A DNA stretch of 64,000 nucleotides from a virus, in IMG/VR virus record IMGVR_UViG_3300046821_000134, positions 16,153 through 80,152 of that record, one strand, 5' to 3'. Shown here piece after piece: positions 1-64,000 of the stretch. Numbering within the stretch: the first letter of the stretch is position 1; each line of letters opens with the position of its first letter. The notes beneath the pieces are model-generated. The model did not search any database and was not told the origin of the DNA. It was given only the letters and a program-made list of their open reading frames with translations. The position numbers and the translations under genes were made by a program.

Positions 1-205
1 CGGCAAGGCTGGGTATCGGGATAAGTGGCTGAGTTTTCGGTGATGACTTTTTGTTAGTCTGATCTTCACAGTATATCGTGGGCTACGTCCTCTGCAATGA
101 GCCTGTAGGAAGTGGATTGAGAGTTCCATAAACATTGCGGATTGTTGTTGATAGGTCTCAGCCTTGATATGACCACATTCTGGCTCCGGGGATGATACGG
201 AAAAG

Positions 206-271
206 GAAATGCAAAGACACTGCTCCTGCCCTCTGCCTATACGGCTTTGGGTAGGGGCATCTTTGCATTTC
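206..271. repeat. 12-bp inverted repeat forming a long hairpin
   Basis: Bases 206-217 and 260-271 are perfect reverse complements (GAAATGCAAAGA / TCTTTGCATTTC). They enclose about 42 nt with further partial pairing (TGCCC against GGGCA). The hairpin lies upstream of the first early promoter and could be the 3' end of a transcript entering from the left, or a structured leader. I see no gene and no other supportable feature in bases 1-205. Confidence 0.6.
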
Positions 272-312
272 TTTCACCAAAGATGATATGTAAAGTAATG
301 ATTATAAAGAAC

Positions 313-330
313 TATTAAGTATACTTAATA
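313..330. promoter_or_regulatory. 18-bp perfect palindrome, possible operator
   Basis: TATTAAGTATACTTAATA reads identically on both strands and lies 28 bp upstream of the -35 box of the first early promoter. The position suits a repressor or activator site. No regulator gene for it is recognisable in the window. Confidence 0.5.
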
Positions 331-357
331 AGTAAACAATAAAGAGTTTCTTAAAGG

Positions 358-385
358 TTGACAAACAAGAAAAAGAAGATAGAAT
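358..385 (+). promoter_or_regulatory. Early sigma70-type promoter
   Basis: TTGACA (358-363), a 16-bp spacer and TAGAAT (380-385) precede the first early gene, which starts at 419. It would drive the rightward early operon. Confidence 0.65.
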
Positions 386-418
386 GGGTACATGCCTTAA
401 CGAAGAAGGGATTTCCCA

Positions 419-646
419 ATGACCCTCCAACAACACCAAGCCTTACGTGCCTCTCTCCAGCAGAGAGGGTTTTCCTCATTACAATCCTATCGTGACAGCT
501 TGTGTGCTCAGTACGGGCTGTCTGAAGACACAGCAGCATTCTATTTTAGTTGTTGCACAACGCCAGATGATGTGCTAACATGGATACATGAGATTATGAT
601 TCAGCACATGATTAACTGGAAAGTAAAGGAGAAGAATAATGGCTAA
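419..646 (+). CDS. Small hypothetical early protein
   Basis: A 75-residue protein of unknown function, the first gene behind the promoter at 358-385. A purine-rich GAAGAAGGG about 7 nt before the ATG serves as ribosome binding site. The product is soluble, with a Gln/Leu/Arg-rich N-terminal half and no membrane segment or signal peptide. Its 3' end overlaps the start of the next gene by 8 nt, typical of translationally coupled phage early genes. I recognise no motif. Confidence 0.65.
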   Translation: MTLQQHQALRASLQQRGFSSLQSYRDSLCAQYGLSEDTAAFYFSCCTTPDDVLTWIHEIMIQHMINWKVKEKNNG

Positions 647-1229
647 ATTCAAGGTCGGTGATAAGGTGAGGTGTGTTGAGGCAGAAGACTGCGACTACGA
701 GATTGTCGAAGGAGAGGTTTACACTGTCACCGACACGCATGAAAAAGGCGTTGAAATTGGAGGAGAGTTTAAACGTTTGGGGTGTTTCTTCAAGCCAAAT
801 CGCTTCGAGCTTGTAGAAGAAGCCCCTGTCGATGCCAAGCCGCCAACATTTGATCTTCGGAACACAAAGATCGATGTGAAAGCCTATTCTAAGAAGCACG
901 GGATTACGCTGGAAAAGGCGCACGAAGAGATTCAAAGTTGGTTGCTTGAGAATGGTGCTAGCTGGGACGTGTACCCAGAGCATGGCATCCGTAATGACGA
1001 AGCTGAAGCCCTGTTTGTTAATAGATTTCTACATCTTAGTTATTACTATGAAGTTGATCTTAACTTCTATGCAATGTACACAGAAAAAGAAATCACCCTC
1101 TCTCGCCAAGTGGTGCTCACCCCGTCTTATGTTGAAGAAGAGCTTGTAGAGTTTTGCGGGAAGATGTATAATAAGCGAGAGTTCTTGTCTGCTATTGCTA
1201 ATGTGAAGGAGAAAACAAATGAGTGTTAA
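639..1229 (+). CDS. Hypothetical protein with SH3-like N-terminal domain
   Basis: A 196-residue protein. Residues 3-58 have the look of a small SH3/KOW-like barrel of the kind seen in many phage proteins: VGDKVRC near residue 6, then GEVYTVTD and a closing FELVEE. The rest is mixed alpha/beta with no motif I recognise. GGAGAAGAATA precedes the ATG. The gene overlaps both neighbours (8 nt and 11 nt), so it belongs to a coupled early operon. Function unknown. Confidence 0.7.
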   Translation: MAKFKVGDKVRCVEAEDCDYEIVEGEVYTVTDTHEKGVEIGGEFKRLGCFFKPNRFELVEEAPVDAKPPTFDLRNTKIDVKAYSKKHGITLEKAHEEIQSWLLENGASWDVYPEHGIRNDEAEALFVNRFLHLSYYYEVDLNFYAMYTEKEITLSRQVVLTPSYVEEELVEFCGKMYNKREFLSAIANVKEKTNEC

Positions 1230-1830
1230 CAAACAGAAGAAACTTGCTGACAAGATTCTTGATAAATTGTTTCTTATTGACCCCTACTCAATTGTAGCAG
1301 GCGGGGCACCCCGTGATTGGCATTTTGGAGAGATGGCTACCGATATCGATGTGTTTTTCTGTGTTGGAAGAACCGCCACCCGCGGTACAGTAGAACAGAT
1401 GTTATCTTGCTTCCTCCCCGAGCCAGATAGTTTTGTAAGTGAGGATGATCTCCCGGTCTCGTACGAGAAAAACAGCGCGCTACGTTGCGTCAGGAGCTAT
1501 ACTGTTGAGGAAACAAGTGTTCAGTTGATTGAGCTGCACACCCCCTCTTTTGATATTGTTGGCACATTCCCAGTAAATATGTCTAAGGTTTGGTACAAAA
1601 ATGGAAGAATAACTCTTGAAAGAGATTTTATGATCGGAGAGAAAACAAAGCTCCTGTATCTTACAAATCCTTTGTATGCAAAGGCGGATAAGTATGTGAA
1701 GAAAATTACTGAGAAGTTTGTAGTAGGCAAGGGGTATAGCTGGTGTCAAACCAGAGAGTTTGCTGAAGAGCGCCTGATCAAAGAAGCGCTAGGCTATAAC
1801 ATTACTGGTAACGAAGGAGAAAACAAATGA
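1219..1830 (+). CDS. Putative nucleotidyltransferase (polymerase beta superfamily)
   Basis: A 203-residue protein. Residues 28-44 carry the catalytic signature of the polymerase-beta nucleotidyltransferase fold: GG at 28-29, PRD at 31-33 and the metal-binding pair DID at 42-44. This resembles the head domain of CCA-adding enzymes, but the protein is much shorter and lacks the usual body and tail domains, so it is a minimal NTase. Substrate unknown; RNA end-modification and nucleotidylation of a host protein are both possible. It lies in the coupled early operon and overlaps both neighbours. Confidence 0.7.
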   Translation: MSVNKQKKLADKILDKLFLIDPYSIVAGGAPRDWHFGEMATDIDVFFCVGRTATRGTVEQMLSCFLPEPDSFVSEDDLPVSYEKNSALRCVRSYTVEETSVQLIELHTPSFDIVGTFPVNMSKVWYKNGRITLERDFMIGEKTKLLYLTNPLYAKADKYVKKITEKFVVGKGYSWCQTREFAEERLIKEALGYNITGNEGENK

Positions 1831-2204
1831 ATGAAACACTGCAAAAAACGCTTGCCGTAATGATTGAGAAGGCCATCTCTGGGATTGACACAGCCACAAA
1901 TTTCCTTGCTGCTGAGATTCCTGATGTGATTCATCAGTTGTTGATGTGGAATCTGACATATAGTTTTTTAAAAGCATCCCTCTGTTTTGCGATTGTTGTC
2001 GCTATTGTGTATTTTGCCTACCATGGCGAGAAGAAACTACACGCCGAGGGGGATCATGTATCAAAAGGATATCCTACATTTGTTGCAGCAGTTCTTATTG
2101 CAGGGCCTTTTTGTGGGTTGTGTTCTTCAGTTACAGAAGCATTGAAGATTTGGATTGCCCCTAAAGTGTGGTTGATTGAATATGCAGTAGAGTTGGTGAA
2201 GTGA
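1827..2204 (+). CDS. Small membrane protein
   Basis: A 125-residue protein with two hydrophobic segments: about residues 48-68 (CFAIVVAIVYFAY core) and about 85-102 (FVAAVLIAGPF core). The N-terminus is amphipathic. It starts with an ATGA overlap on the nucleotidyltransferase gene and has AAGGAG upstream. It probably sits in the host inner membrane. No homologous family is recognisable; early phage membrane proteins of this size often act on the host, but that is inference. Confidence 0.65.
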   Translation: MNETLQKTLAVMIEKAISGIDTATNFLAAEIPDVIHQLLMWNLTYSFLKASLCFAIVVAIVYFAYHGEKKLHAEGDHVSKGYPTFVAAVLIAGPFCGLCSSVTEALKIWIAPKVWLIEYAVELVK

Positions 2205-2205
2205 T

Positions 2206-2436
2206 ATGGAATACAGACTCCCTAACTGGGACACTACGTTTGATGTCAACGACTTCTACGCAGCATGGGATGCCTTGAGTGTTCCATTTGAGAAAATGGG
2301 ATTCAAACTGGTTTCTTACAGCCCGGGGCTTTGTTTCTCTTATGGACAGTATGGGAGAACGTTTGAGATTCCTGCTTGTGTGGCGGCTATTATTGTAGAA
2401 AGATTACAGGGTGTTGTGGATGTGAAGGAGGGGTGA
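2206..2436 (+). CDS. Small hypothetical protein
   Basis: A 76-residue soluble protein with aromatic residues clustered in its first half. It begins 2 nt after the preceding stop, and its own TGA overlaps the ATG of the following endonuclease gene. No motif recognised. Confidence 0.6.
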   Translation: MEYRLPNWDTTFDVNDFYAAWDALSVPFEKMGFKLVSYSPGLCFSYGQYGRTFEIPACVAAIIVERLQGVVDVKEG

Positions 2437-3110
2437 TGGCAAAAGACTCTGGATTGCGTAAAGGCGACAGATTTGGAAGACTTGTGGTTGATTCATGGGT
2501 GAAAGAGAAGCAAGGATGGAGGTGCTTCTGTGATTGCGGTAGTGTTGTTTTTAAACCAGCCAGCCACCTAAAATGTGGGAGTGTCCTATCTTGTGGATGC
2601 TATCGCAAGGAGTGTGATACCTTTAATGGCGGAACAATGTCTTACGAGTTCTCCTCCTTTATAGCAATGCACTCCAGAGCTGGCGATAAGCTCCAAGAAG
2701 GAAGGGTTAAGAGACAATACTACGACCAAGGAATAAGAGTTTGTGAAAGGTGGAGTTACTCCCTTGAAGGCTTTCAGAATTTTATTACTGATCTTGGAGA
2801 AAGACCGGAAGACTACACACTGGAAAGGAAAAATACAAATCTTGGTTACTGCCCTGAAAATTGTTGTTGGGAAACTAAAACAAACCAAGCATTTAACAGA
2901 ACAAAATTCAGGAACAACAAGTCTGGAGTAACAGGTGTATCGTTCGACAAGAGTAAAGATAAATGGGTTGCATATATCCATAAGAATAAGGTAAAGTATC
3001 TACTCGGGTGTTTCAATTCTTTTGAGGATGCAGTTTCAGCCAGAAAATCTGCAGAACTTGAAATTTATCCTGAGAAGATTCAGGACTATATTAGCACACA
3101 GGGGGAATAA
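2436..3110 (+). CDS. HNH homing-type endonuclease with AP2 DNA-binding domain
   Basis: A 224-residue protein. The N-terminal third has a Cys cluster (Cys30, 32, 34, 47, 53, 55), probably a zinc ribbon. The middle (about 125-160) has the degenerate HNH pattern of phage free-standing endonucleases (LERKNTNLGYCPENCCW). The C-terminal about 50 residues, from NKSGVTGV onward, match the AP2/ERF DNA-binding domain that often accompanies such nucleases. I chose the ATG at 2436, which overlaps the previous stop and follows AAGGAGGGG, over an upstream start at 2376. It sits directly before the DNA polymerase gene (TAATG overlap), a common site for homing endonucleases. Confidence 0.82.
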   Translation: MAKDSGLRKGDRFGRLVVDSWVKEKQGWRCFCDCGSVVFKPASHLKCGSVLSCGCYRKECDTFNGGTMSYEFSSFIAMHSRAGDKLQEGRVKRQYYDQGIRVCERWSYSLEGFQNFITDLGERPEDYTLERKNTNLGYCPENCCWETKTNQAFNRTKFRNNKSGVTGVSFDKSKDKWVAYIHKNKVKYLLGCFNSFEDAVSARKSAELEIYPEKIQDYISTQGE

Positions 3111-5215
3111 TGGAAGGCTACGTGTTCGATCTAGAGGGGGACAATCTGTACTTGGGTTGTAAGAAGATTTGGTATGGGAATTTCAAATCATTAGACGGCA
3201 CACGTTCCCTTTCAGTTCATCCGTTCCAAGAAGGAAACGAAGAAGCACAAGGTAAGATTTTGGAGTGGATTCATAGCTTCTCTGACAAAGCCTTGTGTTG
3301 CTCCTTTAATGGTTTATCTTACGACCACTTTGTCTTGTGGAGACTTCTGGGCCTTAAACCAACTGTTGGTAAAGGTGGTAAGGATTATTTTGCAGATAAA
3401 GAAGTTATATTTTTTGATGCTTTCTACAATGCTCAGTTTCTTAATCCGAACTTGCCAGAGTTCTCTCTTGCTGCGTTGTCGCGTGGATCAAGTGCAGAGA
3501 AGATTGATTATCGTGAAAGGCTTGTTCAAGCAGGAGCAATGATTGGAAATGAGGTCAAGGGTTTCGAATTTTCTTTCTACAATCCTTTAATGGATGAATA
3601 CTGCGACGCAGACGTTGAAGCAACACGCGTACTTGTTTTGAAACAACTTGCTGAGCTTAAAGAGTTATATGGGGATGTTCGCCCCCCATCGCTGAGAATG
3701 GGTACAAAAGCCCAATTCCTCATGAAAGCCCAAGAACACACAGGGCACGGCTTTGATGAAAAATTGGCAGCAGAGGTAATGATCAGTTTGAACAAGGACA
3801 TGGAAGAACTTGAGTCAGAGGTTCTCCCTAAGCTTCCGCCACGCCCTTTGAAGAAAGGGGAGGAAGCAGAGTACTCAATGCCCGCAAAACCTTACAAGAA
3901 GGATGGGTCTTTTAGTAGTCATATGGAGAACTTCATTTCCAAGCACTCCGGTGTGGTTAAGTCTAAAGACACTGTTGAGTTCTTCGGTAAGGACTATAAG
4001 GTTGAGGCAAAGAAGATTTTAGATATAAAGCTTCCAATGGTTATTGGGGATCAACAGCATTTCAAAGAGTGGCTTCTCAGTCAAGGGTGGGTGCCTACTT
4101 TCTATAATTTTCAACGTGGCCCAGATGGTAAGCCTGTTAGGGACGACAAAGGTAACTACATCGAAACATCTCCGAAGTTGCAGGAACAAGGGGTGATCTG
4201 CCCAAATCTTCTTGAATTAGAGGGCGACGTAGTTAAGGAGGTTGTTAAGTTTTTATCTTTAAGGAATCGCAGGTCTGTGCTGCAAGGTTGGTTGGATAAT
4301 CCCCGTCTAAAATACGATGGAAGACTGCCAACAGCTTCCTCAAAAATTGCCAACTCTCACAGGCAATGTCACGCAGTGGTTTGTAATGTTCCTCGTGCTG
4401 GGGGTCAGAGTCTGTATGGGGACGAGTTTAGGAGCCTGTTTTGTGCAGAGGGAGAGAACCTTATCGCTGCTGCTGATGCAAGTGGGCTAGAGCAGCGTGT
4501 TGCTGGACACATGACTTTTAAGTATGATGAAGGCAAGTACGCGGAGGAGTTGCTGAAAGGGGATGTACACTCCAAGGTTGCATTTGCAATGTTTGAAAGA
4601 GAACTGGCTGCCTTAGGGTTCTCCCCAGACAAGTTTGACAAAGAGGACAGAAGATTTAAGCCATTTAGAAGCAAAGCTAAAACAGCAGGATATGCTATAC
4701 TGTATGGTTGTTCCCCAGCAAAGCTAGCCAAAACCCTCAACAAACCAGATAAGGACGGAAAACGCCTGCACAAAGCATTCTGGGACGCAAATCCCGCAAT
4801 GGCGCAGTTGGTTGAGAATATTGGAAAGTATTGGGAAACAAAAGGTAAAAAGACATTTGTGCCTGCTGTGGACGGTAGGTTGCTGAGAACTCGTTCAAAG
4901 CATTCTCTTTTAAATAATATCCTACAGAGTTTGGGGGCAATCGTAATGGACTTAGCTTGTTGTTTCATGGATGCAAAACTTGGTGAAATGTTTATTGATG
5001 AACTTGGGAGACCATATTACCTGTACAAAGGCAAACAGGTCAGGCGTGTCGTCTACTATCACGACGAGTATTCTTTTGAGTGTGCCCCAGAGGTAGCGGA
5101 GGAAGTGAAGAAAATGGCAGAAAACAGCATTGCTGAAGCTGGAAGATTCTTTAAACTAAACGTAGAGTTGGCTGGAGAGGGGAAGGTGGGTAAATCATGG
5201 CAAGCGGTGCATTGA
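3110..5215 (+). CDS. DNA polymerase, family A, with 3'-5' exonuclease (T7 gp5-like)
   Basis: The replicative polymerase: 701 residues, nearly the length of T7 gp5 (704). The N-terminal proofreading domain shows ExoI (FDLEGD near residue 6), ExoII (FNGLSYD) and ExoIII (YCDADVEAT). Palm motif A is DASGLEQR with catalytic Asp456. Motif B is R520-x3-K524-x3-Y528-x3-Y532-G533, the T7 spacing. Motif C is HDE with Asp652. A Tyr at 528, in the position corresponding to T7 Tyr526, predicts poor discrimination against dideoxynucleotides (family knowledge). It starts on the last base of the endonuclease stop. I see no frameshift or insertion. Confidence 0.97.
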   Translation: MEGYVFDLEGDNLYLGCKKIWYGNFKSLDGTRSLSVHPFQEGNEEAQGKILEWIHSFSDKALCCSFNGLSYDHFVLWRLLGLKPTVGKGGKDYFADKEVIFFDAFYNAQFLNPNLPEFSLAALSRGSSAEKIDYRERLVQAGAMIGNEVKGFEFSFYNPLMDEYCDADVEATRVLVLKQLAELKELYGDVRPPSLRMGTKAQFLMKAQEHTGHGFDEKLAAEVMISLNKDMEELESEVLPKLPPRPLKKGEEAEYSMPAKPYKKDGSFSSHMENFISKHSGVVKSKDTVEFFGKDYKVEAKKILDIKLPMVIGDQQHFKEWLLSQGWVPTFYNFQRGPDGKPVRDDKGNYIETSPKLQEQGVICPNLLELEGDVVKEVVKFLSLRNRRSVLQGWLDNPRLKYDGRLPTASSKIANSHRQCHAVVCNVPRAGGQSLYGDEFRSLFCAEGENLIAAADASGLEQRVAGHMTFKYDEGKYAEELLKGDVHSKVAFAMFERELAALGFSPDKFDKEDRRFKPFRSKAKTAGYAILYGCSPAKLAKTLNKPDKDGKRLHKAFWDANPAMAQLVENIGKYWETKGKKTFVPAVDGRLLRTRSKHSLLNNILQSLGAIVMDLACCFMDAKLGEMFIDELGRPYYLYKGKQVRRVVYYHDEYSFECAPEVAEEVKKMAENSIAEAGRFFKLNVELAGEGKVGKSWQAVH

Positions 5216-5297
5216 TTAATGAAGGGCAATAAAACGATGTTGTCAGCCAGCACCACAACACAAAATTATCCGCCTGCCCACTGATGAAAGGATAACC

Positions 5298-5978
5298 ATG
5301 ACCGAAGAACTAACAGAACCCCCAGACATCCCCGCCCACTCAGCAGGACAGTCTTTAGACAACTTCCCGCAGCCCTTCCTTGATAGCTTCCATGAGGAAG
5401 ACTCAATATATCGTGGCCTGTCCATCCGGGAGCAACTAAGGCTTGGGAAGCTCCGCAGGGGCAACAAGAAACCCCCTGCAGCCATCCTGCAGCGGTTGAA
5501 GAAGGCTACAGACGTCGACTACGGCAGAATCCTTGCCCATTGCACCAAGGCAATCCTCATGGCTTTTGAACGCAGCGATGTGTATAGGATAGATCGTATC
5601 AACATCTACATTAGAGTGTATTTCAAGTACCGCCTGCTGTTCAACAAGGGATGGCCCAAGGGGCGTGTTGTGTCAGCAGATGATTGGAGTGTTACAATTC
5701 AATATAAGGCTGATGGGATTGTTGACTACCTGCACAAGATTGGAAAATCCTATTACGATTCAAAATCTCTTAGGAAGGCTGTGCATGCAATCCGCAGGGA
5801 ATCAGATCATCTTGATTGGCTGGAAGACTTCTCGATTGACTTGTGTTACACTGAGGGCGTTAATGATGTTGTAACACGCTGGAAGCGTGAAGACGGGCGC
5901 AAAGGGAATGCAAAGAATTTCACTAAGAATGTTGACAAGATAGTGAAAAAAGAGGATAATGCTGTTTTGGAGATATAG
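5298..5978 (+). CDS. Hypothetical early protein
   Basis: A 226-residue, mostly helical, basic protein downstream of the DNA polymerase. The first about 40 residues are Pro/acidic-rich and look disordered. A basic stretch (LGKLRRGNKK) follows and the C-terminus is Lys-rich, so nucleic-acid binding is conceivable. AAAGGATAACC precedes the ATG. The 82-bp gap before it holds no convincing gene. The promoter for the next gene is embedded in its 3' end. No family recognised. Confidence 0.7.
   Translation: MTEELTEPPDIPAHSAGQSLDNFPQPFLDSFHEEDSIYRGLSIREQLRLGKLRRGNKKPPAAILQRLKKATDVDYGRILAHCTKAILMAFERSDVYRIDRINIYIRVYFKYRLLFNKGWPKGRVVSADDWSVTIQYKADGIVDYLHKIGKSYYDSKSLRKAVHAIRRESDHLDWLEDFSIDLCYTEGVNDVVTRWKREDGRKGNAKNFTKNVDKIVKKEDNAVLEI
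5932..5960 (+). promoter_or_regulatory. Sigma70-type promoter for the SSB-like gene
   Basis: TTGACA (5932-5937), a 17-bp spacer and GATAAT (5955-5960) lie inside the end of the preceding gene, about 120 bp upstream of the abundant SSB-like protein. The 100-bp leader contains a short hairpin (AGGGTA-6 nt-TACCCT). Confidence 0.6.
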
Positions 5979-6078
5979 GGTAGCACAATACCCTACAACA
6001 GAAGCAAGTGCATTGTGCAAGTTAATCTGGTGATGCGGCACCTTATCCGCTTAATTTCAACTTAGAAGGAGAAACATT

Positions 6079-7080
6079 ATGGCATTTGATACTTATGGTG
6101 AAAAGCAAAACGATAACACTTCTGCGACCAAAATTGATTGGGATGCTCTGCAGATGTACACTGTGACAACAGCAAATCTACAGCAACGAGAAACCCTTGT
6201 AGGGTATATCGCCGGTATTGTAGATTTGGGCACACAAGCCTTGGAGGATGCAGAAGTACAGTTTGATGGTTCTCCTGAGAAAGAAGCAGAAATCATTGCA
6301 GATAAGCCCAACACATATTTCAAGGATGGGATTGATCCTGTTTCCAAGAAACCTGTGCGGCTCAAATGTTGGCCTCAAGACCCTGCACAGTGTGTAACAC
6401 TGGCGATTGATTTCCCAGATGTCATGTTGGACAAGGGGCAGTTCTTCGGAGATGAAGATGCTGAACCTAAGCCTCTTCGTTTGTGGCTTGGCGGTCAGTT
6501 CTACCTGAAGGATGTAGGTATGGTGGTAGGTCGTCCTATTCCACTTAAGTTTGGCAACATTGCTCCGAAAGGTAGTAAGGCTGTGTGGAGCTTTAAGCCT
6601 AATCACACACTCTACAAAATGGCTGTGGGTGCTAAACTGGTGGAAGCAGGTAAGCCGTTTATGCCGAAGGATATCGACAGTTTGATTGGAGTTGCTCTCC
6701 AGTTTGAAGCCCAAGTGTTCTTCAAGGAGAATAAAGGTAAGCAGTATTACAATGAGTATGTAGCATACAAGACTGGCCTTGGTCGTGGTCAAGTGGCTCC
6801 TACCCCTGTTACTCCTGCGTTTATGATTCAGATGAACAAGACTAACGTGAAGGAAGCTGTTGCAGAGCTTCGCTCTCATGTTATCAATACAGTGAAGCGA
6901 GCAAGCAACTATCCGGGGTCTGTGTTGGAGAAGGAGCTGAATGAGCTTCGTCCTCCGAAGCAAGAAGATAATCCACAAGAGCAGGGTGAAGCTCCGAAGG
7001 CTGAGACTAAGAAGGTTGTTGCTCCAAAGAAAGTGGTAGCTCCTGTGGTAGATGATTTCGATGACCAAACTCCGTTTTAA
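6079..7080 (+). CDS. Putative single-stranded DNA-binding protein (T7 gp2.5-like)
   Basis: A 333-residue protein. The last residues are an acidic tail ending in Phe (DDFDDQTPF), the arrangement used by T7 gp2.5 and bacterial SSBs to dock replication partners. It is preceded by a flexible Lys/Pro/Ala linker (about 290-322). The N-terminal 250 residues are beta-rich, compatible with an OB-type core, but I recognise no specific SSB motif there. It has its own promoter, a strong AGAAGGAGAAA ribosome binding site and an intrinsic terminator directly after it, fitting a highly expressed protein. The position between polymerase and exonuclease genes supports a replication role. Confidence 0.65.
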   Translation: MAFDTYGEKQNDNTSATKIDWDALQMYTVTTANLQQRETLVGYIAGIVDLGTQALEDAEVQFDGSPEKEAEIIADKPNTYFKDGIDPVSKKPVRLKCWPQDPAQCVTLAIDFPDVMLDKGQFFGDEDAEPKPLRLWLGGQFYLKDVGMVVGRPIPLKFGNIAPKGSKAVWSFKPNHTLYKMAVGAKLVEAGKPFMPKDIDSLIGVALQFEAQVFFKENKGKQYYNEYVAYKTGLGRGQVAPTPVTPAFMIQMNKTNVKEAVAELRSHVINTVKRASNYPGSVLEKELNELRPPKQEDNPQEQGEAPKAETKKVVAPKKVVAPVVDDFDDQTPF

Positions 7081-7092
7081 GTAATTAACAAC

Positions 7093-7120
7093 GCCCTCCC
7101 CGGAAGGGGAGGGCTCTTTA
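7093..7120 (+). terminator. Intrinsic terminator after the SSB-like gene
   Basis: GCCCTCCCC (7093-7101), loop GGAA and GGGGAGGGC (7106-7114) form a perfect 9-bp stem followed by TCTTTA. Downstream genes need readthrough, or a promoter I could not find. Confidence 0.8.
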
Positions 7121-7133
7121 TCAGGAATCACCA

Positions 7134-7628
7134 ATGAAGAAATGTAAGCAATGTGGAGCACTACTCCCTTTATCAGAGTACTATGACACAAAGGCAGGGA
7201 AGTTCAGTAAGTGCAAAGAGTGTGTTAGAGAAAATGTTAAGAAAAACAGGGCAGATAAAGAAGAGTACTACAAAGCTTATGATAGAAATCGCCCTGACAA
7301 AGAAGAACGTAATAAAGCCACATTAGATCGACAAAAGACTCCAGAAGGAAAACAGGCACACAATAAGCGGAATAAAGAGTGGGCGGACAGGAATACTAAA
7401 CAACGGGCAGCAAATTATGCCGTATCTAATGCAGTTCGCGACGGAGTGCTGAAGAAGCTCCCCTGCTTCGTATGTGGAGATCTAGAGGTTGAAGGGCACC
7501 ACCCTGATTATGACACACCTCTCGATGTTGTCTGGCTATGTACTGCACACCATAAAGAGATTCACAGGAAATACGATGCAGACAAGGACGCTCGTATTTT
7601 GTTCGAGAAGGTAAGAAGGGAGGGATAA
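7134..7628 (+). CDS. HNH endonuclease
   Basis: A 164-residue protein. The N-terminus carries a two-CxxC zinc knuckle (Cys4, Cys7, Cys27, Cys30). A Lys/Arg/Glu-rich helical linker (about 30-95) follows, then a C-terminal HNH-type zinc module: CxxC at 111-114, the HH pair at 122-123, and Cys136, His139/140 and His144. This matches the small phage endonucleases that follow short rich-linker domains. It sits between the SSB and exonuclease genes, a typical insertion point for a selfish endonuclease, and its stop overlaps the next start. A short AATCACCA leader offers only a weak ribosome binding site. Confidence 0.8.
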   Translation: MKKCKQCGALLPLSEYYDTKAGKFSKCKECVRENVKKNRADKEEYYKAYDRNRPDKEERNKATLDRQKTPEGKQAHNKRNKEWADRNTKQRAANYAVSNAVRDGVLKKLPCFVCGDLEVEGHHPDYDTPLDVVWLCTAHHKEIHRKYDADKDARILFEKVRREG

Positions 7629-8668
7629 TGCCACAACTTGTATTTGATTATGACCCTCTACTGTATTCCTGCGGTCCTCTGGCAGAAGAGCGTTATGTTC
7701 TCGTAGAGAACAAATCAACAAAGGAGCAGTGGAAAGTAAAGAGCCGTACTGAGTGGTACGGACACTGGAAGAAGAAACAAGGAGGAATGCTCGCAGAGAT
7801 TAACAAGGGTGCTCTGAGCCCTCTTGACCCTGAGGGTGACTTCACCTACACAGATGTGCAGGAGCCTACAAAATTCAAATGGGCAACAAACGGGGTAGAT
7901 GCCTATATTGAGCGTATCTGTGCTCACCTTGGCTCGGCGGACTATTACGGATACATTGGCAAGGGGAAAGTGTTTAGGCATGATATTGCTACATTGCATC
8001 CTTACAAGCATGGGCGAGATGATGCTATCAAACCATTGTTCATCAACGAGCTTCGGGAGTATCTGTTAAAGCGCCACAACGCAGAGTTGGCGTCTAAGTT
8101 GGAGTCGGACGACAGGGTTGTGATGGACTCACATATCGCTTTCAAGGAATGGAAACAAGGGAAGAGAGAACCCTTAATTGTTGTAGGCGTTGACAAGGAT
8201 TACAGATGCGGCCCAATCCACTTGTACAATCCCAACGAAGATACGCTTGATACAATTGATGGGTTTGGTAAGTTATGGGTGCAGACAAACGTATCAGCCT
8301 CGGGTGTTCAAACTCGCCAAGTGAAAGGTGAAGGACGTATCTGGCTGGTGCATCAAGTCCTCAGCTCTGATGATGCTGACACGTACTACGCTAACTCTGG
8401 ATGCCTTGAGAAGAAGTGGGGAGAGATGTCATCGTATAAACTGCTGTGCGAGTGCAAGAACGATAAGGAGGCGTTTGAGGCACTAAAGCAAGGCTATGTT
8501 CATCTGTACCCAGAGCCTAAGCAATTCACAAACTGGAGAGAGGATACCTTTGAGATTGATTGGTTATACTGCGCCAATGAGAACTTCCAGCTGGCAAGAA
8601 TGCGTCGTTTTGAAGAGGATGAGTTTCACTTAAGTGCTGTACTTGACAAACTCGGAATAACATACTAA
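7628..8668 (+). CDS. Putative 5'-3' exonuclease (T7 gp6-like / FEN-type PIN domain)
   Basis: A 346-residue protein, close in size to T7 gp6 (about 300). It opens with FDYDPLLY, the first acidic motif of the flap-endonuclease fold. A central acidic strand motif GVDKDYRC (about 188-195) corresponds to the conserved metal-binding Asp pair, and a later segment (LSSDDADTY) fits the DxxDN motif of the helical clasp. In T7-like replication this enzyme removes RNA primers and degrades host DNA. GGGAGGG lies just upstream. Assignment rests on motif order and context, not on a search. Confidence 0.65.
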   Translation: MPQLVFDYDPLLYSCGPLAEERYVLVENKSTKEQWKVKSRTEWYGHWKKKQGGMLAEINKGALSPLDPEGDFTYTDVQEPTKFKWATNGVDAYIERICAHLGSADYYGYIGKGKVFRHDIATLHPYKHGRDDAIKPLFINELREYLLKRHNAELASKLESDDRVVMDSHIAFKEWKQGKREPLIVVGVDKDYRCGPIHLYNPNEDTLDTIDGFGKLWVQTNVSASGVQTRQVKGEGRIWLVHQVLSSDDADTYYANSGCLEKKWGEMSSYKLLCECKNDKEAFEALKQGYVHLYPEPKQFTNWREDTFEIDWLYCANENFQLARMRRFEEDEFHLSAVLDKLGITY

Positions 8669-8678
8669 GGAGAAACAA

Positions 8679-8966
8679 ATGGAAAAACTAACACTCGTAA
8701 TTGGTGCTTTGTTAGGCGCTGTCGCTCTCGGAGCGTTGTATGCTTTCACAGGGACTCTTCTTTGGTGGTGGTTTATTTACCCGCTCATCGGAATCGGAGC
8801 TCCGTCTCTTGTTACAATGTATGGGCTGTTCATGTTTGTTAGCCTATTCAACGGGAGTACTCCTGATAACAAAGAGGGCACAGATATAAAATCCAAGGTA
8901 GTATACTCTGTAGTTAAACCCTGTATTCTTCTCTTATTTGGCTTCATTCTGAGAGGGTTTGTGTGA
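8679..8966 (+). CDS. Small membrane protein
   Basis: A 95-residue protein with three hydrophobic segments: residues 4-24, 25-55 (unusually Trp-rich, LLWWWFIYP) and 76-93. A short polar loop lies before the last one. AAGGAGAAACAA precedes the ATG. It is an inner-membrane protein of unknown function in the early operon. Confidence 0.65.
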   Translation: MEKLTLVIGALLGAVALGALYAFTGTLLWWWFIYPLIGIGAPSLVTMYGLFMFVSLFNGSTPDNKEGTDIKSKVVYSVVKPCILLLFGFILRGFV

Positions 8967-8981
8967 GCAACAAGGACATCT

Positions 8982-9542
8982 ATGAGTAAACTGAAAGAGA
9001 TGTTGGAGTGTGTTCCTTCTGTATGGAAAACTGAAGCAGCCTTCTGGGCATGGGTAAAGGGAGGCATTAGGAAATCCCTGTGGAACAGACACCCGGTAAA
9101 AATTTCCTTCACACGAGAACGGAGATTGAAAATCCCCAATCCTAATCCAAGGGGAAAGGCAAAGGAAGTGTGGGGTGGTAGGTGCGAGATATGTGGAGAT
9201 CTTTTTGTTGAATCGCAGCTTCAATGTGACCACAAGAGCGAAGAAACTGCACACTTGACAAAGCAAGAACACTTGCAGGGATGCTTCGAGAAGCTGTGTA
9301 TTATCGTACCAGACGATTTACGATGGGTTTGTAAGGGATGCCACTCTATTCACAGCTACTCGCAGAAATCTGGATTATCTTTTGAACAAGCAGCCCTTGA
9401 AAAGCAAGTGATATCCTTCAAGAAGAATTCAGCTACCAAGCAAAAGGAAATATTGACAGAACTTGGAATTGAGGGTATAATGCTTACAACATCTGAGAAG
9501 CGAGCAAATGCTTATCGTGAGCATCTTAACCGTGCAATTTGA
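8982..9542 (+). CDS. HNH endonuclease-like protein
   Basis: A 186-residue protein with an HNH/zinc module in the middle: CxxC at 68-71, DH at 83-84, CKGC at 117-120 and His121/His124. The flanks are basic. The layout resembles the HNH proteins found in many phages, some free-standing homing enzymes and some with roles in packaging or recombination. Its location in the replication region favours the first. The ATG at 8982 lies 15 nt after the previous stop. Confidence 0.75.
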   Translation: MSKLKEMLECVPSVWKTEAAFWAWVKGGIRKSLWNRHPVKISFTRERRLKIPNPNPRGKAKEVWGGRCEICGDLFVESQLQCDHKSEETAHLTKQEHLQGCFEKLCIIVPDDLRWVCKGCHSIHSYSQKSGLSFEQAALEKQVISFKKNSATKQKEILTELGIEGIMLTTSEKRANAYREHLNRAI

Positions 9543-9554
9543 AAGGAGCCGCCA

Positions 9555-10520
9555 TTGAATAATTGGAAAGAACAAGCCCTGCAGCTATTCATGGCAGGCA
9601 CGTCTAAACGGGAGATATCCCGTAAGCTGGATGTCCCTTATTCCAGCTTGTGGGAGTGGCTCGATAAGAATGTTGAAGGGAAGGAGGCTGTTATTGATGA
9701 CTCGGCGCATGACTTGTTTGTAAGTGATGCTAAAATCAAACCTGTAATCACTGATCCGACAAAGCAGGGGCCAACCATCATCTTTCTTCCAGATGCTCAA
9801 GTGAAGCCCGGTGTTGATCTGACATACCTACGATGCCAAGGTGAGTACATTGCGCACAAGAAGCCAGACGTGATTGTATGTGCAGGAGACTTTGCTGACA
9901 TGGAGAGTTTGTCAAGCTACGACAAAGGGAAGAAGAGTGCTGAAGGGAAACGTGTAGCCAAGGACATTGAGGCTGCTATTGCAGGGATGAATGCACTTCT
10001 TAGTCCTGTCCGTAAGGCACAAGCACAAGACTCGGAATGGAAGCCTCGCATGGTGCTCACATTAGGGAACCACGAGGAAAGAGTACATCGTCATATAGAA
10101 GCTAATCCAGAGCTTCATGGGTTCCTTTCTTACGATAGCCTACGATACAAGGAGTTTGGTTGGGAGGTGTATGACTATCTCGTTCCTGTCGTAATCGGTG
10201 GGGTTATGTTTATTCATTACTACCCAAACCCATTTACAGGAAAACCCCTTGGAGGGTCTGCTGCTAACATTCTTCAGAAGGTGGGGGCTTCAGTTGTGCA
10301 AGGGCATAAACAAACGCTTGACGTAGCCACAAGAACGTTGCATAATGGAGTACAGCAATGGAGCATTGTAGCAGGAGCTTCGTATGATTTTGATGAAGAT
10401 TACAAAGGCTTCACTGGTAACAAGCATCACCGAGGAATTGTTGTAATGCACAATGTCGAGAATGGAGGATTTGACCCCTTATTCATCAACATTGAATATC
10501 TTAAAAAACGCTTTGCTTAA
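9555..10520 (+). CDS. Metallophosphoesterase with N-terminal helix-turn-helix
   Basis: A 321-residue protein with a TTG start supported by AAAGGAGCC 5 nt upstream. Residues 8-36 form a recruitment-type helix-turn-helix (GTSKREISRKLDV) as in transposase or sigma-region-4-like HTHs. The rest is a calcineurin-like phosphoesterase: Asp80, GD at 111-112, GNHE at 171-174, a His near 219 (FIHYY) and GHK near 255. Such phage enzymes are nucleases or phosphatases; the fused DNA-binding HTH suggests a DNA substrate. Its position next to the exonuclease fits DNA processing. Confidence 0.8.
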   Translation: MNNWKEQALQLFMAGTSKREISRKLDVPYSSLWEWLDKNVEGKEAVIDDSAHDLFVSDAKIKPVITDPTKQGPTIIFLPDAQVKPGVDLTYLRCQGEYIAHKKPDVIVCAGDFADMESLSSYDKGKKSAEGKRVAKDIEAAIAGMNALLSPVRKAQAQDSEWKPRMVLTLGNHEERVHRHIEANPELHGFLSYDSLRYKEFGWEVYDYLVPVVIGGVMFIHYYPNPFTGKPLGGSAANILQKVGASVVQGHKQTLDVATRTLHNGVQQWSIVAGASYDFDEDYKGFTGNKHHRGIVVMHNVENGGFDPLFINIEYLKKRFA

Positions 10521-10531
10521 AGGAGAAACAA

Positions 10532-10708
10532 ATGTATAAATTTTGGGCAATTGAAGTGAAGGATGTTGACGGTGTATATGCTCCGTCTGTTGTTGTAGCA
10601 AGCCGTGACGAAGCACGACGCACACAGCGGGCCTACAAGCTGCTTGGTCAAATCACTGCTCCAAGCCGTATTCGTCGTTATGAGCGTAATGACAATACGC
10701 GCGGATAA
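10532..10708 (+). CDS. Small basic hypothetical protein
   Basis: A 58-residue ORF with an ideal AAAGGAGAAACAA leader, closely packed after the phosphoesterase gene and followed at once by an intrinsic terminator. The product starts MYKFWAIEVK and has a strongly Arg-rich second half (DEARRTQRAYK, SRIRRYERN). Nucleic-acid binding is possible. No family recognised. Confidence 0.65.
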   Translation: MYKFWAIEVKDVDGVYAPSVVVASRDEARRTQRAYKLLGQITAPSRIRRYERNDNTRG

Positions 10709-10717
10709 TGAACAACT

Positions 10718-10742
10718 CCCCTCCTTAACGGAGGGGCTTTTA
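10718..10742 (+). terminator. Intrinsic terminator
   Basis: CCCCTCC (10718-10724), loop TTAAC, GGAGGGG (10730-10736), then CTTTTA. The same 19-base core occurs in reverse complement at 49645-49663. Confidence 0.75.
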
Positions 10743-10755
10743 GCATAGGGACAAA

Positions 10756-11031
10756 ATGATAGCTGAAGACGTATTGCCAGCTCTCGGAATACACATTGCT
10801 CTGCAGAACACTCCTAAGAGTTGTGCTTTCCTAAGAGAGAAAAGACTTCCTGCTTTAGTGGATGAAACAGAAGGAAATAGGGTTGTGTGGGATAAAGGGT
10901 TTCTACAGATTGGAGAGAAGCAATATTCGTATCAGCAATTCCATATTCTTGATGAGGGTGACCCTGTATTCTTCAATTACATTCGAGATTTGATTACAGC
11001 ACACAGACAACAACCGCACTTTGGATTTTAA
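10756..11031 (+). CDS. Hypothetical protein
   Basis: A 91-residue soluble protein located directly after a terminator, so it needs readthrough or an unseen promoter. Only a weak GGGACAA precedes the ATG. No motif recognised. The following gene starts 12 nt later behind TAGGAGGAACG. Confidence 0.55.
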   Translation: MIAEDVLPALGIHIALQNTPKSCAFLREKRLPALVDETEGNRVVWDKGFLQIGEKQYSYQQFHILDEGDPVFFNYIRDLITAHRQQPHFGF

Positions 11032-11042
11032 TAGGAGGAACG

Positions 11043-11540
11043 ATGGACTTAAACGCACGATTTGTAGAGGTGGTGGAATTCAACACAATGGCTGGATTTC
11101 TCACGGACGTTAGCAGCGAAAGCCTCTTGGCCCAAGCACGTAACGTAAGGGAGGAAGCCAATGAGCTGTTCGATGCAATCAACAACAATGAGCCTCCAGA
11201 GAATGTTCTGAAGGAGCTGTGTGACACCCTTGTAACGTCCTTTGGCATGCTGGCAGCTCTGACGAAGAAAGGGTTTGATACAGATAAGGCATTCAAGTTG
11301 GTTAATGAGAACAACATGTCAAAGTTTTGTGATACGCCAATGAATGCTTATTACACGTCAGCAGGTTACAACGCCACAGAAGGGGTAAATACAGCAGTGA
11401 AGCCATTGGTTGGAGGGCTGTATGGTGTATTCGATGAGAATGGAAAGCTACGAAAACCTATTGGATATGAGCCTGTAGACAAGAAAGAGTTGTGTAAGTG
11501 CTGCCCGCCTAAAGATGGAATTTGCTGCAAGGAGGAATAA
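11043..11540 (+). CDS. MazG/HisE-like nucleoside triphosphate pyrophosphohydrolase
   Basis: A 165-residue protein. The all-alpha MazG signature ExxE-n-ExxD is present: Glu38-x2-Glu41 and Glu58-x2-Asp61, followed by the usual helix ending NENNMSKF. Such phage enzymes hydrolyse non-canonical or regulatory nucleotides. The C-terminus carries a Cys-rich tail (CKCCPPKDGICC) that could bind a metal and is not part of the core family. TAGGAGGAACG is a strong ribosome binding site. Confidence 0.78.
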   Translation: MDLNARFVEVVEFNTMAGFLTDVSSESLLAQARNVREEANELFDAINNNEPPENVLKELCDTLVTSFGMLAALTKKGFDTDKAFKLVNENNMSKFCDTPMNAYYTSAGYNATEGVNTAVKPLVGGLYGVFDENGKLRKPIGYEPVDKKELCKCCPPKDGICCKEE

Positions 11541-11541
11541 C

Positions 11542-11814
11542 ATGAAATACTACAAACTTTGTGGAAACTCTCTCGATTCTATTTATGCCCTTGATCGAGA
11601 GAATAATGTTTGCAGCGTTATTGAGTTCTGGAAGAACAACGGGACAGTGACAACAGTGAACATGGCCCTCTTCTCTGCCGCATTAGCAAGCTACGATGTA
11701 CAAGCTGCAGGGGAGATTGAAACATACGAGAAGATTTACAAATCCGAATGGGAGTTCTTCAAGCGTACAGCACGAGACTTCCTGAAGATCATGGGAGAAG
11801 TGGATGCGGAATAA
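11542..11814 (+). CDS. Hypothetical protein
   Basis: A 90-residue protein. I chose the ATG at 11542 (GGAGGAATAAC upstream, 1 nt after the previous stop) over an in-frame start at 11515 that would overlap the MazG gene. The N-terminus is beta-rich and the second half helical (ETYEKIYKSEWEFFKR). It overlaps the next gene by 11 nt. Function unknown. Confidence 0.6.
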   Translation: MKYYKLCGNSLDSIYALDRENNVCSVIEFWKNNGTVTTVNMALFSAALASYDVQAAGEIETYEKIYKSEWEFFKRTARDFLKIMGEVDAE

Positions 11815-12334
11815 GGGTGTTGTACGCGTCTCTACGCGTGATTTGAAGCGGGTTGATAAGCTGGCCCACCTGAGTGAGTTTGAATTGATTTCTCCTGCGA
11901 ACCAAGGGCTTGTAGAGGCATTCCTGTTCGTGATGGGCATTGATGTAGACCGTGTTGTACACATTCAGGCATGTAACCATCGTGACCTGTCCAATAAAAC
12001 TGGAATCGGCTATAGCTTTGTTGGGCATGAACGTACAGACAGACTGTGGCTGTCTCGAACACAATCAACACTGGAGGCGCGTATCGAGGCTGCACGAGAC
12101 CCCGATCTGCAAGGGGATATGATTTACATGAGCACAGAAGGGATTCCTTGGAACAAATTCCGAGAGATGTGCGACAAGGCACGAGGGCAAGAAGGGACAA
12201 CTAAGAATGTTGCCCCAATGGAGCCTGTAGAAGATTTTGCAGAGAGTCTGCAAATGATGAAGCTGCTACGAGATATTCAGATTGAAATTCGTGGTGGAAT
12301 CAATACAATCGAAGAAGACATGTTGTTTGTCTAA
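11804..12334 (+). CDS. Hypothetical protein
   Basis: A 176-residue soluble alpha/beta protein beginning inside the end of the preceding gene. The N-terminus is basic (RVSTRDLKRVDK). No catalytic motif or membrane segment is visible. Part of the tightly packed operon that ends at the terminator at 12765. Confidence 0.6.
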   Translation: MRNKGVVRVSTRDLKRVDKLAHLSEFELISPANQGLVEAFLFVMGIDVDRVVHIQACNHRDLSNKTGIGYSFVGHERTDRLWLSRTQSTLEARIEAARDPDLQGDMIYMSTEGIPWNKFREMCDKARGQEGTTKNVAPMEPVEDFAESLQMMKLLRDIQIEIRGGINTIEEDMLFV

Positions 12335-12355
12335 ACATTAATTTAAGGAGAATCT

Positions 12356-12601
12356 ATGACTGTAAATATTACATCACAACAGCGCGACCTTTTGGCTGGC
12401 TACACAAAGGAAGCCTACGGCCTGTATACAGAGATTGAAGCTGCTAACGAGAACATCAAGGATATTGTAGACGCTGCAGCAGAAGCCACAGGCTTGGATA
12501 AGGCTGTTGTGAAGAAGCATTTCGCCACACAATACAAGGATGATCTGGAGAAGCAAGAAGAACTTGTTGCCAAGCTGCGCTTCTTGAAGGGAGATGAATA
12601 A
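12356..12601 (+). CDS. Small helical protein, possibly DsbA-like dsDNA-binding protein
   Basis: An 81-residue, entirely helical, acidic protein. Size and pattern (a long first helix, an NIKDIVDAAAEATGLD segment, then a lysine-containing helix and a C-terminal coiled region) resemble the T4 DsbA family of small double-stranded DNA-binding proteins. I cannot confirm homology by eye. AAGGAGAATCT precedes the ATG. The stop overlaps the next start. Confidence 0.6.
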   Translation: MTVNITSQQRDLLAGYTKEAYGLYTEIEAANENIKDIVDAAAEATGLDKAVVKKHFATQYKDDLEKQEELVAKLRFLKGDE

Positions 12602-12756
12602 TGGATGAAGAAGTGATCCCCTCCTCTGATACGATCCCCATTCCTGTTGACCTTGTGCAAGCAATTGCTAACGTGCTTGGATCAGTACCGAGCAGTGTAG
12701 GTGCCGAGGTGTTCTTAGCTCTTCGAAACTACCTGCAGAGTATTAAACGAGTATAA
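12601..12756 (+). CDS. Small hypothetical protein
   Basis: A 51-residue ORF starting on the last base of the preceding stop, with AAGGGAGATGAATA as ribosome binding site. It has an acidic N-terminus and a C-terminal helix. It is the last gene of the left early block, ending 8 nt before a bidirectional terminator. Confidence 0.55.
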   Translation: MDEEVIPSSDTIPIPVDLVQAIANVLGSVPSSVGAEVFLALRNYLQSIKRV

Positions 12757-12764
12757 CAACAAAA

Positions 12765-12784
12765 GCCCTCCCTTGCGGGAGGGC
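12765..12784. terminator. Bidirectional intrinsic terminator between early and late blocks
   Basis: GCCCTCCC (12765-12772), loop TTGC, GGGAGGGC (12777-12784). T-rich sequence follows on the + side (TTATTG) and A-rich sequence precedes it (AACAAAA), so it can stop both the rightward early and the leftward late transcripts that converge here. Confidence 0.75.
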
Positions 12785-12790
12785 TTATTG

Positions 12791-14452
12791 CTATTGTAGA
12801 ACACCTTTAGTTTTTAGCTCATTCTGCAGGTGGCCGAATGATTGATACAACGTTCTTAGTAGACCAAACAGTGTAGCATTATCATTCGGCCAACCTGACA
12901 AACTTGCATCGTAGCTTCCACCAGCAGCTGTGTTTGTTGCGGTTCCCCATGAAGAATACCCAGAGCCAAACGTTATCTTCTGCCCGTACGCCAGCTTAAT
13001 AGCTACGCCAGAATTAAAGGTAGCGCTATCAAAGTCAATGCCTATTGAAGTTTCTCCCACACTTCGTATAATAGCTGTGTCACCTGCTCCTGCCGCTGGA
13101 GTGCCTTGGTAATAAAGCACGCTATCAACAATCTTCGTTGAAGAATGCACTTCCATGATTCTCCTGATACGAACACTCGTACCACAACTAATATAGAAGA
13201 TTCTTCCCCACTCTGCATCTGCCGCTGCTTCGTTCTTCACTACCGCAAAGTGGATAGCATTACGGTTGTAGTAGATGTCATTGCCGTAACCTTCACAACC
13301 CATCTCCAAACCAATCTGTCCAACAGTTGGGTTAGGATTAGCGTCCGAGATAACAGCCCAAGATGCCCATGTAGCGGCTGTAGAGTGGTTATAAGCATGG
13401 TAGGCCAAGCCTACGTTCTGTGGACCCGCTGCAAGCGGACCTGTACCGTCTGTGTAGAGCGGTGTGTAGTTGTGCAACAGACACAGAACATTATACTCGG
13501 TTGTTTGACTGTTCACGCCCGTAGTTGTGCTAAACACTACGTTCTGGCCGACAGTGCTCTTCCCGCCTGCAGTGGATTCGGTACTCTTGTGCACCTGCAT
13601 CGTCGCATAATCAGATGGTGCGGATATTGGTTTGGATATCATAAACCTGCCATCTGGAGGCACTGTTAAGAATCCAATACCGCTCCCTAGATCACCAAAC
13701 TTAGGAATGTTCCCCGGAGCCACCTCTGTCGATGTAGGCACAGACAACACACTTCCTGCAGCGTAGTAGGGATATTCACTCTCGTTAGACCAAGTTACCT
13801 TGACGTTAGTGAACGAGATAGACCAAGCCCCAAGATTATCTGCAAGGACATACCCAAATGTTATTCCCGTTTTAGTGGAATCAAAGTATGTGTTAGTATC
13901 CGCTACGTTGCCTGTGTCAAGCATCAGGTAATACTGGTTATCAGATGAGCTATACTTCCAAATAGCGTAACGAAGTTCTCTGTTCCCTGTTTGATTTACA
14001 ATAGACTCCACCAGCACCCTATAAGTGGTTCCATCAGTTAGCAGGGTATCCTGAGGGAGGGTAGTTGTTTTCCATACAAAATTATCTCTTGGTGGAATAC
14101 CATTTTGCCAAGACTCTAGGGTAGATGTCGGGAAATGGTCGATGCCTAGAGCGGTGAATTTACCAAACACAAACCCTTGACCACGAACAGCAATCCCATC
14201 TAGTGCCGGATCAGAGCGTAGCACCACTGCTGTGTGTGATGTAGGACAGTTTGCAAAGTAGTTGGTAGGGAGCATGTCGAACATAATCGACAACGTTCCT
14301 GTGCCTGTGTTATACCCCCCAGCGTCAACAGCGTTGAAATTAACTCTCTGATTAGGGGTGGAGTTGTTCAAGCTAAAATTTGCTATCGTGGTTGTAACAG
14401 GGGTTGATGTAGTAAGCCCCTCAATCATTGAAACTGGTACTTTTGTTGTCAT
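12791..14452 (-). CDS. Putative tail fibre or receptor-binding protein
   Basis: A 553-residue, Gly/Ser/Thr-rich, beta-strand-rich protein, the last gene of the leftward virion operon, just downstream of the J-like gene and two small fibre proteins. The N-terminus (PVSMIEGLTTSTPVTT) resembles phage structural adaptor regions. The middle looks like a lectin/jelly-roll carbohydrate-binding domain. The C-terminal about 20 residues form a helical coil. In lambda-like phages this position encodes host-range fibres. No enzymatic motif seen. Confidence 0.7.
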   Translation of the reverse strand: MTTKVPVSMIEGLTTSTPVTTTIANFSLNNSTPNQRVNFNAVDAGGYNTGTGTLSIMFDMLPTNYFANCPTSHTAVVLRSDPALDGIAVRGQGFVFGKFTALGIDHFPTSTLESWQNGIPPRDNFVWKTTTLPQDTLLTDGTTYRVLVESIVNQTGNRELRYAIWKYSSSDNQYYLMLDTGNVADTNTYFDSTKTGITFGYVLADNLGAWSISFTNVKVTWSNESEYPYYAAGSVLSVPTSTEVAPGNIPKFGDLGSGIGFLTVPPDGRFMISKPISAPSDYATMQVHKSTESTAGGKSTVGQNVVFSTTTGVNSQTTEYNVLCLLHNYTPLYTDGTGPLAAGPQNVGLAYHAYNHSTAATWASWAVISDANPNPTVGQIGLEMGCEGYGNDIYYNRNAIHFAVVKNEAAADAEWGRIFYISCGTSVRIRRIMEVHSSTKIVDSVLYYQGTPAAGAGDTAIIRSVGETSIGIDFDSATFNSGVAIKLAYGQKITFGSGYSSWGTATNTAAGGSYDASLSGWPNDNATLFGLLRTLYQSFGHLQNELKTKGVLQ

Positions 14453-14455
14453 TGG

Positions 14456-14932
14456 TTATCCTCTCACACGAAGCCTAACTCCTACTGGAGGAGGACTTGC
14501 GAACGTTATTTGCTTCAGGGTATTGTTATAAGTGAAATCTACAGTAGCAGCTTGCCCCACACCGCCGAGATTGACATCCAATGCGTCTATATCATTTGTT
14601 GTGACATTAGTGAGTTGATAGGTGGAGGCAGACGTTGTTGTAAGGTTGTCTGTCCCCACTTCAAACGTTGTATTGACGTTAGCTACAAAGGTGTTTGTTG
14701 AAGTGTTGAAGGTTCCAATAACAATGTCATCTGCGCCGTCGTAGTAGCACAACTGATTCTCGTTGGTTCCAGTACCTGTCTTCACCCACAGCATGTGCTG
14801 TAGAACATAAGACGGTCTTGCTGTGGAGCTGTGAGAGCTGTGCAAGGCATTACGCCATGTATTCAAATCAGCAGCAAGCCCAACTCCGTCTTTTACGTTC
14901 GGATCAATCGTTCCAAAATCAAACTGTGACAT
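14456..14932 (-). CDS. Tail fibre-associated structural protein
   Basis: A 158-residue protein. Its first about 70 residues are paralogous to those of the next gene upstream: MSQ, then Gly-Thr, a Trp-containing helix, HSSHSS, RPSYV and a YDGADDI block. The rest is beta-rich. The shared N-terminal module suggests both dock on the same virion site (inference). It starts 1 nt after the preceding stop. Confidence 0.68.
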   Translation of the reverse strand: MSQFDFGTIDPNVKDGVGLAADLNTWRNALHSSHSSTARPSYVLQHMLWVKTGTGTNENQLCYYDGADDIVIGTFNTSTNTFVANVNTTFEVGTDNLTTTSASTYQLTNVTTNDIDALDVNLGGVGQAATVDFTYNNTLKQITFASPPPVGVRLRVRG

Positions 14933-15478
14933 TTAGATTCCCCTCGCATGCCAATCAATACTGAAGGGCAAATAAATAGTTCCAGCCACAGTGATTGTGA
15001 ATCCGGTTTGGCTGTACGCAGTAACTCCGTAGAAGATGTCTGGATTCAGACCGCCGAGATACGACAACGTGAACAAGATGCCCGTAGTTGAGTAACTTCC
15101 GTAAGGGAACGTCACAGTGACGGTGTGGCCGTTTCCAGCAGGAATAGCCGCACGACCAAACTGTTCTGTCAAACCGCTCGGATGTACAATCCTGCCGGGA
15201 ACTGCCCCCTCGTAAACGCTACTCCCCGGGTATGCCTTATTATTCACTGTATCAACCTGTGCTTCAAGGATGTCTTGAGCCCCGTCGTATCTATACACCT
15301 TCCAGATGGGACCGCTTGTATCTATCCATTGCATCCCTGCTGTAACATAGGATGGTCTGCTCCCCAAGGCACTACTGTGCCCTGAGTGAACAGCTTCCTG
15401 CCAATTAACCAAAAGGGTGCTAAGTTGCGTCCCTGATGTTGTACTTGGGGGTAGCGTCCCCAAACTTGCTTGACTCAT
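14933..15478 (-). CDS. Tail fibre-associated structural protein, paralogue
   Basis: A 181-residue protein. It shares the N-terminal module (HSGHSS, RPSYV, YDGAQDI) with the gene at 14456-14932 but has a different C-terminal beta domain, rich in Gly/Tyr/Phe. Module duplication with diverging tips is typical of receptor-binding or chaperone-like fibre parts. Its ATG overlaps the stop of the J-like gene. Confidence 0.68.
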   Translation of the reverse strand: MSQASLGTLPPSTTSGTQLSTLLVNWQEAVHSGHSSALGSRPSYVTAGMQWIDTSGPIWKVYRYDGAQDILEAQVDTVNNKAYPGSSVYEGAVPGRIVHPSGLTEQFGRAAIPAGNGHTVTVTFPYGSYSTTGILFTLSYLGGLNPDIFYGVTAYSQTGFTITVAGTIYLPFSIDWHARGI

Positions 15479-18400
15479 TACTCATACCCCCAAGCCGGTT
15501 TACCCGGTATATATTTAGTTCCGCCCGGCCCGTAAGAATAGCCGTACCCTTTTGCAATCCAATCAAATGTGCGCTGTACAGGTGTCCCAGAAGAATTCTT
15601 GAATATAATTGTAAACCCATTCAAGTCTTTATCCAGCACTTCGTAATAGTCACCCGTGCTCATATTCTGCGCAATAATTGCCACAGCAGGCTGCCTATAG
15701 AAACTACGAGCATACTCAATGACTGCAGTTCCTGTTAGGGAGTTAGTGACAATATCCTCACTCCCCTCGACCCTGTTTCTTCCCTCGACAACGATAGACA
15801 GAGAAGAAACTACTGGAGTTACTCCAGCCCTTAGGCTTTTCAACACAATCTTGAACTCAGCGTACTGAAGAGTGGCCTCCGTAGAAGACAAAGGAATCCA
15901 CTCAGACCAAGGGTCTTCTGTTTTATTCCGCCACCTATAATATACAATGGCGCTCCAATCAGCCGCTACCGCCCCGCCTATGTTAGCCACGTCGGACAGG
16001 TTGTCCCATTTTCCAATGTAGTTTAGGAAGTTTGACCCCTCTGCAACCATGTTGGCAGTAAGTCGCACAGTGTTTGTCTCGGTAAGCCCTAGAGGGGTTA
16101 GATAATAAGTGCCCTCTGATAACTCCCCTATGCCTATGTTCAAAGGGACGGCATCTGCCAACGGCGTCCAATCTGCCATAACCCCGGCTGCAATGAACAG
16201 CGTACCTCCGCCTACATTAACATGGTCCTTCGCACCAGAGTAGTATGGGTGCTCAGGAACAGCTCTTATTAGTGAATAATCATCTGATCCGTCTAGACTG
16301 TTAATTATCGCTGTGGCATTAACTGACTCAAGACCTGCTTTAGATACAGCCTTAATAAGATACGTCCCTCTACGGCACGTCAGATTAATGTGGTTGGTTG
16401 GATATGCAATCTTGTCAGCAACGACAACAGCACTTCCCCAATCAACACTGCTTGACTCTGTGGTTGAGTGCTTGATTACAAAGTGACTGATATTCTTACT
16501 TGATGTGACGTTAGGCACTTCCCATGAGAAATACGCAGAGGCTCCTTGAATGCTAATCAAGAAGTTACTCACGTCAGGAGGAATGCCCGGATTACCAGTT
16601 ATCGTTGCTGTAGCATAAGCCTTGTTGCTGTATATTCCATACTGGCTTACATGCTGCACACTCACTTCAATATCGCCAACCTTCGCTAGATGAATATCCT
16701 TGAATGCATCCGTAAATGATCCAGCATCCTGCCATTGCTCTCCAGCATACCTCCACCACAGCACAGAGTGACTGAATGAAGAAAACGTAGGGCGTGTGAA
16801 GCTCACAAGGGCTGTGTAGCGAATGTTTCCAAGCTCGTCTAGGTAGGACGCATCCGTTACAACAAGTCTCGCCGGAGAGGGTGTATACCACCTGTAAGGG
16901 GTGGAGATAGGGCGCTCAATAAATGCAGCATCTTCGTCTACAGCAGCGTACTTGGACTCATTATATTCAAGCCCTGTAATCTCGTACTGATTCACTTCCT
17001 TCTCAGAGATGGACACAACACGGAACAACTGAGATTGAATCGTATTCGATTCCAGCATCCACATTGCCATTCTGGCAGGAGCTTGGCTGAGTGCTGTAAC
17101 AAGATTAATGACAGTGAATGTGCTGCTAAGAACGTATGCACCAATGACATCACCAGAGGAGTCAACAATGGCCAAGTATTGTAGCCCCACATCTTTTTCC
17201 CCATCGCCTATTGCATTTAGTACAGGGGTGGATGTGAAGATAACTTCCCTCGTCTCCATCGTCCCGTTAGGCAGCAGAACACTGAGTGTGTAGGTGTCTC
17301 CAATATTCACTTCAATCGCACTATCAATTGTGACAGAGCTTGTTGTAGCAGACAGAATACGCCCGCCCCAACGCTTCCCTACACGATTTGAATCATGCAC
17401 CTTGATAACACTGCCCGGAACCAATCCACTACCAGCCCCTTCAAGCCCTGTCGTGAAAGACACAAGCTCTGTGAGAGCACATGACGACAAAAGGATGTTC
17501 CTGCCAAAGCGTACGGCTTGTCCTCTTGACGAGCACCCAACAGCTATAGCAGATGTTTGCTTCACACCATACTTGACAATGTAGTCGGGCAGAGTGACGT
17601 ACTCTGTCTTCTCTGTGAAGCGATCTTCTGCATCCACGTAAGTGATTAAGGCTGTTGTGTAACGCGTGTTCTTGCTTGATCCCTGATAGATGAATTCCCC
17701 ATCAACAACGTTAGCGTTTGTGAATATCCAAGCAGGATCATCAGGCATGTCTGCTGAAATAGCCAGAGCGCCATTCACCCAGTAAATCATCCCGTTGAAG
17801 ATGGAAGCCATATCAGACAGCACTTTGTACGCGTCTTCTTTCCCTTGCATGTACAGCGAGCACGTATAGCGAGGCTCAAATCCACCATATCCATTTGGAA
17901 CAGGCTCATCACAATACTGAGCAATGCGGTAGAAGGAAACTAAATCAACTTGCTCAATTGGAACGTACTTACCAAGCCCGTATCGGGCGTTAGTGATTAG
18001 ATCAAGCAAACACCACACAGGGTTATCCGTGTAAGAGGTCTTGAACGTATCAAAGTCCCACGTTCCACTGTAGATTCTTGACACTGCATCGTAGTTGACA
18101 GGGACCTTTACAATCCGCCCCTTAACATCGTATGCTCGCGCAGGAATCCCGTCGTACTGAGAGGAATCCACTGACATTGCAATATAGGCTGAATACGGAT
18201 AGGACAGCTTCTGGTCAATAATCTCGGTGAATGTCTCCCACTGGATGTCGTTCTGGAGATATGTAGTTGTGCTGTCGTCTGTAATACGCCTAACCCTAAC
18301 CTCATACTGCCCCGGCCCACTCAAAGGGAGAACGTATTCACGTACATACTTGCTTGTACATTTTCCGTAGATACGATCTGTCAAGCTGTTGTCCCACATC

Positions 18401-19281
18401 TCCAGTCTGTCCAACTCAAAGCGGGGGGCGCGTGTGTTGATAGTGGAGACGTATGCAATACGATAATCGTAGAGCGTCCAATTGGTATTGGTGTAGAAGA
18501 ACAAGCGCTCTTCTGGAGCTTTGTAATAGCTGTTACCAGATTGATAAGGACCACTTCCCATCAATACTGTCGTGAGCTTGGCACGCCCCTCCATTACATG
18601 GCTTAGAACATGCTCAAAGTTATTTGCCCCCTTGATGGACCTTTCGATGATGAACGTAACACGCTGCAAATCAGGGCTAGGAGTTCCTTGCCACCAGACG
18701 CTTAGGCCGACTTTGTAGCCAGCATGCAGCATAGACACGTTGTAGTCATTGCTTTGTGTGAAATACGTGCTACCTTCACCAATCTTAATCTTGGAAAGAA
18801 TCTGTGGGATAAATCCGCCACCGTCCTTCTGAATATCAATCCCCACTTCTACGTGTGTAGCTTCAGAGCTTCCTGTGTCTTGATGAATTACCTGAAGAGC
18901 TGGGATACCAAGGCTAACACGTACAGCGTTAAGGTTGGTTCCTTCCAGAGAGCGTACAATCGGAGTTGGCTTCGTGATCTTTACACCAACAGCCTTCTCT
19001 GACTCGGCAGCTTCAAACCCTGCTACAAACGTCTGGTCTACAGTGCCATTACGTCCTTGCACAGCAAACCCGTCAACATTCATGCTCCCATCTGGGTTTT
19101 GTATCGGCGTGTCAGCAATGTAGATGGATTGGAGATTATTCACAAGCCCCTCCACCGGGCCTTCTGATATTAGATCAATAATCTTCAGGAATTGTTTTGA
19201 TGTTAGTGTATCAGGAGCTTCTGTGGCTTTCTGACCTTCATCGTCATCTCCGCCACCACTACCCTTATATTTCAATAGCAT
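15478..19281 (-). CDS. Tail tip attachment protein, lambda J-like
   Basis: A 1267-residue protein with the lambda J family layout: a short Gly/Asp-rich N-terminus, then LISEGPVEGL near residue 38 (typical for J), the conserved beta baseplate-hub region, fibronectin-like domains around 800-960, and a divergent C-terminal receptor-binding part. Lambda J is 1132 residues. The last segment (about 1200-1267) is Gly/Tyr-rich. It follows K and I in lambda order and forms the central tip fibre that contacts the receptor. No internal stop seen. Confidence 0.93.
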   Translation of the reverse strand: MLLKYKGSGGGDDDEGQKATEAPDTLTSKQFLKIIDLISEGPVEGLVNNLQSIYIADTPIQNPDGSMNVDGFAVQGRNGTVDQTFVAGFEAAESEKAVGVKITKPTPIVRSLEGTNLNAVRVSLGIPALQVIHQDTGSSEATHVEVGIDIQKDGGGFIPQILSKIKIGEGSTYFTQSNDYNVSMLHAGYKVGLSVWWQGTPSPDLQRVTFIIERSIKGANNFEHVLSHVMEGRAKLTTVLMGSGPYQSGNSYYKAPEERLFFYTNTNWTLYDYRIAYVSTINTRAPRFELDRLEMWDNSLTDRIYGKCTSKYVREYVLPLSGPGQYEVRVRRITDDSTTTYLQNDIQWETFTEIIDQKLSYPYSAYIAMSVDSSQYDGIPARAYDVKGRIVKVPVNYDAVSRIYSGTWDFDTFKTSYTDNPVWCLLDLITNARYGLGKYVPIEQVDLVSFYRIAQYCDEPVPNGYGGFEPRYTCSLYMQGKEDAYKVLSDMASIFNGMIYWVNGALAISADMPDDPAWIFTNANVVDGEFIYQGSSKNTRYTTALITYVDAEDRFTEKTEYVTLPDYIVKYGVKQTSAIAVGCSSRGQAVRFGRNILLSSCALTELVSFTTGLEGAGSGLVPGSVIKVHDSNRVGKRWGGRILSATTSSVTIDSAIEVNIGDTYTLSVLLPNGTMETREVIFTSTPVLNAIGDGEKDVGLQYLAIVDSSGDVIGAYVLSSTFTVINLVTALSQAPARMAMWMLESNTIQSQLFRVVSISEKEVNQYEITGLEYNESKYAAVDEDAAFIERPISTPYRWYTPSPARLVVTDASYLDELGNIRYTALVSFTRPTFSSFSHSVLWWRYAGEQWQDAGSFTDAFKDIHLAKVGDIEVSVQHVSQYGIYSNKAYATATITGNPGIPPDVSNFLISIQGASAYFSWEVPNVTSSKNISHFVIKHSTTESSSVDWGSAVVVADKIAYPTNHINLTCRRGTYLIKAVSKAGLESVNATAIINSLDGSDDYSLIRAVPEHPYYSGAKDHVNVGGGTLFIAAGVMADWTPLADAVPLNIGIGELSEGTYYLTPLGLTETNTVRLTANMVAEGSNFLNYIGKWDNLSDVANIGGAVAADWSAIVYYRWRNKTEDPWSEWIPLSSTEATLQYAEFKIVLKSLRAGVTPVVSSLSIVVEGRNRVEGSEDIVTNSLTGTAVIEYARSFYRQPAVAIIAQNMSTGDYYEVLDKDLNGFTIIFKNSSGTPVQRTFDWIAKGYGYSYGPGGTKYIPGKPAWGYE

Positions 19282-19823
19282 TATAGCTCCCTTGTACTAA
19301 TACCTGCACTCACCACCTGACTCCCAACTAAACGTCTTCCGTATAACAATGGACGAGGATTCCCTTGCCCTGTTGTATTGAGAGTTCCTCCAAACAGGTA
19401 GGATGTTTTTCTAGCGTCATTGGCTTGCTCTGTTGCTGAAGGATTAACTCCAAACATTATCCCGATCACACCACCGACAATGAGGCCGACCCCGAGCTGA
19501 ACGGCGGTTGGTTGTTGATACACGACACCAATTATTGTGATAATTACGCCTGCTACAATCCTTGCGTAGTTACCGCTGCCCTCAAACTTAGGAAGAAACC
19601 TGATGCACTTACCTGCTGCGTTTATGTGATTCTTGATGTCTTCTTCACACGCTGTGTAATCATTAACAAGAATGCGCCAGTTATGCTGTTGAAAGTCTTT
19701 ACGGAATCCTTTGAAGCAAGCACACAGCATTGCCACAGCATGTGCAGGACTCTTCGCTGCCATCTTGTGCGTCTTGCCATATTTCTTGCCTAAAAAACCT
19801 CCAAGTTTGATGGTTGTAAGCAT
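19281..19823 (-). CDS. Tail assembly protein, lambda I-like
   Basis: A 180-residue protein. The N-terminal half has the lambda I pattern: LGGFLGKKYGKTH near residue 6 and a segment on coping with one-residue-per-subunit assembly. Two hydrophobic Gly-rich stretches lie around 95-140 (AGVIITIIGVVY; GVGLIVGGVIG), as in this family. It overlaps the K-like gene by 34 nt and abuts J. Required for tail tip assembly in lambda. Confidence 0.85.
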   Translation of the reverse strand: MLTTIKLGGFLGKKYGKTHKMAAKSPAHAVAMLCACFKGFRKDFQQHNWRILVNDYTACEEDIKNHINAAGKCIRFLPKFEGSGNYARIVAGVIITIIGVVYQQPTAVQLGVGLIVGGVIGIMFGVNPSATEQANDARKTSYLFGGTLNTTGQGNPRPLLYGRRLVGSQVVSAGISTREL

Positions 19824-20536
19824 TCTTTATTCCTCAAAACATATACAGTGTTGTCTTTCCACATGCCCGCATAGATGTCGATGCTTGACAGCCTGTTGTA
19901 GCAGTGATGCAGGATACGGCTATTGCCAATGAATATAGCAAGATGGTTAAGGCGTGTGCTTCCGCTTTGCATCACAAGGATGTCCCCGGGCTGCATATCC
20001 TTCTTAGGCACACAGAAGAAGCCAGACTTCTCCCATGTGTTGCTTGTAATCAAGTCAGCCTCTTTCCACCACTTGTCCCATCTGTATTCATCTTGTATCT
20101 CAAATCCGTAGGCAAGGTGATAATAATCTTTGACAAGGCCAAAGCAATCGTTTGTGCCTGCTACGTATGCCCTGCCAAGCAGCCTTGGAATCTCATGTGA
20201 CGGGGCGATACACTTAAAGGATTGAGACGACAAATGATACAAAATGTATGGCGTATCTGTTTGGTTACATGCTCGCACATCAGCAGGGGTGAAGCTCATC
20301 TCGTGATTCACATGGGAATGAAATACGGCAATGATTGTCCCTTGCGCTTCTGCTTTCTCTACGTCTTCTTGGCTAATCTCAAAATCAAAAGCCTTGCCTG
20401 CAACATTCTTGCACGGGATGTACTTTGTTTTAGTCTTGAGCTTAACAACAAGCCCACACACTTCCCTGTGCGGTGAGTCATGAGCTTGTTTGATGAACTC
20501 TTCTTTGTGCTTATCAACGATTGTTTGGATGTTCAT
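19790..20536 (-). CDS. Tail tip protein with JAMM and NlpC/P60 domains, lambda K-like
   Basis: A 248-residue two-domain protein. The N-terminal MPN/JAMM-type metalloprotease domain shows Glu25, HSH at 73-75 and Asp86. The C-terminal NlpC/P60 peptidase domain shows Cys130 (NDCFGL) and His197 (NHLAIFIG). This fusion is the lambda gpK architecture and is thought to cut peptidoglycan cross-bridges during entry and to act in tip assembly. It lies between L and I in canonical order. Confidence 0.92.
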   Translation of the reverse strand: MNIQTIVDKHKEEFIKQAHDSPHREVCGLVVKLKTKTKYIPCKNVAGKAFDFEISQEDVEKAEAQGTIIAVFHSHVNHEMSFTPADVRACNQTDTPYILYHLSSQSFKCIAPSHEIPRLLGRAYVAGTNDCFGLVKDYYHLAYGFEIQDEYRWDKWWKEADLITSNTWEKSGFFCVPKKDMQPGDILVMQSGSTRLNHLAIFIGNSRILHHCYNRLSSIDIYAGMWKDNTVYVLRNKECLQPSNLEVF

Positions 20537-20544
20537 ATCAGAGC

Positions 20545-21249
20545 CTATCGAATGATGCCGACAGCAGGGAATACGCCAATGGGGAGCACGCCTTGTTGTC
20601 CGTAACGAAGCTGGCAGCCTACTAATGTTTTACTGCACCGATCTGTTGCAAGAGATCCTGTTGGATCATTGTTGATGTCCGCCACAGGCCCTCCTGTGTA
20701 TCCACATCCATCCCCCCTGTACTCCCACACACAATGTGAAGCAGAACAAGGGAGAGCAGGAAGCGTTACGCCTGTTAAATCCCAAGGGACACACAGCTCA
20801 AACTCTACAACAGCTTTGCTCTCAAGGCTCTTACGATCAATAAACCACACCTCATCAGAGAATGTGGCTTCATCGTCAGCATCTGGGTTGATGCCCCCAT
20901 AATTATCTGGATCAAGGAACTTTGCAAATGTACGCTGTCGTGTAATCTTAGCCCCTACAAGATCATCCATATCTTGTAGCATTGCTGAGATGAGTCCTGT
21001 AACATTGGACACTCTAAGCGTAGGCCGGGGAGTTTGTTTGTTCCCGCTCATCTCGAAGCCTGTAGCTTCAATTGGCATAGGGAGGTATTCAATCCCCTTC
21101 CACCACACAGATTGCTGGCCTGTGATGTACATATTATGGAAATAGAATAACTGAGAGACACCGATAACAGTGAGGTCAAGAACGTATAAATCAACCACAC
21201 CGGATGTTGTCAGCTTCTGAGACTCCTGTGCGATTTTAGGATTCATCAT
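20545..21249 (-). CDS. Minor tail protein, lambda L-like
   Basis: A 234-residue protein with the C-terminal Cys cluster of the lambda L family (CSASHC, GDGCGYTGG, later two more Cys). In lambda this cluster binds an iron-sulfur cluster in the tail tip. The N-terminus carries the typical DLYVLDLT strand. Its ATG overlaps the M-like gene stop by 4 nt. Confidence 0.9.
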   Translation of the reverse strand: MMNPKIAQESQKLTTSGVVDLYVLDLTVIGVSQLFYFHNMYITGQQSVWWKGIEYLPMPIEATGFEMSGNKQTPRPTLRVSNVTGLISAMLQDMDDLVGAKITRQRTFAKFLDPDNYGGINPDADDEATFSDEVWFIDRKSLESKAVVEFELCVPWDLTGVTLPALPCSASHCVWEYRGDGCGYTGGPVADINNDPTGSLATDRCSKTLVGCQLRYGQQGVLPIGVFPAVGIIR

Positions 21250-21587
21250 TCAAACACCTCCTCAAATGTTACAGATAATTCTTCGTACCCCGGGTTAGCA
21301 ATTGTTCTCGTCATCTGCCCATCTTTAACAATGAACAACCCTGTGGCGCCAACAGGAGGAGTCCATGTGAATGTGGCATAGCTTCCTGTTGCCTTAAGAA
21401 ATGTGACAAGCTCTGTCATTTCTGCCGGGGAGTATTTGAATGTCAAGGGCCATACACGCTGCGTAGAATTGATTCCGTTAGCAGAGCGTTGCTCATAGCC
21501 ATCCCCGAATTTTGTACGGAGAACATTCTGAATTGTTTGTTCTTGTGCTCCGTATTCTGGTTTAAACTTAGTTGGTAGAGTAGCCAT
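21246..21587 (-). CDS. Minor tail protein, lambda M-like
   Basis: A 113-residue protein with the hallmark FGDGYEQR motif and a Trp-containing strand pattern (WPLTFKY, TFTWTPP) of the lambda M / tail-tip ring family. It has its own strong promoter at 21609-21637, so tip genes can be expressed independently of the tape measure gene. Confidence 0.9.
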   Translation of the reverse strand: MATLPTKFKPEYGAQEQTIQNVLRTKFGDGYEQRSANGINSTQRVWPLTFKYSPAEMTELVTFLKATGSYATFTWTPPVGATGLFIVKDGQMTRTIANPGYEELSVTFEEVFE

Positions 21588-21608
21588 AAAACACCTTTCT
21601 TTACTAAC

Positions 21609-21637
21609 ATTATATCATACAAAGAGGGGAAAGTCAA
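21609..21637 (-). promoter_or_regulatory. Sigma70-type promoter for the tail tip genes
   Basis: Reading leftward: TTGACT (21637-21632), 17-bp spacer, TATAAT (21614-21609), about 20 bp before the M-like start codon. The ribosome binding site AAAGGTG follows. Confidence 0.75.
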
Positions 21638-21666
21638 TGTATCCCATGACAATCCCCTCCCTTTAT

Positions 21667-24600
21667 TTATGCAGCTTTGGCAAGCATCCCGCCCGGGCGT
21701 TTCTCTTCAGCAATCTTCCTGACAATCATGGTGTTAATCATGTTGGCAAATTGCTTACCCTCAGTCCCATCAGAAGACGTTGAGGTTGTTGCAGAGTCTC
21801 CTACGATGTTAATAGTCGTATTCACTTGCACACCTCCACTGCTTTGCCCTGACACATTCACTCCTAAGTCACCTTGACGTGTTCTTGTCAAAGGCATTAC
21901 AGCCTCTCCGGCACGATTAGAACGTTCTTCTCCCATCACACCGAGAGAAGAGAACCCGCCTCCAGAGGCAAACTGGAATGCTGTGGGCTTGCTGTAGATG
22001 CCGTTTGTGAAGGAACCTCCTTGGGCGAACTGAGATGCACCAGAGAAGGCGTTTCCTTGCGCAGATTGCACAGGGCCTACAAAGTCAGCACTCCCGGGAG
22101 TCCCAACGCTGCTCCCCATCCCCACCATAGCCTGTACAGCCTTGAGCAACAGCAGCTTAGTGGTCATCTGCACAATTATCTTGAGCATTGACTTCCCAAA
22201 CTCCTGCGCATCCATCTTCCCTGTCATGAAGAAATCAGACAGAGTGTTCTCCATCAAGGAGAAGCCAGAGGAGAAGGCGCCTGCGGACACATCTTGAGCT
22301 TTGCCTATTGACGTATAGAAGCTCTCCCATCCCTTTTGGATATCAGGCTTGATGGGGGCATTCTGTACAATCTTTGTCTGCTCAACACCAAACTGCTTAA
22401 GCATCTCGATTCTCTTTTCATACAGAGCAATCTCTTTTTCATGATTAACGGTGCTATCCCCTCTGAGCACAGCAATCTTACCCTCTGCCTCTGCTACTTT
22501 TTCGGCAACCTCTGCACTCAGCTTCATAAGATCGTTGTGCCGCTTCTTGGCTTCAGAGTCCATGTTGGTTGCATCAGCGTCTTGGTGATACTCCCTCCTT
22601 AGAAGGGCCGATGCAGAGGTTTGTTGTGCAGCAAGCTCTATATTGTCATTAGCAACTTTCTGACTATTAGCTTCTGCAGCCGCCAGCTTCTCTGAAGCAT
22701 TCTTACGCTCAAGGGCAGCAATGGCCCATTCAGCGGCCATCTTCGTTCCGTAGTCTGTTGCCTTGTTGGATGCTTCCTGAGCTTCAGCCAGCTTCTTCTG
22801 CGTCTCTGTCATCCGGGAAGATTCAAGCCCGTTGGCAGCTATGACCTGAGTATTCCTGTCTATAGCATCGGCAGCTACATTGGCAGCATCTCCAATGTCA
22901 AGCCATCCTTGAGCTTCTTTAGTAGAGTCTTGAAGCCCCTTGCGCTTTGGTTCCTCAGCAACAATCAATTTAAGCCATTTAAGCTCTTCTTGAAGAACTG
23001 CAATGTTTGTGTCTTTCTTAGGATTAGCAAGCGCTTTCTCTACGGCAAGAAGACGCTTACCCTTCTCTGTCATCTTGTCGTACTCAGCCCCCTTTGTTGT
23101 ATATCCTTCGATGTCTAGCAGGATGGCTTCATACTCAGCTTCAAGAGTGTTCTGACGTGTCACACCACCAGAGAGCTTTTTAGGCTCATTCTGCTCGTTG
23201 AGCTTCTTGATGCGGTCTTCAATACTCTTAATCGTCTCAAGAGTGGCTTTAGTCTGAGGTTGTGTCTTCAGGAAAGACATATCAGCAGAGAGCTTGTTTA
23301 TTTCTGTCTGACGCTTCTTAATCTCGTCATAGCCCTCGGCCTGCTTTGTAATAGCCTTGACTTTCTCTTCCTGAATTTTATTAGAGGCAGAGGCTTTTTC
23401 AGCACTACGTTGAGCTTCCGATAACGTGATGATCTTAAGCGCAGATGCTATTTCTGCATCATAGCTTTTTAGGCGCTCTTGAGTACGCCGCTTTGTTTCT
23501 TCGTTAGCGGAAATGAGCTTCTTTTCTTCCGTTTGCCTATTTACAAGAAGGGTGTTATATTTTTCTGTAGCGGCAGAAAGAGCGTCTTGGTGATCAGTCC
23601 CTCCGCTAAGGCTATCCTTAACACTCTGCCAGAAGTTACCGAAAGAGGCCTTGGTATCAGCCCAACCGCGTGACATTAGACCCTGCCCTGCGACGATTCT
23701 GTTGGTCATAGAATCATGGGCATCAGCAAGCAGGGTCTCTGCCATTGCTGTAGCTTCGTACTCTTTCCCTTGCTTCTTAAGTTCTGCAAGGTTTTCTCTT
23801 TGAGTCGTTGTAAGAAATCTGTATTTGGTATCAAGCCTATCAAGAGCCTCAACGGGAGATTCTGCCAAAGAGGCATACTCCTCTACAACCTTGTCTATGT
23901 CTTGGCCTGTAGCTGCAGCAAACTTAGCAGAAGATGTAGCAATACGCTCTACGTTTTGTCCTGCAATCTTTGCAGAAGACGCAATTGCAAGCATAGCCTC
24001 CGAGGCAAGATCAGACCTGCCAGAAGCCTCTCCAGCAGCCTTAGACATTGCGTTGAAAGAGTCAGTTGATAACCCAACGTAATTATTAGTTAAGATCAGG
24101 GCTTTCTGGATTTCCTCTTGAGCTGTTGCAGCCTTGTAGAAAGCAAAGGCTGTTGCGCCAACTGCTATAGCCAGCAACGTCCAAGGATTCAGCAAAGCAC
24201 TGAGCAACGTAGAGCCAAGAGCCTTAGCTGCCCCTCCTACAGACCCAAACACATCCCGCAACTGTCCGCCCTGCTGGAGCATAATCAGGAACGGATTCTG
24301 TCCGCCAGCAAGCTGTGTTGCAATGTCAGTGAGCTGTGCAGGCACTGTGTTCATGGCAGCACGATATGCCTTGGTGGACATTGTGCCTTGCTGTAGTGTT
24401 TTATCAACTCCTCGAAGGCTGGCTAAAAGAGGTGCGGCTTGGGCAGTTACTCCCTCTCTTGCTGCTTTATATTCAAGCCACCCTATCTTTCCGCTCTCAG
24501 CGTAGATTACTTCACGTTTCAGCTCTTTTAGGACGTTCTGTTGTGAGCGGGTAAGGGCGTCTGAATCACTCCCACTGCCCCCACTCTTTCCGCCTCCACT

Positions 24601-25035
24601 GCTAGCAGACACTGTAGCATTTCCTGCAGAGCGCCCTACAGAAGACAATACCCCGGCAGAGCCCTTCATCTCATTCAGGAGGTCACGCGTTACTGCTAGC
24701 TGTGCATTGAATGCTGCCATCCCTGCCACAGAGCTATTCAGTTTATCTACGGCTGTAGCAAGGGCTGAGAATGATGTAGAAACGCCCTTATAGGATTGCC
24801 CTAAATTAGAGATTCCCTTAGTATTCGTCTTGATGTCACGAATAGCCCCTGACAGGCTCTTTACGCCAGATGTGGCTGCATCAAGGGTGATAGCTGCGAA
24901 GTCTTCCAAGGCTTGCTTGGCAGCGTTAATAGCTGGAGCCCCTTCTTGGGCTGTCTTGGAGAATTTCCCGAGGGCATTAGCAGCAGGAATTATCCCTTTT
25001 GCTTTCACCTCAACTGAGATAGATTTGATATCCAT
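21667..25035 (-). CDS. Tape measure protein, lambda H-like
   Basis: A 1122-residue, helix-rich, Ala/Lys/Glu-rich protein. Hydrophobic stretches near residues 255-300 (a Gly/Ala segment, then NPWTLLAIAVGATAF) fit the membrane-active part. Long coiled coils run through the middle. A Gly/Phe-rich C-terminal region (ASGGGFSSLGVMGEE) carries the typical aspect of a processed C-terminus. At about 1.5 angstrom per residue the tail would be roughly 170 nm (inference). It is flanked by a terminator upstream and a promoter downstream. Confidence 0.95.
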   Translation of the reverse strand: MDIKSISVEVKAKGIIPAANALGKFSKTAQEGAPAINAAKQALEDFAAITLDAATSGVKSLSGAIRDIKTNTKGISNLGQSYKGVSTSFSALATAVDKLNSSVAGMAAFNAQLAVTRDLLNEMKGSAGVLSSVGRSAGNATVSASSGGGKSGGSGSDSDALTRSQQNVLKELKREVIYAESGKIGWLEYKAAREGVTAQAAPLLASLRGVDKTLQQGTMSTKAYRAAMNTVPAQLTDIATQLAGGQNPFLIMLQQGGQLRDVFGSVGGAAKALGSTLLSALLNPWTLLAIAVGATAFAFYKAATAQEEIQKALILTNNYVGLSTDSFNAMSKAAGEASGRSDLASEAMLAIASSAKIAGQNVERIATSSAKFAAATGQDIDKVVEEYASLAESPVEALDRLDTKYRFLTTTQRENLAELKKQGKEYEATAMAETLLADAHDSMTNRIVAGQGLMSRGWADTKASFGNFWQSVKDSLSGGTDHQDALSAATEKYNTLLVNRQTEEKKLISANEETKRRTQERLKSYDAEIASALKIITLSEAQRSAEKASASNKIQEEKVKAITKQAEGYDEIKKRQTEINKLSADMSFLKTQPQTKATLETIKSIEDRIKKLNEQNEPKKLSGGVTRQNTLEAEYEAILLDIEGYTTKGAEYDKMTEKGKRLLAVEKALANPKKDTNIAVLQEELKWLKLIVAEEPKRKGLQDSTKEAQGWLDIGDAANVAADAIDRNTQVIAANGLESSRMTETQKKLAEAQEASNKATDYGTKMAAEWAIAALERKNASEKLAAAEANSQKVANDNIELAAQQTSASALLRREYHQDADATNMDSEAKKRHNDLMKLSAEVAEKVAEAEGKIAVLRGDSTVNHEKEIALYEKRIEMLKQFGVEQTKIVQNAPIKPDIQKGWESFYTSIGKAQDVSAGAFSSGFSLMENTLSDFFMTGKMDAQEFGKSMLKIIVQMTTKLLLLKAVQAMVGMGSSVGTPGSADFVGPVQSAQGNAFSGASQFAQGGSFTNGIYSKPTAFQFASGGGFSSLGVMGEERSNRAGEAVMPLTRTRQGDLGVNVSGQSSGGVQVNTTINIVGDSATTSTSSDGTEGKQFANMINTMIVRKIAEEKRPGGMLAKAA

Positions 25036-25047
25036 GCTTCCCTCACA

Positions 25048-25078
25048 TAAAAATAAAAGCTACGCCCGAAGGCGTAGC
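25048..25078 (-). terminator. Intrinsic terminator between tail chaperones and tape measure gene
   Basis: On the - strand GCTACGCC, loop TTCG, GGCGTAGC (stem bases 25059-25078) is followed by TTTTATTTTTAT. It is a very strong terminator inside the late operon, so tape measure expression is throttled to readthrough. Confidence 0.85.
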
Positions 25079-25081
25079 ATG

Positions 25082-25893
25082 TCAGCGTCTTGCTGATTTA
25101 GGAGCCTTACTTCCTGTATTAACAGGGTGAAGTTTTCTCCAAGCATCAAGATAAATTTCATCACAACTTGTGAAAACTTGTAGTTCCACTGTGTTCAAAT
25201 GTTTTCCAAGACAAGCACAATATCCACTCATGTCTTGCCACGTCAAAGGAAGCGGGCTTCCTGACATTGAATCAAACCCCCTGCGCCTGCTTAATTCCAG
25301 AAACTCATTCCAATAGTATTTCAGGCTAATAGGAACGGATGCCTTTCTATATGCAATCAACTCTGGAACGATCTTCTCTTGCTTCTCAAGGGCAAGCATG
25401 TGTGTGTATTCATTAACACCACTCTTGCCCTTTGGAAGCATCATTGTGAAGAAAGAATCTGCATAACTCAGGAGGCTTGACAGTTTTTTTCCAGCATCGT
25501 ATCAACGTCCATCACTGCTGCAGCCACTTGCCCTGCCAGCCATTCATGCTTGATGAACAAATCATATGCTTTGTCTTGGGAGAACTTAACGTCCTTGCCA
25601 CCAACCTTGACGCCTTCCCATCCTTCACAGCACATGGAAAGCATCTTGGCAGTATTCTTACGCTTCTCTTCTTCGTCGGGGGTGGTGTCTTCCTTCTTAC
25701 ATTTCTCAAGGTATGCGTTGAACACAGCAATACCCTTCTTGAATGCTTCAGAGCCAACCCCCTTCACCTTAATCTTCATATCTGAGGGGTCACCAGCTTT
25801 AGTGCCTTTAGCCTTATTGTCAGCCGGGTAAACAATAACAATGTCCATCCCGTCTTCTACGGCCTTCTGAAAATCAAATTCGTCCAATTCCAT
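25082..25893 (-). CDS. Tail assembly chaperone fusion, GT-like (-1 frameshift product)
   Basis: A predicted 270-residue fusion: 137 codons of the upstream chaperone, then a -1 shift at A-AAA-AAC (25489-25483) into the downstream frame, which stays open for 133 residues to the stop at 25082. The downstream frame also has its own ATG (25444), but no good ribosome binding site precedes it, and its first codons after the slip are open. In lambda, GT recruits tail tube subunits to the tape measure. The sequence shows the slip site and open frames; actual frameshifting is inferred. Confidence 0.85.
25468..25893 (-). CDS. Tail assembly chaperone, lambda G-like
   Basis: A 141-residue acidic protein. 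I chose the ATG at 25893, with AAGGATAATAAG immediately upstream, rather than an in-frame start at 25941 that would run through a terminator hairpin. The product is mostly helical with a Lys-rich middle. Near its 3' end lies the A-AAA-AAC slip site; unshifted ribosomes stop six codons later. Position between tail tube and tape measure genes is the universal one for these chaperones. Confidence 0.88.
   Translation of the reverse strand: MELDEFDFQKAVEDGMDIVIVYPADNKAKGTKAGDPSDMKIKVKGVGSEAFKKGIAVFNAYLEKCKKEDTTPDEEEKRKNTAKMLSMCCEGWEGVKVGGKDVKFSQDKAYDLFIKHEWLAGQVAAAVMDVDTMLEKNCQAS
25483..25489 (-). promoter_or_regulatory. Programmed -1 ribosomal frameshift site A-AAA-AAC
   Basis: On the - strand the zero frame reads GAA AAA AAC, so the heptamer AAAAAAC fits X-XXY-YYZ exactly. 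After a -1 slip the frame continues without a stop into the T-like ORF. No strong downstream pseudoknot is obvious by eye. Confidence 0.85.
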
Positions 25894-25910
25894 CTTATTA
25901 TCCTTTATGT

Positions 25911-25953
25911 TAAAAAGCAGGCGTGTGAAGCCTTTGCGCAAACCTCACACGCC
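25911..25953 (-). terminator. Intrinsic terminator after the tail tube gene
   Basis: On the - strand GGCGTGTGA (25953-25945) pairs with TCACACGCC (25928-25920) around a loop containing TTTGCGCAAA, followed by TGCTTTTTAA. It separates the abundant tail tube message from the low-abundance chaperones. Confidence 0.75.
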
Positions 25954-25978
25954 CTTAGAAGGAGAAAGCTATTTACAA

Positions 25979-27193
25979 TTAAGCAATCTCTTGGATGATG
26001 ATAGAAGAATCATCATATGCAGTACCCGTAGCACCTTCGCGGTACAGAGCGTTAAAGCTGATTTCTTGAGTAAGACCGCCAGTGCTACCATCGTTAGGTG
26101 TTGCAGAACCGAGCTTCACACGACCCATCTTAAACACGATGTCCTTGCCGCCATCGCCCTTCATCCAGAATGCCAGAGTGATTTCATCTTCATCACGGAA
26201 CTTCTCGAAGAGGGCGTCATTCTCGAAGTAGGCGGTAACAGTGCCAGACACTTCAATACGACCTTGGAAGATAGCTGCCGAAGGACGCGTGCCATCAGGC
26301 TGCAAGTTACCAACAACAGATGATGCTTCCAGATTACCTTGTACTTCAAAGTCAAGACCTGTAACCAGAACAGCCGGGGCACCGTCCATCATCAGGAATG
26401 CCTTATTGCCAGCCATAACGCTTGAAGCATACGCAGCTTGCGGAGCTGTGAAGTAGCGTACTGCGGCTGTCTTCATGTCCTTAGCTTGCACGTCAAAATC
26501 TACAGTGCCCATTGCATCAGGCTGCAGAGAGAACGATGCAGAGCCAAACTTACAGCCAGTAGCCAGTCGGCTAACACCAATGTCAGCGTAGAACTGCTCA
26601 ACCGTGTAGCTATCATCTGTGCGGTTAGCCACTTCAGCAGGAACACCGAGCTTCTTACCAGCAACAGTGATAACAACGGAATCGCCAGCAGCCTTGGTAA
26701 CGAGCGTCACGCCACTCAGCACCATCTTGCCAGCCGTGAGAGACATAATCATTGCACGACCATTGTTAGCCGTTGCAGGGGCTGTGAATCCAGTGATATC
26801 TACGACATCACCAATCTTGTAGCCACCTGTAATGAACCCGTTGCCAGAGTCGTTCAGGGAGTTATCTACAGCGCTCGAAGCCACGGTAATCTTAGTGCTT
26901 GTAGCACCAGTGACAAACACGCCACGAAGCAAACATTCGTACATTGGAGTGTGACTGCCTGTGGCGATTTCATCAGCCAGCGTACCAGAAACAACGTCCG
27001 TACCACTACGAGATTCACCAACCTGAGCATGTGAGTTAATACGATCAGACGAGAACGATTCACGAGAAAGAGCAAGGTCAAGATTAACCCGAGGGATGTA
27101 ACGAGCTGAAGTGGAGCCTGCTGCTGGAGCTGTCCCCCACACCGTTTCCTTATGTATAACAACTACTTTGTTAATTCCTGATGCGAAGGCCAT
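25979..27193 (-). CDS. Major tail tube protein
   Basis: A 404-residue beta-rich protein starting MAFASGINKVV with a WGTAPAAG segment, the typical opening of siphovirus tail tube proteins of the larger type. It contains Ig-like inserts (about 120-190) and ends in a DSSIIIQEIA strand. It lies between the tail terminator and the chaperones and is followed by a terminator, as expected for the most abundant tail protein. Confidence 0.88.
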   Translation of the reverse strand: MAFASGINKVVVIHKETVWGTAPAAGSTSARYIPRVNLDLALSRESFSSDRINSHAQVGESRSGTDVVSGTLADEIATGSHTPMYECLLRGVFVTGATSTKITVASSAVDNSLNDSGNGFITGGYKIGDVVDITGFTAPATANNGRAMIMSLTAGKMVLSGVTLVTKAAGDSVVITVAGKKLGVPAEVANRTDDSYTVEQFYADIGVSRLATGCKFGSASFSLQPDAMGTVDFDVQAKDMKTAAVRYFTAPQAAYASSVMAGNKAFLMMDGAPAVLVTGLDFEVQGNLEASSVVGNLQPDGTRPSAAIFQGRIEVSGTVTAYFENDALFEKFRDEDEITLAFWMKGDGGKDIVFKMGRVKLGSATPNDGSTGGLTQEISFNALYREGATGTAYDDSSIIIQEIA

Positions 27194-27207
27194 TTAAGTT
27201 CCTTTAT

Positions 27208-27615
27208 TCAATATGTTTCACAACGATATGTCGTTTCAACGACAACATACACAAACTTTCCATCTTGATAGACGGGAGACTGACTTGGCGTATTTTCTAT
27301 ATTGATGAACACACCACTTTCTTCAATCGTCAGGCCGCGAGGAAACAGCTCTACAAGCTGTGCAGCCAACGTTTCAACTGCAAATGGCCCATCTATTTCT
27401 GTAGGGACGTATGCCTGTAACCTTAGCAATCCCCTGTAGCGCCTATGCTCAACACCCAGCGAGGGGTTTCCTGTAGGGCTTGGGAAGACAACCACTCTGA
27501 TGTGCTTGTCTTCAAAGTCTCCCCCAACGTTCTCCCAAGCTACAGGAATACTGTTAGTGGTGGCCCAAGCCATCACCCTTTCTTCTAACGCGTTTCTAAT
27601 TTTGATTTGTGACAT
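27208..27615 (-). CDS. Tail terminator protein, lambda U-like
   Basis: A 135-residue alpha/beta protein: an N-terminal helix, then strands with RYRGLLRLQAYVP and a Cys-containing C-terminal strand, the pattern of phage tail terminator proteins that cap the tube and bind the head connector. It lies directly upstream of the tube gene. Identification rests on order and pattern. Confidence 0.75.
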   Translation of the reverse strand: MSQIKIRNALEERVMAWATTNSIPVAWENVGGDFEDKHIRVVVFPSPTGNPSLGVEHRRYRGLLRLQAYVPTEIDGPFAVETLAAQLVELFPRGLTIEESGVFINIENTPSQSPVYQDGKFVYVVVETTYRCETY

Positions 27616-27623
27616 AGCCCTCC

Positions 27624-28031
27624 TTACAATTCAGCAGCAAGAGCCTTGGCTATTGGAGCGTAGGCAGGGGTTCTCTGCCACCCCTTGTATTCAATATCTG
27701 CGATGTATGATGTACTGTTCGTCATCGTCACAGCTTGATTAACCAAGAAGTAGTCATCGGGGATTTGAGCATCAATACGTTTAAACGTTTGTGCTGTGTC
27801 TTCGTTACCAGCAATCTCCCCCACTTGAGGCATAGGGCCAATCCTGAAGTTCTTCAGGAAATGCCCTTGTGAATATCCGCCCATATTGAATGAGGGAGAA
27901 GGCGAGAGAGCTACAATACGCTTGTAAAGGATTCTTGCTTTCTGAGCCACTTCAGCAGATAGATGTTCTTGGCCTTCAGAGCAGAATGCACTAATCTCAT
28001 TAGCCCAATCTTGAATTTCATTCTTAGCCAT
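27624..28031 (-). CDS. Tail completion / HK97 gp10-like protein
   Basis: A 135-residue protein with the order N-terminal helices, a GG-containing loop (FNMGGYSQGH), then NST-rich strands and a C-terminal IEYKGW motif seen in HK97 gp10-like neck proteins. Located between head closure and tail terminator candidates. Probably part of the head-tail interface. Confidence 0.7.
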   Translation of the reverse strand: MAKNEIQDWANEISAFCSEGQEHLSAEVAQKARILYKRIVALSPSPSFNMGGYSQGHFLKNFRIGPMPQVGEIAGNEDTAQTFKRIDAQIPDDYFLVNQAVTMTNSTSYIADIEYKGWQRTPAYAPIAKALAAEL

Positions 28032-28032
28032 A

Positions 28033-28416
28033 TTATTTCCTCATCAATAGGAAATAACAGATTGGGGCTTCTCCTGAGGGGTTATTGTCACGCTTACCAA
28101 TGATCTTCCAGCGAGCACCAGAGGCGTCTTCTACGAAGTCCTTGTCAGGCGTAGGATGTCTTGGGAATAAGCTGGAAGGCTCAAGGTAGAGAATCTTATC
28201 TCCACGTAGGATGAGGGTGCCATCGAATGTAGCTTCAGACCATTTCTCTTGGTGATCCATCCAAGCCCCACGGCCTGCAATCTTCGTCTCTGTGTTCGTA
28301 GTGGATACTCCGGGAACGTAGGTTCCCTTAGTGACGAACACAACAGAGAGTGGGCCGCCTGCTATGTTCATAATCTGCGCTGTAGCTTGCTTGAGTTGCT
28401 GTGTGAGATAGTTCAT
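28033..28416 (-). CDS. Head closure / stopper protein
   Basis: A 127-residue beta-barrel-like protein of the size and position of the head-completion (stopper) proteins that plug the portal after packaging. Strands such as GDKILYLEPS and a C-terminal ICYFLLMRK fit the family. Abuts the adaptor gene. Confidence 0.65.
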   Translation of the reverse strand: MNYLTQQLKQATAQIMNIAGGPLSVVFVTKGTYVPGVSTTNTETKIAGRGAWMDHQEKWSEATFDGTLILRGDKILYLEPSSLFPRHPTPDKDFVEDASGARWKIIGKRDNNPSGEAPICYFLLMRK

Positions 28417-28836
28417 TTAGAAATTCTCCCAAGGAACCCATTTTCCTTCTACATATCCATAAGGGTTTGTAGGAACACGATGCAGAACAGTGTCATCAAG
28501 GATATTAGCTTCGTAGTCATCTTTGTAGACTCCGCATGCGTAAATCCTGACGGCGTTTAGGGCGCTTGTGGGACTGTTGATGGTGTATTGCAAATACCTC
28601 ATGTACTGTTCGAAGACACCAGAAGAAAGGGCCTGTATCCGGTCTAAGCGTACATCGCCACGCATACTGAGCGTAGCTAAAATATAGTGTGCGCATTGAC
28701 GGGTGGCTTTTTCCTCGTTGTTATCAAACTGCTCCAATGTGTCGCTAATCTGTTGGTCGCTCAAAACGGGTAGATCGGAAATATCGCCAATGGTGAGCCT
28801 GATACGCCCTACCGGGTCTGTTAGGTCAATTGCCAT
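28417..28836 (-). CDS. Head-tail adaptor protein (gp6-like)
   Basis: A 139-residue protein, mostly helical, starting DLTDPVGRIRLTIGDISD followed by VLSDQQI, the classic opening of head-tail connector adaptors that bind the portal. The C-terminus is looser and aromatic. It overlaps the endonuclease stop by 16 nt. Confidence 0.8.
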   Translation of the reverse strand: MAIDLTDPVGRIRLTIGDISDLPVLSDQQISDTLEQFDNNEEKATRQCAHYILATLSMRGDVRLDRIQALSSGVFEQYMRYLQYTINSPTSALNAVRIYACGVYKDDYEANILDDTVLHRVPTNPYGYVEGKWVPWENF

Positions 28837-30188
28837 TCAGGATTCTCCTTTAGGATGCTTTCTATAAATTCTTTAACTTGCTCAAAAGGAGCGTCCGTGG
28901 ATTCTCGTTTGAATCCATCTATATCACATCCCAAACGGGACGTTTGTGGAAACTGTTTCTTCACGGCATTCTCTAACGCCAAAGCGGAGGAGCCTATTGG
29001 GAAATCCCATGTGTGTTGTTGTGTAATGACGAAGGCTGATTTTGAGAGACTTCTGATGTGTTGACGCAACCTCTGTTCTGCGTTATTACTAATTCCGTAA
29101 CCAGTGAAGCTACCAAAAGAAGACTCGCAGCACAGTAAATACAAGATTGCTTTATCGCCTGTCTGAAACCCGTATGATGCACAACAAGGACACCCTGCTC
29201 CAGCCATGTGGTGGGTAGGAGTTTGTTTAAAAAAGTTATTACACTTTGTGCAGTATATCTCAACAGGTAGGTTTGCCCGCTCATAGACTACTCGCTCATA
29301 CGAATAAACGCCGCCGTGCACAGCTACGGCCCTTCCCACAAAGGCATCCCGACCAATTATCTTCTTGTTTGCGCAAGACTCGCTGCCACATTTCCAACAG
29401 CCTCTCCCTCGGAGCATCCCCTTGACTGTGCTTAAAAAGTCTCCGTGATGCAGGCAAGTAACTCTTATTTTAGACCTTGCGTTTACGTAGCCACTAAAGT
29501 CATAGGAGTACTTGTCGCCGTGTACTCTAAGTAGTCCCTGCAATGCTTCATCTTTACTCTTAGTAATTGACTCAAAAAATGGCTTTGTGTTACATTTTCT
29601 GCACCCTTGACCATTCAAATGATTATTAGCTATTATTTCAAACACCCTTCCGCACTTCCTGCAGACAACAGGGATGAGGGTTTTTTGGTTAACGTATTTA
29701 GTAACCAATGAGTAGTCGTACTGTTCGCCATGGACGGCTTTTGCCTTTTCAACAAGATCTTCAATAGTGTGTCGTGTTTTTTCAACAGTCTTTTCAATAC
29801 CACACTTTTTACACCCCCGGCCTGACAAGTGAGAATAAGGTATTTGCTCCCAAACACCGTGCTTCTTGCAGATAATCCTTACTTTGTTGCTTGATCCTGT
29901 ATACACAACCTCAGAGTAGTCGTAGGTGGCTCCATGTACTTCTACTGCACTGCGAATAAAATCTTCTCTAGAGAACCTTGTTTTGTGTGAAATTGCTTCT
30001 CTTCCACAAAGCGCACACTTTTGCCCGGCCAAATGTTTTGTAGGGGACATCCAAAACGGGCCGTGGTGTTTGCAAATAATCTTCACCTTCTCAAGTGCCC
30101 CGCCGTATTCAGTCTCCGAGTAATCGTATTTATCTCCGTGAACACTTACTGCTTGTTCTATAAATTGTTCAGTTGTCTTTTTTAACAC
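28821..30188 (-). CDS. Zinc-repeat (DUF723-like) homing endonuclease with GIY-YIG-like domain
   Basis: A 455-residue protein. Five about 60-residue repeats each hold a VHG-x2-Y-x-Y core, then a Cys-x2-His/Cys and a terminal C-x2-C, i.e. repeated zinc-ribbon DNA-binding modules. The last about 100 residues contain YLLCC and GYGISNNAEQRLRQH, a GIY-YIG-like nuclease core. I chose the GTG at 30188 (AGAGGAGAACC upstream) over a TTG at 30206. It sits between the capsid gene and the connector genes with its own promoter, which marks it as an intruder in the head operon. Confidence 0.8.
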   Translation of the reverse strand: MLKKTTEQFIEQAVSVHGDKYDYSETEYGGALEKVKIICKHHGPFWMSPTKHLAGQKCALCGREAISHKTRFSREDFIRSAVEVHGATYDYSEVVYTGSSNKVRIICKKHGVWEQIPYSHLSGRGCKKCGIEKTVEKTRHTIEDLVEKAKAVHGEQYDYSLVTKYVNQKTLIPVVCRKCGRVFEIIANNHLNGQGCRKCNTKPFFESITKSKDEALQGLLRVHGDKYSYDFSGYVNARSKIRVTCLHHGDFLSTVKGMLRGRGCWKCGSESCANKKIIGRDAFVGRAVAVHGGVYSYERVVYERANLPVEIYCTKCNNFFKQTPTHHMAGAGCPCCASYGFQTGDKAILYLLCCESSFGSFTGYGISNNAEQRLRQHIRSLSKSAFVITQQHTWDFPIGSSALALENAVKKQFPQTSRLGCDIDGFKRESTDAPFEQVKEFIESILKENPEWQLT

Positions 30189-30220
30189 GGTTCTCCTCTT
30201 TATCAAATGCTCTGGAGAGC

Positions 30221-30249
30221 ATTATACGCCCTCCAGAACACTTTGTAAA
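30221..30249 (-). promoter_or_regulatory. Promoter for the inserted endonuclease gene
   Basis: Reading leftward: TTTACA (30249-30244), 17-bp spacer, TATAAT (30226-30221), within the 79-bp gap after the capsid gene. A TCTGGAG/CTCCAGA inverted repeat overlaps the -10 region and may terminate part of the capsid transcript. Confidence 0.6.
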
Positions 30250-30267
30250 GCTACCTCAACTAAGAGA

Positions 30268-31278
30268 TTACGCCGTAGTGCACTTCACAACCATCGCCGG
30301 ACGGCACAAGGCATTCAGGAAATTAGACTCAGATTCCAGAATGATCTTGTCGTCACGCTCACCTTGATACTCAAACGCGTAAGCAGGTTCTCCGGTTGTG
30401 CCCGCCAGCGAGAACTTGTTCGCACTTGCAAAATAAGTCTTGAAGGCATCGGTGCCAACCGGAACCATGACGGCTTCGTTAGCCGGAATGAAAGCGTTAC
30501 CTGCATAGTTGCCGCGAACTTCTACAAACAGAACGCCTGCATGGAAGAACTCGCGGTACATCGTGGTGTTGCCACCAAGACGCTGACGCAGGGGTTCTTG
30601 CGTGCTGGTATAATATGTATAAGCGGTTTTAACGTTAGCGTGAGAAATCAAGCTGAAGAAGAAGCCGCTGGAACAGTAGCAAACAATGCCTGATACATTT
30701 TGACCAGAGGCGTTATCTTGAATGTGGGCAATACCCTCTTCCACCTTGGATACAATGTCTGTGGTGTTCGTTCCGAAAGTAAAATTAACACTCTTCTGCG
30801 ATACACCAAACTCGGTGAAGTAGTTCATCGAGACGGTACCATTCGGAGCATACACATCACCAGAAGTCAGAGCTTTCCAGCGTGCATGTTCCAGCGTCCA
30901 CGCATGATTCTGACGAATGCGAGCAAGGCGACGAGCACGAACGAGAGCGAGCTGCTCTTCATCCGATGCCGTACCATATGCGCGCTTACCCTTGATGTCG
31001 CTAGGTGTAATGTAATCGTCATACGGAAAATGCGGTACACTCCACGCACGAATCAAGGAACCTTGCTCCTTGTTCGCATCGGCACGCTCTCCGCGCACCT
31101 TGTCTACAATGATAGCGCCATCTTTAGTGGTCTGTTCAAACTGAACGGTGTAAGTTTCAATACCTTCTTCTTGGAAGAGGCCATCAGCAGCCAAACGTCC
31201 CCATTGATTCGGGACAAGAACAAGCTCCTCCGTCCAATCAGAAACCTCGAAATTCTTGCCAAAAGTACGAGTCAACAT
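30268..31278 (-). CDS. Major capsid protein, lambda E-like
   Basis: A 336-residue protein (lambda E is 341). The N-terminus LTRTFGKNF and the segment HFPYDDYITPSDIKGKRAYG fit the phage capsid protein E family with the HK97 fold. No N-terminal delta domain is visible; the separate scaffold gene upstream fits that. It follows the decoration gene as in lambda. Confidence 0.93.
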   Translation of the reverse strand: MLTRTFGKNFEVSDWTEELVLVPNQWGRLAADGLFQEEGIETYTVQFEQTTKDGAIIVDKVRGERADANKEQGSLIRAWSVPHFPYDDYITPSDIKGKRAYGTASDEEQLALVRARRLARIRQNHAWTLEHARWKALTSGDVYAPNGTVSMNYFTEFGVSQKSVNFTFGTNTTDIVSKVEEGIAHIQDNASGQNVSGIVCYCSSGFFFSLISHANVKTAYTYYTSTQEPLRQRLGGNTTMYREFFHAGVLFVEVRGNYAGNAFIPANEAVMVPVGTDAFKTYFASANKFSLAGTTGEPAYAFEYQGERDDKIILESESNFLNALCRPAMVVKCTTA

Positions 31279-31301
31279 ATTTATTCTTTCCTTAATCTAT
31301 A

Positions 31302-31721
31302 TTAGAGAGCGGTAACAGTGACGATACCCTTGGCAGCCAGCGCGTCATACACAGCCAGTTTTTCAGCATTCGTGTCGGTGCCAGCACCAAACGTCAGCTT
31401 GCCAACAACAACCTTTGCAGGGCCACGAGCCAGCATCAGAACCTTGGTGTCCGTAGTAGCAGCAACTGCCAGAACCGGAGTCAGTTCGTCCTTACCCAAG
31501 AACACGCCTGCAGCTTCCAAGCCTGCACCAGATGCAAGCGATGCGTCCTGAATAAGATACTTGCCAGTGGCAGTGACCTTAGCCAGAACAGCGCCTGCCG
31601 TCAGCGTGGTAGCACCAGCCAGATTAACAGTAACTACTTCACGAGTGATGCCGCTGGACGGATCATATTCTTCTTTAACAACGTCGCTCAGAGTAAGCGT
31701 GCGAGTGTCGATAACAGCCAT
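31302..31721 (-). CDS. Head decoration protein, lambda D-like
   Basis: A 139-residue, Ala/Gly/Thr/Val-rich beta protein. The opening (TRTLTLSDVVKEEYDP) and the AGAVLAKVT strand are typical of the lambda D/SHP trimeric decoration family, though it is longer than lambda D (110). It sits between scaffold and capsid genes, as expected. It probably stabilises the expanded capsid. Confidence 0.88.
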   Translation of the reverse strand: MAVIDTRTLTLSDVVKEEYDPSSGITREVVTVNLAGATTLTAGAVLAKVTATGKYLIQDASLASGAGLEAAGVFLGKDELTPVLAVAATTDTKVLMLARGPAKVVVGKLTFGAGTDTNAEKLAVYDALAAKGIVTVTAL

Positions 31722-31757
31722 TTGTATTTCCTTTCTAAAATTGCGATAGTCTCAAGA

Positions 31758-32318
31758 TTACTTCTTGAGAGATTGCTTGATGATTTTCATCGTAAGGTTT
31801 TCTTCAGGGGCTTTATCAGCATCACCCGACACACCAACTTCTTTGAACATTGCGCTCTCTGCTTCCTTGGCAAAGGATGCCTTGAATCCAGATACGACAA
31901 CGTCAAATGACTCACGCGGCAATTCACCGATAGCGGTAAAGGTAGTTTCGAAACCGGGATTATCCTTACCGATAACGTCCGCCAGCATCTCACGACGCTC
32001 GTTGAGTTCCTTCAGCTTGGCTTGCTCTTGGAGAGCGGCAGCTTCAGCTTCAGCCTTAGCAGCGAGGTCGGCATAGCCTTCCAGCTTGCTGTTCAGAGAT
32101 GCCAGCAGGGCATCCTTTTCTGTTACTACACTGTTGAGCTGTTCCACTTGGGAAACCAGCTCAGCGAGTTGTTCTTGAAGGGGCTGCATCGCTGCAAGCT
32201 CCAACAGTTCTTCTTGTACTTCCTGTACAGCCTCAGCTACAACAGGAGCGTCCGCTACATTGATAGTGACATTGGTAGCTGATACGCCCTTGAGTGCCTT
32301 TTTCAGTGCATCAAGCAT
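31758..32318 (-). CDS. Capsid scaffold protein
   Basis: A 186-residue protein: a disordered N-terminus, a long coiled coil (about 35-115, Glu/Leu/Ala-rich), then a Lys-rich C-terminus (MKIIKQSLKK) that could bind the capsid interior. It overlaps the protease gene by 8 nt. In lambda the scaffold Nu3 is made from inside the protease gene; here it is a separate gene. Confidence 0.82.
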   Translation of the reverse strand: MLDALKKALKGVSATNVTINVADAPVVAEAVQEVQEELLELAAMQPLQEQLAELVSQVEQLNSVVTEKDALLASLNSKLEGYADLAAKAEAEAAALQEQAKLKELNERREMLADVIGKDNPGFETTFTAIGELPRESFDVVVSGFKASFAKEAESAMFKEVGVSGDADKAPEENLTMKIIKQSLKK

Positions 32319-33150
32319 TGTTACTCCTTACATAGTCAAGAAATTCCCTTGGAGTCATAACCTTGTTTACAAGGCCAATCTCCAAAGCCTTTTCTGCGTG
32401 GAACGACTGAGCATCCAACGCTAAAATCGTTTCCACAGACAATCCTGTATACATGGAAACATGCTCGGCAAACTGCATACCAAGACGGGATACGTCTTCT
32501 TGCACCTTAGCCAAAAACTTTTCTGAGAAGCTGCCATCTTCGTTGAAAGGAGACTTACCTGCCAGCGATGTAATCACCACCCGCTTGTACCCTTCCTTAT
32601 CAAGAGCTTTGGAATCATCAAGTAGCGCAACAATACAGCCTACTGAGCCTGTAGTGCCGTCAGGAGAAGAAACAACTTCATCCATCATGCAAGCCCAAGC
32701 ATACGCTGCAGAACAGGCCATCTCATCTACATATGCAACGAGCTTTACGCCAGCTTCGTCTGCCATGCGCCTCACTTCATTAGCAGAAGTGAAACAGGCT
32801 TGTGCTGCACCGCCGGGGCTGCTGAACGAGAACACAATCTGTTTAGCACCAGCATCAATTGCTTCGCCAACTTGTTCAATCAGCTCTGTGTAAGCCACGC
32901 CAACCTTGCCACACGCTGTGTATATTGGCTTGTACGAAAGGGCGCCTTCTACGTTGATGAAAGCTACCCCGTTAAGCACTTCCATATCTTCTTTGTCTGG
33001 CTTGTTCTCATCGTCTTCTACATCACGCATGAACGAAGGATCAGCCGTTCTATTCACAAGGTACTGTGCGATAGGGGCCAATGCTTCTGCTGTAATGAGT
33101 TGAGGATGAGCCAAGATTTGTTCAGTTAGCCTGAATAGTCTATGACTCAT
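32311..33150 (-). CDS. Prohead protease, S49 / lambda C-like
   Basis: A 279-residue protein of the S49 (SppA-like) family. Nucleophile Ser147 lies in ACSAAYAW and the general base Lys199 in AGKSPF; the 52-residue spacing is the same as in lambda gpC. The oxyanion strand FSSPGG is present. It cleaves scaffold and portal parts during head maturation. It lies between portal and scaffold genes. Confidence 0.92.
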   Translation of the reverse strand: MSHRLFRLTEQILAHPQLITAEALAPIAQYLVNRTADPSFMRDVEDDENKPDKEDMEVLNGVAFINVEGALSYKPIYTACGKVGVAYTELIEQVGEAIDAGAKQIVFSFSSPGGAAQACFTSANEVRRMADEAGVKLVAYVDEMACSAAYAWACMMDEVVSSPDGTTGSVGCIVALLDDSKALDKEGYKRVVITSLAGKSPFNEDGSFSEKFLAKVQEDVSRLGMQFAEHVSMYTGLSVETILALDAQSFHAEKALEIGLVNKVMTPREFLDYVRSNNA

Positions 33151-33162
33151 TTATTCCCTTTC

Positions 33163-34650
33163 CTATGCTGCATTATCTGCGTTATTTGTAGAAGAGTCGC
33201 CAGAACCGCCAACGGCTTTTCCTGTACCGCCCGGCAAACCTTCCACAAGTCCATCGCCTGAGCGAGACGTAGCCTGCGGCATATACTTTTCTCTTGGCTC
33301 AATGTCCTCTGCCAATGTGTCAATGCCGATGTGCTCACGAATCTTGTTGAGGAATCTACGATCCATCTCGACAGCACCCACAGCAGATACACGCTGAATC
33401 AGCTTACCGAATTCATCAGCGGACATCTCAGAGACAACTCCCGGAACAGCCTTGCAATATTCCTTGTCATCCCATCCGTTGAATCTGTACAGATCAGGGA
33501 TGAGTTGTTGGTTAATCACTTCAGACAGTTCCCGCAGCTTGTACGAGACAGAAGCCTCCACCATGCCAAGTTTGCCATCTGCAAGGCTGAATGATCCTTG
33601 GCCGTTGTTACCAAGCTGGAGCATGTCGGCAAACATGCTGATAAGCATTTGAGTCTGTAATTGCTGGATGATTGCTTGCGTATCGAAGGCTCTTGCGCCA
33701 GAAGAACTAAGCAGCTCGGCTGAGTAGTGCTCCTTGCCTTGGCCGTTATCCCCTTGCGTTGTGCTTGGGAGAAGCAAGCCTTGCTGCTCACCTGTGCTAA
33801 CGTTACGAAGAACGCGCTTTAGCTCTTCAAAGGAAGCCTTCTGTTCAGCAGAGGCGTTAGGGCTGAATACGTCTGCAGGGGCCTTCATTACAAGGATGCC
33901 TGCTAGGTCACGTGTCACCCCAATTGCTTGCGCTTCTTCCACAGCCCGCTTATAGCGGAATGGGACGTAAGCACTTTTAAGGATTGGCGTACCTTCTGGG
34001 TTATCGTTTTTAGGGCTGCTACGGAACAACATAAACTTCTCACGAGGAATTTCAATCGTAGAAGCTATTGCATTGCTGAACCGATCTGCGTATACTATGT
34101 TCTTGAGTGATTGTTCTACCCCAAGTAGCTCTCGTCCATCGTCAGAGAACAACCAGCCGGAGATTGTAGATTGACTACGCACAGCCAACTTAGAAATGCC
34201 TACAAGACCATCACTGTGCTTGCTGTTCTTCTTTGTTCTACGTTTGAACACTTTCTCTACAACGCAGAAGCCGTAATCAAGATAGGAGAGGGCGCTTTGA
34301 ACAAAGCTAAACCACGTTTGGTCATCCATGTCATCAAGGCAAGATTGGATGAACTTGGCACGTTCCTTCTGTGTAGCAGAAGCGCCTACGGGTGGCTCGA
34401 TTGTCCATTCAGGGCGGGCCATGAGCATCTTGTACATCTCAAGAGCTGCTGAGATAACTGGCTCTGAAAGCATTTCATCGATTGTCTCGATGCGCTTAGG
34501 CATGCGAAAGCGTTTGTCACGCTCCTCAAGAATCTGTTTTGCTGTGAATTTGAGGCCAGTGTAACCTGCCTCTGAGAAACCTGCGATGCGAGGAACGCCG
34601 GGGGCTCCCTCATCTGGCTGTAGGAGGGATTCTTTGAGTTTTCTTGCCAC
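33163..34650 (-). CDS. Portal protein
   Basis: A 495-residue protein starting at a GTG with GAGGAGGTATAG upstream. It shows the portal fold pattern: an N-terminal clip region with a DEMLSEPV helix, MLMARPEWTIEPP near residue 60 (as in DUF935/Mu-type portals), and a long central helix region with LGNNGQGSFSLADG. It forms the dodecameric ring through which DNA enters. Its own promoter lies at 34700-34728. Confidence 0.9.
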   Translation of the reverse strand: MARKLKESLLQPDEGAPGVPRIAGFSEAGYTGLKFTAKQILEERDKRFRMPKRIETIDEMLSEPVISAALEMYKMLMARPEWTIEPPVGASATQKERAKFIQSCLDDMDDQTWFSFVQSALSYLDYGFCVVEKVFKRRTKKNSKHSDGLVGISKLAVRSQSTISGWLFSDDGRELLGVEQSLKNIVYADRFSNAIASTIEIPREKFMLFRSSPKNDNPEGTPILKSAYVPFRYKRAVEEAQAIGVTRDLAGILVMKAPADVFSPNASAEQKASFEELKRVLRNVSTGEQQGLLLPSTTQGDNGQGKEHYSAELLSSSGARAFDTQAIIQQLQTQMLISMFADMLQLGNNGQGSFSLADGKLGMVEASVSYKLRELSEVINQQLIPDLYRFNGWDDKEYCKAVPGVVSEMSADEFGKLIQRVSAVGAVEMDRRFLNKIREHIGIDTLAEDIEPREKYMPQATSRSGDGLVEGLPGGTGKAVGGSGDSSTNNADNAA

Positions 34651-34699
34651 CTATACCTCCTCGTTAAATTTAATGAGCATTCCTAATTCCTATACTAAT

Positions 34700-34728
34700 A
34701 TTATAACATAAGAACCTTGTTTTGTCAA
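34700..34728 (-). promoter_or_regulatory. Perfect-consensus sigma70 promoter for head genes
   Basis: Reading leftward: TTGACA (34728-34723), 17-bp spacer, TATAAT (34705-34700), about 50 bp before the portal start, in the 125-bp gap after the terminase gene. Confidence 0.85.
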
Positions 34729-34775
34729 TGTTTTACAGCAAATATATTGACATATAAAGGCTCTTATGCTATTGG

Positions 34776-37310
34776 TTAAGACGGGATAGGCCCTTCTCTT
34801 GTTAAAGAGATGCCTGAGAGGGATACGTTAGGAGAGGATTGATACGCTTTAGCGAGAATCTTCAAGGCGCTTGATGTAGCATCAACCTCGTCATCGTGAA
34901 TCTTTCGCATAGACTCAGGGGTGCCTTTGAACATCTCAAGCGTTTCAAGCCACTCATCATTCCATGCCCCGACCACGATCTTCACTTTACCTGCTTCTGC
35001 AAGCTGGCAGAATGGGAGGAACCTTTGTAGCTTACCGCTCCAGCCACTCATCTTATCAACTTTGACGATAAGCCCTTCCTCAGAGAGAACTGTTACCATG
35101 TGGTTTGCCACGTATTTACCTGCTGCACCAGCGTCCTGTGGTACAACAATAGGAACGTGTAACCCATCTCTAGTTGCCTGAGTGATGATGCGCTCAAGCA
35201 CTGCATGAGGCTTCGCATGGAACTTGACCATATCAATCACGTAATACGTCCCAAACCTGTCACGCCCCATTAGCATTCCAACCGTGGCATCAGGATTACG
35301 ATTAACCTCAGACTTCTCTGTTGCTGCCAAGTCGTAGGCTCTAACAAGGTCGGTATCCACCGGTACCTGATCCATTGTTATCAGATCGCACCAAGACCGG
35401 TTAAACATGTTCTGTCCAACATCGATATTAAGCCATGAGCCATGCAGGTATTTCAGTTGGTTGCGCTTAGGCTGTGCAAGGAGGCTTGGAAGGTAGGTGT
35501 TGTTGCGTGGAGGGAGTAGGTAGGGGTTGTCGTAGACCGTAGAAGGGATAAATCTGAATGACTTAGCAATAAAGAGCTTACCTTTTGGCACGTCGCGTAT
35601 CTGTGCTGCAGTAAGCCCCTTCCCTCTAATCATGCCGCGTGGGGCGCCATGAATCTCAAAACACTCCTCTTCTGAGTCTGCCCACAAAACCTTGCCATCA
35701 AGAACAACCATCCAGCGAACCTTGTCTTCTGTTCCCGGCTTTGGCACGCCATCTTCGTCTAGGCAGTAATCTACCCACTCCCTTAGAAAGCTATTATGAT
35801 TTGGGTTAGCTGTTAGGATAACTTGTTCTTTGTATTTTGAGTGGGCACTACGAACCCGAGACAACAAGAATAAAATTACATCCAAAGACCAATCATCGCC
35901 GGCTTCGTCCACGCATAAACGGCTAGCTTGGAGGCCCTGGAGGCTACCAAGCACACTTGCATCTGGGATACCAAGGAACTGTATCTCGGCCTGAGATGGG
36001 AACGTCCAGATCAGTCCAGTCTTATTAAAGTCACCGCCAAAAGGTTGGTAGAATTGTTTAGATTCATTCACAATGCCACCGGGGCGTGTAAGCTCAGGTC
36101 TTGATTTACGCGCAATCACGATGCGCTCATTTGGATCATCCAAGTATGCCAACATCTTCATCAAAATTGTTGACGTATTGTGTGTCACAATGTAGTTTGT
36201 TGTAATATACAGCTTTTCGTCTCCTGATATACTAATACAAGACGCTTCTCCTTTTCCTATTGGCTCTATGCACTCAACGCGTAACCCCACGTGTTTGGAT
36301 ATTGTTCTGTCTTTTTTCGCAGGAAGTCTGAAAAGACTCCCTTGGTTCATTCCCCTCACATACAGTTTATAAACAATGGAGCAAATATGCTTTACACCAT
36401 CTTTGACGTAACTTCCCTGCTTGGTGGAGAGCTTTGCAGTGTACCCAAGTGAGTGAAGGATTTCCTTAACCTGATGAGCCATTCGTTCGGAGGTTGTGTC
36501 ATAATATACGTTACCTCTTTTACATACATAGCCGTCTGTATCAAACAACCCCTGTAGTAAGTCAAAACGATTCTTGATAGAGCCTAACATATATTCTTCA
36601 GGAATGAATTTGGTCTGAGAAAGGGTTCCTCTCAGGCCAAGGCGTTCCATTTCAGAAAATGTGCCAAGAAGAGTTTTTGTAACAGATGTTGGTCTGCCCT
36701 CATTAAGAGTAAAGGCGCCGGGAGTAATCCCTTCCCGCTTTAGTTCTTCCCACACAAATTCACTACTGTTAGTTACAGCCGGGCTTCCTGTTTTTGGTAT
36801 ATGGCCGTCACCTAGTATAACCCCCATCGCATAAGGGGAGATAACGTGTTCTTTGTGTTCGGAATGTTGTACTGGCTTTATAAGAGGTATGATCGGAAGT
36901 CTTTTACGAATTCCTTTTGTCCCTTCGTATTTAGAGGTTACTTTCAACATTTCAAGCGTATTTGTAATCTTACTGTTAACTTGCCCGTCACCTGCCTCAT
37001 GCCATTTCCATAGATGTTCTCCACAACAGTCTATGATTCTTCCATCTTGAAAACGAACACGGTATAAGTCAACAACCCCCTGAGGAAATACGCCGGTAAC
37101 AGTCTCAACCGTGTTATCAGGAGTAATTACTTTGTCGCCAACCTTAATATCTTCAATATTTACGAACCCGTTTACAGTTAAAACTTTCTCTCCATGTCGA
37201 AGAGCTTTCCCGCCGCCAGCACCACCACCCACAAGGATAATGTCTTCTTGTGCTTCTAGCATCATTCTTTGCTTTACTGACGCCGGGCCGAACACCTTAT
37301 TCTCAGCCAT
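34776..37310 (-). CDS. Terminase large subunit with in-frame intein
   Basis: An 844-residue precursor. The ATG at 37310 overlaps the upstream TGA; a GTG one codon earlier is also possible. The terminase ATPase begins with an adenine-binding Q motif (SVKQRMML) and Walker A GGGAGGGK, which is broken after the Lys (residue 35) by a 343-residue intein (36-378). The extein resumes with TSTILMKM, restoring GKT. Walker B-like VDEAGDD and the C-terminal nuclease acidic residues (DLAATEKS, HDDEVDA) follow. The spliced protein would be 501 residues, a normal length. It pumps DNA into the prohead. Confidence 0.95.
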   Translation of the reverse strand: MAENKVFGPASVKQRMMLEAQEDIILVGGGAGGGKALRHGEKVLTVNGFVNIEDIKVGDKVITPDNTVETVTGVFPQGVVDLYRVRFQDGRIIDCCGEHLWKWHEAGDGQVNSKITNTLEMLKVTSKYEGTKGIRKRLPIIPLIKPVQHSEHKEHVISPYAMGVILGDGHIPKTGSPAVTNSSEFVWEELKREGITPGAFTLNEGRPTSVTKTLLGTFSEMERLGLRGTLSQTKFIPEEYMLGSIKNRFDLLQGLFDTDGYVCKRGNVYYDTTSERMAHQVKEILHSLGYTAKLSTKQGSYVKDGVKHICSIVYKLYVRGMNQGSLFRLPAKKDRTISKHVGLRVECIEPIGKGEASCISISGDEKLYITTNYIVTHNTSTILMKMLAYLDDPNERIVIARKSRPELTRPGGIVNESKQFYQPFGGDFNKTGLIWTFPSQAEIQFLGIPDASVLGSLQGLQASRLCVDEAGDDWSLDVILFLLSRVRSAHSKYKEQVILTANPNHNSFLREWVDYCLDEDGVPKPGTEDKVRWMVVLDGKVLWADSEEECFEIHGAPRGMIRGKGLTAAQIRDVPKGKLFIAKSFRFIPSTVYDNPYLLPPRNNTYLPSLLAQPKRNQLKYLHGSWLNIDVGQNMFNRSWCDLITMDQVPVDTDLVRAYDLAATEKSEVNRNPDATVGMLMGRDRFGTYYVIDMVKFHAKPHAVLERIITQATRDGLHVPIVVPQDAGAAGKYVANHMVTVLSEEGLIVKVDKMSGWSGKLQRFLPFCQLAEAGKVKIVVGAWNDEWLETLEMFKGTPESMRKIHDDEVDATSSALKILAKAYQSSPNVSLSGISLTREGPIPS
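36177..37205 (-). mobile_element. LAGLIDADG intein in the terminase P-loop, class 3 type
   Basis: This 343-residue element starts with Ala (no Cys1/Ser1) and ends THN before Thr+1. The Hint blocks are visible: block B with His64 and Trp66 (EHLW), and block F with Cys323 (ASCISIS). Trp in block B, Cys at F:4 and Thr+1 form the W-C-T signature of class 3 inteins, which splice through the internal Cys. Two LAGLIDADG motifs (AMGVILGDGHI; LLQGLFDTDGY) mark the homing endonuclease. Splicing is inferred from the intact signature. Confidence 0.92.
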
Positions 37311-37546
37311 CACCCTTCCTCCAAATCAAACTTAAAATACATCCCCTTATTGCTACTATTCACAGCAATGATGGGCAACTTCCTCGCATTGGCAATCAAT
37401 GCCAATAGCTCAATAAATTCCTTAGAACTCTTCCCCACAACATCTACGCAATCCAATGAGAGAGAATCTAGCTCGCCGTCCTCATCAAGATAGGCCCAAC
37501 GCAGGGAGTATTTCCCACGATAAGAAACTACACGAATGTTCTTCAC
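37310..37546 (-). CDS. Small hypothetical protein upstream of terminase
   Basis: A 78-residue protein starting at a GTG with AAAGGAAATGTAA upstream, just behind the terminator of the structured RNA locus. Its TGA overlaps the terminase ATG, so the two are translationally coupled. Beta-rich N-terminus (RVVSYRGKYSLRW), helical middle. Function unknown. Confidence 0.65.
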   Translation of the reverse strand: MKNIRVVSYRGKYSLRWAYLDEDGELDSLSLDCVDVVGKSSKEFIELLALIANARKLPIIAVNSSNKGMYFKFDLEEG

Positions 37547-37570
37547 TTACATTTCCTTTACGAATAAATG

Positions 37571-37607
37571 GAACAAAAATAACGCCCAAAGGATTTCTCC
37601 TTGGGCG
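37571..37607 (-). terminator. Intrinsic terminator ending the structured RNA
   Basis: On the - strand CGCCCAA-GGA, a short loop, TCC-TTTGGGCG (stem bases 37583-37607, one bulge), then TTATTTTTGTT. A T-rich tail is present only on the - strand, which gives the orientation of the RNA. Confidence 0.88.
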
Positions 37608-38142
37608 CATTGAAACACTATATCGGAAAGGATAAGTGAGAGGAGAAACTTAGAGATTATCTGTCCCAACGCATCTCACGCCGGGAGGGTGTTTGCTTCA
37701 ACACCTAAGCTCCACTGTAAGCAACAGCAGAGGAATACGCGTAACTCTTTAGGAGAAGGGTTTTACGCATTGGTTGTGGGTGACCGACTCGTCAGCGGGG
37801 TGCTTCCCCAGACAGGCGTATAGTCGATTAGCTCAGTCTCGCATACACGCAGTGCGAAACATAGTTACAGCGTCCTGTAACGATCCTCTTTTACCCACAA
37901 GGAAGTAGTCTATCCGAGGATGTCTTAACACTTGTGGGCTAGGACTTCCTGTTCTGACTGCTTCCTTGTAGGTGCTGGTTACTAATCCAGCGATAGGCTT
38001 TCGGGCTACCAGCTCCACTGTCCCGCCTGTGTCTTATTACGCATTTCAGGTCTTTGCGTACAACATCCCCGGAGGTCAAAGGAGGTAACAAATCCCTCCG
38101 GGGAACACATCACAATGTGTCTTTTCTCATCTCTCACTGTAT
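37571..38142 (-). ncRNA. Candidate large structured non-coding RNA, about 565 nt
   Basis: Transcribed leftward from the perfect promoter at 38149-38177 to the terminator at 37571-37607. No coding ORF with a ribosome binding site lies inside. The ends pair over about 480 nt: 38131-38138 plus 38123-38128 with 37635-37648, 14 bp with one 2-nt bulge. Internal perfect stems include 38067-38075/38095-38103 (9 bp), 38105-38110/38115-38120, 38038-38043/38055-38060, 37894-37901/37931-37938 (8 bp), 37864-37870/37875-37881 (7 bp), 37836-37843/37853-37860 (8 bp with one GU) and 37687-37704. A pseudoknot 37916-37921/37883-37888 is possible. Size and phage setting resemble the giant ornate RNAs ROOL and GOLLD; the class is unconfirmed. 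It is not tmRNA, RNase P or a tRNA. Confidence 0.8.
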
Positions 38143-38148
38143 ATAGAC

Positions 38149-38177
38149 ATTATATACCCGGGATGTGTCTTTGTCAA
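38149..38177 (-). promoter_or_regulatory. Perfect-consensus sigma70 promoter of the structured RNA
   Basis: Reading leftward: TTGACA (38177-38172), 17-bp spacer, TATAAT (38154-38149). It begins 8 bp after the stop of the upstream gene. The start of transcription is expected near 38142, i.e. at the 5' edge of the closing helix. Confidence 0.9.
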
Positions 38178-38185
38178 GCTATTTA

Positions 38186-38587
38186 TTAAACATTTTTCAG
38201 ATGGTCAATGTCCAACACACCATCTCCTGTGGTAGCATCTTCTCCGTCAATGTTTTGAATAACACTTGGAGAGAATGTTACACGAGGCTTCCCATCTTCC
38301 TCTTCTGGAGTTATTGTCTTCATGCCAATACGGACAAGCTGTTTCTCTTGCAGTTCTGCTCTGACATTGGCAATACTAGCTGCAAGGTTATTCTTTGCAC
38401 TCCTATCAATATTCTCTGACTGCAACGTAAGCACCTTAGTAATCAAATCAGCCTTTATCTTGATATCAGCCTCAGGGTCTTGCAGGATTGCAATAGCAGC
38501 ATTATAGGCCATCTTGGAGAGCTTATCAAGGTTCTTGATCAGCTTTTTCTGCTCTGCTGTGATGGCTTTTGCGTCAATTTCCTTCAT
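38186..38587 (-). CDS. Putative terminase small subunit
   Basis: A 133-residue, mostly helical protein with a Lys-rich N-terminal helical pair (about 1-90) and an acidic C-terminal tail (PEEEDGKP, DGEDATTGDG). Position between lysis genes and the large terminase, and the size, suit a small terminase. No recognisable DNA-binding helix-turn-helix is seen, so the call is by context only. It overlaps the Rz gene by 14 nt. Confidence 0.5.
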   Translation of the reverse strand: MKEIDAKAITAEQKKLIKNLDKLSKMAYNAAIAILQDPEADIKIKADLITKVLTLQSENIDRSAKNNLAASIANVRAELQEKQLVRIGMKTITPEEEDGKPRVTFSPSVIQNIDGEDATTGDGVLDIDHLKNV

Positions 38588-39113
38588 TGTGTTCCTTCCT
38601 AAATCTTACAATATCTTCTGCGTAGCTCTTGCACGCATCTAGACGTGATTTCATTTCGTCTGCGTCTCTGTACGTGGCAACAAGTGACTCTGTAAATTCT
38701 CCAGATAGCTTGCATACCCCTGAGGTGGCGTTGGGGATGCTTGCAGCAGGATCGCTGGAGGCTGTGGTGGCAGCACTACTGTTGCTGGAACAGGAAGAGG
38801 ACTTGACATACAGCCCATCGTACTTAGCACGCAGCTTATTGATACTATCTTGAGCACCACGGAGTTTTTCATTCGCTGATAGATACTTGGATTCAATCTC
38901 AGAAACTCTTTGTGCGCCTTCTCTTTCTGCTTTTGTTGCCTCCGAATTTGCCGCTGCAATCTCAGATATCTGCTTGTTCCGCTCTTCGACATACGTTTTC
39001 TCCATTCTTGTGATAATCACGTCATACTTGTTTGCCTGCCACTTCCATACAGCAGCTCCCGCTACGAGAGCACTGGCAATGGCAATTATAATGTACAACT
39101 GAGGGAATGTCAT
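38574..39113 (-). CDS. Inner-membrane spanin, Rz-like
   Basis: A 179-residue protein: an uncleaved N-terminal membrane anchor (about 4-22, IIIAIASALVAGAAVW), a periplasmic coiled coil (about 30-100), a Ser/Ala/Thr linker and a C-terminal helical part with two Cys. This is the Rz topology. With the nested Rz1 it fuses inner and outer membranes in the last step of lysis. Confidence 0.85.
   Translation of the reverse strand: MTFPQLYIIIAIASALVAGAAVWKWQANKYDVIITRMEKTYVEERNKQISEIAAANSEATKAEREGAQRVSEIESKYLSANEKLRGAQDSINKLRAKYDGLYVKSSSCSSNSSAATTASSDPAASIPNATSGVCKLSGEFTESLVATYRDADEMKSRLDACKSYAEDIVRFRKEHNEGN
38651..38872 (-). CDS. Outer-membrane spanin lipoprotein, Rz1-like (nested)
   Basis: A 73-residue ORF nested in another frame inside the Rz gene. 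It begins with a Lys and a hydrophobic signal (VVLKIVSISCVLSTMGC) with a lipobox whose lipidated Cys is residue 21. A Pro-rich mature part (PLPVPATVVLPPQPPA) follows, the hallmark of Rz1. I chose the ATG at 38872; a longer upstream reading lacks a signal peptide. Confidence 0.85.
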   Translation of the reverse strand: MKNSVVLKIVSISCVLSTMGCMSSPLPVPATVVLPPQPPAILLQASPTPPQGYASYLENLQSHLLPRTETQTK

Positions 39114-39478
39114 TACTTGTTCCTTGTTAGCTTGATCCCAAAGTTACCTCGCTCACGCCATCCCATGTAGAACTTACACCAGCCGATGTACGAGATAAAC
39201 GGGTAGTTTTTATTGTTATAAATTGAGTGATGATTCAGTCTATTCCATCCACCTTTCGGACTGAACACATCAAAAGGGTAATCTCCTGTTGTGAGGAAAG
39301 GACGAGGAACGCCTATAACACTAAAGCACCAATTATGAAATGGATTTCGCAGCCACCACTTGATAGCCATCCACACAGACTCTTCTTGCTCAGGATTGAA
39401 TGACTTGTCTCCGTAGATTCCGTCTTCGTCGTTCCCGAACATAGCCCAAATAAACCATTGAAATTTACTCAATCGCAT
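39113..39478 (-). CDS. Hypothetical protein in the lysis cassette
   Basis: A 121-residue Trp/aromatic-rich protein (10 Trp) with no clear membrane segment. Similar Trp-rich small proteins are found near lysis genes in other phages. It overlaps the Rz start by one base. Function unknown. Confidence 0.7.
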   Translation of the reverse strand: MRLSKFQWFIWAMFGNDEDGIYGDKSFNPEQEESVWMAIKWWLRNPFHNWCFSVIGVPRPFLTTGDYPFDVFSPKGGWNRLNHHSIYNNKNYPFISYIGWCKFYMGWRERGNFGIKLTRNK

Positions 39479-39502
39479 CCTCCTTCAAACATTGTAATAA
39501 AA

Positions 39503-40012
39503 TCATCTTGCGTCTTTTTTGTTGTATACATTACAAAGATCTCTTTCAAGAAGTCTACGCGTGTAAACCCCATAACAATTGTTTGAACGAATTGAGCAAT
39601 CCTTCCCTGCCACGAACCTGTATTTAATAAGGGCGCTACAAGCAGATGGATCCTCTTTAGTGATAAGCATAGGTAGCCCGCTGTCAACGATTCTCTTAGG
39701 CCCGAGGTTGTACCCTGCTAAGACAGCGAGTATTTTATGTCCGTCCTTTGCGTTAGGGGGGAGATGCTTAAGACTTTTTTCTGCGTGTTCGATAATTACT
39801 GTTTCGTCAAGGGCTGCACACTCTTCTTTTGTGTATGTTTTTCCGACTATAGGTTTCGGAAAAGTAACGCCGCTACATACTGTCAAAACCCCTCCTTTGT
39901 CGTAGTAAGGCACATACTTAGTGCCCTCTAGTCTTGGAATTTGTGTTGCAATAACTGTAGCTGCAACTGCGCCAACCAATACCGCAAGCCGTCCTTTTAC
40001 ATGGTTGCTCAT
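39503..40012 (-). CDS. SAR endolysin, GH24 lysozyme
   Basis: A 169-residue muramidase. Catalytic triad spacing E-8-D-5-T (Glu29, Asp38, Thr44) is that of T4/P21 lysozymes. The N-terminus (residues 8-26) is a weakly hydrophobic Ala/Gly-rich signal-anchor-release segment, so the enzyme would be exported by Sec and held inactive in the membrane until a pinholin depolarises it (family knowledge). AAAGGAAGGGG precedes the ATG. It has its own promoter at 40030-40057. Confidence 0.9.
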   Translation of the reverse strand: MSNHVKGRLAVLVGAVAATVIATQIPRLEGTKYVPYYDKGGVLTVCSGVTFPKPIVGKTYTKEECAALDETVIIEHAEKSLKHLPPNAKDGHKILAVLAGYNLGPKRIVDSGLPMLITKEDPSACSALIKYRFVAGKDCSIRSNNCYGVYTRRLLERDLCNVYNKKDAR

Positions 40013-40029
40013 TAATTACCCCTTCCTTT

Positions 40030-40057
40030 ATTATAGCATATAAACATACGAAGTCAA
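40030..40057 (-). promoter_or_regulatory. Promoter for the lysis/terminase genes
   Basis: Reading leftward: TTGACT (40057-40052), 16-bp spacer, TATAAT (40035-40030), about 18 bp before the endolysin start. Confidence 0.75.
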
Positions 40058-40082
40058 GCGAGCGTTTGAGTTTCCTTAACGT

Positions 40083-40118
40083 AGAAAAGGCTCCTTAACA
40101 TTGTCAGTGTTAAGGAGC
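40083..40118 (-). terminator. Intrinsic terminator after the fibre gene
   Basis: On the - strand GCTCCTTAACA, a 7-nt loop and TGTTAAGGAGC (stem bases 40090-40118) are followed by CTTTTC. It isolates the fibre gene from the lysis promoter downstream. Confidence 0.78.
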
Positions 40119-40144
40119 ACATTTGATGTTAATAAAGGTGCATC

Positions 40145-41755
40145 TTACACAAGAGGTATTAGCTCCTGACACAATGTTGATAAATGATTCTGAAGAAGAA
40201 TAACATCGTAGTTTTTATCAGTGTCCATTGCACAGTAGGTGGTCATTCTACCTCCTGTAGCAGCAGTGCCTGATTGGATGAAATCTGTTGGGGTGTATGA
40301 AGCCATAACCCTGTTCTGCACATCGTACCTGAATATCTGGTTCAATGCCCCAGATGCGTATATGTTGATGTAGAACATACGCCCTTCATTATCGTTTGGC
40401 GCAAGGCTTCCACAAGAACCTGTCGTGAGTGCTACAGAGCCGTCGTAGACAATCGCACTTGTCCAAGTACCAGTGATAGACCCCGCTATATCAAATACGT
40501 CAATACTGGCAGACGATCCCCGGAAGAAGTGCTGGAAGGAGTGTCGTGAGTTTCTATCAACATCCGGCTGTATTGCATAAGAACTTGCCCACATACCACC
40601 CACGGCGTTAGCTGCACCAGCAGCTGCAAAGTAGGTGGTGCTCCACGAGTTTGCAGGGATGTTGTTTGTCCCGTTGTTGATCGTAGCGTCCATGTAGTTG
40701 TAGGTGTAAACGGTAGTAGTGCCGCTTGTTCTCAACAGTATCAGATTAGGAAGCTCAATAACATATTTAGCAGAGGATGATGGTGTGGTTGTCCATGCAG
40801 TGCCAAGTGTATAGACAGGGCTTGGGCCTGCAGTATGGCTCGCAATCACCCTACGTTGTCCTACAGCAGCCGGTGTAACAGTGTCCTGAACAATTCGTAT
40901 CTGGAAGTTACGATACTCATTTGCAGCTACAACAGCATCCCCGAGGGTGGCCTGCCCTGTGAGAGTACTTGCTGCTGCTGCGGTAGCAACTAAAGCATAG
41001 CGGCTAACATGCCCTGCGTCATACAGGAAAGCCCCCTTAATCATGCCCTCACCGGGCTTCATGTTGTACGGGGTGTATTGCTCATCAAGAACAAGCACTG
41101 CAGAGTCTGTTGCAACAGTTGCCGGGAGTCCTGTTGTGCTAAGGCCCGTGGAAAGAAAGTTGCTGGCAATCTCCAAAGAGCGCCATATGTTAGCTGCAGT
41201 GGTTCCAGCCCCAAGCATAAACACTCTACCAGCTACAATCTCATACCTTGCACCAGTGGCAGGGGTAAACGAGAAAGGGGAATGAATACGAATAGCAGGG
41301 GTTGTTCCTCCTGTGTTACCTGTAATGTATCTCTCTTCTGTTTTACCTGCAACAGTGTCAATGATTCTGATTTTAAAGCCGTAATCACCTGACCCACCAC
41401 GATTGGCAAGCATATTCACACCAACTGCGGCAGGAAGGGCTGTGGTGAGTGTCACCTTGTCCGTTGTAGCCCCTGCTGCGATTGTACCAACAAGTCCAAA
41501 TGATGGCACAAAATCCATTGCTGCTCCAGCGCCAAAGGTTCCAGCAAGAGCGGGAGATTGCACATAGTTCCAGCTCTTTGTTACGATGTTAAAACGATTC
41601 AGCACTGTTGCAGACACAAGCTGATACACCAGAGGGTGCCTCGAGATGTCTGAACGTTCATCAGAGCATAAACACATCCCTGCAGCATGTGCGTTGGGGG
41701 CAGGGGCTACTTGAACCCATTCGTTTCTGTCCAAGCATTTTTTAAACAAATTCAA
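40145..41755 (-). CDS. Putative virion/fibre protein
   Basis: A 536-residue, beta-rich, Ala/Gly/Thr-rich protein. It starts at a TTG with a good AGAGGAGAGTAACC ribosome binding site located inside the end of the upstream endonuclease gene. Repeated short strands (NLILLRTSGTTTVYTY, WSTTYFAAAGA) suggest a beta-propeller or repeat fibre. The neighbours are small structural proteins. No enzyme motif seen. The C-terminus carries a short helical tail. Role in adsorption or head decoration is inferred. Confidence 0.7.
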   Translation of the reverse strand: MNLFKKCLDRNEWVQVAPAPNAHAAGMCLCSDERSDISRHPLVYQLVSATVLNRFNIVTKSWNYVQSPALAGTFGAGAAMDFVPSFGLVGTIAAGATTDKVTLTTALPAAVGVNMLANRGGSGDYGFKIRIIDTVAGKTEERYITGNTGGTTPAIRIHSPFSFTPATGARYEIVAGRVFMLGAGTTAANIWRSLEIASNFLSTGLSTTGLPATVATDSAVLVLDEQYTPYNMKPGEGMIKGAFLYDAGHVSRYALVATAAAASTLTGQATLGDAVVAANEYRNFQIRIVQDTVTPAAVGQRRVIASHTAGPSPVYTLGTAWTTTPSSSAKYVIELPNLILLRTSGTTTVYTYNYMDATINNGTNNIPANSWSTTYFAAAGAANAVGGMWASSYAIQPDVDRNSRHSFQHFFRGSSASIDVFDIAGSITGTWTSAIVYDGSVALTTGSCGSLAPNDNEGRMFYINIYASGALNQIFRYDVQNRVMASYTPTDFIQSGTAATGGRMTTYCAMDTDKNYDVILLQNHLSTLCQELIPLV

Positions 41756-42455
41756 GGTTACTCTCCTCTAACTTTTCAATGCGTTCAAAAACGTATCCAT
41801 GAATGGATTTATCAGCCTTTCTGAATGCATAATATATACTCATCAGGTTTATGTTGAGGCTAATTGCCGCGTGTTTTACAGATTCGTAGAGCGTATTGTT
41901 TGTCAAACAAAGAACCTTGCATGTCGACCGGTTAGCTGCCATCTTGGATTTACTCTCGTCGGAGTGTTTTTTACCTCTGTTCGCATCCCCTATCCTGCGC
42001 TTGTGTTCCTCAGACAACTTTACCCCTGTGTGTACCTCGCTCAACTTCTTTCTGGTTTCATCGCTGGCCTTTTTGCCTAAGTTTGCTTGCCTAAGCCGCT
42101 CTCGTGTCTCGTCGGAGATAACCCGCTCCTTAACGGCCTTACTTATTTTAGCTTTCGCCTCTTCACTCATTGAAACGCCAAGCCTGCTGCCCGCTACGCT
42201 ACAAATATTATACTCAGGTTTTAGTGTGTCTATATAGAATTGCTCAACTCTTATGAGGTCTTCCTCTTGCACATATTCCAAAACATTAAATACAAAATTT
42301 TCTATGCCGTATTTTCTCATGGCACACTGCATGTGAGGGTTACTTCTCCTCCCGCTAAAGTGATTAGCCATACGTGTTTTTAAATCCTTAGAACTTCCGA
42401 CATATCTCTTATTGTTGATTAGGTTCACAATCTCGTAAACTCCACAATTTCCCAT
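41742..42455 (-). CDS. GIY-YIG homing endonuclease with NUMOD3 repeats
   Basis: A 237-residue protein. The N-terminal GIY-YIG domain shows VYEIVN, RYVGSS and the Arg helix (about 6-35), then YGIENFVFNVLEYV and the catalytic Glu region (VEQFYI). The middle holds four NUMOD3-type repeats (SEEAKAKISKA, SDETRERLRQA, SDETRKKLSEV, SEEHKRRIGDA), and the C-terminus a helix-turn-helix-like segment (about 185-215). It overlaps both neighbours by 1 and 14 nt, showing a precise insertion in the fibre operon. Confidence 0.92.
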   Translation of the reverse strand: MGNCGVYEIVNLINNKRYVGSSKDLKTRMANHFSGRRSNPHMQCAMRKYGIENFVFNVLEYVQEEDLIRVEQFYIDTLKPEYNICSVAGSRLGVSMSEEAKAKISKAVKERVISDETRERLRQANLGKKASDETRKKLSEVHTGVKLSEEHKRRIGDANRGKKHSDESKSKMAANRSTCKVLCLTNNTLYESVKHAAISLNINLMSIYYAFRKADKSIHGYVFERIEKLEESNLEFV

Positions 42456-42754
42456 TACGAAATCCTCGCTCTACACGTAAGAGCCCACGATGTGCGGTTG
42501 ATAGGGTTAATCCACATAGAGGCGTCACGCCCTGCAATCTGTCCGATATTACCCACTGTGGTGACTGTTGTTACCGTTGTAACAGATGCCAATGTTGGAA
42601 GGTTTTCGATAGAGGCAGTGACCCGCTGCCGAGCTGATGTTTTATCGTATCCCCTCGGAGACATCAGCAGGGCCACAATTCGCCGCAGAAGGCTCGTCTG
42701 CTCTATGGCAGTGTCTTCTGTCGCTATTTCTTCAAACGCGTTTCTCAGGGTCAT
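42455..42754 (-). CDS. Small virion-associated hypothetical protein
   Basis: A 99-residue protein with an N-terminal helical part and a VTTVTTVTTV strand in the middle. It ends with WALTCRARIS, shared in style with small structural phage proteins. Function unknown. Co-operonic with 42751-42969 (4-nt overlap). Confidence 0.6.
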   Translation of the reverse strand: MTLRNAFEEIATEDTAIEQTSLLRRIVALLMSPRGYDKTSARQRVTASIENLPTLASVTTVTTVTTVGNIGQIAGRDASMWINPINRTSWALTCRARIS

Positions 42755-42969
42755 AGTCCGTCCTCAAACCAAAAGGTGAATCCATCATTGGGAAGTCCTG
42801 TCTGTATCCATATGTAAGGGGCTGCTGCAACAGGGGCACTAGCTTGCACAAACACCTGTTGTGTCCCACCTCCCCCGCCAGCAGGTACCGTAGACGCATC
42901 AAGTGTGTCTCCTGCGGGGATTTCTTGCGTTGTCCCGTTGACAACTACTAACGGCCTACGTGTAGCCAT
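42751..42969 (-). CDS. Small structural protein, Gly-rich linker
   Basis: A 72-residue protein: a beta-rich N-terminus (RPLVVVNGTTQEIPAGDTL), a Gly5 linker and a Trp-containing C-terminal segment. The opening resembles the N-termini of fibre-repeat modules. Coupled to both neighbours. Function unknown. Confidence 0.6.
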   Translation of the reverse strand: MATRRPLVVVNGTTQEIPAGDTLDASTVPAGGGGGTQQVFVQASAPVAAAPYIWIQTGLPNDGFTFWFEDGL

Positions 42970-42972
42970 GTC

Positions 42973-43578
42973 TTAAGCCAGAATAACAGGGGGTTGCGAC
43001 TGGAAGTTCATCGCTGTAGCACTGATGGCAAAGCCTACACGCTGCACTGAATTACCTGTTGAGCTGGGTGCTGTTGACGTGCAACGACCCGCTGTTGCGC
43101 TCAACCACTGAGGGCCGGGAGTGAGGCCAGACAGTTGAGTGTTTGTACCTTCAAAATAAACAGTGCCGGATGCAGCAGAGGCAACACCAGCCAGTACAAA
43201 ACCATGAGCTTCCTTGCCTGCTGTGGTGGCATCTGCCTTACGAATCTTTGCCACACCACCATCATTCCACACATTGACGAAATCCCCGGCAACGAGGTTC
43301 TCCGAGGCTACGATGGATGCTGTATCTGCACCAATACCTACAGGCATGAACGTCACATCCAGCTTACCTGCAGCGTCAAGCATTGCCAACTTGCCTGCAT
43401 CGCCAGCCCCTGCGGAGGTGTTCTTTGCGTTAGTGATAGTTGCATCAAGAACCCCCGATGCGTTCAGGGCAGGAACTTTCTGAGCATCCCCTGCTCCTGC
43501 AGATGTTGTAAGAGCGGCTTCCTCAGTAAGAGTGCCTGCGTTGTTCTTGATAAATTTTGTCGTAGAAGCCGTACCCAT
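42973..43578 (-). CDS. Putative head/tail fibre protein
   Basis: A 201-residue Ala/Gly-rich protein. Two AGAGDA repeats (SAGAGDAQKVPALNA; SAGAGDAGKLAMLDA) near the N-terminus form a short fibre stalk. The C-terminal half (GDFVNVWNDGG...) resembles DUF2190-like capsid-associated domains with a KADATTAGKEAHGFV core. It could decorate the head or tail. Good AAAGGATTATC before the ATG. Confidence 0.68.
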   Translation of the reverse strand: MGTASTTKFIKNNAGTLTEEAALTTSAGAGDAQKVPALNASGVLDATITNAKNTSAGAGDAGKLAMLDAAGKLDVTFMPVGIGADTASIVASENLVAGDFVNVWNDGGVAKIRKADATTAGKEAHGFVLAGVASAASGTVYFEGTNTQLSGLTPGPQWLSATAGRCTSTAPSSTGNSVQRVGFAISATAMNFQSQPPVILA

Positions 43579-43587
43579 GATAATCCT

Positions 43588-44082
43588 TTAACTTAAGATA
43601 AGCGGTGGTTGTATATTCACTCTGATGCTTGTTGCCGTAAGGGCACAGCCAATGACAACGAGAAATGCTGGTGCTGCTGGAGGAACTTGCGTCAGAAGCC
43701 CGTTTGCCCCTAAGAATACAAGCCCGTCTGGTGTAAAGCTCCAAGAGGGCTCTGTGATGGTGCCTTGGCGAACAAACTGGATGTTAGCTCCGTTAATGGC
43801 TGCGCCTGTTGTCACACCAAGAACTGAATTGGCTTTAGAAAGCGCTGTATTATCTGCATAGATTGCACCAGACAACCCTTGTTGGCAAACCACCCTATGT
43901 CCACCAATATCTTCAAGGGCTGTTGCGTTTCCTGTGGCCCCTGCTCCGGGTGGCCCCTGCATAGCTGGCACGCTGAGGATAAGAGGAGCTTGGGTTGATG
44001 TGTTTATTGTGATGTTTGGTGCTGCAGGAATCGTTACTTGATATACCCCTGCATCCACTGGTGTGACGATGTAATCCGCCAT
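43588..44082 (-). CDS. Small fibre/structural protein
   Basis: A 164-residue beta-rich protein with a collagen-like GPPGAGATG piece at about 57. The C-terminal part repeats hydrophobic strands. In the fibre operon; function inferred from position only. Confidence 0.62.
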   Translation of the reverse strand: MADYIVTPVDAGVYQVTIPAAPNITINTSTQAPLILSVPAMQGPPGAGATGNATALEDIGGHRVVCQQGLSGAIYADNTALSKANSVLGVTTGAAINGANIQFVRQGTITEPSWSFTPDGLVFLGANGLLTQVPPAAPAFLVVIGCALTATSIRVNIQPPLILS

Positions 44083-44083
44083 G

Positions 44084-44449
44084 TTAAGCCCCGAACGAAA
44101 CTGTTACAGCCCCGTTAAATACCCGCCATGTGTCCCCATTAGCCCACGTCACCTTGATTGTGTAGAATCCTGTCTTCCAAACGATAGGGGAGGTGTTCTC
44201 GTCTGTGATTTTCACTTCCACCCACCCATCTGCAAGCAACGTAGCTGTTGCTGTAGGAGAAGCACCCTTAGTAGTGATTAGCACGCTTGCAGTGGGAGAC
44301 TGTTTATCTGTGATAGAGAATTCAGCGCTACAGCCAGTGAAGTCAACAGGTGTTCCGGGAGCTGTGCCTGTAAGCATTTGAAACTTGAACGTCCAGCTTT
44401 GTCCAGTGTAAATCACCACGTTCTGTGTTGCGGGGGATGGTTCATTCAT
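44084..44449 (-). CDS. Small structural protein, BppU-like N-terminal domain
   Basis: A 121-residue beta-sandwich-like protein. The pattern (GQSWTFKFQ, GCSAEFSITDK, WKTGFYTIKVTW) resembles N-terminal anchor domains of baseplate upper proteins that bind the virion. It overlaps the holin candidate by 8 nt. Confidence 0.62.
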   Translation of the reverse strand: MNEPSPATQNVVIYTGQSWTFKFQMLTGTAPGTPVDFTGCSAEFSITDKQSPTASVLITTKGASPTATATLLADGWVEVKITDENTSPIVWKTGFYTIKVTWANGDTWRVFNGAVTVSFGA

Positions 44450-44714
44450 CTGATAATCCTCTAATCCGTGCTTCAGCTTCCATCAGGGCAATACGCTCAA
44501 CTTCCTGATTGTGACGTTTTAGCTCTCGCAGGGAAGCTGCGTCTTGTTTTCGTCTATCTGCTTGCGATTGCTTATCTCGCCAGACGCTCCATACAAAGCC
44601 GCCTATCGTAATCAATAAGCCAACAATTGCAACCATCATCTCGGGGGAGACAAGGGCTATGCCTGCTCCTGTGATGGTTACGCTATTCTCCGCTAATCTT
44701 TCTCTGACGTTCAT
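44442..44714 (-). CDS. Holin-like membrane protein
   Basis: A 90-residue protein. I chose the ATG at 44714 with TTGAGGAAAGCC upstream, over a TTG at 44777 without a ribosome binding site. A hydrophobic region (about 13-46) is split by a Ser-Pro turn and could be one or two helices. A highly charged C-terminal helix follows (DKQSQADRRKQD). Topology fits a small holin or pinholin, needed by the SAR endolysin encoded 4.4 kb away. It is first in its operon. Confidence 0.6.
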   Translation of the reverse strand: MNVRERLAENSVTITGAGIALVSPEMMVAIVGLLITIGGFVWSVWRDKQSQADRRKQDAASLRELKRHNQEVERIALMEAEARIRGLSDE

Positions 44715-44840
44715 GGCTTTCCTCAAGACATTAAATGGGTTGTGTAAAAATTGTTCAAGGGCGTTCTTCCCATTCAAGTCGGAAGATTCCAGTGGCAGTG
44801 CAGTTTCATAGCACTTCCTTAGTATTTGTCTATATGTACT

Positions 44841-44869
44841 ATTATACCATGAGAATTGTTGAAAGTCAA
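44841..44869 (-). promoter_or_regulatory. Leftward promoter of the fibre/holin operon
   Basis: Reading leftward: TTGACT (44869-44864), 17-bp spacer, TATAAT (44846-44841). It lies 12 bp from the rightward promoter at 44882, making a divergent pair. Confidence 0.78.
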
Positions 44870-44881
44870 TAGTGTTTGTTG

Positions 44882-44910
44882 TTGATTTTTGTATGGGTGG
44901 ATGTTATACT
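44882..44910 (+). promoter_or_regulatory. Rightward promoter of the first palm-like gene
   Basis: TTGATT (44882-44887), 17-bp spacer, TATACT (44905-44910). About 220 nt of leader follow before the TTG start at 45137. This leader holds a perfect hairpin AGATTC-CGA-GAATCT (44929-44943), a GAGG/CCTC stem and a run of TATA-like repeats, and no convincing gene. Confidence 0.55.
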
Positions 44911-45136
44911 ATAAAAGTAGATACCAAGATTCCGAGAATCTATGCCAGATTGTTAGCATGTCTTAAGCATAAAAAAGAGGAGAATATCTCGTCTAAATTC
45001 CTCTGTAAGCCTTGGTGGGCAAGGGAAGTGTTCCTTTTCACGGTTCACTATCCTTGTATAGGGTATAGTAGTGTAGTCTATAAGGTATGGTAGTATCTAT
45101 AAGTATCTCTATAATAATTAAGAGAAGGAGAGGGAA

Positions 45137-46438
45137 TTGATTAAAGATTTGTTGGCTATGGAGGAGGGTGAAAGACAAGATGTGTCTATGTCTACAACCC
45201 ACTTCAATCTGCACTACCACAAAGCAAGAGCGTATACGCACATACACAGCACTCTCTCTTCTTTGTCTGCAGGATGTAATGAATTATGGTGTTTGATAAC
45301 TAACACAGCCCGAGCGTTGAAGTACGGAGCTAAGGGTATGAAGATACCAAGACACTTCAGCCCATACAAAGGCAATCCTCGCCAGCTTAGTCATAAAAGA
45401 ATGGTGTTGCTTTTAGATAAGATGGTGGAGAATGGATACCTTGTCTTCTATCGTGGTGGGCTGTTGAAGATGAGTGAAGAACAAAGGCTTCTCTCTATCT
45501 ACATGTTCACGGATAAATACCTATCGCTCTGGCAAGACGTGGACGTAAGCAAAGAAAAGAATGAATATAACTTCATTCAGGTGAGGGATAGACTTACACA
45601 GGAGCACAAGACCACAAAAGGTATTAAAGGTGCAGAGCAGATGCGTATGTTTATGGAGCAGTACAACACGCTGCTTGAGAACACCAGTCTAGCTGTGGAT
45701 GGTAAAGCACTCCCTATTCAACAATACGCAAGAATCTTCACGGACAGTGTTGACAAAGGGGGTCGCTACTACAACACAACAGGCGGGATTCAAGTTGTGC
45801 CAAGCCGATTACGGAGCTACGTGGAGATCAACAAGGAGAGAGTGGTTGAGCTTGACTTCTGCGCGCTTCATCCTAACATTTTGTATGAACGTGTTGAAAG
45901 AGAAACAGGGATTGTGGTTGATATTGATGACCCTTACAGTGTTGACATCTCGTCGCTGTTCGCTGAAGACAGTACCATCTGTACAGGAAAACATAACCCG
46001 GCCAGAGTGCTCGTCAAACAAGTGTTCCTAAAAGGGCTTAACGCCAAGGATATACGCAGCGCAGCAGGCTCTGTTACAGAGAGTTGGTACGAGGAGTACA
46101 AGAAAGGAAAAGACGGAGCATTCTATGGCCTGTCTCCGCAGGGGACATCAGGCACGTTTCCTGCTAAAGCATTGTGCGAACTTGTTGCTAATGCACACCC
46201 ATTAATCAAAGATGCTTTCTTTTCTGACTGTGGGCTATTGCTTCAAAGGATAGATAGTGATATAATAACACTTGTGTTGAAAAACTTTATGGACATCGGT
46301 GTGTGTGCATTAAGCTGGCACGACAGCGTAGTTGTTCCAGCGAAGTATAAAGAAATGTTACACGCACAGATGGTGTTGGCCTACACAACCGTTATTGGAA
46401 GTGGTGGTAGGTGCAAGATTGATACGAAGGAGAGCTAA
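45137..46438 (+). CDS. Putative replication protein with winged helix and polymerase-palm-like motifs
   Basis: A 433-residue protein, TTG start with AAGGAGAGGGAA upstream. The N-terminal half has a winged-helix-like unit (about 84-108, LSHKRMVLLLDKMVENG). The C-terminal half has KGGRYY near 208, VELDFCALHPNILY (Asp240), a helix R290-x3-K294 ending LNA, and LSWHDS (Asp396). This order matches motifs A, B and C of family A / T7 RNA polymerase-type palms, but fingers and length are reduced. It is paralogous to 53445-54671. A replication initiator, primer synthase or small polymerase is inferred, not shown. Confidence 0.7.
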   Translation: MIKDLLAMEEGERQDVSMSTTHFNLHYHKARAYTHIHSTLSSLSAGCNELWCLITNTARALKYGAKGMKIPRHFSPYKGNPRQLSHKRMVLLLDKMVENGYLVFYRGGLLKMSEEQRLLSIYMFTDKYLSLWQDVDVSKEKNEYNFIQVRDRLTQEHKTTKGIKGAEQMRMFMEQYNTLLENTSLAVDGKALPIQQYARIFTDSVDKGGRYYNTTGGIQVVPSRLRSYVEINKERVVELDFCALHPNILYERVERETGIVVDIDDPYSVDISSLFAEDSTICTGKHNPARVLVKQVFLKGLNAKDIRSAAGSVTESWYEEYKKGKDGAFYGLSPQGTSGTFPAKALCELVANAHPLIKDAFFSDCGLLLQRIDSDIITLVLKNFMDIGVCALSWHDSVVVPAKYKEMLHAQMVLAYTTVIGSGGRCKIDTKES

Positions 46439-46439
46439 G

Positions 46440-46664
46440 ATGGTGTATGCCAGAGAAGACGGGTGGACGCTCGTTGCACAATCCCACACTTGGGACGATG
46501 GCTTCCGTGAAATTGAGATGAAAGGAAAGGAGCTTCGCATAACAAAGATACAAAGTATTGAGGAAGGGGAAATGGAGTTGGATTACCAAGGAAACATTCT
46601 CCACATCCCCGTTGAAAAACTAATGTTCGACAACAGGGATTTAGTCAGCTCAAGTAAATATTAA
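46440..46664 (+). CDS. Small hypothetical protein
   Basis: A 74-residue protein. The ATG at 46440, with AAGGAGAGCTAAG upstream, overlaps the end of the preceding gene closely; a longer in-frame start at 46332 would lie inside it. Beta-rich. Bases 46665-46804 hold no gene; an inverted repeat CGATTTAA/TTAAATCG lies there. Confidence 0.6.
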   Translation: MVYAREDGWTLVAQSHTWDDGFREIEMKGKELRITKIQSIEEGEMELDYQGNILHIPVEKLMFDNRDLVSSSKY

Positions 46665-46804
46665 ACAAACAGCTTTATCCCCGTCTACAATCGATTTAAA
46701 TCATTTCAAGGTAGGGGTATAGCCACACCTCTAATTAAATCGCTAATTGCCAATGATTACATGGCTTCTTGCCCTATCCACACACATGAAAGGAACCCTC
46801 CTAA

Positions 46805-47122
46805 ATGAAACTTCTGCTTTCTGCTCTAATTTCTCTCTTTTCCCTCTCTGCCAATGCCCTCACATTCCAAGATGTTGAGATTGGTGATGTGAAGCTGGTG
46901 GCCTTCCTTGGTGACACATCTCTGTTCATTTCCAATGAAGAATGTTCCCTTGCTGATAAGGTTGTTAGTGATGCTTCCCTGTACATCTTCCACAAAGAGC
47001 AGCACAAGAAGGGTTGTGTAGTGCTGAAAGAAGATGTCCCCTACGCCGTGTTCTATGAACAAGAGCAATACTCTGTGTTCAAGATTAACATGGAGATTTT
47101 CACACGCTTTGTAGAGCTTTAG
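46805..47122 (+). CDS. Secreted/periplasmic hypothetical protein
   Basis: A 105-residue protein with a Sec signal peptide: Lys2, a hydrophobic core (LLLSALISLFSLS) and an ANA cleavage site at about residue 18. The mature part is a small alpha/beta protein with two Cys (EEC, KGC) that could form a disulfide. Export to the periplasm is therefore likely. Superinfection exclusion or host-envelope action is a guess. Confidence 0.68.
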   Translation: MKLLLSALISLFSLSANALTFQDVEIGDVKLVAFLGDTSLFISNEECSLADKVVSDASLYIFHKEQHKKGCVVLKEDVPYAVFYEQEQYSVFKINMEIFTRFVEL

Positions 47123-47124
47123 GA

Positions 47125-47153
47125 TTGACTTATCAAGCGTTCTGATGTATAAT
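47125..47153 (+). promoter_or_regulatory. Sigma70-type promoter
   Basis: TTGACT (47125-47130), 17-bp spacer, TATAAT (47148-47153), directly after the secreted protein gene. It drives the PhoH/ClpP operon. Confidence 0.8.
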
Positions 47154-47176
47154 GTTGTTATGGAAGTGAGGAAACT

Positions 47177-47359
47177 ATGAACTATGTAATTAACGCTGTA
47201 GAAGGGTTTTTCCTGTTTGTGCTAGTGCTGCTCTCAGGGATTGTGTTTGCTGTACAGGCAGCGATTGCCATTGTGTTCTACGCCATCTCTGTTGGAATTG
47301 CCTATCTGGCGTTTGGTGTAGCGTTTGGTTGTCACAAGCTGAAGAGTTTGTTTAGCTAA
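47177..47359 (+). CDS. Small membrane protein
   Basis: A 60-residue, almost entirely hydrophobic protein with two membrane segments (about 8-28 and 31-52). GGAAGTGAGG precedes the ATG. First gene of its operon. Function unknown. Confidence 0.65.
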   Translation: MNYVINAVEGFFLFVLVLLSGIVFAVQAAIAIVFYAISVGIAYLAFGVAFGCHKLKSLFS

Positions 47360-47368
47360 GGAGAATGT

Positions 47369-47956
47369 ATGGAAGACATTTCTAAAGAAATGCCAACAGA
47401 AGAGCAGCGTAATGAAGCTGTAGAAGAATTCATCTCTGAGGATGAGCTTCTAAAGACAGAGAACAAGGAACCCACAATTACAGAGCGTAAGCGTTGGGCT
47501 GACATCCAAGAAAAGAAGGAGATGATGAAAGGGGTGAGGGGGCCTCTTGGATTCTCTGAGATTCAATTCAAGGAACAGAAGGATATGCTCATCCCTTGGC
47601 TTGGGCGGGATATCCGTGCAAAGCTGTGTGATAGTGTAGAAGCCAAGAATGTGTTACGTGAGTGGTGGGTGAAAGATTGCATCCTTATTGCAGAGCCTGA
47701 CATCGTGCGTTTCACACATGCCTTGATGCACAGCTTCGCCCGTGGCTACTACTACTGTGGAAACTGGCGCAATGAATTGCCGTTCATGCACGGCCCATTG
47801 ATGTGCTGCACGTTGTTCTCATTCGAGCGTCGTCCTCCTAAGCTCTCCGAGGAAGATCAAGCGTTGCTGGAGAAGACAGGCTCTACGGAAGGATCAGCAC
47901 GAGAAGGTCTTGAGGCTCCCCCTGCAAAGAAGCGCGGGCCTAAGCCTAAGACGTAA
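47369..47956 (+). CDS. Hypothetical protein with basic tail
   Basis: A 195-residue protein: an acidic, disordered N-terminus (Glu-rich, 1-45), a helical core with aromatic residues (WLGRDIRAKLC, SFARGYYYCGNW) and a Pro/Lys/Arg-rich C-terminal tail (PPAKKRGPKPKT) with an AT-hook flavour. It directly precedes phoH. A DNA-binding or partner role is possible. Confidence 0.65.
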   Translation: MEDISKEMPTEEQRNEAVEEFISEDELLKTENKEPTITERKRWADIQEKKEMMKGVRGPLGFSEIQFKEQKDMLIPWLGRDIRAKLCDSVEAKNVLREWWVKDCILIAEPDIVRFTHALMHSFARGYYYCGNWRNELPFMHGPLMCCTLFSFERRPPKLSEEDQALLEKTGSTEGSAREGLEAPPAKKRGPKPKT

Positions 47957-47986
47957 TAAGATTTTGTAACAACAAAAAGGAGAGAT

Positions 47987-48736
47987 ATGTCACGACATCC
48001 TGAAGACGAAGATATTGTTAAGCCTGTTCGTCGTAAGACTAGGGCTGTGAAGGAGGCTGTAACACAACAGCGAGGAAAGGGGCTGAACGAGTTTGTACTT
48101 ACAGGCTCTCAAAAGGAGCTTGTCAATAAGATCAATGGAAATGTTATCACATTCGTAGACTCCGAAGCAGGGACGGGGAAGAGTTCAGCAGTGCTGTACA
48201 GTTTCTGTAAGGAGTATTTGCTCGATAAACAAAAACAGATTGTTGTGATACGCACTCCAGTTGAAGCCGGCCCTGATAAAATAGGATTTCTTCCGAGCGA
48301 TCTTGCGTCAAAATGTGCACCACACTTCTCCAGCAGTAAGGCATTGCTTGAGCAATTCCTTGGTAAAGGGGTAGTAGAGACAGATATGGATCATCGCATA
48401 TTCTTCCGCGTTCCTAATTTCTGTCTTGGTGCAACGTATGATAATTCACTGATCCTAATTGATGAGGCACAACAGCTACAGCCAATCATCCTGAAACTGC
48501 TACTTGAACGCATTGGTTTGAATACAAAAGTGGTTGTTGCAGGCTGCTCGTCACAGTTATATATCAAGGATAAAGATCGTAACGCACTGGCGGACGCAAT
48601 CAAGCGATTCTTTGTAGAGGAAGACGGTGAAAAAATTCCTAAGTATAAAGATATGTCATTCCATGAGTTTGATCTTGAAGAATGTCACCGTGCAGACGTT
48701 GTAAAAGATGTCATCCGTGGATACAGGGGGGCTTGA
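47987..48736 (+). CDS. PhoH-like ATPase
   Basis: A 249-residue P-loop protein: Walker A AGTGKS at 61-66, Walker B ILIDEAQQL near 160 and the sensor GCSSQL, as in PhoH/SF1-like nucleases of phages. PhoH proteins are RNA-linked ATPases with poorly known roles, common in marine and other lytic phages. Basic N-terminal extension (1-40). Confidence 0.9.
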   Translation: MSRHPEDEDIVKPVRRKTRAVKEAVTQQRGKGLNEFVLTGSQKELVNKINGNVITFVDSEAGTGKSSAVLYSFCKEYLLDKQKQIVVIRTPVEAGPDKIGFLPSDLASKCAPHFSSSKALLEQFLGKGVVETDMDHRIFFRVPNFCLGATYDNSLILIDEAQQLQPIILKLLLERIGLNTKVVVAGCSSQLYIKDKDRNALADAIKRFFVEEDGEKIPKYKDMSFHEFDLEECHRADVVKDVIRGYRGA

Positions 48737-48852
48737 TGGCTAGACAAACAAAAGAGATTTTCACTCTTGACGGAATAGAAGCTAGAGACCAAGCAATCCG
48801 TTTGCTAAATCAGCAAGGTGCTGGATATTCCGCTAACCACGGAAAAGATTAA
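48736..48852 (+). CDS. Very small hypothetical protein
   Basis: A 38-residue ORF with an ATGA overlap on the PhoH gene, GGGGGG ahead, and typical codon use. The helical product (MARQTKEIFTLDG...) has no motif. Could be a coupled small partner of PhoH. Confidence 0.45.
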   Translation: MARQTKEIFTLDGIEARDQAIRLLNQQGAGYSANHGKD

Positions 48853-48871
48853 CAACAAGGAAAGGAAAAAC

Positions 48872-49636
48872 ATGCAACGTAAAAATAAAACAGTTATGTC
48901 AGACACAATGGGGTTTGTAGATTCAGAATTTCCTGTCGTGTGCACTTCAGTCCACTATAAGACCTACCGCCTGTTCCTTGACAATGCTATCGAGAGCCCT
49001 CAAGATTTTCGCTTCCATTTGCAAGCTCTCTACGAAGCAAGTGAAGATGATGAAGTGGTGATGCACTTAAGCTCCCCCGGAGGTTGTATTGATGGGATGC
49101 TTGCCCTCATCCACGCAATGCGCCAATGCCAAGCCCCTGTAGACATCATTGCAACAGGGACGATTGCCAGTGCAGCAGCGCTGATCCTGTGCAATGCCAA
49201 CTCCATGCCAAGCATCTCCCCGGGCAGCATGATATTGTTCCATACGGCCTCTGGAGGAAGCTACGGCCCGATGCAAGATATGCAGGAATACTTTGAGTTT
49301 GCTAATAAGCGTATGCGTGAAGTGCTTGAGTTGAATGCGATTGGTGTGCTATCCCCTGCAGAGATTGATGACATCATTCTCAACAAGAAGGAGTTGTTGC
49401 TGACAGCAGAGGAATTCGTAGAACGCTTTAATCGCAAAATGGAATACGCCAACCACACAGTGGAGCTGCTAGACTCCCTTGGTGTAGAATATGAAGCACG
49501 AACGCCTAAAGTGTATGTGGAAATGATGAAGCGTATGTTTGAGACGGAAGCCAAGAAAGACGAGGCTTCGCCTCCGGCAAAGAAACCGGCAAAGCGTGTA
49601 AGTAAGCCGCGTGTGAAGAAAGAAACTGAAGCATAA
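48872..49636 (+). CDS. ClpP-like serine protease
   Basis: A 254-residue protein. I chose the ATG at 48872 (AAGGAAAGGAAAA upstream) over an in-frame start at 48818. ClpP fold: the strand HLSSPGG (65-71), nucleophile Ser100 in TIASAAAL, His124 in ILFHTA. The third acid is not evident. A basic tail (KKPAKRVSKPRVKK) is unlike cellular ClpP. It is separate from the head operon, which already has an S49 protease, so its target may be other than the prohead. Followed by a strong terminator. Confidence 0.88.
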   Translation: MQRKNKTVMSDTMGFVDSEFPVVCTSVHYKTYRLFLDNAIESPQDFRFHLQALYEASEDDEVVMHLSSPGGCIDGMLALIHAMRQCQAPVDIIATGTIASAAALILCNANSMPSISPGSMILFHTASGGSYGPMQDMQEYFEFANKRMREVLELNAIGVLSPAEIDDIILNKKELLLTAEEFVERFNRKMEYANHTVELLDSLGVEYEARTPKVYVEMMKRMFETEAKKDEASPPAKKPAKRVSKPRVKKETEA

Positions 49637-49640
49637 AGAA

Positions 49641-49669
49641 AAGCCCCTCCGTTAAGGAGGGGCTTTTTG
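49641..49669. terminator. Bidirectional intrinsic terminator
   Basis: AAGCCCCTCC (49641-49650), loop GTTAA, GGAGGGGCTT (49656-49665), TTTTG on the right and AAAGAAAA on the left. It serves the rightward ClpP operon and the leftward fibre gene that ends at 49693. The core is the reverse complement of the terminator at 10718. Confidence 0.82.
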
Positions 49670-49692
49670 TTTGGCCGTAATAGGGCGGAGTG

Positions 49693-50976
49693 TTACGTCA
49701 CTTTAATCATGTAATATGGCCGTCCAGCTTCAGAGATGTTTCTAACCGCGAAAGTATCAGGGGCGCTTGTGTTTCCTGTGAAGGTGTATACAGTTGTAGA
49801 GGTTGATCCGTTGTAGTAATATGCCAGCACCCTCACGTTTCCAGATTGATCTATGCCGATGTTGTAAGCTGTTGTTGCTGCTGTCGCAAGCAGCGGGGAG
49901 AAATTATATTCAATTATGAACGTATCAGCATCTGTGGATGTGATTAGAATGTTCTGGAATGTGAGATAGAATTTCCCACCAACTGTTGTACTGGAGGAAT
50001 AACTCAGGACACCTGCTAGCCCATACGCTATAGTTGTCCCTTGAGCTGGGAGCAACGTCTTTGCACAAGCAGGAACCACAATTTCTCTATAAGTGAAAGA
50101 GGAGCCATCTGTAGTTATTGCAAACTGGATGACTCCACCTCCAACAGTGGTATCAGCAGAGAGCACTTTACCAAATATGTATTTTCCTGCTACACAATCC
50201 AAGAATGAGTATCCCAGCAAGGCGGGATCAGTGTTTCCGAGAGCAGTCCAAACTCCGCCGACAGCCCCTCCAACTAAGGAGCTTTGCCCAAGGCGATACA
50301 TGCGGGTTCCATTGCCAAGTAACCAATTACTTCCGCTTCCTGCAAACCACGTAGGGCCATCTCCGGGACCGTTTGTACAGCCTGTAACATCGGCAGCTAC
50401 TGTACCATCGTATGTAGCAATTCTCCAAGTGGTGGAGGTTGCTGTGCTATAACCTATCTGATACCATTCAGAGGGGCTATACCCAGATGAATTGATGGAG
50501 GTGCTTCCGGGAACAGTGGGAGCGCTCCATGTAATTCCATTAGTAGTGTAACGAAGCAGGCTGCCGTTCGGAGCAGAGCTGTAAAGGCGTGTATTTCGCA
50601 GGACATGCTTACATGCACTCATTTGAGGGGTTGTACATAATTGCCAAGTAGTGCCGTTGGTTGAATATACAAATCCATCTGTCCAATTACTACCTATCTT
50701 TGTAAATAGTTTTGAGGCGGCTGCTTGCACATTTCCTGTTACGAAGTTGCCGTTTGGTGTGTTGGTAAACGCATCCTTGAATGGAACCAAGTCTGCGTTG
50801 GTGAATCCCGCAGCGGCTACATATTCAGGATAATCCGCAGTGGCATACGTACGCCCTGTGCATGGGAGGTAGGTGGCCCCATCTATTACTGTTGGACCAG
50901 TTATGTTGGTGGCTCTTGTTAGAAGAGTGCCAATGGGGTTTGGAGAAGCGCTAAGAAAAGTTGATGCATTACTCAT
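49693..50976 (-). CDS. Tail fibre tip with sialidase-like propeller repeats
   Basis: A 427-residue protein. The N-terminal part (TATYLPCTG, YPEYVAAAG) resembles phage collar/fibre adaptor domains. The bulk contains several FVYSTNGTTWQL / LLRYTTNGITW-type repeats, the Asp/Asn-box-like pattern of a beta-propeller. It ends GRPYYMIKVT, a common fibre end. Probably receptor-binding; hydrolase activity cannot be judged. Confidence 0.75.
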   Translation of the reverse strand: MSNASTFLSASPNPIGTLLTRATNITGPTVIDGATYLPCTGRTYATADYPEYVAAAGFTNADLVPFKDAFTNTPNGNFVTGNVQAAASKLFTKIGSNWTDGFVYSTNGTTWQLCTTPQMSACKHVLRNTRLYSSAPNGSLLRYTTNGITWSAPTVPGSTSINSSGYSPSEWYQIGYSTATSTTWRIATYDGTVAADVTGCTNGPGDGPTWFAGSGSNWLLGNGTRMYRLGQSSLVGGAVGGVWTALGNTDPALLGYSFLDCVAGKYIFGKVLSADTTVGGGVIQFAITTDGSSFTYREIVVPACAKTLLPAQGTTIAYGLAGVLSYSSSTTVGGKFYLTFQNILITSTDADTFIIEYNFSPLLATAATTAYNIGIDQSGNVRVLAYYYNGSTSTTVYTFTGNTSAPDTFAVRNISEAGRPYYMIKVT

Positions 50977-50992
50977 GTTGTTTCCTTATATG

Positions 50993-52549
50993 TTAGCTGA
51001 GAGTCCAATCGCCCTCTGCGGAGCAATAGGTGAGTACGAAAGTTTTCTTAGGCATGTTGAGTGTTAAGTTTTCAGCCACCCCCATGATTGTCTCCCCGTT
51101 GCGATCTACAACAGAATTCACAGCTGCGCCTGCATTGATGATTACAATAACGTCTCCGTTTGCGGGAGCAGCGGGCAGCGTGAGTGTTAGGTTTGGAAGC
51201 GTGTATTTGTAAATTGCATTTGATGTGAGCGTTGTATTAACTGCAATGGTGACAGGGGCAGCTAATCCTCCCCCACCGCCTGTAACATTCACTGTCAATG
51301 TATTTCCAACAAGAGAGGTGTTTACAGCCCCTGTGAAATTCACTGTTGTGGCTGTTCCTGCTGAAGCTACGAGGCTCCCCTCTTCATTGTATTGCACAGG
51401 AGCTTGTATAGACGGGAAAGTTACCCATGTCTTGTCACCTCTCCAATACTGAGACGTAGTGCCTGCAGAGATTGTTGCCTCTTTCCCGCTTAGGGCTGTA
51501 CTTGCAGCTGTGCTGACAGGCTTATCTGCATCAGATGTGTTGTCTACGTTACTAAGCCCCACGGAAGATTTATTCAGCACCTTCCAAGAGGCTGTAGAAG
51601 CACTGTCCCCTGTAATGGCATACTCACTTGCACATGTTCCGCTAATGGCAATGCCATTGATTTTAGCTACAACAGGGAGATCGGCTGTTCCACCAAAATC
51701 ATTGGTAAGCTTCAGGATGCCCTTTACGGTGCTTGAAGCATCTACGGCAGTCCAACCACTTCCTCCAGAGTTAGGGACATCCACTGTCACTGTGTTGCCA
51801 GCAAAGGAAGCTGTAACACCGGCTCCGGTGAAATTGAGGATTGTAGCAGCCCCTGCAGCAGCCACTTGAGTTCCCTCTTCATTCACTTGTATAGGGGCTT
51901 GAATACTTGGTAAGGATACCCAAGTTTTGTCTCCCCGCCAGTATTGCGCTGTAGTGCCAGCTGTTATGGAGGCTTCCTTGCCATTCAAGGCAGTTTGTGT
52001 GGCAGATGAGACAGGTTTGTCTGCGTCTGAGGTGTTATCAACATTGTTAAGCCCTACAGCAGCTTTATCCAGTGTTGTCCACACCTTATCCCCTCTCCAG
52101 TACTGAGCAGAGGTGCCTGAGGCTACGGTAGCCTCTTTCCCGTTGAGAGCTGTTTGTGTAGCAGAGCTAATTGGCTTATTGGAATCAGAGGTGTTGTCCA
52201 CGTTACCAAGCCCAACAGAGGCTTTATCGAGCGTAGTCCACGTCTTGTCTCCACGCCAATACTGCGCTGTCGTTCCTGCAGTGATGGAAGGCTCTGCCCC
52301 AAGGCTCCCTGCTGTGTGTGTATGATCTCCTGCTGCAACAGTGCCCGTAGTTGTGCCTACACCAAGGTAGGCTGCACCACCAAGGCCAAGAGCTGTACGT
52401 AGCTGTGCTTGTGTGATAACTTCTGTAAGCCCTACAACACTGATAACAGGGACGGCCCTACAAGCCCTTCCAACAGCGTTAATCCCCCACAAGTATGTAG
52501 GGGTTTCCACCGCTTGTACATTAATGTCTTTCACTGTAACATCTGCCAT
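50993..52549 (-). CDS. Repetitive tail fibre protein
   Basis: A 518-residue protein. The N-terminal about 70 residues include LTEVITQAQLRTALGL. GDHTHTAGSLG follows, then two near-identical 53-residue repeats (AQYWRGDK-TW...VDNTSD...ALNGKEA) and two diverged copies later. A Gly/Thr-rich C-terminal domain ends in LTYCSAEGDWTLS. The YWRGDKTW repeat is frequent in phage fibre stalks. It is first in a two-gene operon with its own promoter. Confidence 0.82.
   Translation of the reverse strand: MADVTVKDINVQAVETPTYLWGINAVGRACRAVPVISVVGLTEVITQAQLRTALGLGGAAYLGVGTTTGTVAAGDHTHTAGSLGAEPSITAGTTAQYWRGDKTWTTLDKASVGLGNVDNTSDSNKPISSATQTALNGKEATVASGTSAQYWRGDKVWTTLDKAAVGLNNVDNTSDADKPVSSATQTALNGKEASITAGTTAQYWRGDKTWVSLPSIQAPIQVNEEGTQVAAAGAATILNFTGAGVTASFAGNTVTVDVPNSGGSGWTAVDASSTVKGILKLTNDFGGTADLPVVAKINGIAISGTCASEYAITGDSASTASWKVLNKSSVGLSNVDNTSDADKPVSTAASTALSGKEATISAGTTSQYWRGDKTWVTFPSIQAPVQYNEEGSLVASAGTATTVNFTGAVNTSLVGNTLTVNVTGGGGGLAAPVTIAVNTTLTSNAIYKYTLPNLTLTLPAAPANGDVIVIINAGAAVNSVVDRNGETIMGVAENLTLNMPKKTFVLTYCSAEGDWTLS
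51971..52288 (-). repeat. Two tandem 159-bp coding repeats in the fibre gene
   Basis: Residues 88-140 and 141-193 of the fibre protein are near-identical units of 53 residues. Partial units follow downstream. The DNA is similar but not identical, so the duplication is not recent. Such repeats can change fibre length by recombination. Confidence 0.75.
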
Positions 52550-52583
52550 TATCTCATCCTCTGTGTTGCTCCTATATACATCT

Positions 52584-52612
52584 ATTATACCATGCGTTTA
52601 GAAGATTGTCAA
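52584..52612 (-). promoter_or_regulatory. Perfect-consensus sigma70 promoter of the fibre pair
   Basis: Reading leftward: TTGACA (52612-52607), 17-bp spacer, TATAAT (52589-52584), about 35 bp before the fibre ATG. Confidence 0.85.
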
Positions 52613-52707
52613 TACGTGTTTCTTCTATTGCATTCTTCTTTCTTTGTGCTACATTAGAGACATGTTCTCACTGTTTATATCAATATTTCTTCATAGGAGG
52701 CTAAATC

Positions 52708-52905
52708 ATGTCTGTTACAGAACGTAAATATCTAGCTATAGCAATCATGTTCTCTTTGTGTGCTGTGTTTGCAGGGCTATTGGCAGGGCTGGATGTGGCT
52801 AAATATGTGATGACAGCTTTTATGATTATTTCAACAGGGGCTTGTGGGTGGTACGTGTTCGGATGGGCTTTTGATGAGCTGTTTGGGGAGGAGGAAGAAG
52901 AATGA
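52708..52905 (+). CDS. Small membrane protein with acidic tail
   Basis: A 65-residue protein with two membrane helices (about 8-27 and 31-51) and an all-Glu C-terminal tail (EEEEE). TAGGAGGCTAAATC is a strong ribosome binding site. Overlaps the next gene by 4 nt (ATGA). Function unknown. Confidence 0.68.
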   Translation: MSVTERKYLAIAIMFSLCAVFAGLLAGLDVAKYVMTAFMIISTGACGWYVFGWAFDELFGEEEEE

Positions 52906-53231
52906 CACAGAAACACAAACACGCAGAATACATCGTTGCTTTCGCTAACGGGGAAGCTGTGCAATACATAAAGCTAGGGCTTAAGGCCCCTTTTGACCAG
53001 TGGGACGATGTGATGTCTGTTTGTATATTCGAGTACGACGACATGGTGTTCCGCATGAAGCCGAAGACAATCACTACGAAGGGGTATAAGAGGTTTGCCT
53101 TTCAGGACCCTACTTCTGGAGAGTGGTTTGTTGATACATACACCGAGGGTTGTACGTACAGCTTGGATGATGGTGAGGTGTGGATTGACAAGGAATGGCA
53201 GTATGCTGTGATTGAGGGGAAGGGGCGATGA
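52902..53231 (+). CDS. Hypothetical protein
   Basis: A 109-residue beta-rich acidic protein with no motif, translationally coupled to the preceding membrane protein gene. Followed by a 213-bp gap with RNA-like secondary structure. Confidence 0.6.
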   Translation: MTQKHKHAEYIVAFANGEAVQYIKLGLKAPFDQWDDVMSVCIFEYDDMVFRMKPKTITTKGYKRFAFQDPTSGEWFVDTYTEGCTYSLDDGEVWIDKEWQYAVIEGKGR

Positions 53232-53288
53232 CATTTTTTACTACTATAGGTGGTAGTAAATTACTCCAAACAGACCCCACTAATAGTA

Positions 53289-53353
53289 GCCTCTGCTCGT
53301 CAGCTACCCCGCTCTTCGCGTAGACCGTTACTGCGCAAGGCTTACAGAGGGGC
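53289..53353 (+). repeat. Structured leader upstream of the second palm-like gene
   Basis: CCTCTG (53290-53295) pairs with CAGAGG (53345-53350) around a 49-nt interior with CTAC/GTAG and GCG/CGC stems. It is not a tRNA: no T-arm and wrong length. It lies in the 213-bp gap before 53445. The gap otherwise holds an AT-rich stretch with a TATATTATAAAGG near the ribosome binding site. Confidence 0.5.
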
Positions 53354-53444
53354 AGCCTTATTCAATCCTCTCTATCCCTTCCTTCAGGGGCTTTAAGGAT
53401 TATTATTAGGGTTATTAGTATACATATATTATAAAGGAAGAAGA

Positions 53445-54671
53445 ATGATTGAACTAAACAAAGAAACAAATACACTCCTTACATCAATCAGGGGATGTCA
53501 AGTGTTGACGTATTCAGACGATGTGCTAAAGCAACAAGTGATACGTTATAGAAAGAACCAGAGGTGGAGTTGGGTGGATGATGTGCTCATCTCTAAGTAT
53601 GGGGCTAAATATTATAAAGAGATTGGCATGATTAACACACTCGTCGCTACAGCAAAGAGACATGGGCTGAAAGGAAGTGTAATCTCCTTAAATCAAAACA
53701 ACTACACTTCAGCCAACAAGCTAACAAAACAAGGAATCTCTTTCTCTCGTACACACTCTCTCATTCACAAGATGGATGAGGATGGGCTAATCACCCTGTT
53801 CCTTGGTTATCGTGATGCACACACAGGGGAAGGACAATCTTCTTTCTTCATCACAATGCCAGAATACGATGAGCTATGGGAGGGGGTGGACACATCTTCT
53901 GCTATGGCAAGGCAAGAAGAGGACATCGTCATTAGAGACAGCAAGACAAAAGAGTCTCTGTCTACACGTCCATTTCAAGGCATTACGTTGCTAAGGCAAG
54001 ATTTGAATGCCTACAATAAGATGTTAGCACAACACAAGCTGACAATCAATGGAGAGCCATTAGATGTTTCCTATAAGCGCGTATTCCACGATAGCTTGAA
54101 AGGAAGTGGAAGATATTATAGCAACAATAGCTTCCAGACAATCAGGAAAGAACATCGAGACGATATACGGATAGATGGACTACAGACAGCAGAGCTTGAT
54201 TATTCAGCCATTCATCCTCGCATTCTTTACACATTAGATGGACATATCCTTAGCAAAGGATGGAGCCCGTATGATCCAGAAGATTGCACCCTCCCAAGAG
54301 AGATACGAAAGCTAGCCCTTATCATTATGCTTTATGCGAGAGACAAGCATTCAGCAACATTCGAGTTGTCACGACAAGCGGAGATGCTCTATGAAGAAGC
54401 CAAGGAGCTTATAGGAGAACTTGAAGAACACAATGAACGTATAAAGCAACATTTCTACAAGAAAGATTTATGGAAAGCATTGCAGCATTACGACAGCAGG
54501 ATTGCCAGCGATGTATTGGCTACGTGTATGGAGAGAAACATCTGTGTGCTCCCCTACCACGATAGCTTCAGAGTGGAAGAAGGGAGTGCTGAGATATTGT
54601 ATGGGGTGCTGTATGAGAGCTGGAAGAGAGTGTTAGGGAATACGAATAACTGTGTTGTTGAAAGAAAATAA
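53445..54671 (+). CDS. Putative replication protein with palm-like motifs, paralogue
   Basis: A 408-residue paralogue of 45137-46438. The N-terminal half has a winged-helix-like unit (about 99-123, SFSRTHSLIHKMDEDG). The C-terminal half has SGRYY near 221, LDYSAIHPRILY (Asp252), the helix REIRKLALIIM (286-296) and PYHDS (Asp373). LDYSAI closely resembles family A polymerase motif A (DYSQI), and HDS matches the T7 RNA polymerase motif C. AAAGGAAGAAG precedes the ATG. Role inferred as for the paralogue. Confidence 0.7.
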   Translation: MIELNKETNTLLTSIRGCQVLTYSDDVLKQQVIRYRKNQRWSWVDDVLISKYGAKYYKEIGMINTLVATAKRHGLKGSVISLNQNNYTSANKLTKQGISFSRTHSLIHKMDEDGLITLFLGYRDAHTGEGQSSFFITMPEYDELWEGVDTSSAMARQEEDIVIRDSKTKESLSTRPFQGITLLRQDLNAYNKMLAQHKLTINGEPLDVSYKRVFHDSLKGSGRYYSNNSFQTIRKEHRDDIRIDGLQTAELDYSAIHPRILYTLDGHILSKGWSPYDPEDCTLPREIRKLALIIMLYARDKHSATFELSRQAEMLYEEAKELIGELEEHNERIKQHFYKKDLWKALQHYDSRIASDVLATCMERNICVLPYHDSFRVEEGSAEILYGVLYESWKRVLGNTNNCVVERK

Positions 54672-54710
54672 CACAGGCCATAAGGCATTGCGTAGTCGAA
54701 AGAAAATAGC

Positions 54711-54739
54711 TTGACATCCAACAACACAACGTGTAGAAT
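54711..54739 (+). promoter_or_regulatory. Sigma70-type promoter
   Basis: TTGACA (54711-54716), 17-bp spacer, TAGAAT (54734-54739), 30 bp before the next gene. Confidence 0.72.
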
Positions 54740-54771
54740 GGCTGTATGGATTAACACAAAAGGAGAACACA

Positions 54772-55248
54772 ATGAACAAGATTGAACAGATGGAAGCACA
54801 ATTGGAACAATTGAAGAGGGAGCTTGAAGAATATAAGAAGGGGGCTCAAGAGGTTTGTGTTAGGCCACAAATCTCTGTTCCTCCGGCGTTGCTTCCGGTT
54901 GAAGGGAAATACTATATCAGTGAAGTTTTCAGCAGTGAGCCTATCGGTTGCACTACCAAAGCCTCAAAGGAAGATCAAAACGTATTCCCTGACGAAGAAA
55001 CAGCAGATGCTTACGGAGAAGCCTTCAGTGTAATGCTTGAGCTGCGTAGACAGCCGGGGAGCTGTGCTTTTGATGGCGGCGAGACTATGTATGCGATTGA
55101 TGCAGACGGGGACGCCTCCGCGAGAGAGTGGCGAGGTAGCTACACAGTGTCCCCTCCATTCTCATCTGAGGAGTGGGCTGAAAAGGCAATAGATGCTGTG
55201 GGGAAAGAACGCATTGTTCAGGCTTATAAGACGTTGAGGGGGAATTGA
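54772..55248 (+). CDS. Hypothetical protein with N-terminal coiled coil
   Basis: A 158-residue protein: a coiled coil (1-24, MEAQLEQLKRELEEYKK), then an alpha/beta domain with acidic patches. Strong AAAGGAGAACACA ribosome binding site. Function unknown; likely oligomeric. Confidence 0.65.
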   Translation: MNKIEQMEAQLEQLKRELEEYKKGAQEVCVRPQISVPPALLPVEGKYYISEVFSSEPIGCTTKASKEDQNVFPDEETADAYGEAFSVMLELRRQPGSCAFDGGETMYAIDADGDASAREWRGSYTVSPPFSSEEWAEKAIDAVGKERIVQAYKTLRGN

Positions 55249-55252
55249 AAGA

Positions 55253-55438
55253 ATGAACACAGAAAAGCAAACACTAGGTGACATGATGTTTTCTTTGTTA
55301 GGGAAGCATCCCGAATCAAGGGATGACCTAACATTTGTGTTCTACCTGCTGGCAGACTGCAGAGAACGTATTGCGGAGCTTGAGAAAGAGCTGCAGGAAA
55401 TGGAGCTTGATAGGGATTGCTGGAAGGAGAGGTATTGA
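55253..55438 (+). CDS. Small hypothetical protein
   Basis: A 61-residue helical protein with a C-terminal coiled coil (AELEKELQEMELDRD). Weak GGGGAATTGAAAGA before the ATG. The stop overlaps the methyltransferase start (TGATG). Confidence 0.58.
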   Translation: MNTEKQTLGDMMFSLLGKHPESRDDLTFVFYLLADCRERIAELEKELQEMELDRDCWKERY

Positions 55439-56214
55439 TGGCATCAACAGATATTGATGTGGGGTTGTATCAAGGGGATTGTCTAAAGCTAATGCCAGAG
55501 CATGTTGAAGATAAATCTGTCGATTTGATCTTGGCAGATTTGCCTTATTGCACCACTTTAAATACGTGGGACAATCTAATCCCTATGGACTCTCTTTGGG
55601 AACAATACAAGCGTGTTCTCAAGAACACAGGGACAGTGCTACTGTTTGGTAATCAACCATTCACAAGTATGCTTGTATTGAGCAACCCTGCTTGGTACAA
55701 GCAATGTCTTGTGTGGGCAAAGGGCAAATGTGGCTCTCCGGGATTAGCTAAGGTAAGGCCAATGCAAGTGACAGAAGACATCGTTGTGTTTGCCCCTAAG
55801 CGGACAGTGTATAATCCAATCATGACTGAAGGCACCCCTTACTCAAGAAAGAGCAAGGATGAAGAAGGATATGTTGGACGATGTAACAATCACAAATACG
55901 GATTGAAGCCAAGGAAGGAATTCCATAACGAAGGCACACGCTATCCAACAAACATTCTACGCTTCTCTCGTGAGTGGAGCGCTCAACAGCAAGTGCACCC
56001 AACACAGAAGCCTGTAGCCCTGATGGAATGGCTAATCAAGACATACAGCAATGAAGGGGATGTTGTGCTGGATAATGTTATGGGCAGCGGGCCTGTTGGT
56101 GTAGCTGCCGTACGTACAGGGAGAAGCTACATAGGGATGGAGATGGACGAGACATATTTCAACATTGCTAAGGGGAGGGTAGAGAATGAACACAAAGCCA
56201 TCAAGACCCTTTAA
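55438..56214 (+). CDS. DNA methyltransferase (N4/N6, PF01555-type)
   Basis: A 258-residue enzyme. I chose the ATG at 55438 (AAGGAGAGGTATTG upstream), not the TTG at 55417. The catalytic motif is DLPY at 34-37 (variant of DPPY). The SAM-binding DNVMGSGPVGVAA lies near the C-terminus, so the motif order is that of the beta class. TQKP before it is the typical signature. It methylates adenine or cytosine amino groups, probably to protect phage DNA. No cognate restriction gene is visible. Confidence 0.9.
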   Translation: MASTDIDVGLYQGDCLKLMPEHVEDKSVDLILADLPYCTTLNTWDNLIPMDSLWEQYKRVLKNTGTVLLFGNQPFTSMLVLSNPAWYKQCLVWAKGKCGSPGLAKVRPMQVTEDIVVFAPKRTVYNPIMTEGTPYSRKSKDEEGYVGRCNNHKYGLKPRKEFHNEGTRYPTNILRFSREWSAQQQVHPTQKPVALMEWLIKTYSNEGDVVLDNVMGSGPVGVAAVRTGRSYIGMEMDETYFNIAKGRVENEHKAIKTL

Positions 56215-56284
56215 GCACCTTCCTCCTAACAAGAGGCACAAGGATAAGAAGAAGGAAGATAAAGGAGAGCACAAGGATGAATAG
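56186..56284 (+). CDS. Possible tiny basic protein
   Basis: A 32-residue ORF with AGGGGAGGG upstream, overlapping the end of the methyltransferase gene and the start of the next ORF. Strongly Lys/Arg/His-rich (HKDKKKEDKGEHK). It may be chance; no family. Confidence 0.3.
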   Translation: MNTKPSRPFKHLPPNKRHKDKKKEDKGEHKDE

Positions 56285-56450
56285 ACGAATACAAATAAAA
56301 CAGAAGCGTAGCTCCTATGCTTGGAACTACATGGAAGCCTCTAAGCTATGGAAGGGAAAACTCCTGACAGCGAAGGGGCTACAGAGGATAGCTAAAGTGT
56401 TACGTGCAAGCAGGATATCATCACAGATGCAGGCATTGTCGCTGTTGTAA
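56277..56450 (+). CDS. Small basic hypothetical protein
   Basis: A 57-residue basic helical ORF with AAAGGAGAGCACAAGG upstream, followed 1 nt later by a terminator. Typical of small phage DNA-associated proteins, but no motif is recognised. Confidence 0.58.
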   Translation: MNRRIQIKQKRSSYAWNYMEASKLWKGKLLTAKGLQRIAKVLRASRISSQMQALSLL

Positions 56451-56451
56451 T

Positions 56452-56483
56452 GGGCTATATGGGGCAATAGCCCCTTTTATTTT
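56452..56483 (+). terminator. Intrinsic terminator
   Basis: GGGCTAT (56452-56458), 8-nt loop, ATAGCCC (56467-56473), then CTTTTATTTTG. An alternative GGGGC/GCCCC stem overlaps it. Bases 56484-56571 hold no gene. Confidence 0.78.
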
Positions 56484-56571
56484 GTGCTATAAAATTTAAT
56501 GTTTATGGAATCCTCAGAAAAGAGCCATACATTCTTGGGACAGAAACATATGATAAAACAAGGAGAAATGA

Positions 56572-56847
56572 ATGACAACACTGCAGAAACAAATGGATAA
56601 GTTGCGACAGAAGATTAGTAAGTTGTGTATAGCGCTGGAAGACTTGAAAAAGCAGTGCACACACCCTGATCTTAAGGGTGAGTATGGTGCAAATACGGGA
56701 AACTATGATCCATCGTGTGATAAGTATTGGGTACAGTTTTCTTGTCCGTGTTGTGGAGAACATTGGAGAGAGGATCAAGATGATCAGAAATACTGTTGTG
56801 GAAATAAAACCAGCAAGAGAGGGTTTATTTGGAGGGAGAAGCAATGA
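56572..56847 (+). CDS. Zinc-ribbon-like small protein
   Basis: A 91-residue protein: an N-terminal coiled coil (4-30), then Cys29 and further C-x2-C and CC pairs (CPCC at 58-61, CC at 76-77), which could form a zinc site. AAGGAGAAATGA precedes the ATG. Overlaps the next gene by 4 nt. Function unknown. Confidence 0.65.
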   Translation: MTTLQKQMDKLRQKISKLCIALEDLKKQCTHPDLKGEYGANTGNYDPSCDKYWVQFSCPCCGEHWREDQDDQKYCCGNKTSKRGFIWREKQ

Positions 56848-57140
56848 CAACAATCGTTATTGAAGAAGGGAAGCTCTGTCTGGAATTCACTAAGGGGGTT
56901 GGAGCTAGTGTTGGGACATACACTCCATATGTGTTTGAGAAAGGGGGGAAGGAAGCAATCAACCCTCGCACAAGGGAGCCTGTCATCACAGAAGATAAGT
57001 GGGTGAAGAGAGAGCTGTATTTCACTAATCTCATTCATGCTCTGCGTTGGTGTGCACAGGAGCTTGTTCACATGGATAATCCATCGATGATTTCATTGGA
57101 TGATTATCTTAAGCGTTGTGAAGCTGTGTGGAAACAATAA
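56844..57140 (+). CDS. Hypothetical protein
   Basis: A 98-residue protein. I chose the ATG at 56844 (GGAGGGAGAAGC upstream), which overlaps the preceding stop. Beta-rich N-terminus, helical C-terminus. Last gene before the long non-coding stretch. Confidence 0.62.
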   Translation: MTTIVIEEGKLCLEFTKGVGASVGTYTPYVFEKGGKEAINPRTREPVITEDKWVKRELYFTNLIHALRWCAQELVHMDNPSMISLDDYLKRCEAVWKQ

Positions 57141-57253
57141 AAGCCATTTCCTTCCATGAATGCTCCAAGGAATTCCTTCTGAAATAGAGAGGGGGCTATG
57201 AGGGTAGCTTGAGAGGGGAATAACGTGTAGAAGGCTGGAGGGATTTAAGGAGG

Positions 57254-57284
57254 GGAGCTATCTTGCGATAGCTCCTTTTGTTTT
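57254..57284 (+). terminator. Intrinsic terminator at the end of the rightward block
   Basis: GGAGCTATC (57254-57262), loop TTGC, GATAGCTCC (57267-57275), then TTTTGTTTTG. It ends all rightward transcription. Confidence 0.85.
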
Positions 57285-58189
57285 GCCTACAGCAAATGTA
57301 TAAAAATTATTTTTGTAGGAATGAAATGGGGAGGGCTTGTTGGAAGCTAAGAGGTAAATATCGTAGGGAGTGGATGAATGGAGGCTAGATGGGAAAATGG
57401 GCAGTAGTGTGAGCAGGGCTTAACCGACCCTCCCGTCCCCTCTGGCACGCTTTTTGCTTTTTTAAACTATCCAGCACGTCCTACCCCTTCGCCTTCCCCT
57501 CGCCCAGCACATCTCCCCATTCCCCAGCTCATCGCTAACCCATCCTTGCCCTATTATTAGCAAGCCATGCCCTGCCCGTTACCCTATCAGCCTGATAATA
57601 ACTCGACTGACTCTAGCGGATTTTATGTCAACTTGCTCATGCCCTGTAATGGCTCCCTATTAGCTAACTCTCCTCGCCTTATTGTTAGCAATAGCATTGC
57701 GTCCTGCTAAGGCTATCCCCTCGGATACTGTGTGCATCATGCAGGCATCTTCATCGATCTACTGCTATCATCGTTATACAACTATGTAGTAATATAGTGA
57801 TACAACTGTATAGTAGTACAGGATTATCATAGTATTAACCAGTACTAGGCTAACTTGTGGGTGTTAACTAACCTTACGTAGTCGAGACACACCCCCATTC
57901 CCGCTCTAAACCCACGCAATTATGCGCCCTGCCAAGGATGCCCACTAGATTCTCGGTATGCTTACAGGATACCCAATAACCTGCCTTGGCAGCATCCACC
58001 TGTAGCTTCGCTGTACAACTGATCCCCTTGCCTGCCCTTCCCTAGCATGCCTCAACAGCATGCAATATAAGCCCTTGGCTGTGTTATATAGCGCCTAAGC
58101 TATTCCCCTATAGATGGCCTCCCATTCGTGCATTGTAAGCCGCTCTGATGTGTTCTAGCTTGGCAGAATACCATGCCGTAGACGTGACA
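57285..58189. other. Long non-coding, C-rich region; possible replication origin
   Basis: About 0.9 kb with stops in all frames. The + strand is C-rich and G-poor (57430-57560, 57880-58100). Five CCC/CCCC runs (57484-57525) could form a G-quadruplex on the - strand. An AT-rich patch at about 57770-57860 contains two direct copies of ACAACTRTRTAGTA (57778-57791 and 57802-57815), 24 bp apart, like iterons. No protein-coding signal. An origin or genome-end function is inferred. Confidence 0.55.
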
Positions 58190-58211
58190 AAGCCAGCCTA
58201 AGGGCTGGCTT
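58190..58211. terminator. Terminator of the leftward right-hand operon
   Basis: AAGCCAGCC (58190-58198), loop TAAG, GGCTGGCTT (58203-58211). On the - strand TTTGTC follows, so it can stop the leftward operon; on the + strand GTTGTT is a weaker tail. Confidence 0.65.
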
Positions 58212-58231
58212 GTTGTTAGGCTTGATAGTAT

Positions 58232-58402
58232 CTAGTCAAGGCACACGTACCGCCCGTCAATCCACTGCCAGATGTGACGACTCCGGCCCTTCGTCCATAC
58301 ATACTCTGCAGCCACGGCGCTGCAGCATTGCAGACATACTGCCCGATCTGCTGTCGTCCTTACTTGAAACTTAGCCGTGAACGTTGTTTTCCAGTCTCTC
58401 AT
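58232..58402 (-). CDS. Small hypothetical protein
   Basis: A 56-residue ORF with AAGGAGGCAAGTA before the ATG. Three Cys (CLQCC) and a C-terminal WQWIDGRYVC suggest a small zinc or redox site. Last gene of the right-hand leftward operon. Confidence 0.65.
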   Translation of the reverse strand: MRDWKTTFTAKFQVRTTADRAVCLQCCSAVAAEYVWTKGRSRHIWQWIDGRYVCLD

Positions 58403-58413
58403 TACTTGCCTCC

Positions 58414-58842
58414 TTAGAAATAATCCCTGCTTAAGCTATGCCCGCCGAATTCAACGTACGGCAATTTGAAGAAATCGCGCACAGCATAGCCGAAAGACTC
58501 AAGCCCTACGCCAGTTCCCATAGCTTGCATTGCCAGATAATGCCCAAACAATTCTGGTGTAAGCTCGTGGTCGGCGCCGGCTGGATCAAGTTCGCAAGCT
58601 TTGCGATAAAGAACGCGCAGACACTGGTCAATTGGCGCCAGCATCAACCCGGTATAGTTGCTCGAAAGCTCAAGCGCCAAAGTACGTGCCGCACCAATAG
58701 CCGATGGGTCAATTTCCTCCGGCATCATGTCCATGATGTCATGGCCTGAAAGCATGCTTGCCCGCCCGGCCTCTTCGCACTGTTCAGCCCAAGCGCAAGC
58801 GAAGAAAGCCTTCGCCATGCCGTTTAGAATTTCGTTTTTCAT
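58414..58842 (-). CDS. Hypothetical early protein
   Basis: A 142-residue helical, acidic protein with no motif. GAGAGGGTTTAATT precedes the ATG. The base composition of this operon is visibly more GC-rich than the left early block, which may indicate a different origin. Confidence 0.68.
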   Translation of the reverse strand: MKNEILNGMAKAFFACAWAEQCEEAGRASMLSGHDIMDMMPEEIDPSAIGAARTLALELSSNYTGLMLAPIDQCLRVLYRKACELDPAGADHELTPELFGHYLAMQAMGTGVGLESFGYAVRDFFKLPYVEFGGHSLSRDYF

Positions 58843-58844
58843 AA

Positions 58845-59105
58845 TTAAACCCTCTCAATCCGCGAATGCTGCGCCTCAAGCCGTGCGGCTTCGTCAGCGT
58901 CTATTTCATCGACAAAGAAACAAGTAGCACCGCTCACGCTGTCGTATCGATTGCCGCCCACATGCCGCCAATATACAGGGCTCACCTTACGCAAGGCGCC
59001 CCTTGCTGTGCTGGCTGAAACAATCCAGCGGCTGGCCCAGCTATAATTTGCCTCTCCGCCAAATGTGTCTGTGTATTCGACGAAAAACAGTTTTTTATCT
59101 TTCAT
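58845..59105 (-). CDS. Hypothetical protein
   Basis: An 86-residue alpha/beta protein. I chose the ATG at 59105 (TTGAGGAGATTGACC upstream) over an upstream in-frame start at 59135. Acidic C-terminus (DEIDADEAARLEAQ). Function unknown. Confidence 0.65.
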   Translation of the reverse strand: MKDKKLFFVEYTDTFGGEANYSWASRWIVSASTARGALRKVSPVYWRHVGGNRYDSVSGATCFFVDEIDADEAARLEAQHSRIERV

Positions 59106-59116
59106 GGTCAATCTCC

Positions 59117-59272
59117 TCAAAAAACAACCATACACGCCAACATGACGCCAGCTGCGAATCCTGCGAGCTTGAACACATTCAAGCCGCCCTTGCTGCTAAC
59201 CTTAGCAGCCCTGCCCTTTGAGGCGCAAGCCGAAAACCCCTGAATGTTTGCTGTGTATTCGCTACGTGCCAT
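59117..59272 (-). CDS. Small protein with C-terminal membrane helix
   Basis: A 51-residue ORF, start ATG at 59272. A basic Lys/Arg/Ser-rich N-terminus and one C-terminal hydrophobic helix (FKLAGFAAGVMLACMVVF). A tail-anchored membrane protein of unknown role. Confidence 0.55.
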   Translation of the reverse strand: MARSEYTANIQGFSACASKGRAAKVSSKGGLNVFKLAGFAAGVMLACMVVF

Positions 59273-59274
59273 GA

Positions 59275-59466
59275 TTAAACCCCTACACCGTGAGCGCTGA
59301 TCCCGGCACGATAGGCAGCATCGTTTGATGCATCCTGACGGAAGATACAAACACCTTCTTCATCATTTGCCCATACAACAAAGGCGAGTTGCCACACAAA
59401 AACTGCGGCAGCAGGAAGACTCTTTCCAGTGGCTTTCATCACTGCTTCATTGATTGTGTTGCGCAT
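59275..59466 (-). CDS. Small hypothetical protein
   Basis: A 63-residue protein starting MRNTINEAVMK with a central hydrophobic patch (AAAVFVWQLAFVVW). AAGGATAAAGAATC precedes the ATG. Separated from the next gene upstream by a 115-bp regulatory gap. Confidence 0.62.
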   Translation of the reverse strand: MRNTINEAVMKATGKSLPAAAVFVWQLAFVVWANDEEGVCIFRQDASNDAAYRAGISAHGVGV

Positions 59467-59503
59467 GATTCTTTATCCTTCAAAAAACGTTGTTCATGTA
59501 AGG

Positions 59504-59567
59504 ATTATAGACATGTTAGCGATTGAGTATGTAATGACTATCCCTAATAGGGAGAACCCTGATAGGG
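59504..59567 (-). promoter_or_regulatory. Leftward promoter with operator-like CCCT/AGGG repeats
   Basis: A -10 TATAAT (59509-59504) lacks a good -35. Upstream lie CCCTAATAGGG (59542-59552) and CCCTGATAGGG (59557-59567), near-palindromes 15 bp apart. A closely similar arrangement recurs at 61568-61591. It may be an activator-dependent or repressed promoter. Confidence 0.5.
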
Positions 59568-59581
59568 CTGCCCTGCACAAA

Positions 59582-59782
59582 CTAATTCATTATCACCCGG
59601 CTATGCGTGAAGCCCTTTTCACCCATCAGTATACCCACCTTGGCTAATGCCTCCTGCAGCGTGCCGAAATACGTGTCGCCATAATGAAAGATTGCCAGCG
59701 TCTTACCCATGTACAGGCAAACAAGAAAACCGCCTTTTGGATTAAAACCGAGTGTATCGTCTCTAACTGTCAACGTTTTCAC
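59582..59782 (-). CDS. Small hypothetical protein
   Basis: A 66-residue protein with a GTG start behind AAAGGAGCGTATACT; the GTG overlaps the preceding TGA. Beta-rich (FLVCLYMGKTLAIFHY). Function unknown. Confidence 0.62.
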   Translation of the reverse strand: MKTLTVRDDTLGFNPKGGFLVCLYMGKTLAIFHYGDTYFGTLQEALAKVGILMGEKGFTHSRVIMN

Positions 59783-59898
59783 AGTATACGCTCCTTTCCG
59801 CGGGCTGGCTTGTTAGCCTTACCTTTAGGCATAGCTTCCTGCCAACTCTTGCGAGCTTTTGTATTAACGTGCTTTTCGTATGCTTGGTTTGTTTGCAT
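59779..59898 (-). CDS. Very small basic protein
   Basis: A 39-residue ORF starting MQTNQAYEKH with a Lys/Arg/Pro-rich second half (PKGKANKPARGKER). Coupled to 59582-59782 by a TGA/GTG overlap. The leader GGTAGGCAAATAAC is a modest ribosome binding site. Confidence 0.5.
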   Translation of the reverse strand: MQTNQAYEKHVNTKARKSWQEAMPKGKANKPARGKERIL

Positions 59899-59899
59899 G

Positions 59900-60079
59900 T
59901 TATTTGCCTACCTTTCCGATGTAGGGATTCGGCCGATTGTACCATGCTGCTATCTGGCACTCGCTGTGCGCTGTGAAGAGCTTTGTATAATCACTAGCCT
60001 TGCCACCATGCTTCTCTGCCCGTTCAGACGCAGACGGAACTAACACTATCTCACGATTACAGTATGTACATTTCATCAT
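59900..60079 (-). CDS. Small CxxC protein
   Basis: A 59-residue protein. I chose the first ATG of an ATGATG pair (60079) behind AAGGGGTTT rather than an upstream start at 60121. CxxC at 4-7 plus His and Cys near 39-42 could bind zinc. Function unknown. Confidence 0.6.
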   Translation of the reverse strand: MMKCTYCNREIVLVPSASERAEKHGGKASDYTKLFTAHSECQIAAWYNRPNPYIGKVGK

Positions 60080-60086
60080 AAACCCC

Positions 60087-60248
60087 TTATTTAACGTGGC
60101 CCGCACGTTTCCATATTTCATAGGTGGTGTAGTCAGTGAAGGCTGTATATTGTCCAGCTCTAACGTTTACATGGTAATTCAGCACCTTGCGTATAATAGC
60201 ATTCGGGTATGCCTTTTTTGCATAATAGTATGTAGAGAAGTATTCCAT
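60087..60248 (-). CDS. Small Tyr-rich hypothetical protein
   Basis: A 53-residue ORF with AAAGGAGCGATGAATT before the ATG. Nine Tyr residues, basic overall. It closes the gap between its neighbours, which supports it being real. Confidence 0.58.
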   Translation of the reverse strand: MEYFSTYYYAKKAYPNAIIRKVLNYHVNVRAGQYTAFTDYTTYEIWKRAGHVK

Positions 60249-60261
60249 AATTCATCGCTCC

Positions 60262-60693
60262 TTAAAAGTTAATCGCACCAGATACTTTGGTTTTCACCAC
60301 TAGCCCAGATTTTACATGCCGTGCAAGCTCTTGTAAAGCCCTCTTGCGACTCCACGTAACGCCACGCGCTAACAATGCCTCACACAATGGCGTGGCCTCT
60401 ATTCCGCCTTCAGGGGCGCTACGCAATACGCGAAACAATGTAGACGTAGCATCTGGGCCAGAATTGTCCTTAAGCAGCCCCCACTTGCTAAGGCTGAACG
60501 TTATCGTCATGTTATCGCGGTATCTTTCGTGCTGTGTCAGGTGCCACGTGTTAGCATCCTCGCCATTCATGGCTTGCGAGACAATACGGATATCAAGCCC
60601 CAGCCTATCCGCAATCTTGCTTTGAGCTGGCGTATCAGCAGATAGGAATAGCCGCCTACCTGCAAGGTTTTTGAGTGTGTCGATTTGACGCAT
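60262..60693 (-). CDS. Putative winged-helix protein
   Basis: A 143-residue protein. The C-terminal half (about 85-143: ATSTLFRVLRSAPEGG..., WSRKRALQELARHVKSGLVV) has the helix-helix-strand pattern of a winged helix, so DNA binding is possible. AAAGGAGAATAAGCC precedes the ATG. It may be a regulator of this operon; unconfirmed. Confidence 0.62.
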   Translation of the reverse strand: MRQIDTLKNLAGRRLFLSADTPAQSKIADRLGLDIRIVSQAMNGEDANTWHLTQHERYRDNMTITFSLSKWGLLKDNSGPDATSTLFRVLRSAPEGGIEATPLCEALLARGVTWSRKRALQELARHVKSGLVVKTKVSGAINF

Positions 60694-60696
60694 GGC

Positions 60697-61131
60697 TTAT
60701 TCTCCTTTAACACAAACAAACCAGCCGATTGTCTGCCCACGATTGCTCCCCTTTTTGATGTATTCACGTTCTACGTCAAGGCCAATGGCATCGGCAATCC
60801 TAAGCATTGATTCTATCCCGCATGCGCCATCAAGGCTCACCATGCCATCCGGCTTGATTACAATGCCATGATGACCGTTTACAAGCCGCTTATACCCATT
60901 TGTGACATACCCGGCATCCTCCATTACTTGCTTGTGTGCCCACGCCTGCAATCGTGCTTGGTGCTCTGCTTCGAGAAAGTCTCCAAATACTGTCCCCACC
61001 ATATCATATCCGCCACCGCTACAACGATAGCGTGCACCTGTATCCCGGCTGTCAAGCCTGCAAATGTTATAGCCATATGTATCACGACCGCGAGAGATAG
61101 ACCAGCTCAGAGAAAGACGATTGATGTTCAT
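60697..61131 (-). CDS. Hypothetical protein
   Basis: A 144-residue alpha/beta protein with GYNICRL, CSGGGYDMVGTVFGD and a C-terminal IGWFVCVKGE. The start is uncertain: I give the ATG at 61131; a TTG at 61158 would add nine residues. Neither has a clear ribosome binding site. The family recurs in phages but I know no function. Confidence 0.65.
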   Translation of the reverse strand: MNINRLSLSWSISRGRDTYGYNICRLDSRDTGARYRCSGGGYDMVGTVFGDFLEAEHQARLQAWAHKQVMEDAGYVTNGYKRLVNGHHGIVIKPDGMVSLDGACGIESMLRIADAIGLDVEREYIKKGSNRGQTIGWFVCVKGE

Positions 61132-61182
61132 GATGTATGGCTTTAGCCATTTCTCCAATTGATTAAAGGGTTATTGATAACA

Positions 61183-61332
61183 CTAAGCCACTGCTTCACA
61201 CTGAAGCGCAATCGTAAGGCATCTGCGGGCCGTGTTCAGATTATATCCGCACCTGTTCATAAGAAACCGTATCGCTGCATCACGGCCCCATTGATGATAG
61301 CCTGTACGGGCTGCTTTGTGAATGTGTACCAT
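61183..61332 (-). CDS. Small basic hypothetical protein
   Basis: A 49-residue ORF with GAAGGGGCGGAATA before the ATG, overlapping the preceding TAA. It is helical and basic (TARRCLTIALQC) and looks like a small HTH. Low evidence beyond spacing and ribosome binding site. Confidence 0.55.
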   Translation of the reverse strand: MVHIHKAARTGYHQWGRDAAIRFLMNRCGYNLNTARRCLTIALQCEAVA

Positions 61333-61559
61333 TATTCCGCCCCTTCATTCAGATAATCGCTAACGTTAAAACTCCAGCGTGCGGCAAGCTCGCGGACAAG
61401 CTCATCGCGATCTTGCGAAGGATCATTCTCTAACGTTTCCGCTATGGCCTCATCAAGACACTGGCGAAAGATACTCTTGGTGGCTTCAAACACGATGGGT
61501 TCTCCGGGTTGTTTGTTGAGCTGACAATTTAATTCTACATGCTCTACAGGGCATTGCAA
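61332..61559 (-). CDS. Hypothetical acidic protein
   Basis: A 75-residue helical acidic protein (AETLENDPSQDRDELVRELAAR). The only in-frame start is a TTG at 61559, with no ribosome binding site and only 7 bp from a TATAAAAT, so the start is doubtful or leaderless. First gene of the left part of this operon. Confidence 0.5.
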   Translation of the reverse strand: MQCPVEHVELNCQLNKQPGEPIVFEATKSIFRQCLDEAIAETLENDPSQDRDELVRELAARWSFNVSDYLNEGAE

Positions 61560-62487
61560 GAATTATTTTATAGGGAGAATCCCTAACAGGGTTTTCCTAA
61601 TGATAGCCCTGCCTATTTACGTCAACAGACGCGCACGCGTAATAGCTTCATAAGAAGAATCTAGCAAGCTATTGATTATCGATTACTGATAGCGAAATAC
61701 AATTAGTCTTTCATCCTGCCATCCTCTACAATCTAAAAATCAAATTCACTTTTGAGGCCAAGTCTCGCCCGGAGTATGTAGAAGCTAAACCTTCCTGCCC
61801 TCTAAGGTTTGCAAGCCCGACCGGCCTAAGCCGCTGGAAAGGCTAACAAGCCCCTTTTGCCCTACGGATAGCGGCAGGCTATCGATTTGGCTGGATTTCG
61901 ATAGCCATTCCCTATTCGGATGCGATTTGGAAGACCCCCTCATCAACAGGGTCTTGGATGATTGTGCTGCGCACATTTTTCAGGATTTATGCCCCGTGAG
62001 GATATGGGACTAAAAATGGAGATGTATATTTCCCATTGGAAATTCCCGCCACGATTTTTCTGTAGAATGCCTCCCCTATTATTTATTTTTCTTCATCCCT
62101 TGACATTTTATCTCCACCTCTCCTGACACTTTTACACTTTTTGTCTAATCTGTCCATTATTCCCTGAGATTCTTGTCGCTTGTAGGCGACAGATTAGTTG
62201 TCAATCTTATCCGGGTATTATTCATCTTGGTAGCAGATGGGTGGCTGTAGGATTGGTCAATATACTTGACGTATCAAGGTGTTTAGGCTGCAGCGGGCTG
62301 TTATGGATGCAGCTCTCTGTCCCTATTTATCTCTTGATATATATCAAATTATGTCTCAGCTACATAATTATGTGTTTTCTACTAATATCTAACCAAGTAT
62401 AACAGAAATCAAGTAGATTTTACACTAATAAATGGCAACCATATTGACCTAATTAGTTAATGAGGGGTGCGTTGTTACGTCTCATGG
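61560..62487. other. Long non-coding regulatory stretch
   Basis: About 0.9 kb without a supportable gene. It contains a CCCTAACAGGG site in a 24-bp element (61568-61591) similar to 59545-59567, an inverted repeat CTAATCTGTC/GACAGATTAG (62145-62154, 62188-62197) around a TGTCGC-6-GCGACA hairpin (62174-62191), and GTCAATATACTTGAC (62256-62270) overlapping CTTGACGTATCAAG (62265-62278), both perfect inverted repeats. It looks like a control region or origin. Confidence 0.5.
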
Positions 62488-62539
62488 GGCAAACAAATAG
62501 GCCGCCAGAGCCCTCCTTTTATAGAGAACCCTGACGGCC
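62488..62539 (-). terminator. Leftward terminator/attenuator hairpin
   Basis: On the - strand GGCCGTCAG (62539-62531) pairs with CTGGCGGCC (62508-62500) including one GU pair, followed by TATTTGTTTG. It stands about 13 nt downstream of a predicted start site, so it may act as an attenuator. Confidence 0.55.
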
Positions 62540-62558
62540 ATAGTTACATCAAGCACTA

Positions 62559-62586
62559 ATTATTGTAGCTACACAAATCCTGTCAA
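62559..62586 (-). promoter_or_regulatory. Putative leftward promoter
   Basis: Reading leftward: TTGACA (62586-62581), 16-bp spacer, AATAAT (62564-62559), directly before the hairpin at 62488-62539. A near-palindrome TCCAGAAATTTGAA (62605-62618) lies just upstream. Confidence 0.45.
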
Positions 62587-62661
62587 CACTCTGTAGAAGC
62601 AGATTCCAGAAATTTGAAATGTGTAAATTCAGAATCTGGAAATTGAAAATTTAGGATTTGG

Positions 62662-62805
62662 TTATTCAAGCTCGTCATTGTCTATAAGGAAGTACAGAGC
62701 GTCAATTTCCTCTGCGGCTACTCTGTTCTCCTCTTCGTTACAGAGAATTAAATCCTCTAACAGATTGATTCTCTGAATAGCTTCTTCTTTTGTTGTAAGT
62801 ACCAT
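62662..62805 (-). CDS. Small acidic hypothetical protein
   Basis: A 47-residue ORF; the second of two ATGs is preferred (GGAGGGTATG gives normal spacing). Strongly acidic, helical (LEDLILCNEEENR, AAEEIDALYF). Could be a small inhibitor or DNA mimic, but that is only a thought from charge. Confidence 0.58.
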   Translation of the reverse strand: MVLTTKEEAIQRINLLEDLILCNEEENRVAAEEIDALYFLIDNDELE

Positions 62806-62895
62806 CATACCCTCCTTTCCAAAAATTTGAAGGCAACATTTTGTTCCATCTTATTGCACTAAAATGCAAGATTTGTGTTGATAAGATGGATGGTT

Positions 62896-63102
62896 TCACA
62901 GCTCCACCTCGTCGTATTGCCATTCGGGGTGAATCCAGCGGACGAATCCACTGTTCGCCTCAATCCGCTTTATCGATGAGTATCCATGACCCTCCAAAGT
63001 GTGGTCCCGATAAAGAATCCCATTCATCCTCATGTAATAATCTCGATACCCAACCGTCCTCTCTTTGCGAGGTGCCATTATCACAATTGGCACAGCGACC
63101 AT
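62896..63102 (-). CDS. Small hypothetical protein
   Basis: A 68-residue protein, ATG at 63102 with AGAGGACGGGAA upstream; a start at 63078 is the alternative. It has a YMRMNGILYRDHTLEGHG segment and ends WQYDEVEL. Overlaps the next gene by 22 nt. Between it and 62808 lies an inverted repeat CCATCTTAT/ATAAGATGG (62846-62854, 62881-62889). Confidence 0.58.
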   Translation of the reverse strand: MVAVPIVIMAPRKERTVGYRDYYMRMNGILYRDHTLEGHGYSSIKRIEANSGFVRWIHPEWQYDEVEL

Positions 63103-63266
63103 TTCCCGTCCTCTGCGCAAGTGCCAATCTGGCCATTTTCAAGTAGCACCACAACGCGATACATCTCGGCAGCTTCTGGGACGTGTGCAACGAATTTGGC
63201 TGGGCGTCCATCCCAAAGAATCGGCTCGCCGCGCTTAGCGGCTTCGAGATCAAATCGTTTGTTCAT
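63081..63266 (-). CDS. Small hypothetical protein
   Basis: A 61-residue protein starting MNKRFDLEAAKRGEPIL with strands FVAHVP and YRVVVLLENG. Proteins with this opening are frequent in phages and prophages of Gram-negative bacteria, without known function. AAGGGAGAAACCA precedes the ATG. Confidence 0.7.
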   Translation of the reverse strand: MNKRFDLEAAKRGEPILWDGRPAKFVAHVPEAAEMYRVVVLLENGQIGTCAEDGKWSLCQL

Positions 63267-63278
63267 TGGTTTCTCCCT

Positions 63279-63365
63279 TCAAAATAAAACTGACAGCACC
63301 ACTATAACAATCCCAATAACCCACGTAGCAGCAATCACGTCTCGCACCAGTTTATCCTTTTCCAT
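63279..63365 (-). CDS. Tiny membrane protein
   Basis: A 28-residue ORF with GAAGGAGAGAACA upstream: a short charged N-terminus and one membrane helix (AATWVIGIVIVVLSVLF). It directly follows the promoter/operator at 63376-63428. Confidence 0.55.
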   Translation of the reverse strand: MEKDKLVRDVIAATWVIGIVIVVLSVLF

Positions 63366-63375
63366 TGTTCTCTCC

Positions 63376-63428
63376 TTCAAAAATTTGAAACATGCTTTTA
63401 TTGTAGAGCATAGAAGGGGAATTGTCAA
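63376..63428 (-). promoter_or_regulatory. Leftward promoter with TTCAAA-AA-TTTGAA operator
   Basis: Reading leftward: TTGACA (63428-63423), 17-bp spacer, TACAAT (63405-63400), then the perfect 14-bp palindrome TTCAAAAATTTGAA (63376-63389) just after the expected start of transcription. Related copies are at 62818-62831 and 62605-62618. Confidence 0.6.
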
Positions 63429-63433
63429 GGGGG

Positions 63434-64000
63434 TCATTCGTTCTCTCCCTTCGCTGCGATTGCTGCGTCGATTGCTTGGGAAGCCGCGCTGTAACTCATT
63501 ACGGGTATGCGTGCAGAAATGTCGTGGCATGCTTTCCGTGTGTCGGGACTATCATGGTCATTCGTCAGCCATCTATACCGCTCAGCATCCTTGTGGTACG
63601 GCTCAATCAGTGCTTGTGCCTCTTTGCTGACGGCAGGATCAAGCGCCACCTTGCACTCGTAATCAACCAACGCAGCAAGCGCCCTGACGGGATCAGTCTC
63701 GTGGTCTGTGTGCAGGACGTAGCTGACGGCCAACTCGTTGATGATTGCTTGTTTCCAAGGATTGCGCTTCTCGTCTGCAATCGCCTCGGCAATGGCTGCG
63801 TCGAGCGAGGCTGTACTAGTCTGTTGAGTATTAGGATGTAGCGGATCAGCGCCAATGAACACAGCTTCTGGTACTTCCGGCCACTCGCTGCGTATAGCGT
63901 CGAAACTCCCCTCGACCCAACAGCGCAGAAACTGATCTCCGCAATCGGTTTTTAGCGAAAACTTAATCGCCGCAACGGGAGCTATCGAGCCGTCCCTTGA
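63434..64000 (-). CDS. Hypothetical protein, 5' end cut by the window
   Basis: 188 residues are visible; the frame is open to base 64000, so the start lies outside. An internal ATG-like start at 63862 (GTG) would ignore a conserved-looking upstream part (DCGDQFLRCWVEG, FDAIRSEWPE). The C-terminal half is Ala/Asp/Glu-rich helical. It resembles the long variable early proteins of Gram-negative phages with mosaic domains. Confidence 0.7.
   Translation of the reverse strand, partial: SRDGSIAPVAAIKFSLKTDCGDQFLRCWVEGSFDAIRSEWPEVPEAVFIGADPLHPNTQQTSTASLDAAIAEAIADEKRNPWKQAIINELAVSYVLHTDHETDPVRALAALVDYECKVALDPAVSKEAQALIEPYHKDAERYRWLTNDHDSPDTRKACHDISARIPVMSYSAASQAIDAAIAAKGENE

Follow-up and report, generated by a model that had tools for sequence, protein, structure and literature searches.

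What is encoded by a long gene-free stretch that sits between two late genes of a phage, probably a freshwater one, and what might its product do? The stretch lies in a window of 64,000 nt (the whole piece of DNA that was analysed), which covers positions 16,153 to 80,152 of IMG/VR record IMGVR_UViG_3300046821_000134. An earlier note on this DNA had proposed that an independent, heavily folded non-coding RNA is made here, had likened it to the large phage RNAs GOLLD and ROOL, and had suggested a possible link to genome packaging because of its place between the terminase genes.

The RNA gene and its predicted fold

The locus is made up of the following features, all on the minus strand.

34776..37313, minus strand: terminase large subunit gene (terL) with a LAGLIDADG intein (PHROG 979, Terminase_6C, LAGLIDADG_3)
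37574..37608, minus strand: intrinsic terminator, a GC-rich hairpin GCGCCCAAGGAGAAATCCTTTGGGCGT followed by the T-tract TATTTTTG
37575..38142, minus strand: non-coding RNA gene of ~565 nt, recognised by promoter and terminator, fold, and homologous RNAs in the equivalent position of relatives
37635..37648, minus strand: 3' strand of the closing helix described in the earlier note, found in the minimum-energy fold
38123..38138 (38131-38138 plus 38123-38128), minus strand: 5' strand of that closing helix, found in the minimum-energy fold
38149..38177, minus strand: sigma-70 promoter TTGACA-N17-TATAAT, matching the consensus at 12/12 positions
38186..38587, minus strand: 133-aa gene, candidate terminase small subunit, with the same gene at the same place in four related loci (L011, L013, L014 and L015)

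The RNA gene was taken to run from its predicted start to the end of the T-tract. Its two signals, the perfect leftward promoter at 38177-38149(-) and the stem and T-tract at 37608-37574(-), are as the earlier note had read them, and they enclose a non-coding stretch, as predicted for a stand-alone transcript with intrinsic termination. The longest open reading frame in the stretch has 61 codons' worth of protein (61 aa), the fetched loci contain no convincing relative of any frame, and tblastn returned weak matches only (E >= 0.18), so we rejected a protein-coding reading; a conserved frame had been named beforehand as a finding that would count against the RNA. Promoters of the TTGAC[A/T] type also stand 124-260 nt upstream of the conserved core described below in L011, L013, L014, L015, L093 and L094, and by inspection these six loci and L200 have a terminator-like hairpin before the next gene. 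A discrete transcript, which the host RNA polymerase would make, is strongly suggested as a prediction for the window and its close group. A second perfect TTGACA-N17-TATAAT was observed at 34728-34700(-), directly upstream of the portal gene. The region around the promoter (38120-38193(-)) has a weak DNA similarity of 74% (E about 2) to phages LC739533 and OR584014, which represent two groups of 150-kb phages; this is probably the shared consensus promoter only.

The neighbouring genes were also examined. The downstream gene is terL beyond doubt, and the upstream gene itself matched no family convincingly; its homologue in L013 gave a weak match to a terminase small subunit family (PHROG 641, E = 0.007), and because this is what supports the label, the statement that the RNA lies between terminase genes is established on one side and plausible, not proven, on the other. 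The terL gene of the window has its intein near the Walker A codons, and L014 has a group I intron (4202-4526) at nearly the same place; in L200 both an intron-like insert and an intein apparently occur there, and L093 is also listed among such cases. Among the genes upstream of the RNA, a GIY-YIG homing endonuclease with a NUMOD3 motif is encoded at 41742-42455(-).

The stretch 37571-38148(-) is predicted to fold at -210 kcal/mol, compared with -166.8 +/- 5.7 kcal/mol for dinucleotide shuffles (z = -7.6), and 0 of 100 shuffles folded as well. Two relatives gave comparable signals (z = -5.0 in L200 and -4.6 in L094), and outside the close group the folds barely beat their shuffles, with z values of -1.9 in L011 and, for the short stretches taken from Curvibacter phage P26059A and L070, -0.9 and -1.4. 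The earlier note had treated the closing helix between the two ends as key evidence. The minimum-energy fold reproduces this helix exactly, at a pair probability of about 0.95, and as a predicted pairing it stands. However, a 5'-3' end duplex of equal or greater strength formed in 166 of 1000 shuffles and the relatives have no counterpart of it, so the closing helix is neither exceptional nor conserved.

Comparison with known RNA families

An Rfam covariance search and a collection of homologous phages had been put forward as checks on the RNA, and both have now been carried out. Against Rfam 15, the whole window gave nothing at the gathering thresholds, and the locus gave only three sub-threshold chance matches at E <= 5. 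Neither the GOLLD model (RF02032) nor the ROOL model (RF03087) matched the window record or six relatives at E <= 10, the controls for ROOL were equally silent, so that the ROOL search by itself is weak evidence, and full Rfam scans found neither family. The OLE RNA model did not match, group I and group II intron, tmRNA, RNase P and tRNA models had no match in the window, and the Rfam phage packaging RNA had none at E <= 5. GOLLD, ROOL, OLE, introns and tmRNA were accordingly rejected by their Rfam models as the identity of the RNA.

The likeness to GOLLD and ROOL holds for the setting of an RNA that itself falls outside Rfam. GOLLD is a large ornate RNA of phages and prophages found near tRNA islands, sometimes with tRNAs inside it; it has lake-derived members, and assembly into a homo-oligomeric nanocage is among its hallmarks. 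The relatives of the window share this association with tRNA islands, whereas the window record itself lacks tRNAs, and GOLLD is often longer than 800 nt, compared with ~565 nt here. ROOL resembles the window RNA in size (659 nt for env-120), in its phage setting near tRNA islands and in having no established function, but its covariance model does not match. In PAK_P3, a member of a related phage group, two abundant late RNAs (sRNA1 and sRNA2) come from adjacent intergenic regions, and one of the two is flanked by tRNAs (PMC4933390). These are about 100 nt long, however, and our model of the conserved core had no match in two Nankokuvirus regions (L201 and L203) or in Felixounavirus regions.

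Relatives and a covarying core

Relatives were found via the major capsid protein (30268-31278), which gave 80 IMG/VR loci; single-query searches of IMG/VR with the window TerL or the TerS-like gene gave no relatives, and DNA similarity to cultured phages consisted of chance-level matches or none. At the same position upstream of terL, capsid-related phages encode an RNA comparable to that of the window, driven by a promoter and often with tRNAs inside. In L011, L013, L014 and L015, a homologue of the upstream gene is followed by a sigma-70-type promoter, 0.6-1.1 kb of gene-free DNA and a terminator-like hairpin, after which comes terL or a small gene preceding it. Further relatives are L093, L094 and, from another metagenome, L200. 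The parts of the RNA that we compared are listed below in 5' to 3' order of the transcript.

38067..38103, minus strand: hairpin P1, a 9-bp stem with a 19-nt loop that contains ACCTCCTTTG (anti-Shine-Dalgarno-like); pair probability about 1
38078..38085, minus strand: candidate anti-Shine-Dalgarno (anti-SD) mimic CCTCCTTT in the P1 loop, recognised by sequence
38039..38059, minus strand: hairpin Z (ACGCA...TGCGT), from the fold; by inspection, relatives have hairpins in the matching position
37974..38016, minus strand: AB core, AGCT plus hairpin A (37992-38010, C-GAAA-G loop) abutting hairpin B (37974-37991, loop ATTAGTAA)
37956..37971, minus strand: helix C, 5' strand CTACAAGGAAGCAGTC; pair probability about 1
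37895..37910, minus strand: helix C, 3' strand GACTACTTCCTTGTGG; pair probability about 1
37736..37771, minus strand: hairpin M, stem ATGCGTAA and loop CCCTTCTCC, with a conserved loop and compensated stem in relatives

The core of 44 nt, in which the two hairpins abut, recurs in about 17 phage contigs. When 4.56 Mb were scanned on both strands with a descriptor of this core, the window was matched only inside the RNA, and the matches elsewhere were the family loci, L011, P26059A, L139 and two weak sites that are probably chance; a Markov control gave 10 raw matches in 11.4 Mb. A covariance model built from seven relatives with the window left out (R1) matched the window at 37974-38016(-) with 40.2 bits (E = 2.9e-9), and the runner-up scored 9.6 bits. 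Because three of the seven seeds (L011, P26059A and L139) had been chosen by a descriptor that was itself based on the window and its close group, this test is leave-one-out for sequence and not fully blind. R1 also recovered L200 and L015, and more weakly L164, L016 (overlapping record L115), L148, L070 and L071, none of which had been used to build it; each of these matches precedes terL on the coding strand. A second model from 14 sequences (R2) scored the window core at 48.1 bits and added L083 and L019, with no further match in 1.17 Mb, and 0.82 Mb of unrelated or capsid-region control loci held nothing above 14 bits. The E-values of such home-made models are rough. A sequence-only profile of the relatives failed to find the window, and homology therefore rests on structure and synteny.

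Most pairs of the core show compensatory changes. In the alignment of 14 sequences, which was fitted to the model and so favours pairing, 99.3% of cells are paired, with 41 two-sided changes compared with 10.8 in shuffled alignments and a covariation of 0.81 compared with 0.22; slid controls were all less than 50% paired. The other parts covary as well, in alignments that were cut by hand around recognised helices and whose counts therefore lean towards pairing: 97.6% of cells with 11 two-sided changes for P1 (present in six relatives) and 96.2% with 16 two-sided changes for helix C (seven sequences, entered as two joined strands). Hairpin M keeps its loop and a compensated stem in L013, L014, L015, L093 and L200, a modest level of support, and the loop motif common to window and relatives is CCUUCUCC. 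Sliding controls collapsed for P1, helix C and M alike. The P1 stem varies in sequence around a conserved loop, which reads GRAGUUUCC(CC)UCCUUUCGA in the relatives and GAUUUGUUACCUCCUUUGA in the window. The block order P1-A-B-C-M is identical in the window, L013, L014, L015, L093 and L200, and L094 has all blocks but M in the same order.

The window and its relatives thus hold a structured RNA family with ordered blocks, conserved loops and covarying stems, which, together with the fold and the conserved position, bears out the earlier proposal of a heavily folded independent RNA. This family is very probably new.

Several further observations concern individual parts. The helix C domain (ACAAG...CTTGTG) is seemingly duplicated in L093 (about 1960-2380), with L200 also listed. 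Several relatives have an upstream CUUGU and the 3' strand of helix C as competitors for the same ACAAG. At the 3' end of the RNA stretch, L013, L014, L015, L093, L094 and L200 share a conserved element, GAAGCCTGCGTGACAGGACAC, with a small hairpin and the terminator downstream of it; this element was found in only six IMG/VR contigs and not in the window. We had considered hairpin B as a mimic of the tRNA-Thr anticodon loop (UUUGUAA/UUAGUAA), an idea dropped because distant members keep GUAA alone.

Possible roles in late genes, tRNA islands and translation

The chief rival to a trans-acting RNA is one that works in cis on the late operon or the tRNA island, where its hairpins would bind RNA polymerase or a phage protein for antitermination into terL, as in HK022 put, or where it would be a leader controlling translation of the next gene. 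It holds this rank because in P26059A and L070 about 40 nt, free of any terminator, separate the core from the next start codon, and because a promoter scan between the window terminator and terL, which the terminator precedes, found a single 9/12 match and no strong promoter. In nearly every contig the core also precedes terL on the coding strand, loops of the CUCCU type could pair with downstream ribosome-binding sites, and antitermination would naturally serve long untranslated islands. The put antitermination RNA of HK022 consists of two adjacent stem-loops near a promoter, and the likeness, which lies in the two adjacent stem-loops only, is a lead. Yet the window RNA has its own terminator, several hundred nt of structure in conserved order extend beyond A and B, and the second copy of P26059A is found in a different island. 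We regard a cis role as a real but improbable alternative.

We consider it unlikely that the RNA is an element of the tRNA island itself, that is, a scaffold, a processing signal or the remnant of a tRNA-like gene that organises or protects tRNA precursors, the tRNAs having been lost from the window. The core is nearly always upstream of terL or in a tRNA island, and tRNAs (Thr-TGT, Gly-TCC and Trp-CCA in several relatives) lie within the RNA stretch of L011, L013, L014 and L015, and by inspection of L093. In L139 about 10 nt separate the end of the core from a tRNA, and the second copy of the core in P26059A (45173-45217(-), E = 1e-6 in a whole-record search) occupies another gap of ~1 kb, with a tRNA-Arg 5 nt further on. 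Inspection also revealed tRNA-like elements in L014 (about 2270-2350), L013 (about 3305-3375), L015 (about 1480-1560) and L200 (near the RNA 3' end), each of which combines a T-arm with a covarying acceptor stem of 8 bp but has no normal anticodon arm; neither ARAGORN nor the Rfam tRNA model recognised them. The window record, however, contains no tRNA in all its 80,152 bases and no tRNA-like signal in the RNA at E <= 5, and L070 has no tRNA within 1.8 kb of the core, yet the core is well paired; decay would not preserve compensatory changes. Since the RNA is kept in a record without any tRNA, it is not just a tRNA leader. In L231, the second tRNA island of P26059A, ARAGORN reported a tRNA with anticodon CTA as Pyl (1794-1892(-)), which the Rfam tRNA model did not confirm.

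The RNA lies between the candidate terS and terL, and this position is conserved. A role in packaging like that of phi29 pRNA, which the earlier note had suggested from the place between the terminase genes, is nevertheless very improbable, because the second core copy of P26059A lies in a tRNA island away from terL, ~38 kb from the first copy at 83499-83542(+) and on the other strand, the same position is a tRNA island in relatives, where the core can directly precede tRNAs, and the window TerL is an ordinary Terminase_6C protein. The pRNA is not known outside phi29-like phages, which have a different ATPase. That the RNA adjoins the terminase genes seems to reflect a shared synteny of the tRNA island, and the P26059A second copy and L139 indicate that the core module belongs to tRNA islands and late-gene leaders rather than to packaging as such.

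Our preferred explanation, which we hold tentatively as something less than probable, is an undescribed family of large structured phage tRNA-island RNAs that lies upstream of the late operon and acts in trans, likeliest on translation. That the RNA is discrete and acts in trans is in itself somewhat probable. It would fold into a compact, stable molecule in which the A/B pair would serve as a structural or protein-binding core. The likeliest target would be translation, as the exposed CCUCCUUU loop appears to imitate the 3' end of 16S rRNA. The CCUCCUU of the P1 loop is identical to the anti-SD core in the 3' tail of 16S rRNA. In four lineages (the window with L013, L014, L015, L093, L094 and L200, as well as P26059A and L016) the corresponding CCTCCTT precedes the core by 65-145 nt, in a fifth (L139) it lies 207 nt downstream of the core, and shuffles of the same stretches hold it in 2-7% of cases. 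It was not found near the core in L011, L070, L148, L164 or L019. In the window and its close group the motif is placed in the loop of the strong hairpin P1, so that CCUCCU lies within a stem-loop, as ACCUCCUUUG in the window and CCUCCUUUC in the relatives. A scan of GTDB genomes with the P1-loop pattern gave 26 matches, about the number expected by chance, and R2 picked none of them convincingly.

A parallel for such a mimic is OLE RNA, which is about 600 nt long and has a CCUCCU anti-SD mimic needed for binding ribosomal protein bS21 (PMC12054373). GOLLD reportedly pulls down ribosomes (PMC12286853). OLE differs in being found mostly in Bacillota, and the mimic here is in a hairpin loop. By analogy, the P1 loop could capture bS21, 30S subunits or the Shine-Dalgarno sequences of mRNAs. 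A search for S21 genes in the window record and three relatives found none, so any bS21 target would be that of the host. We regard this anti-SD mechanism as possible and on the doubtful side. A bolder idea, likewise on the doubtful side, is that the A/B core is a widespread module, present in large ornate RNAs and before tRNAs and late genes, which together with the anti-SD hairpin redirects ribosomes or RNA polymerase late in infection.

If true, such redirection of ribosomes or RNA polymerase would be a function established for no phage RNA family of this kind. GOLLD and ROOL, which lie beside tRNA genes, have been without a known function since their discovery, and the window RNA very probably adds a further, independent family to them. 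Its compact covarying core of 44 nt and its testable anti-SD mimic offer a small, accessible handle on the role of such RNAs, and one member of the family is in a cultured phage, Curvibacter phage P26059A. The family may thereby link the question of large phage RNAs to the bS21 finding for OLE RNA.
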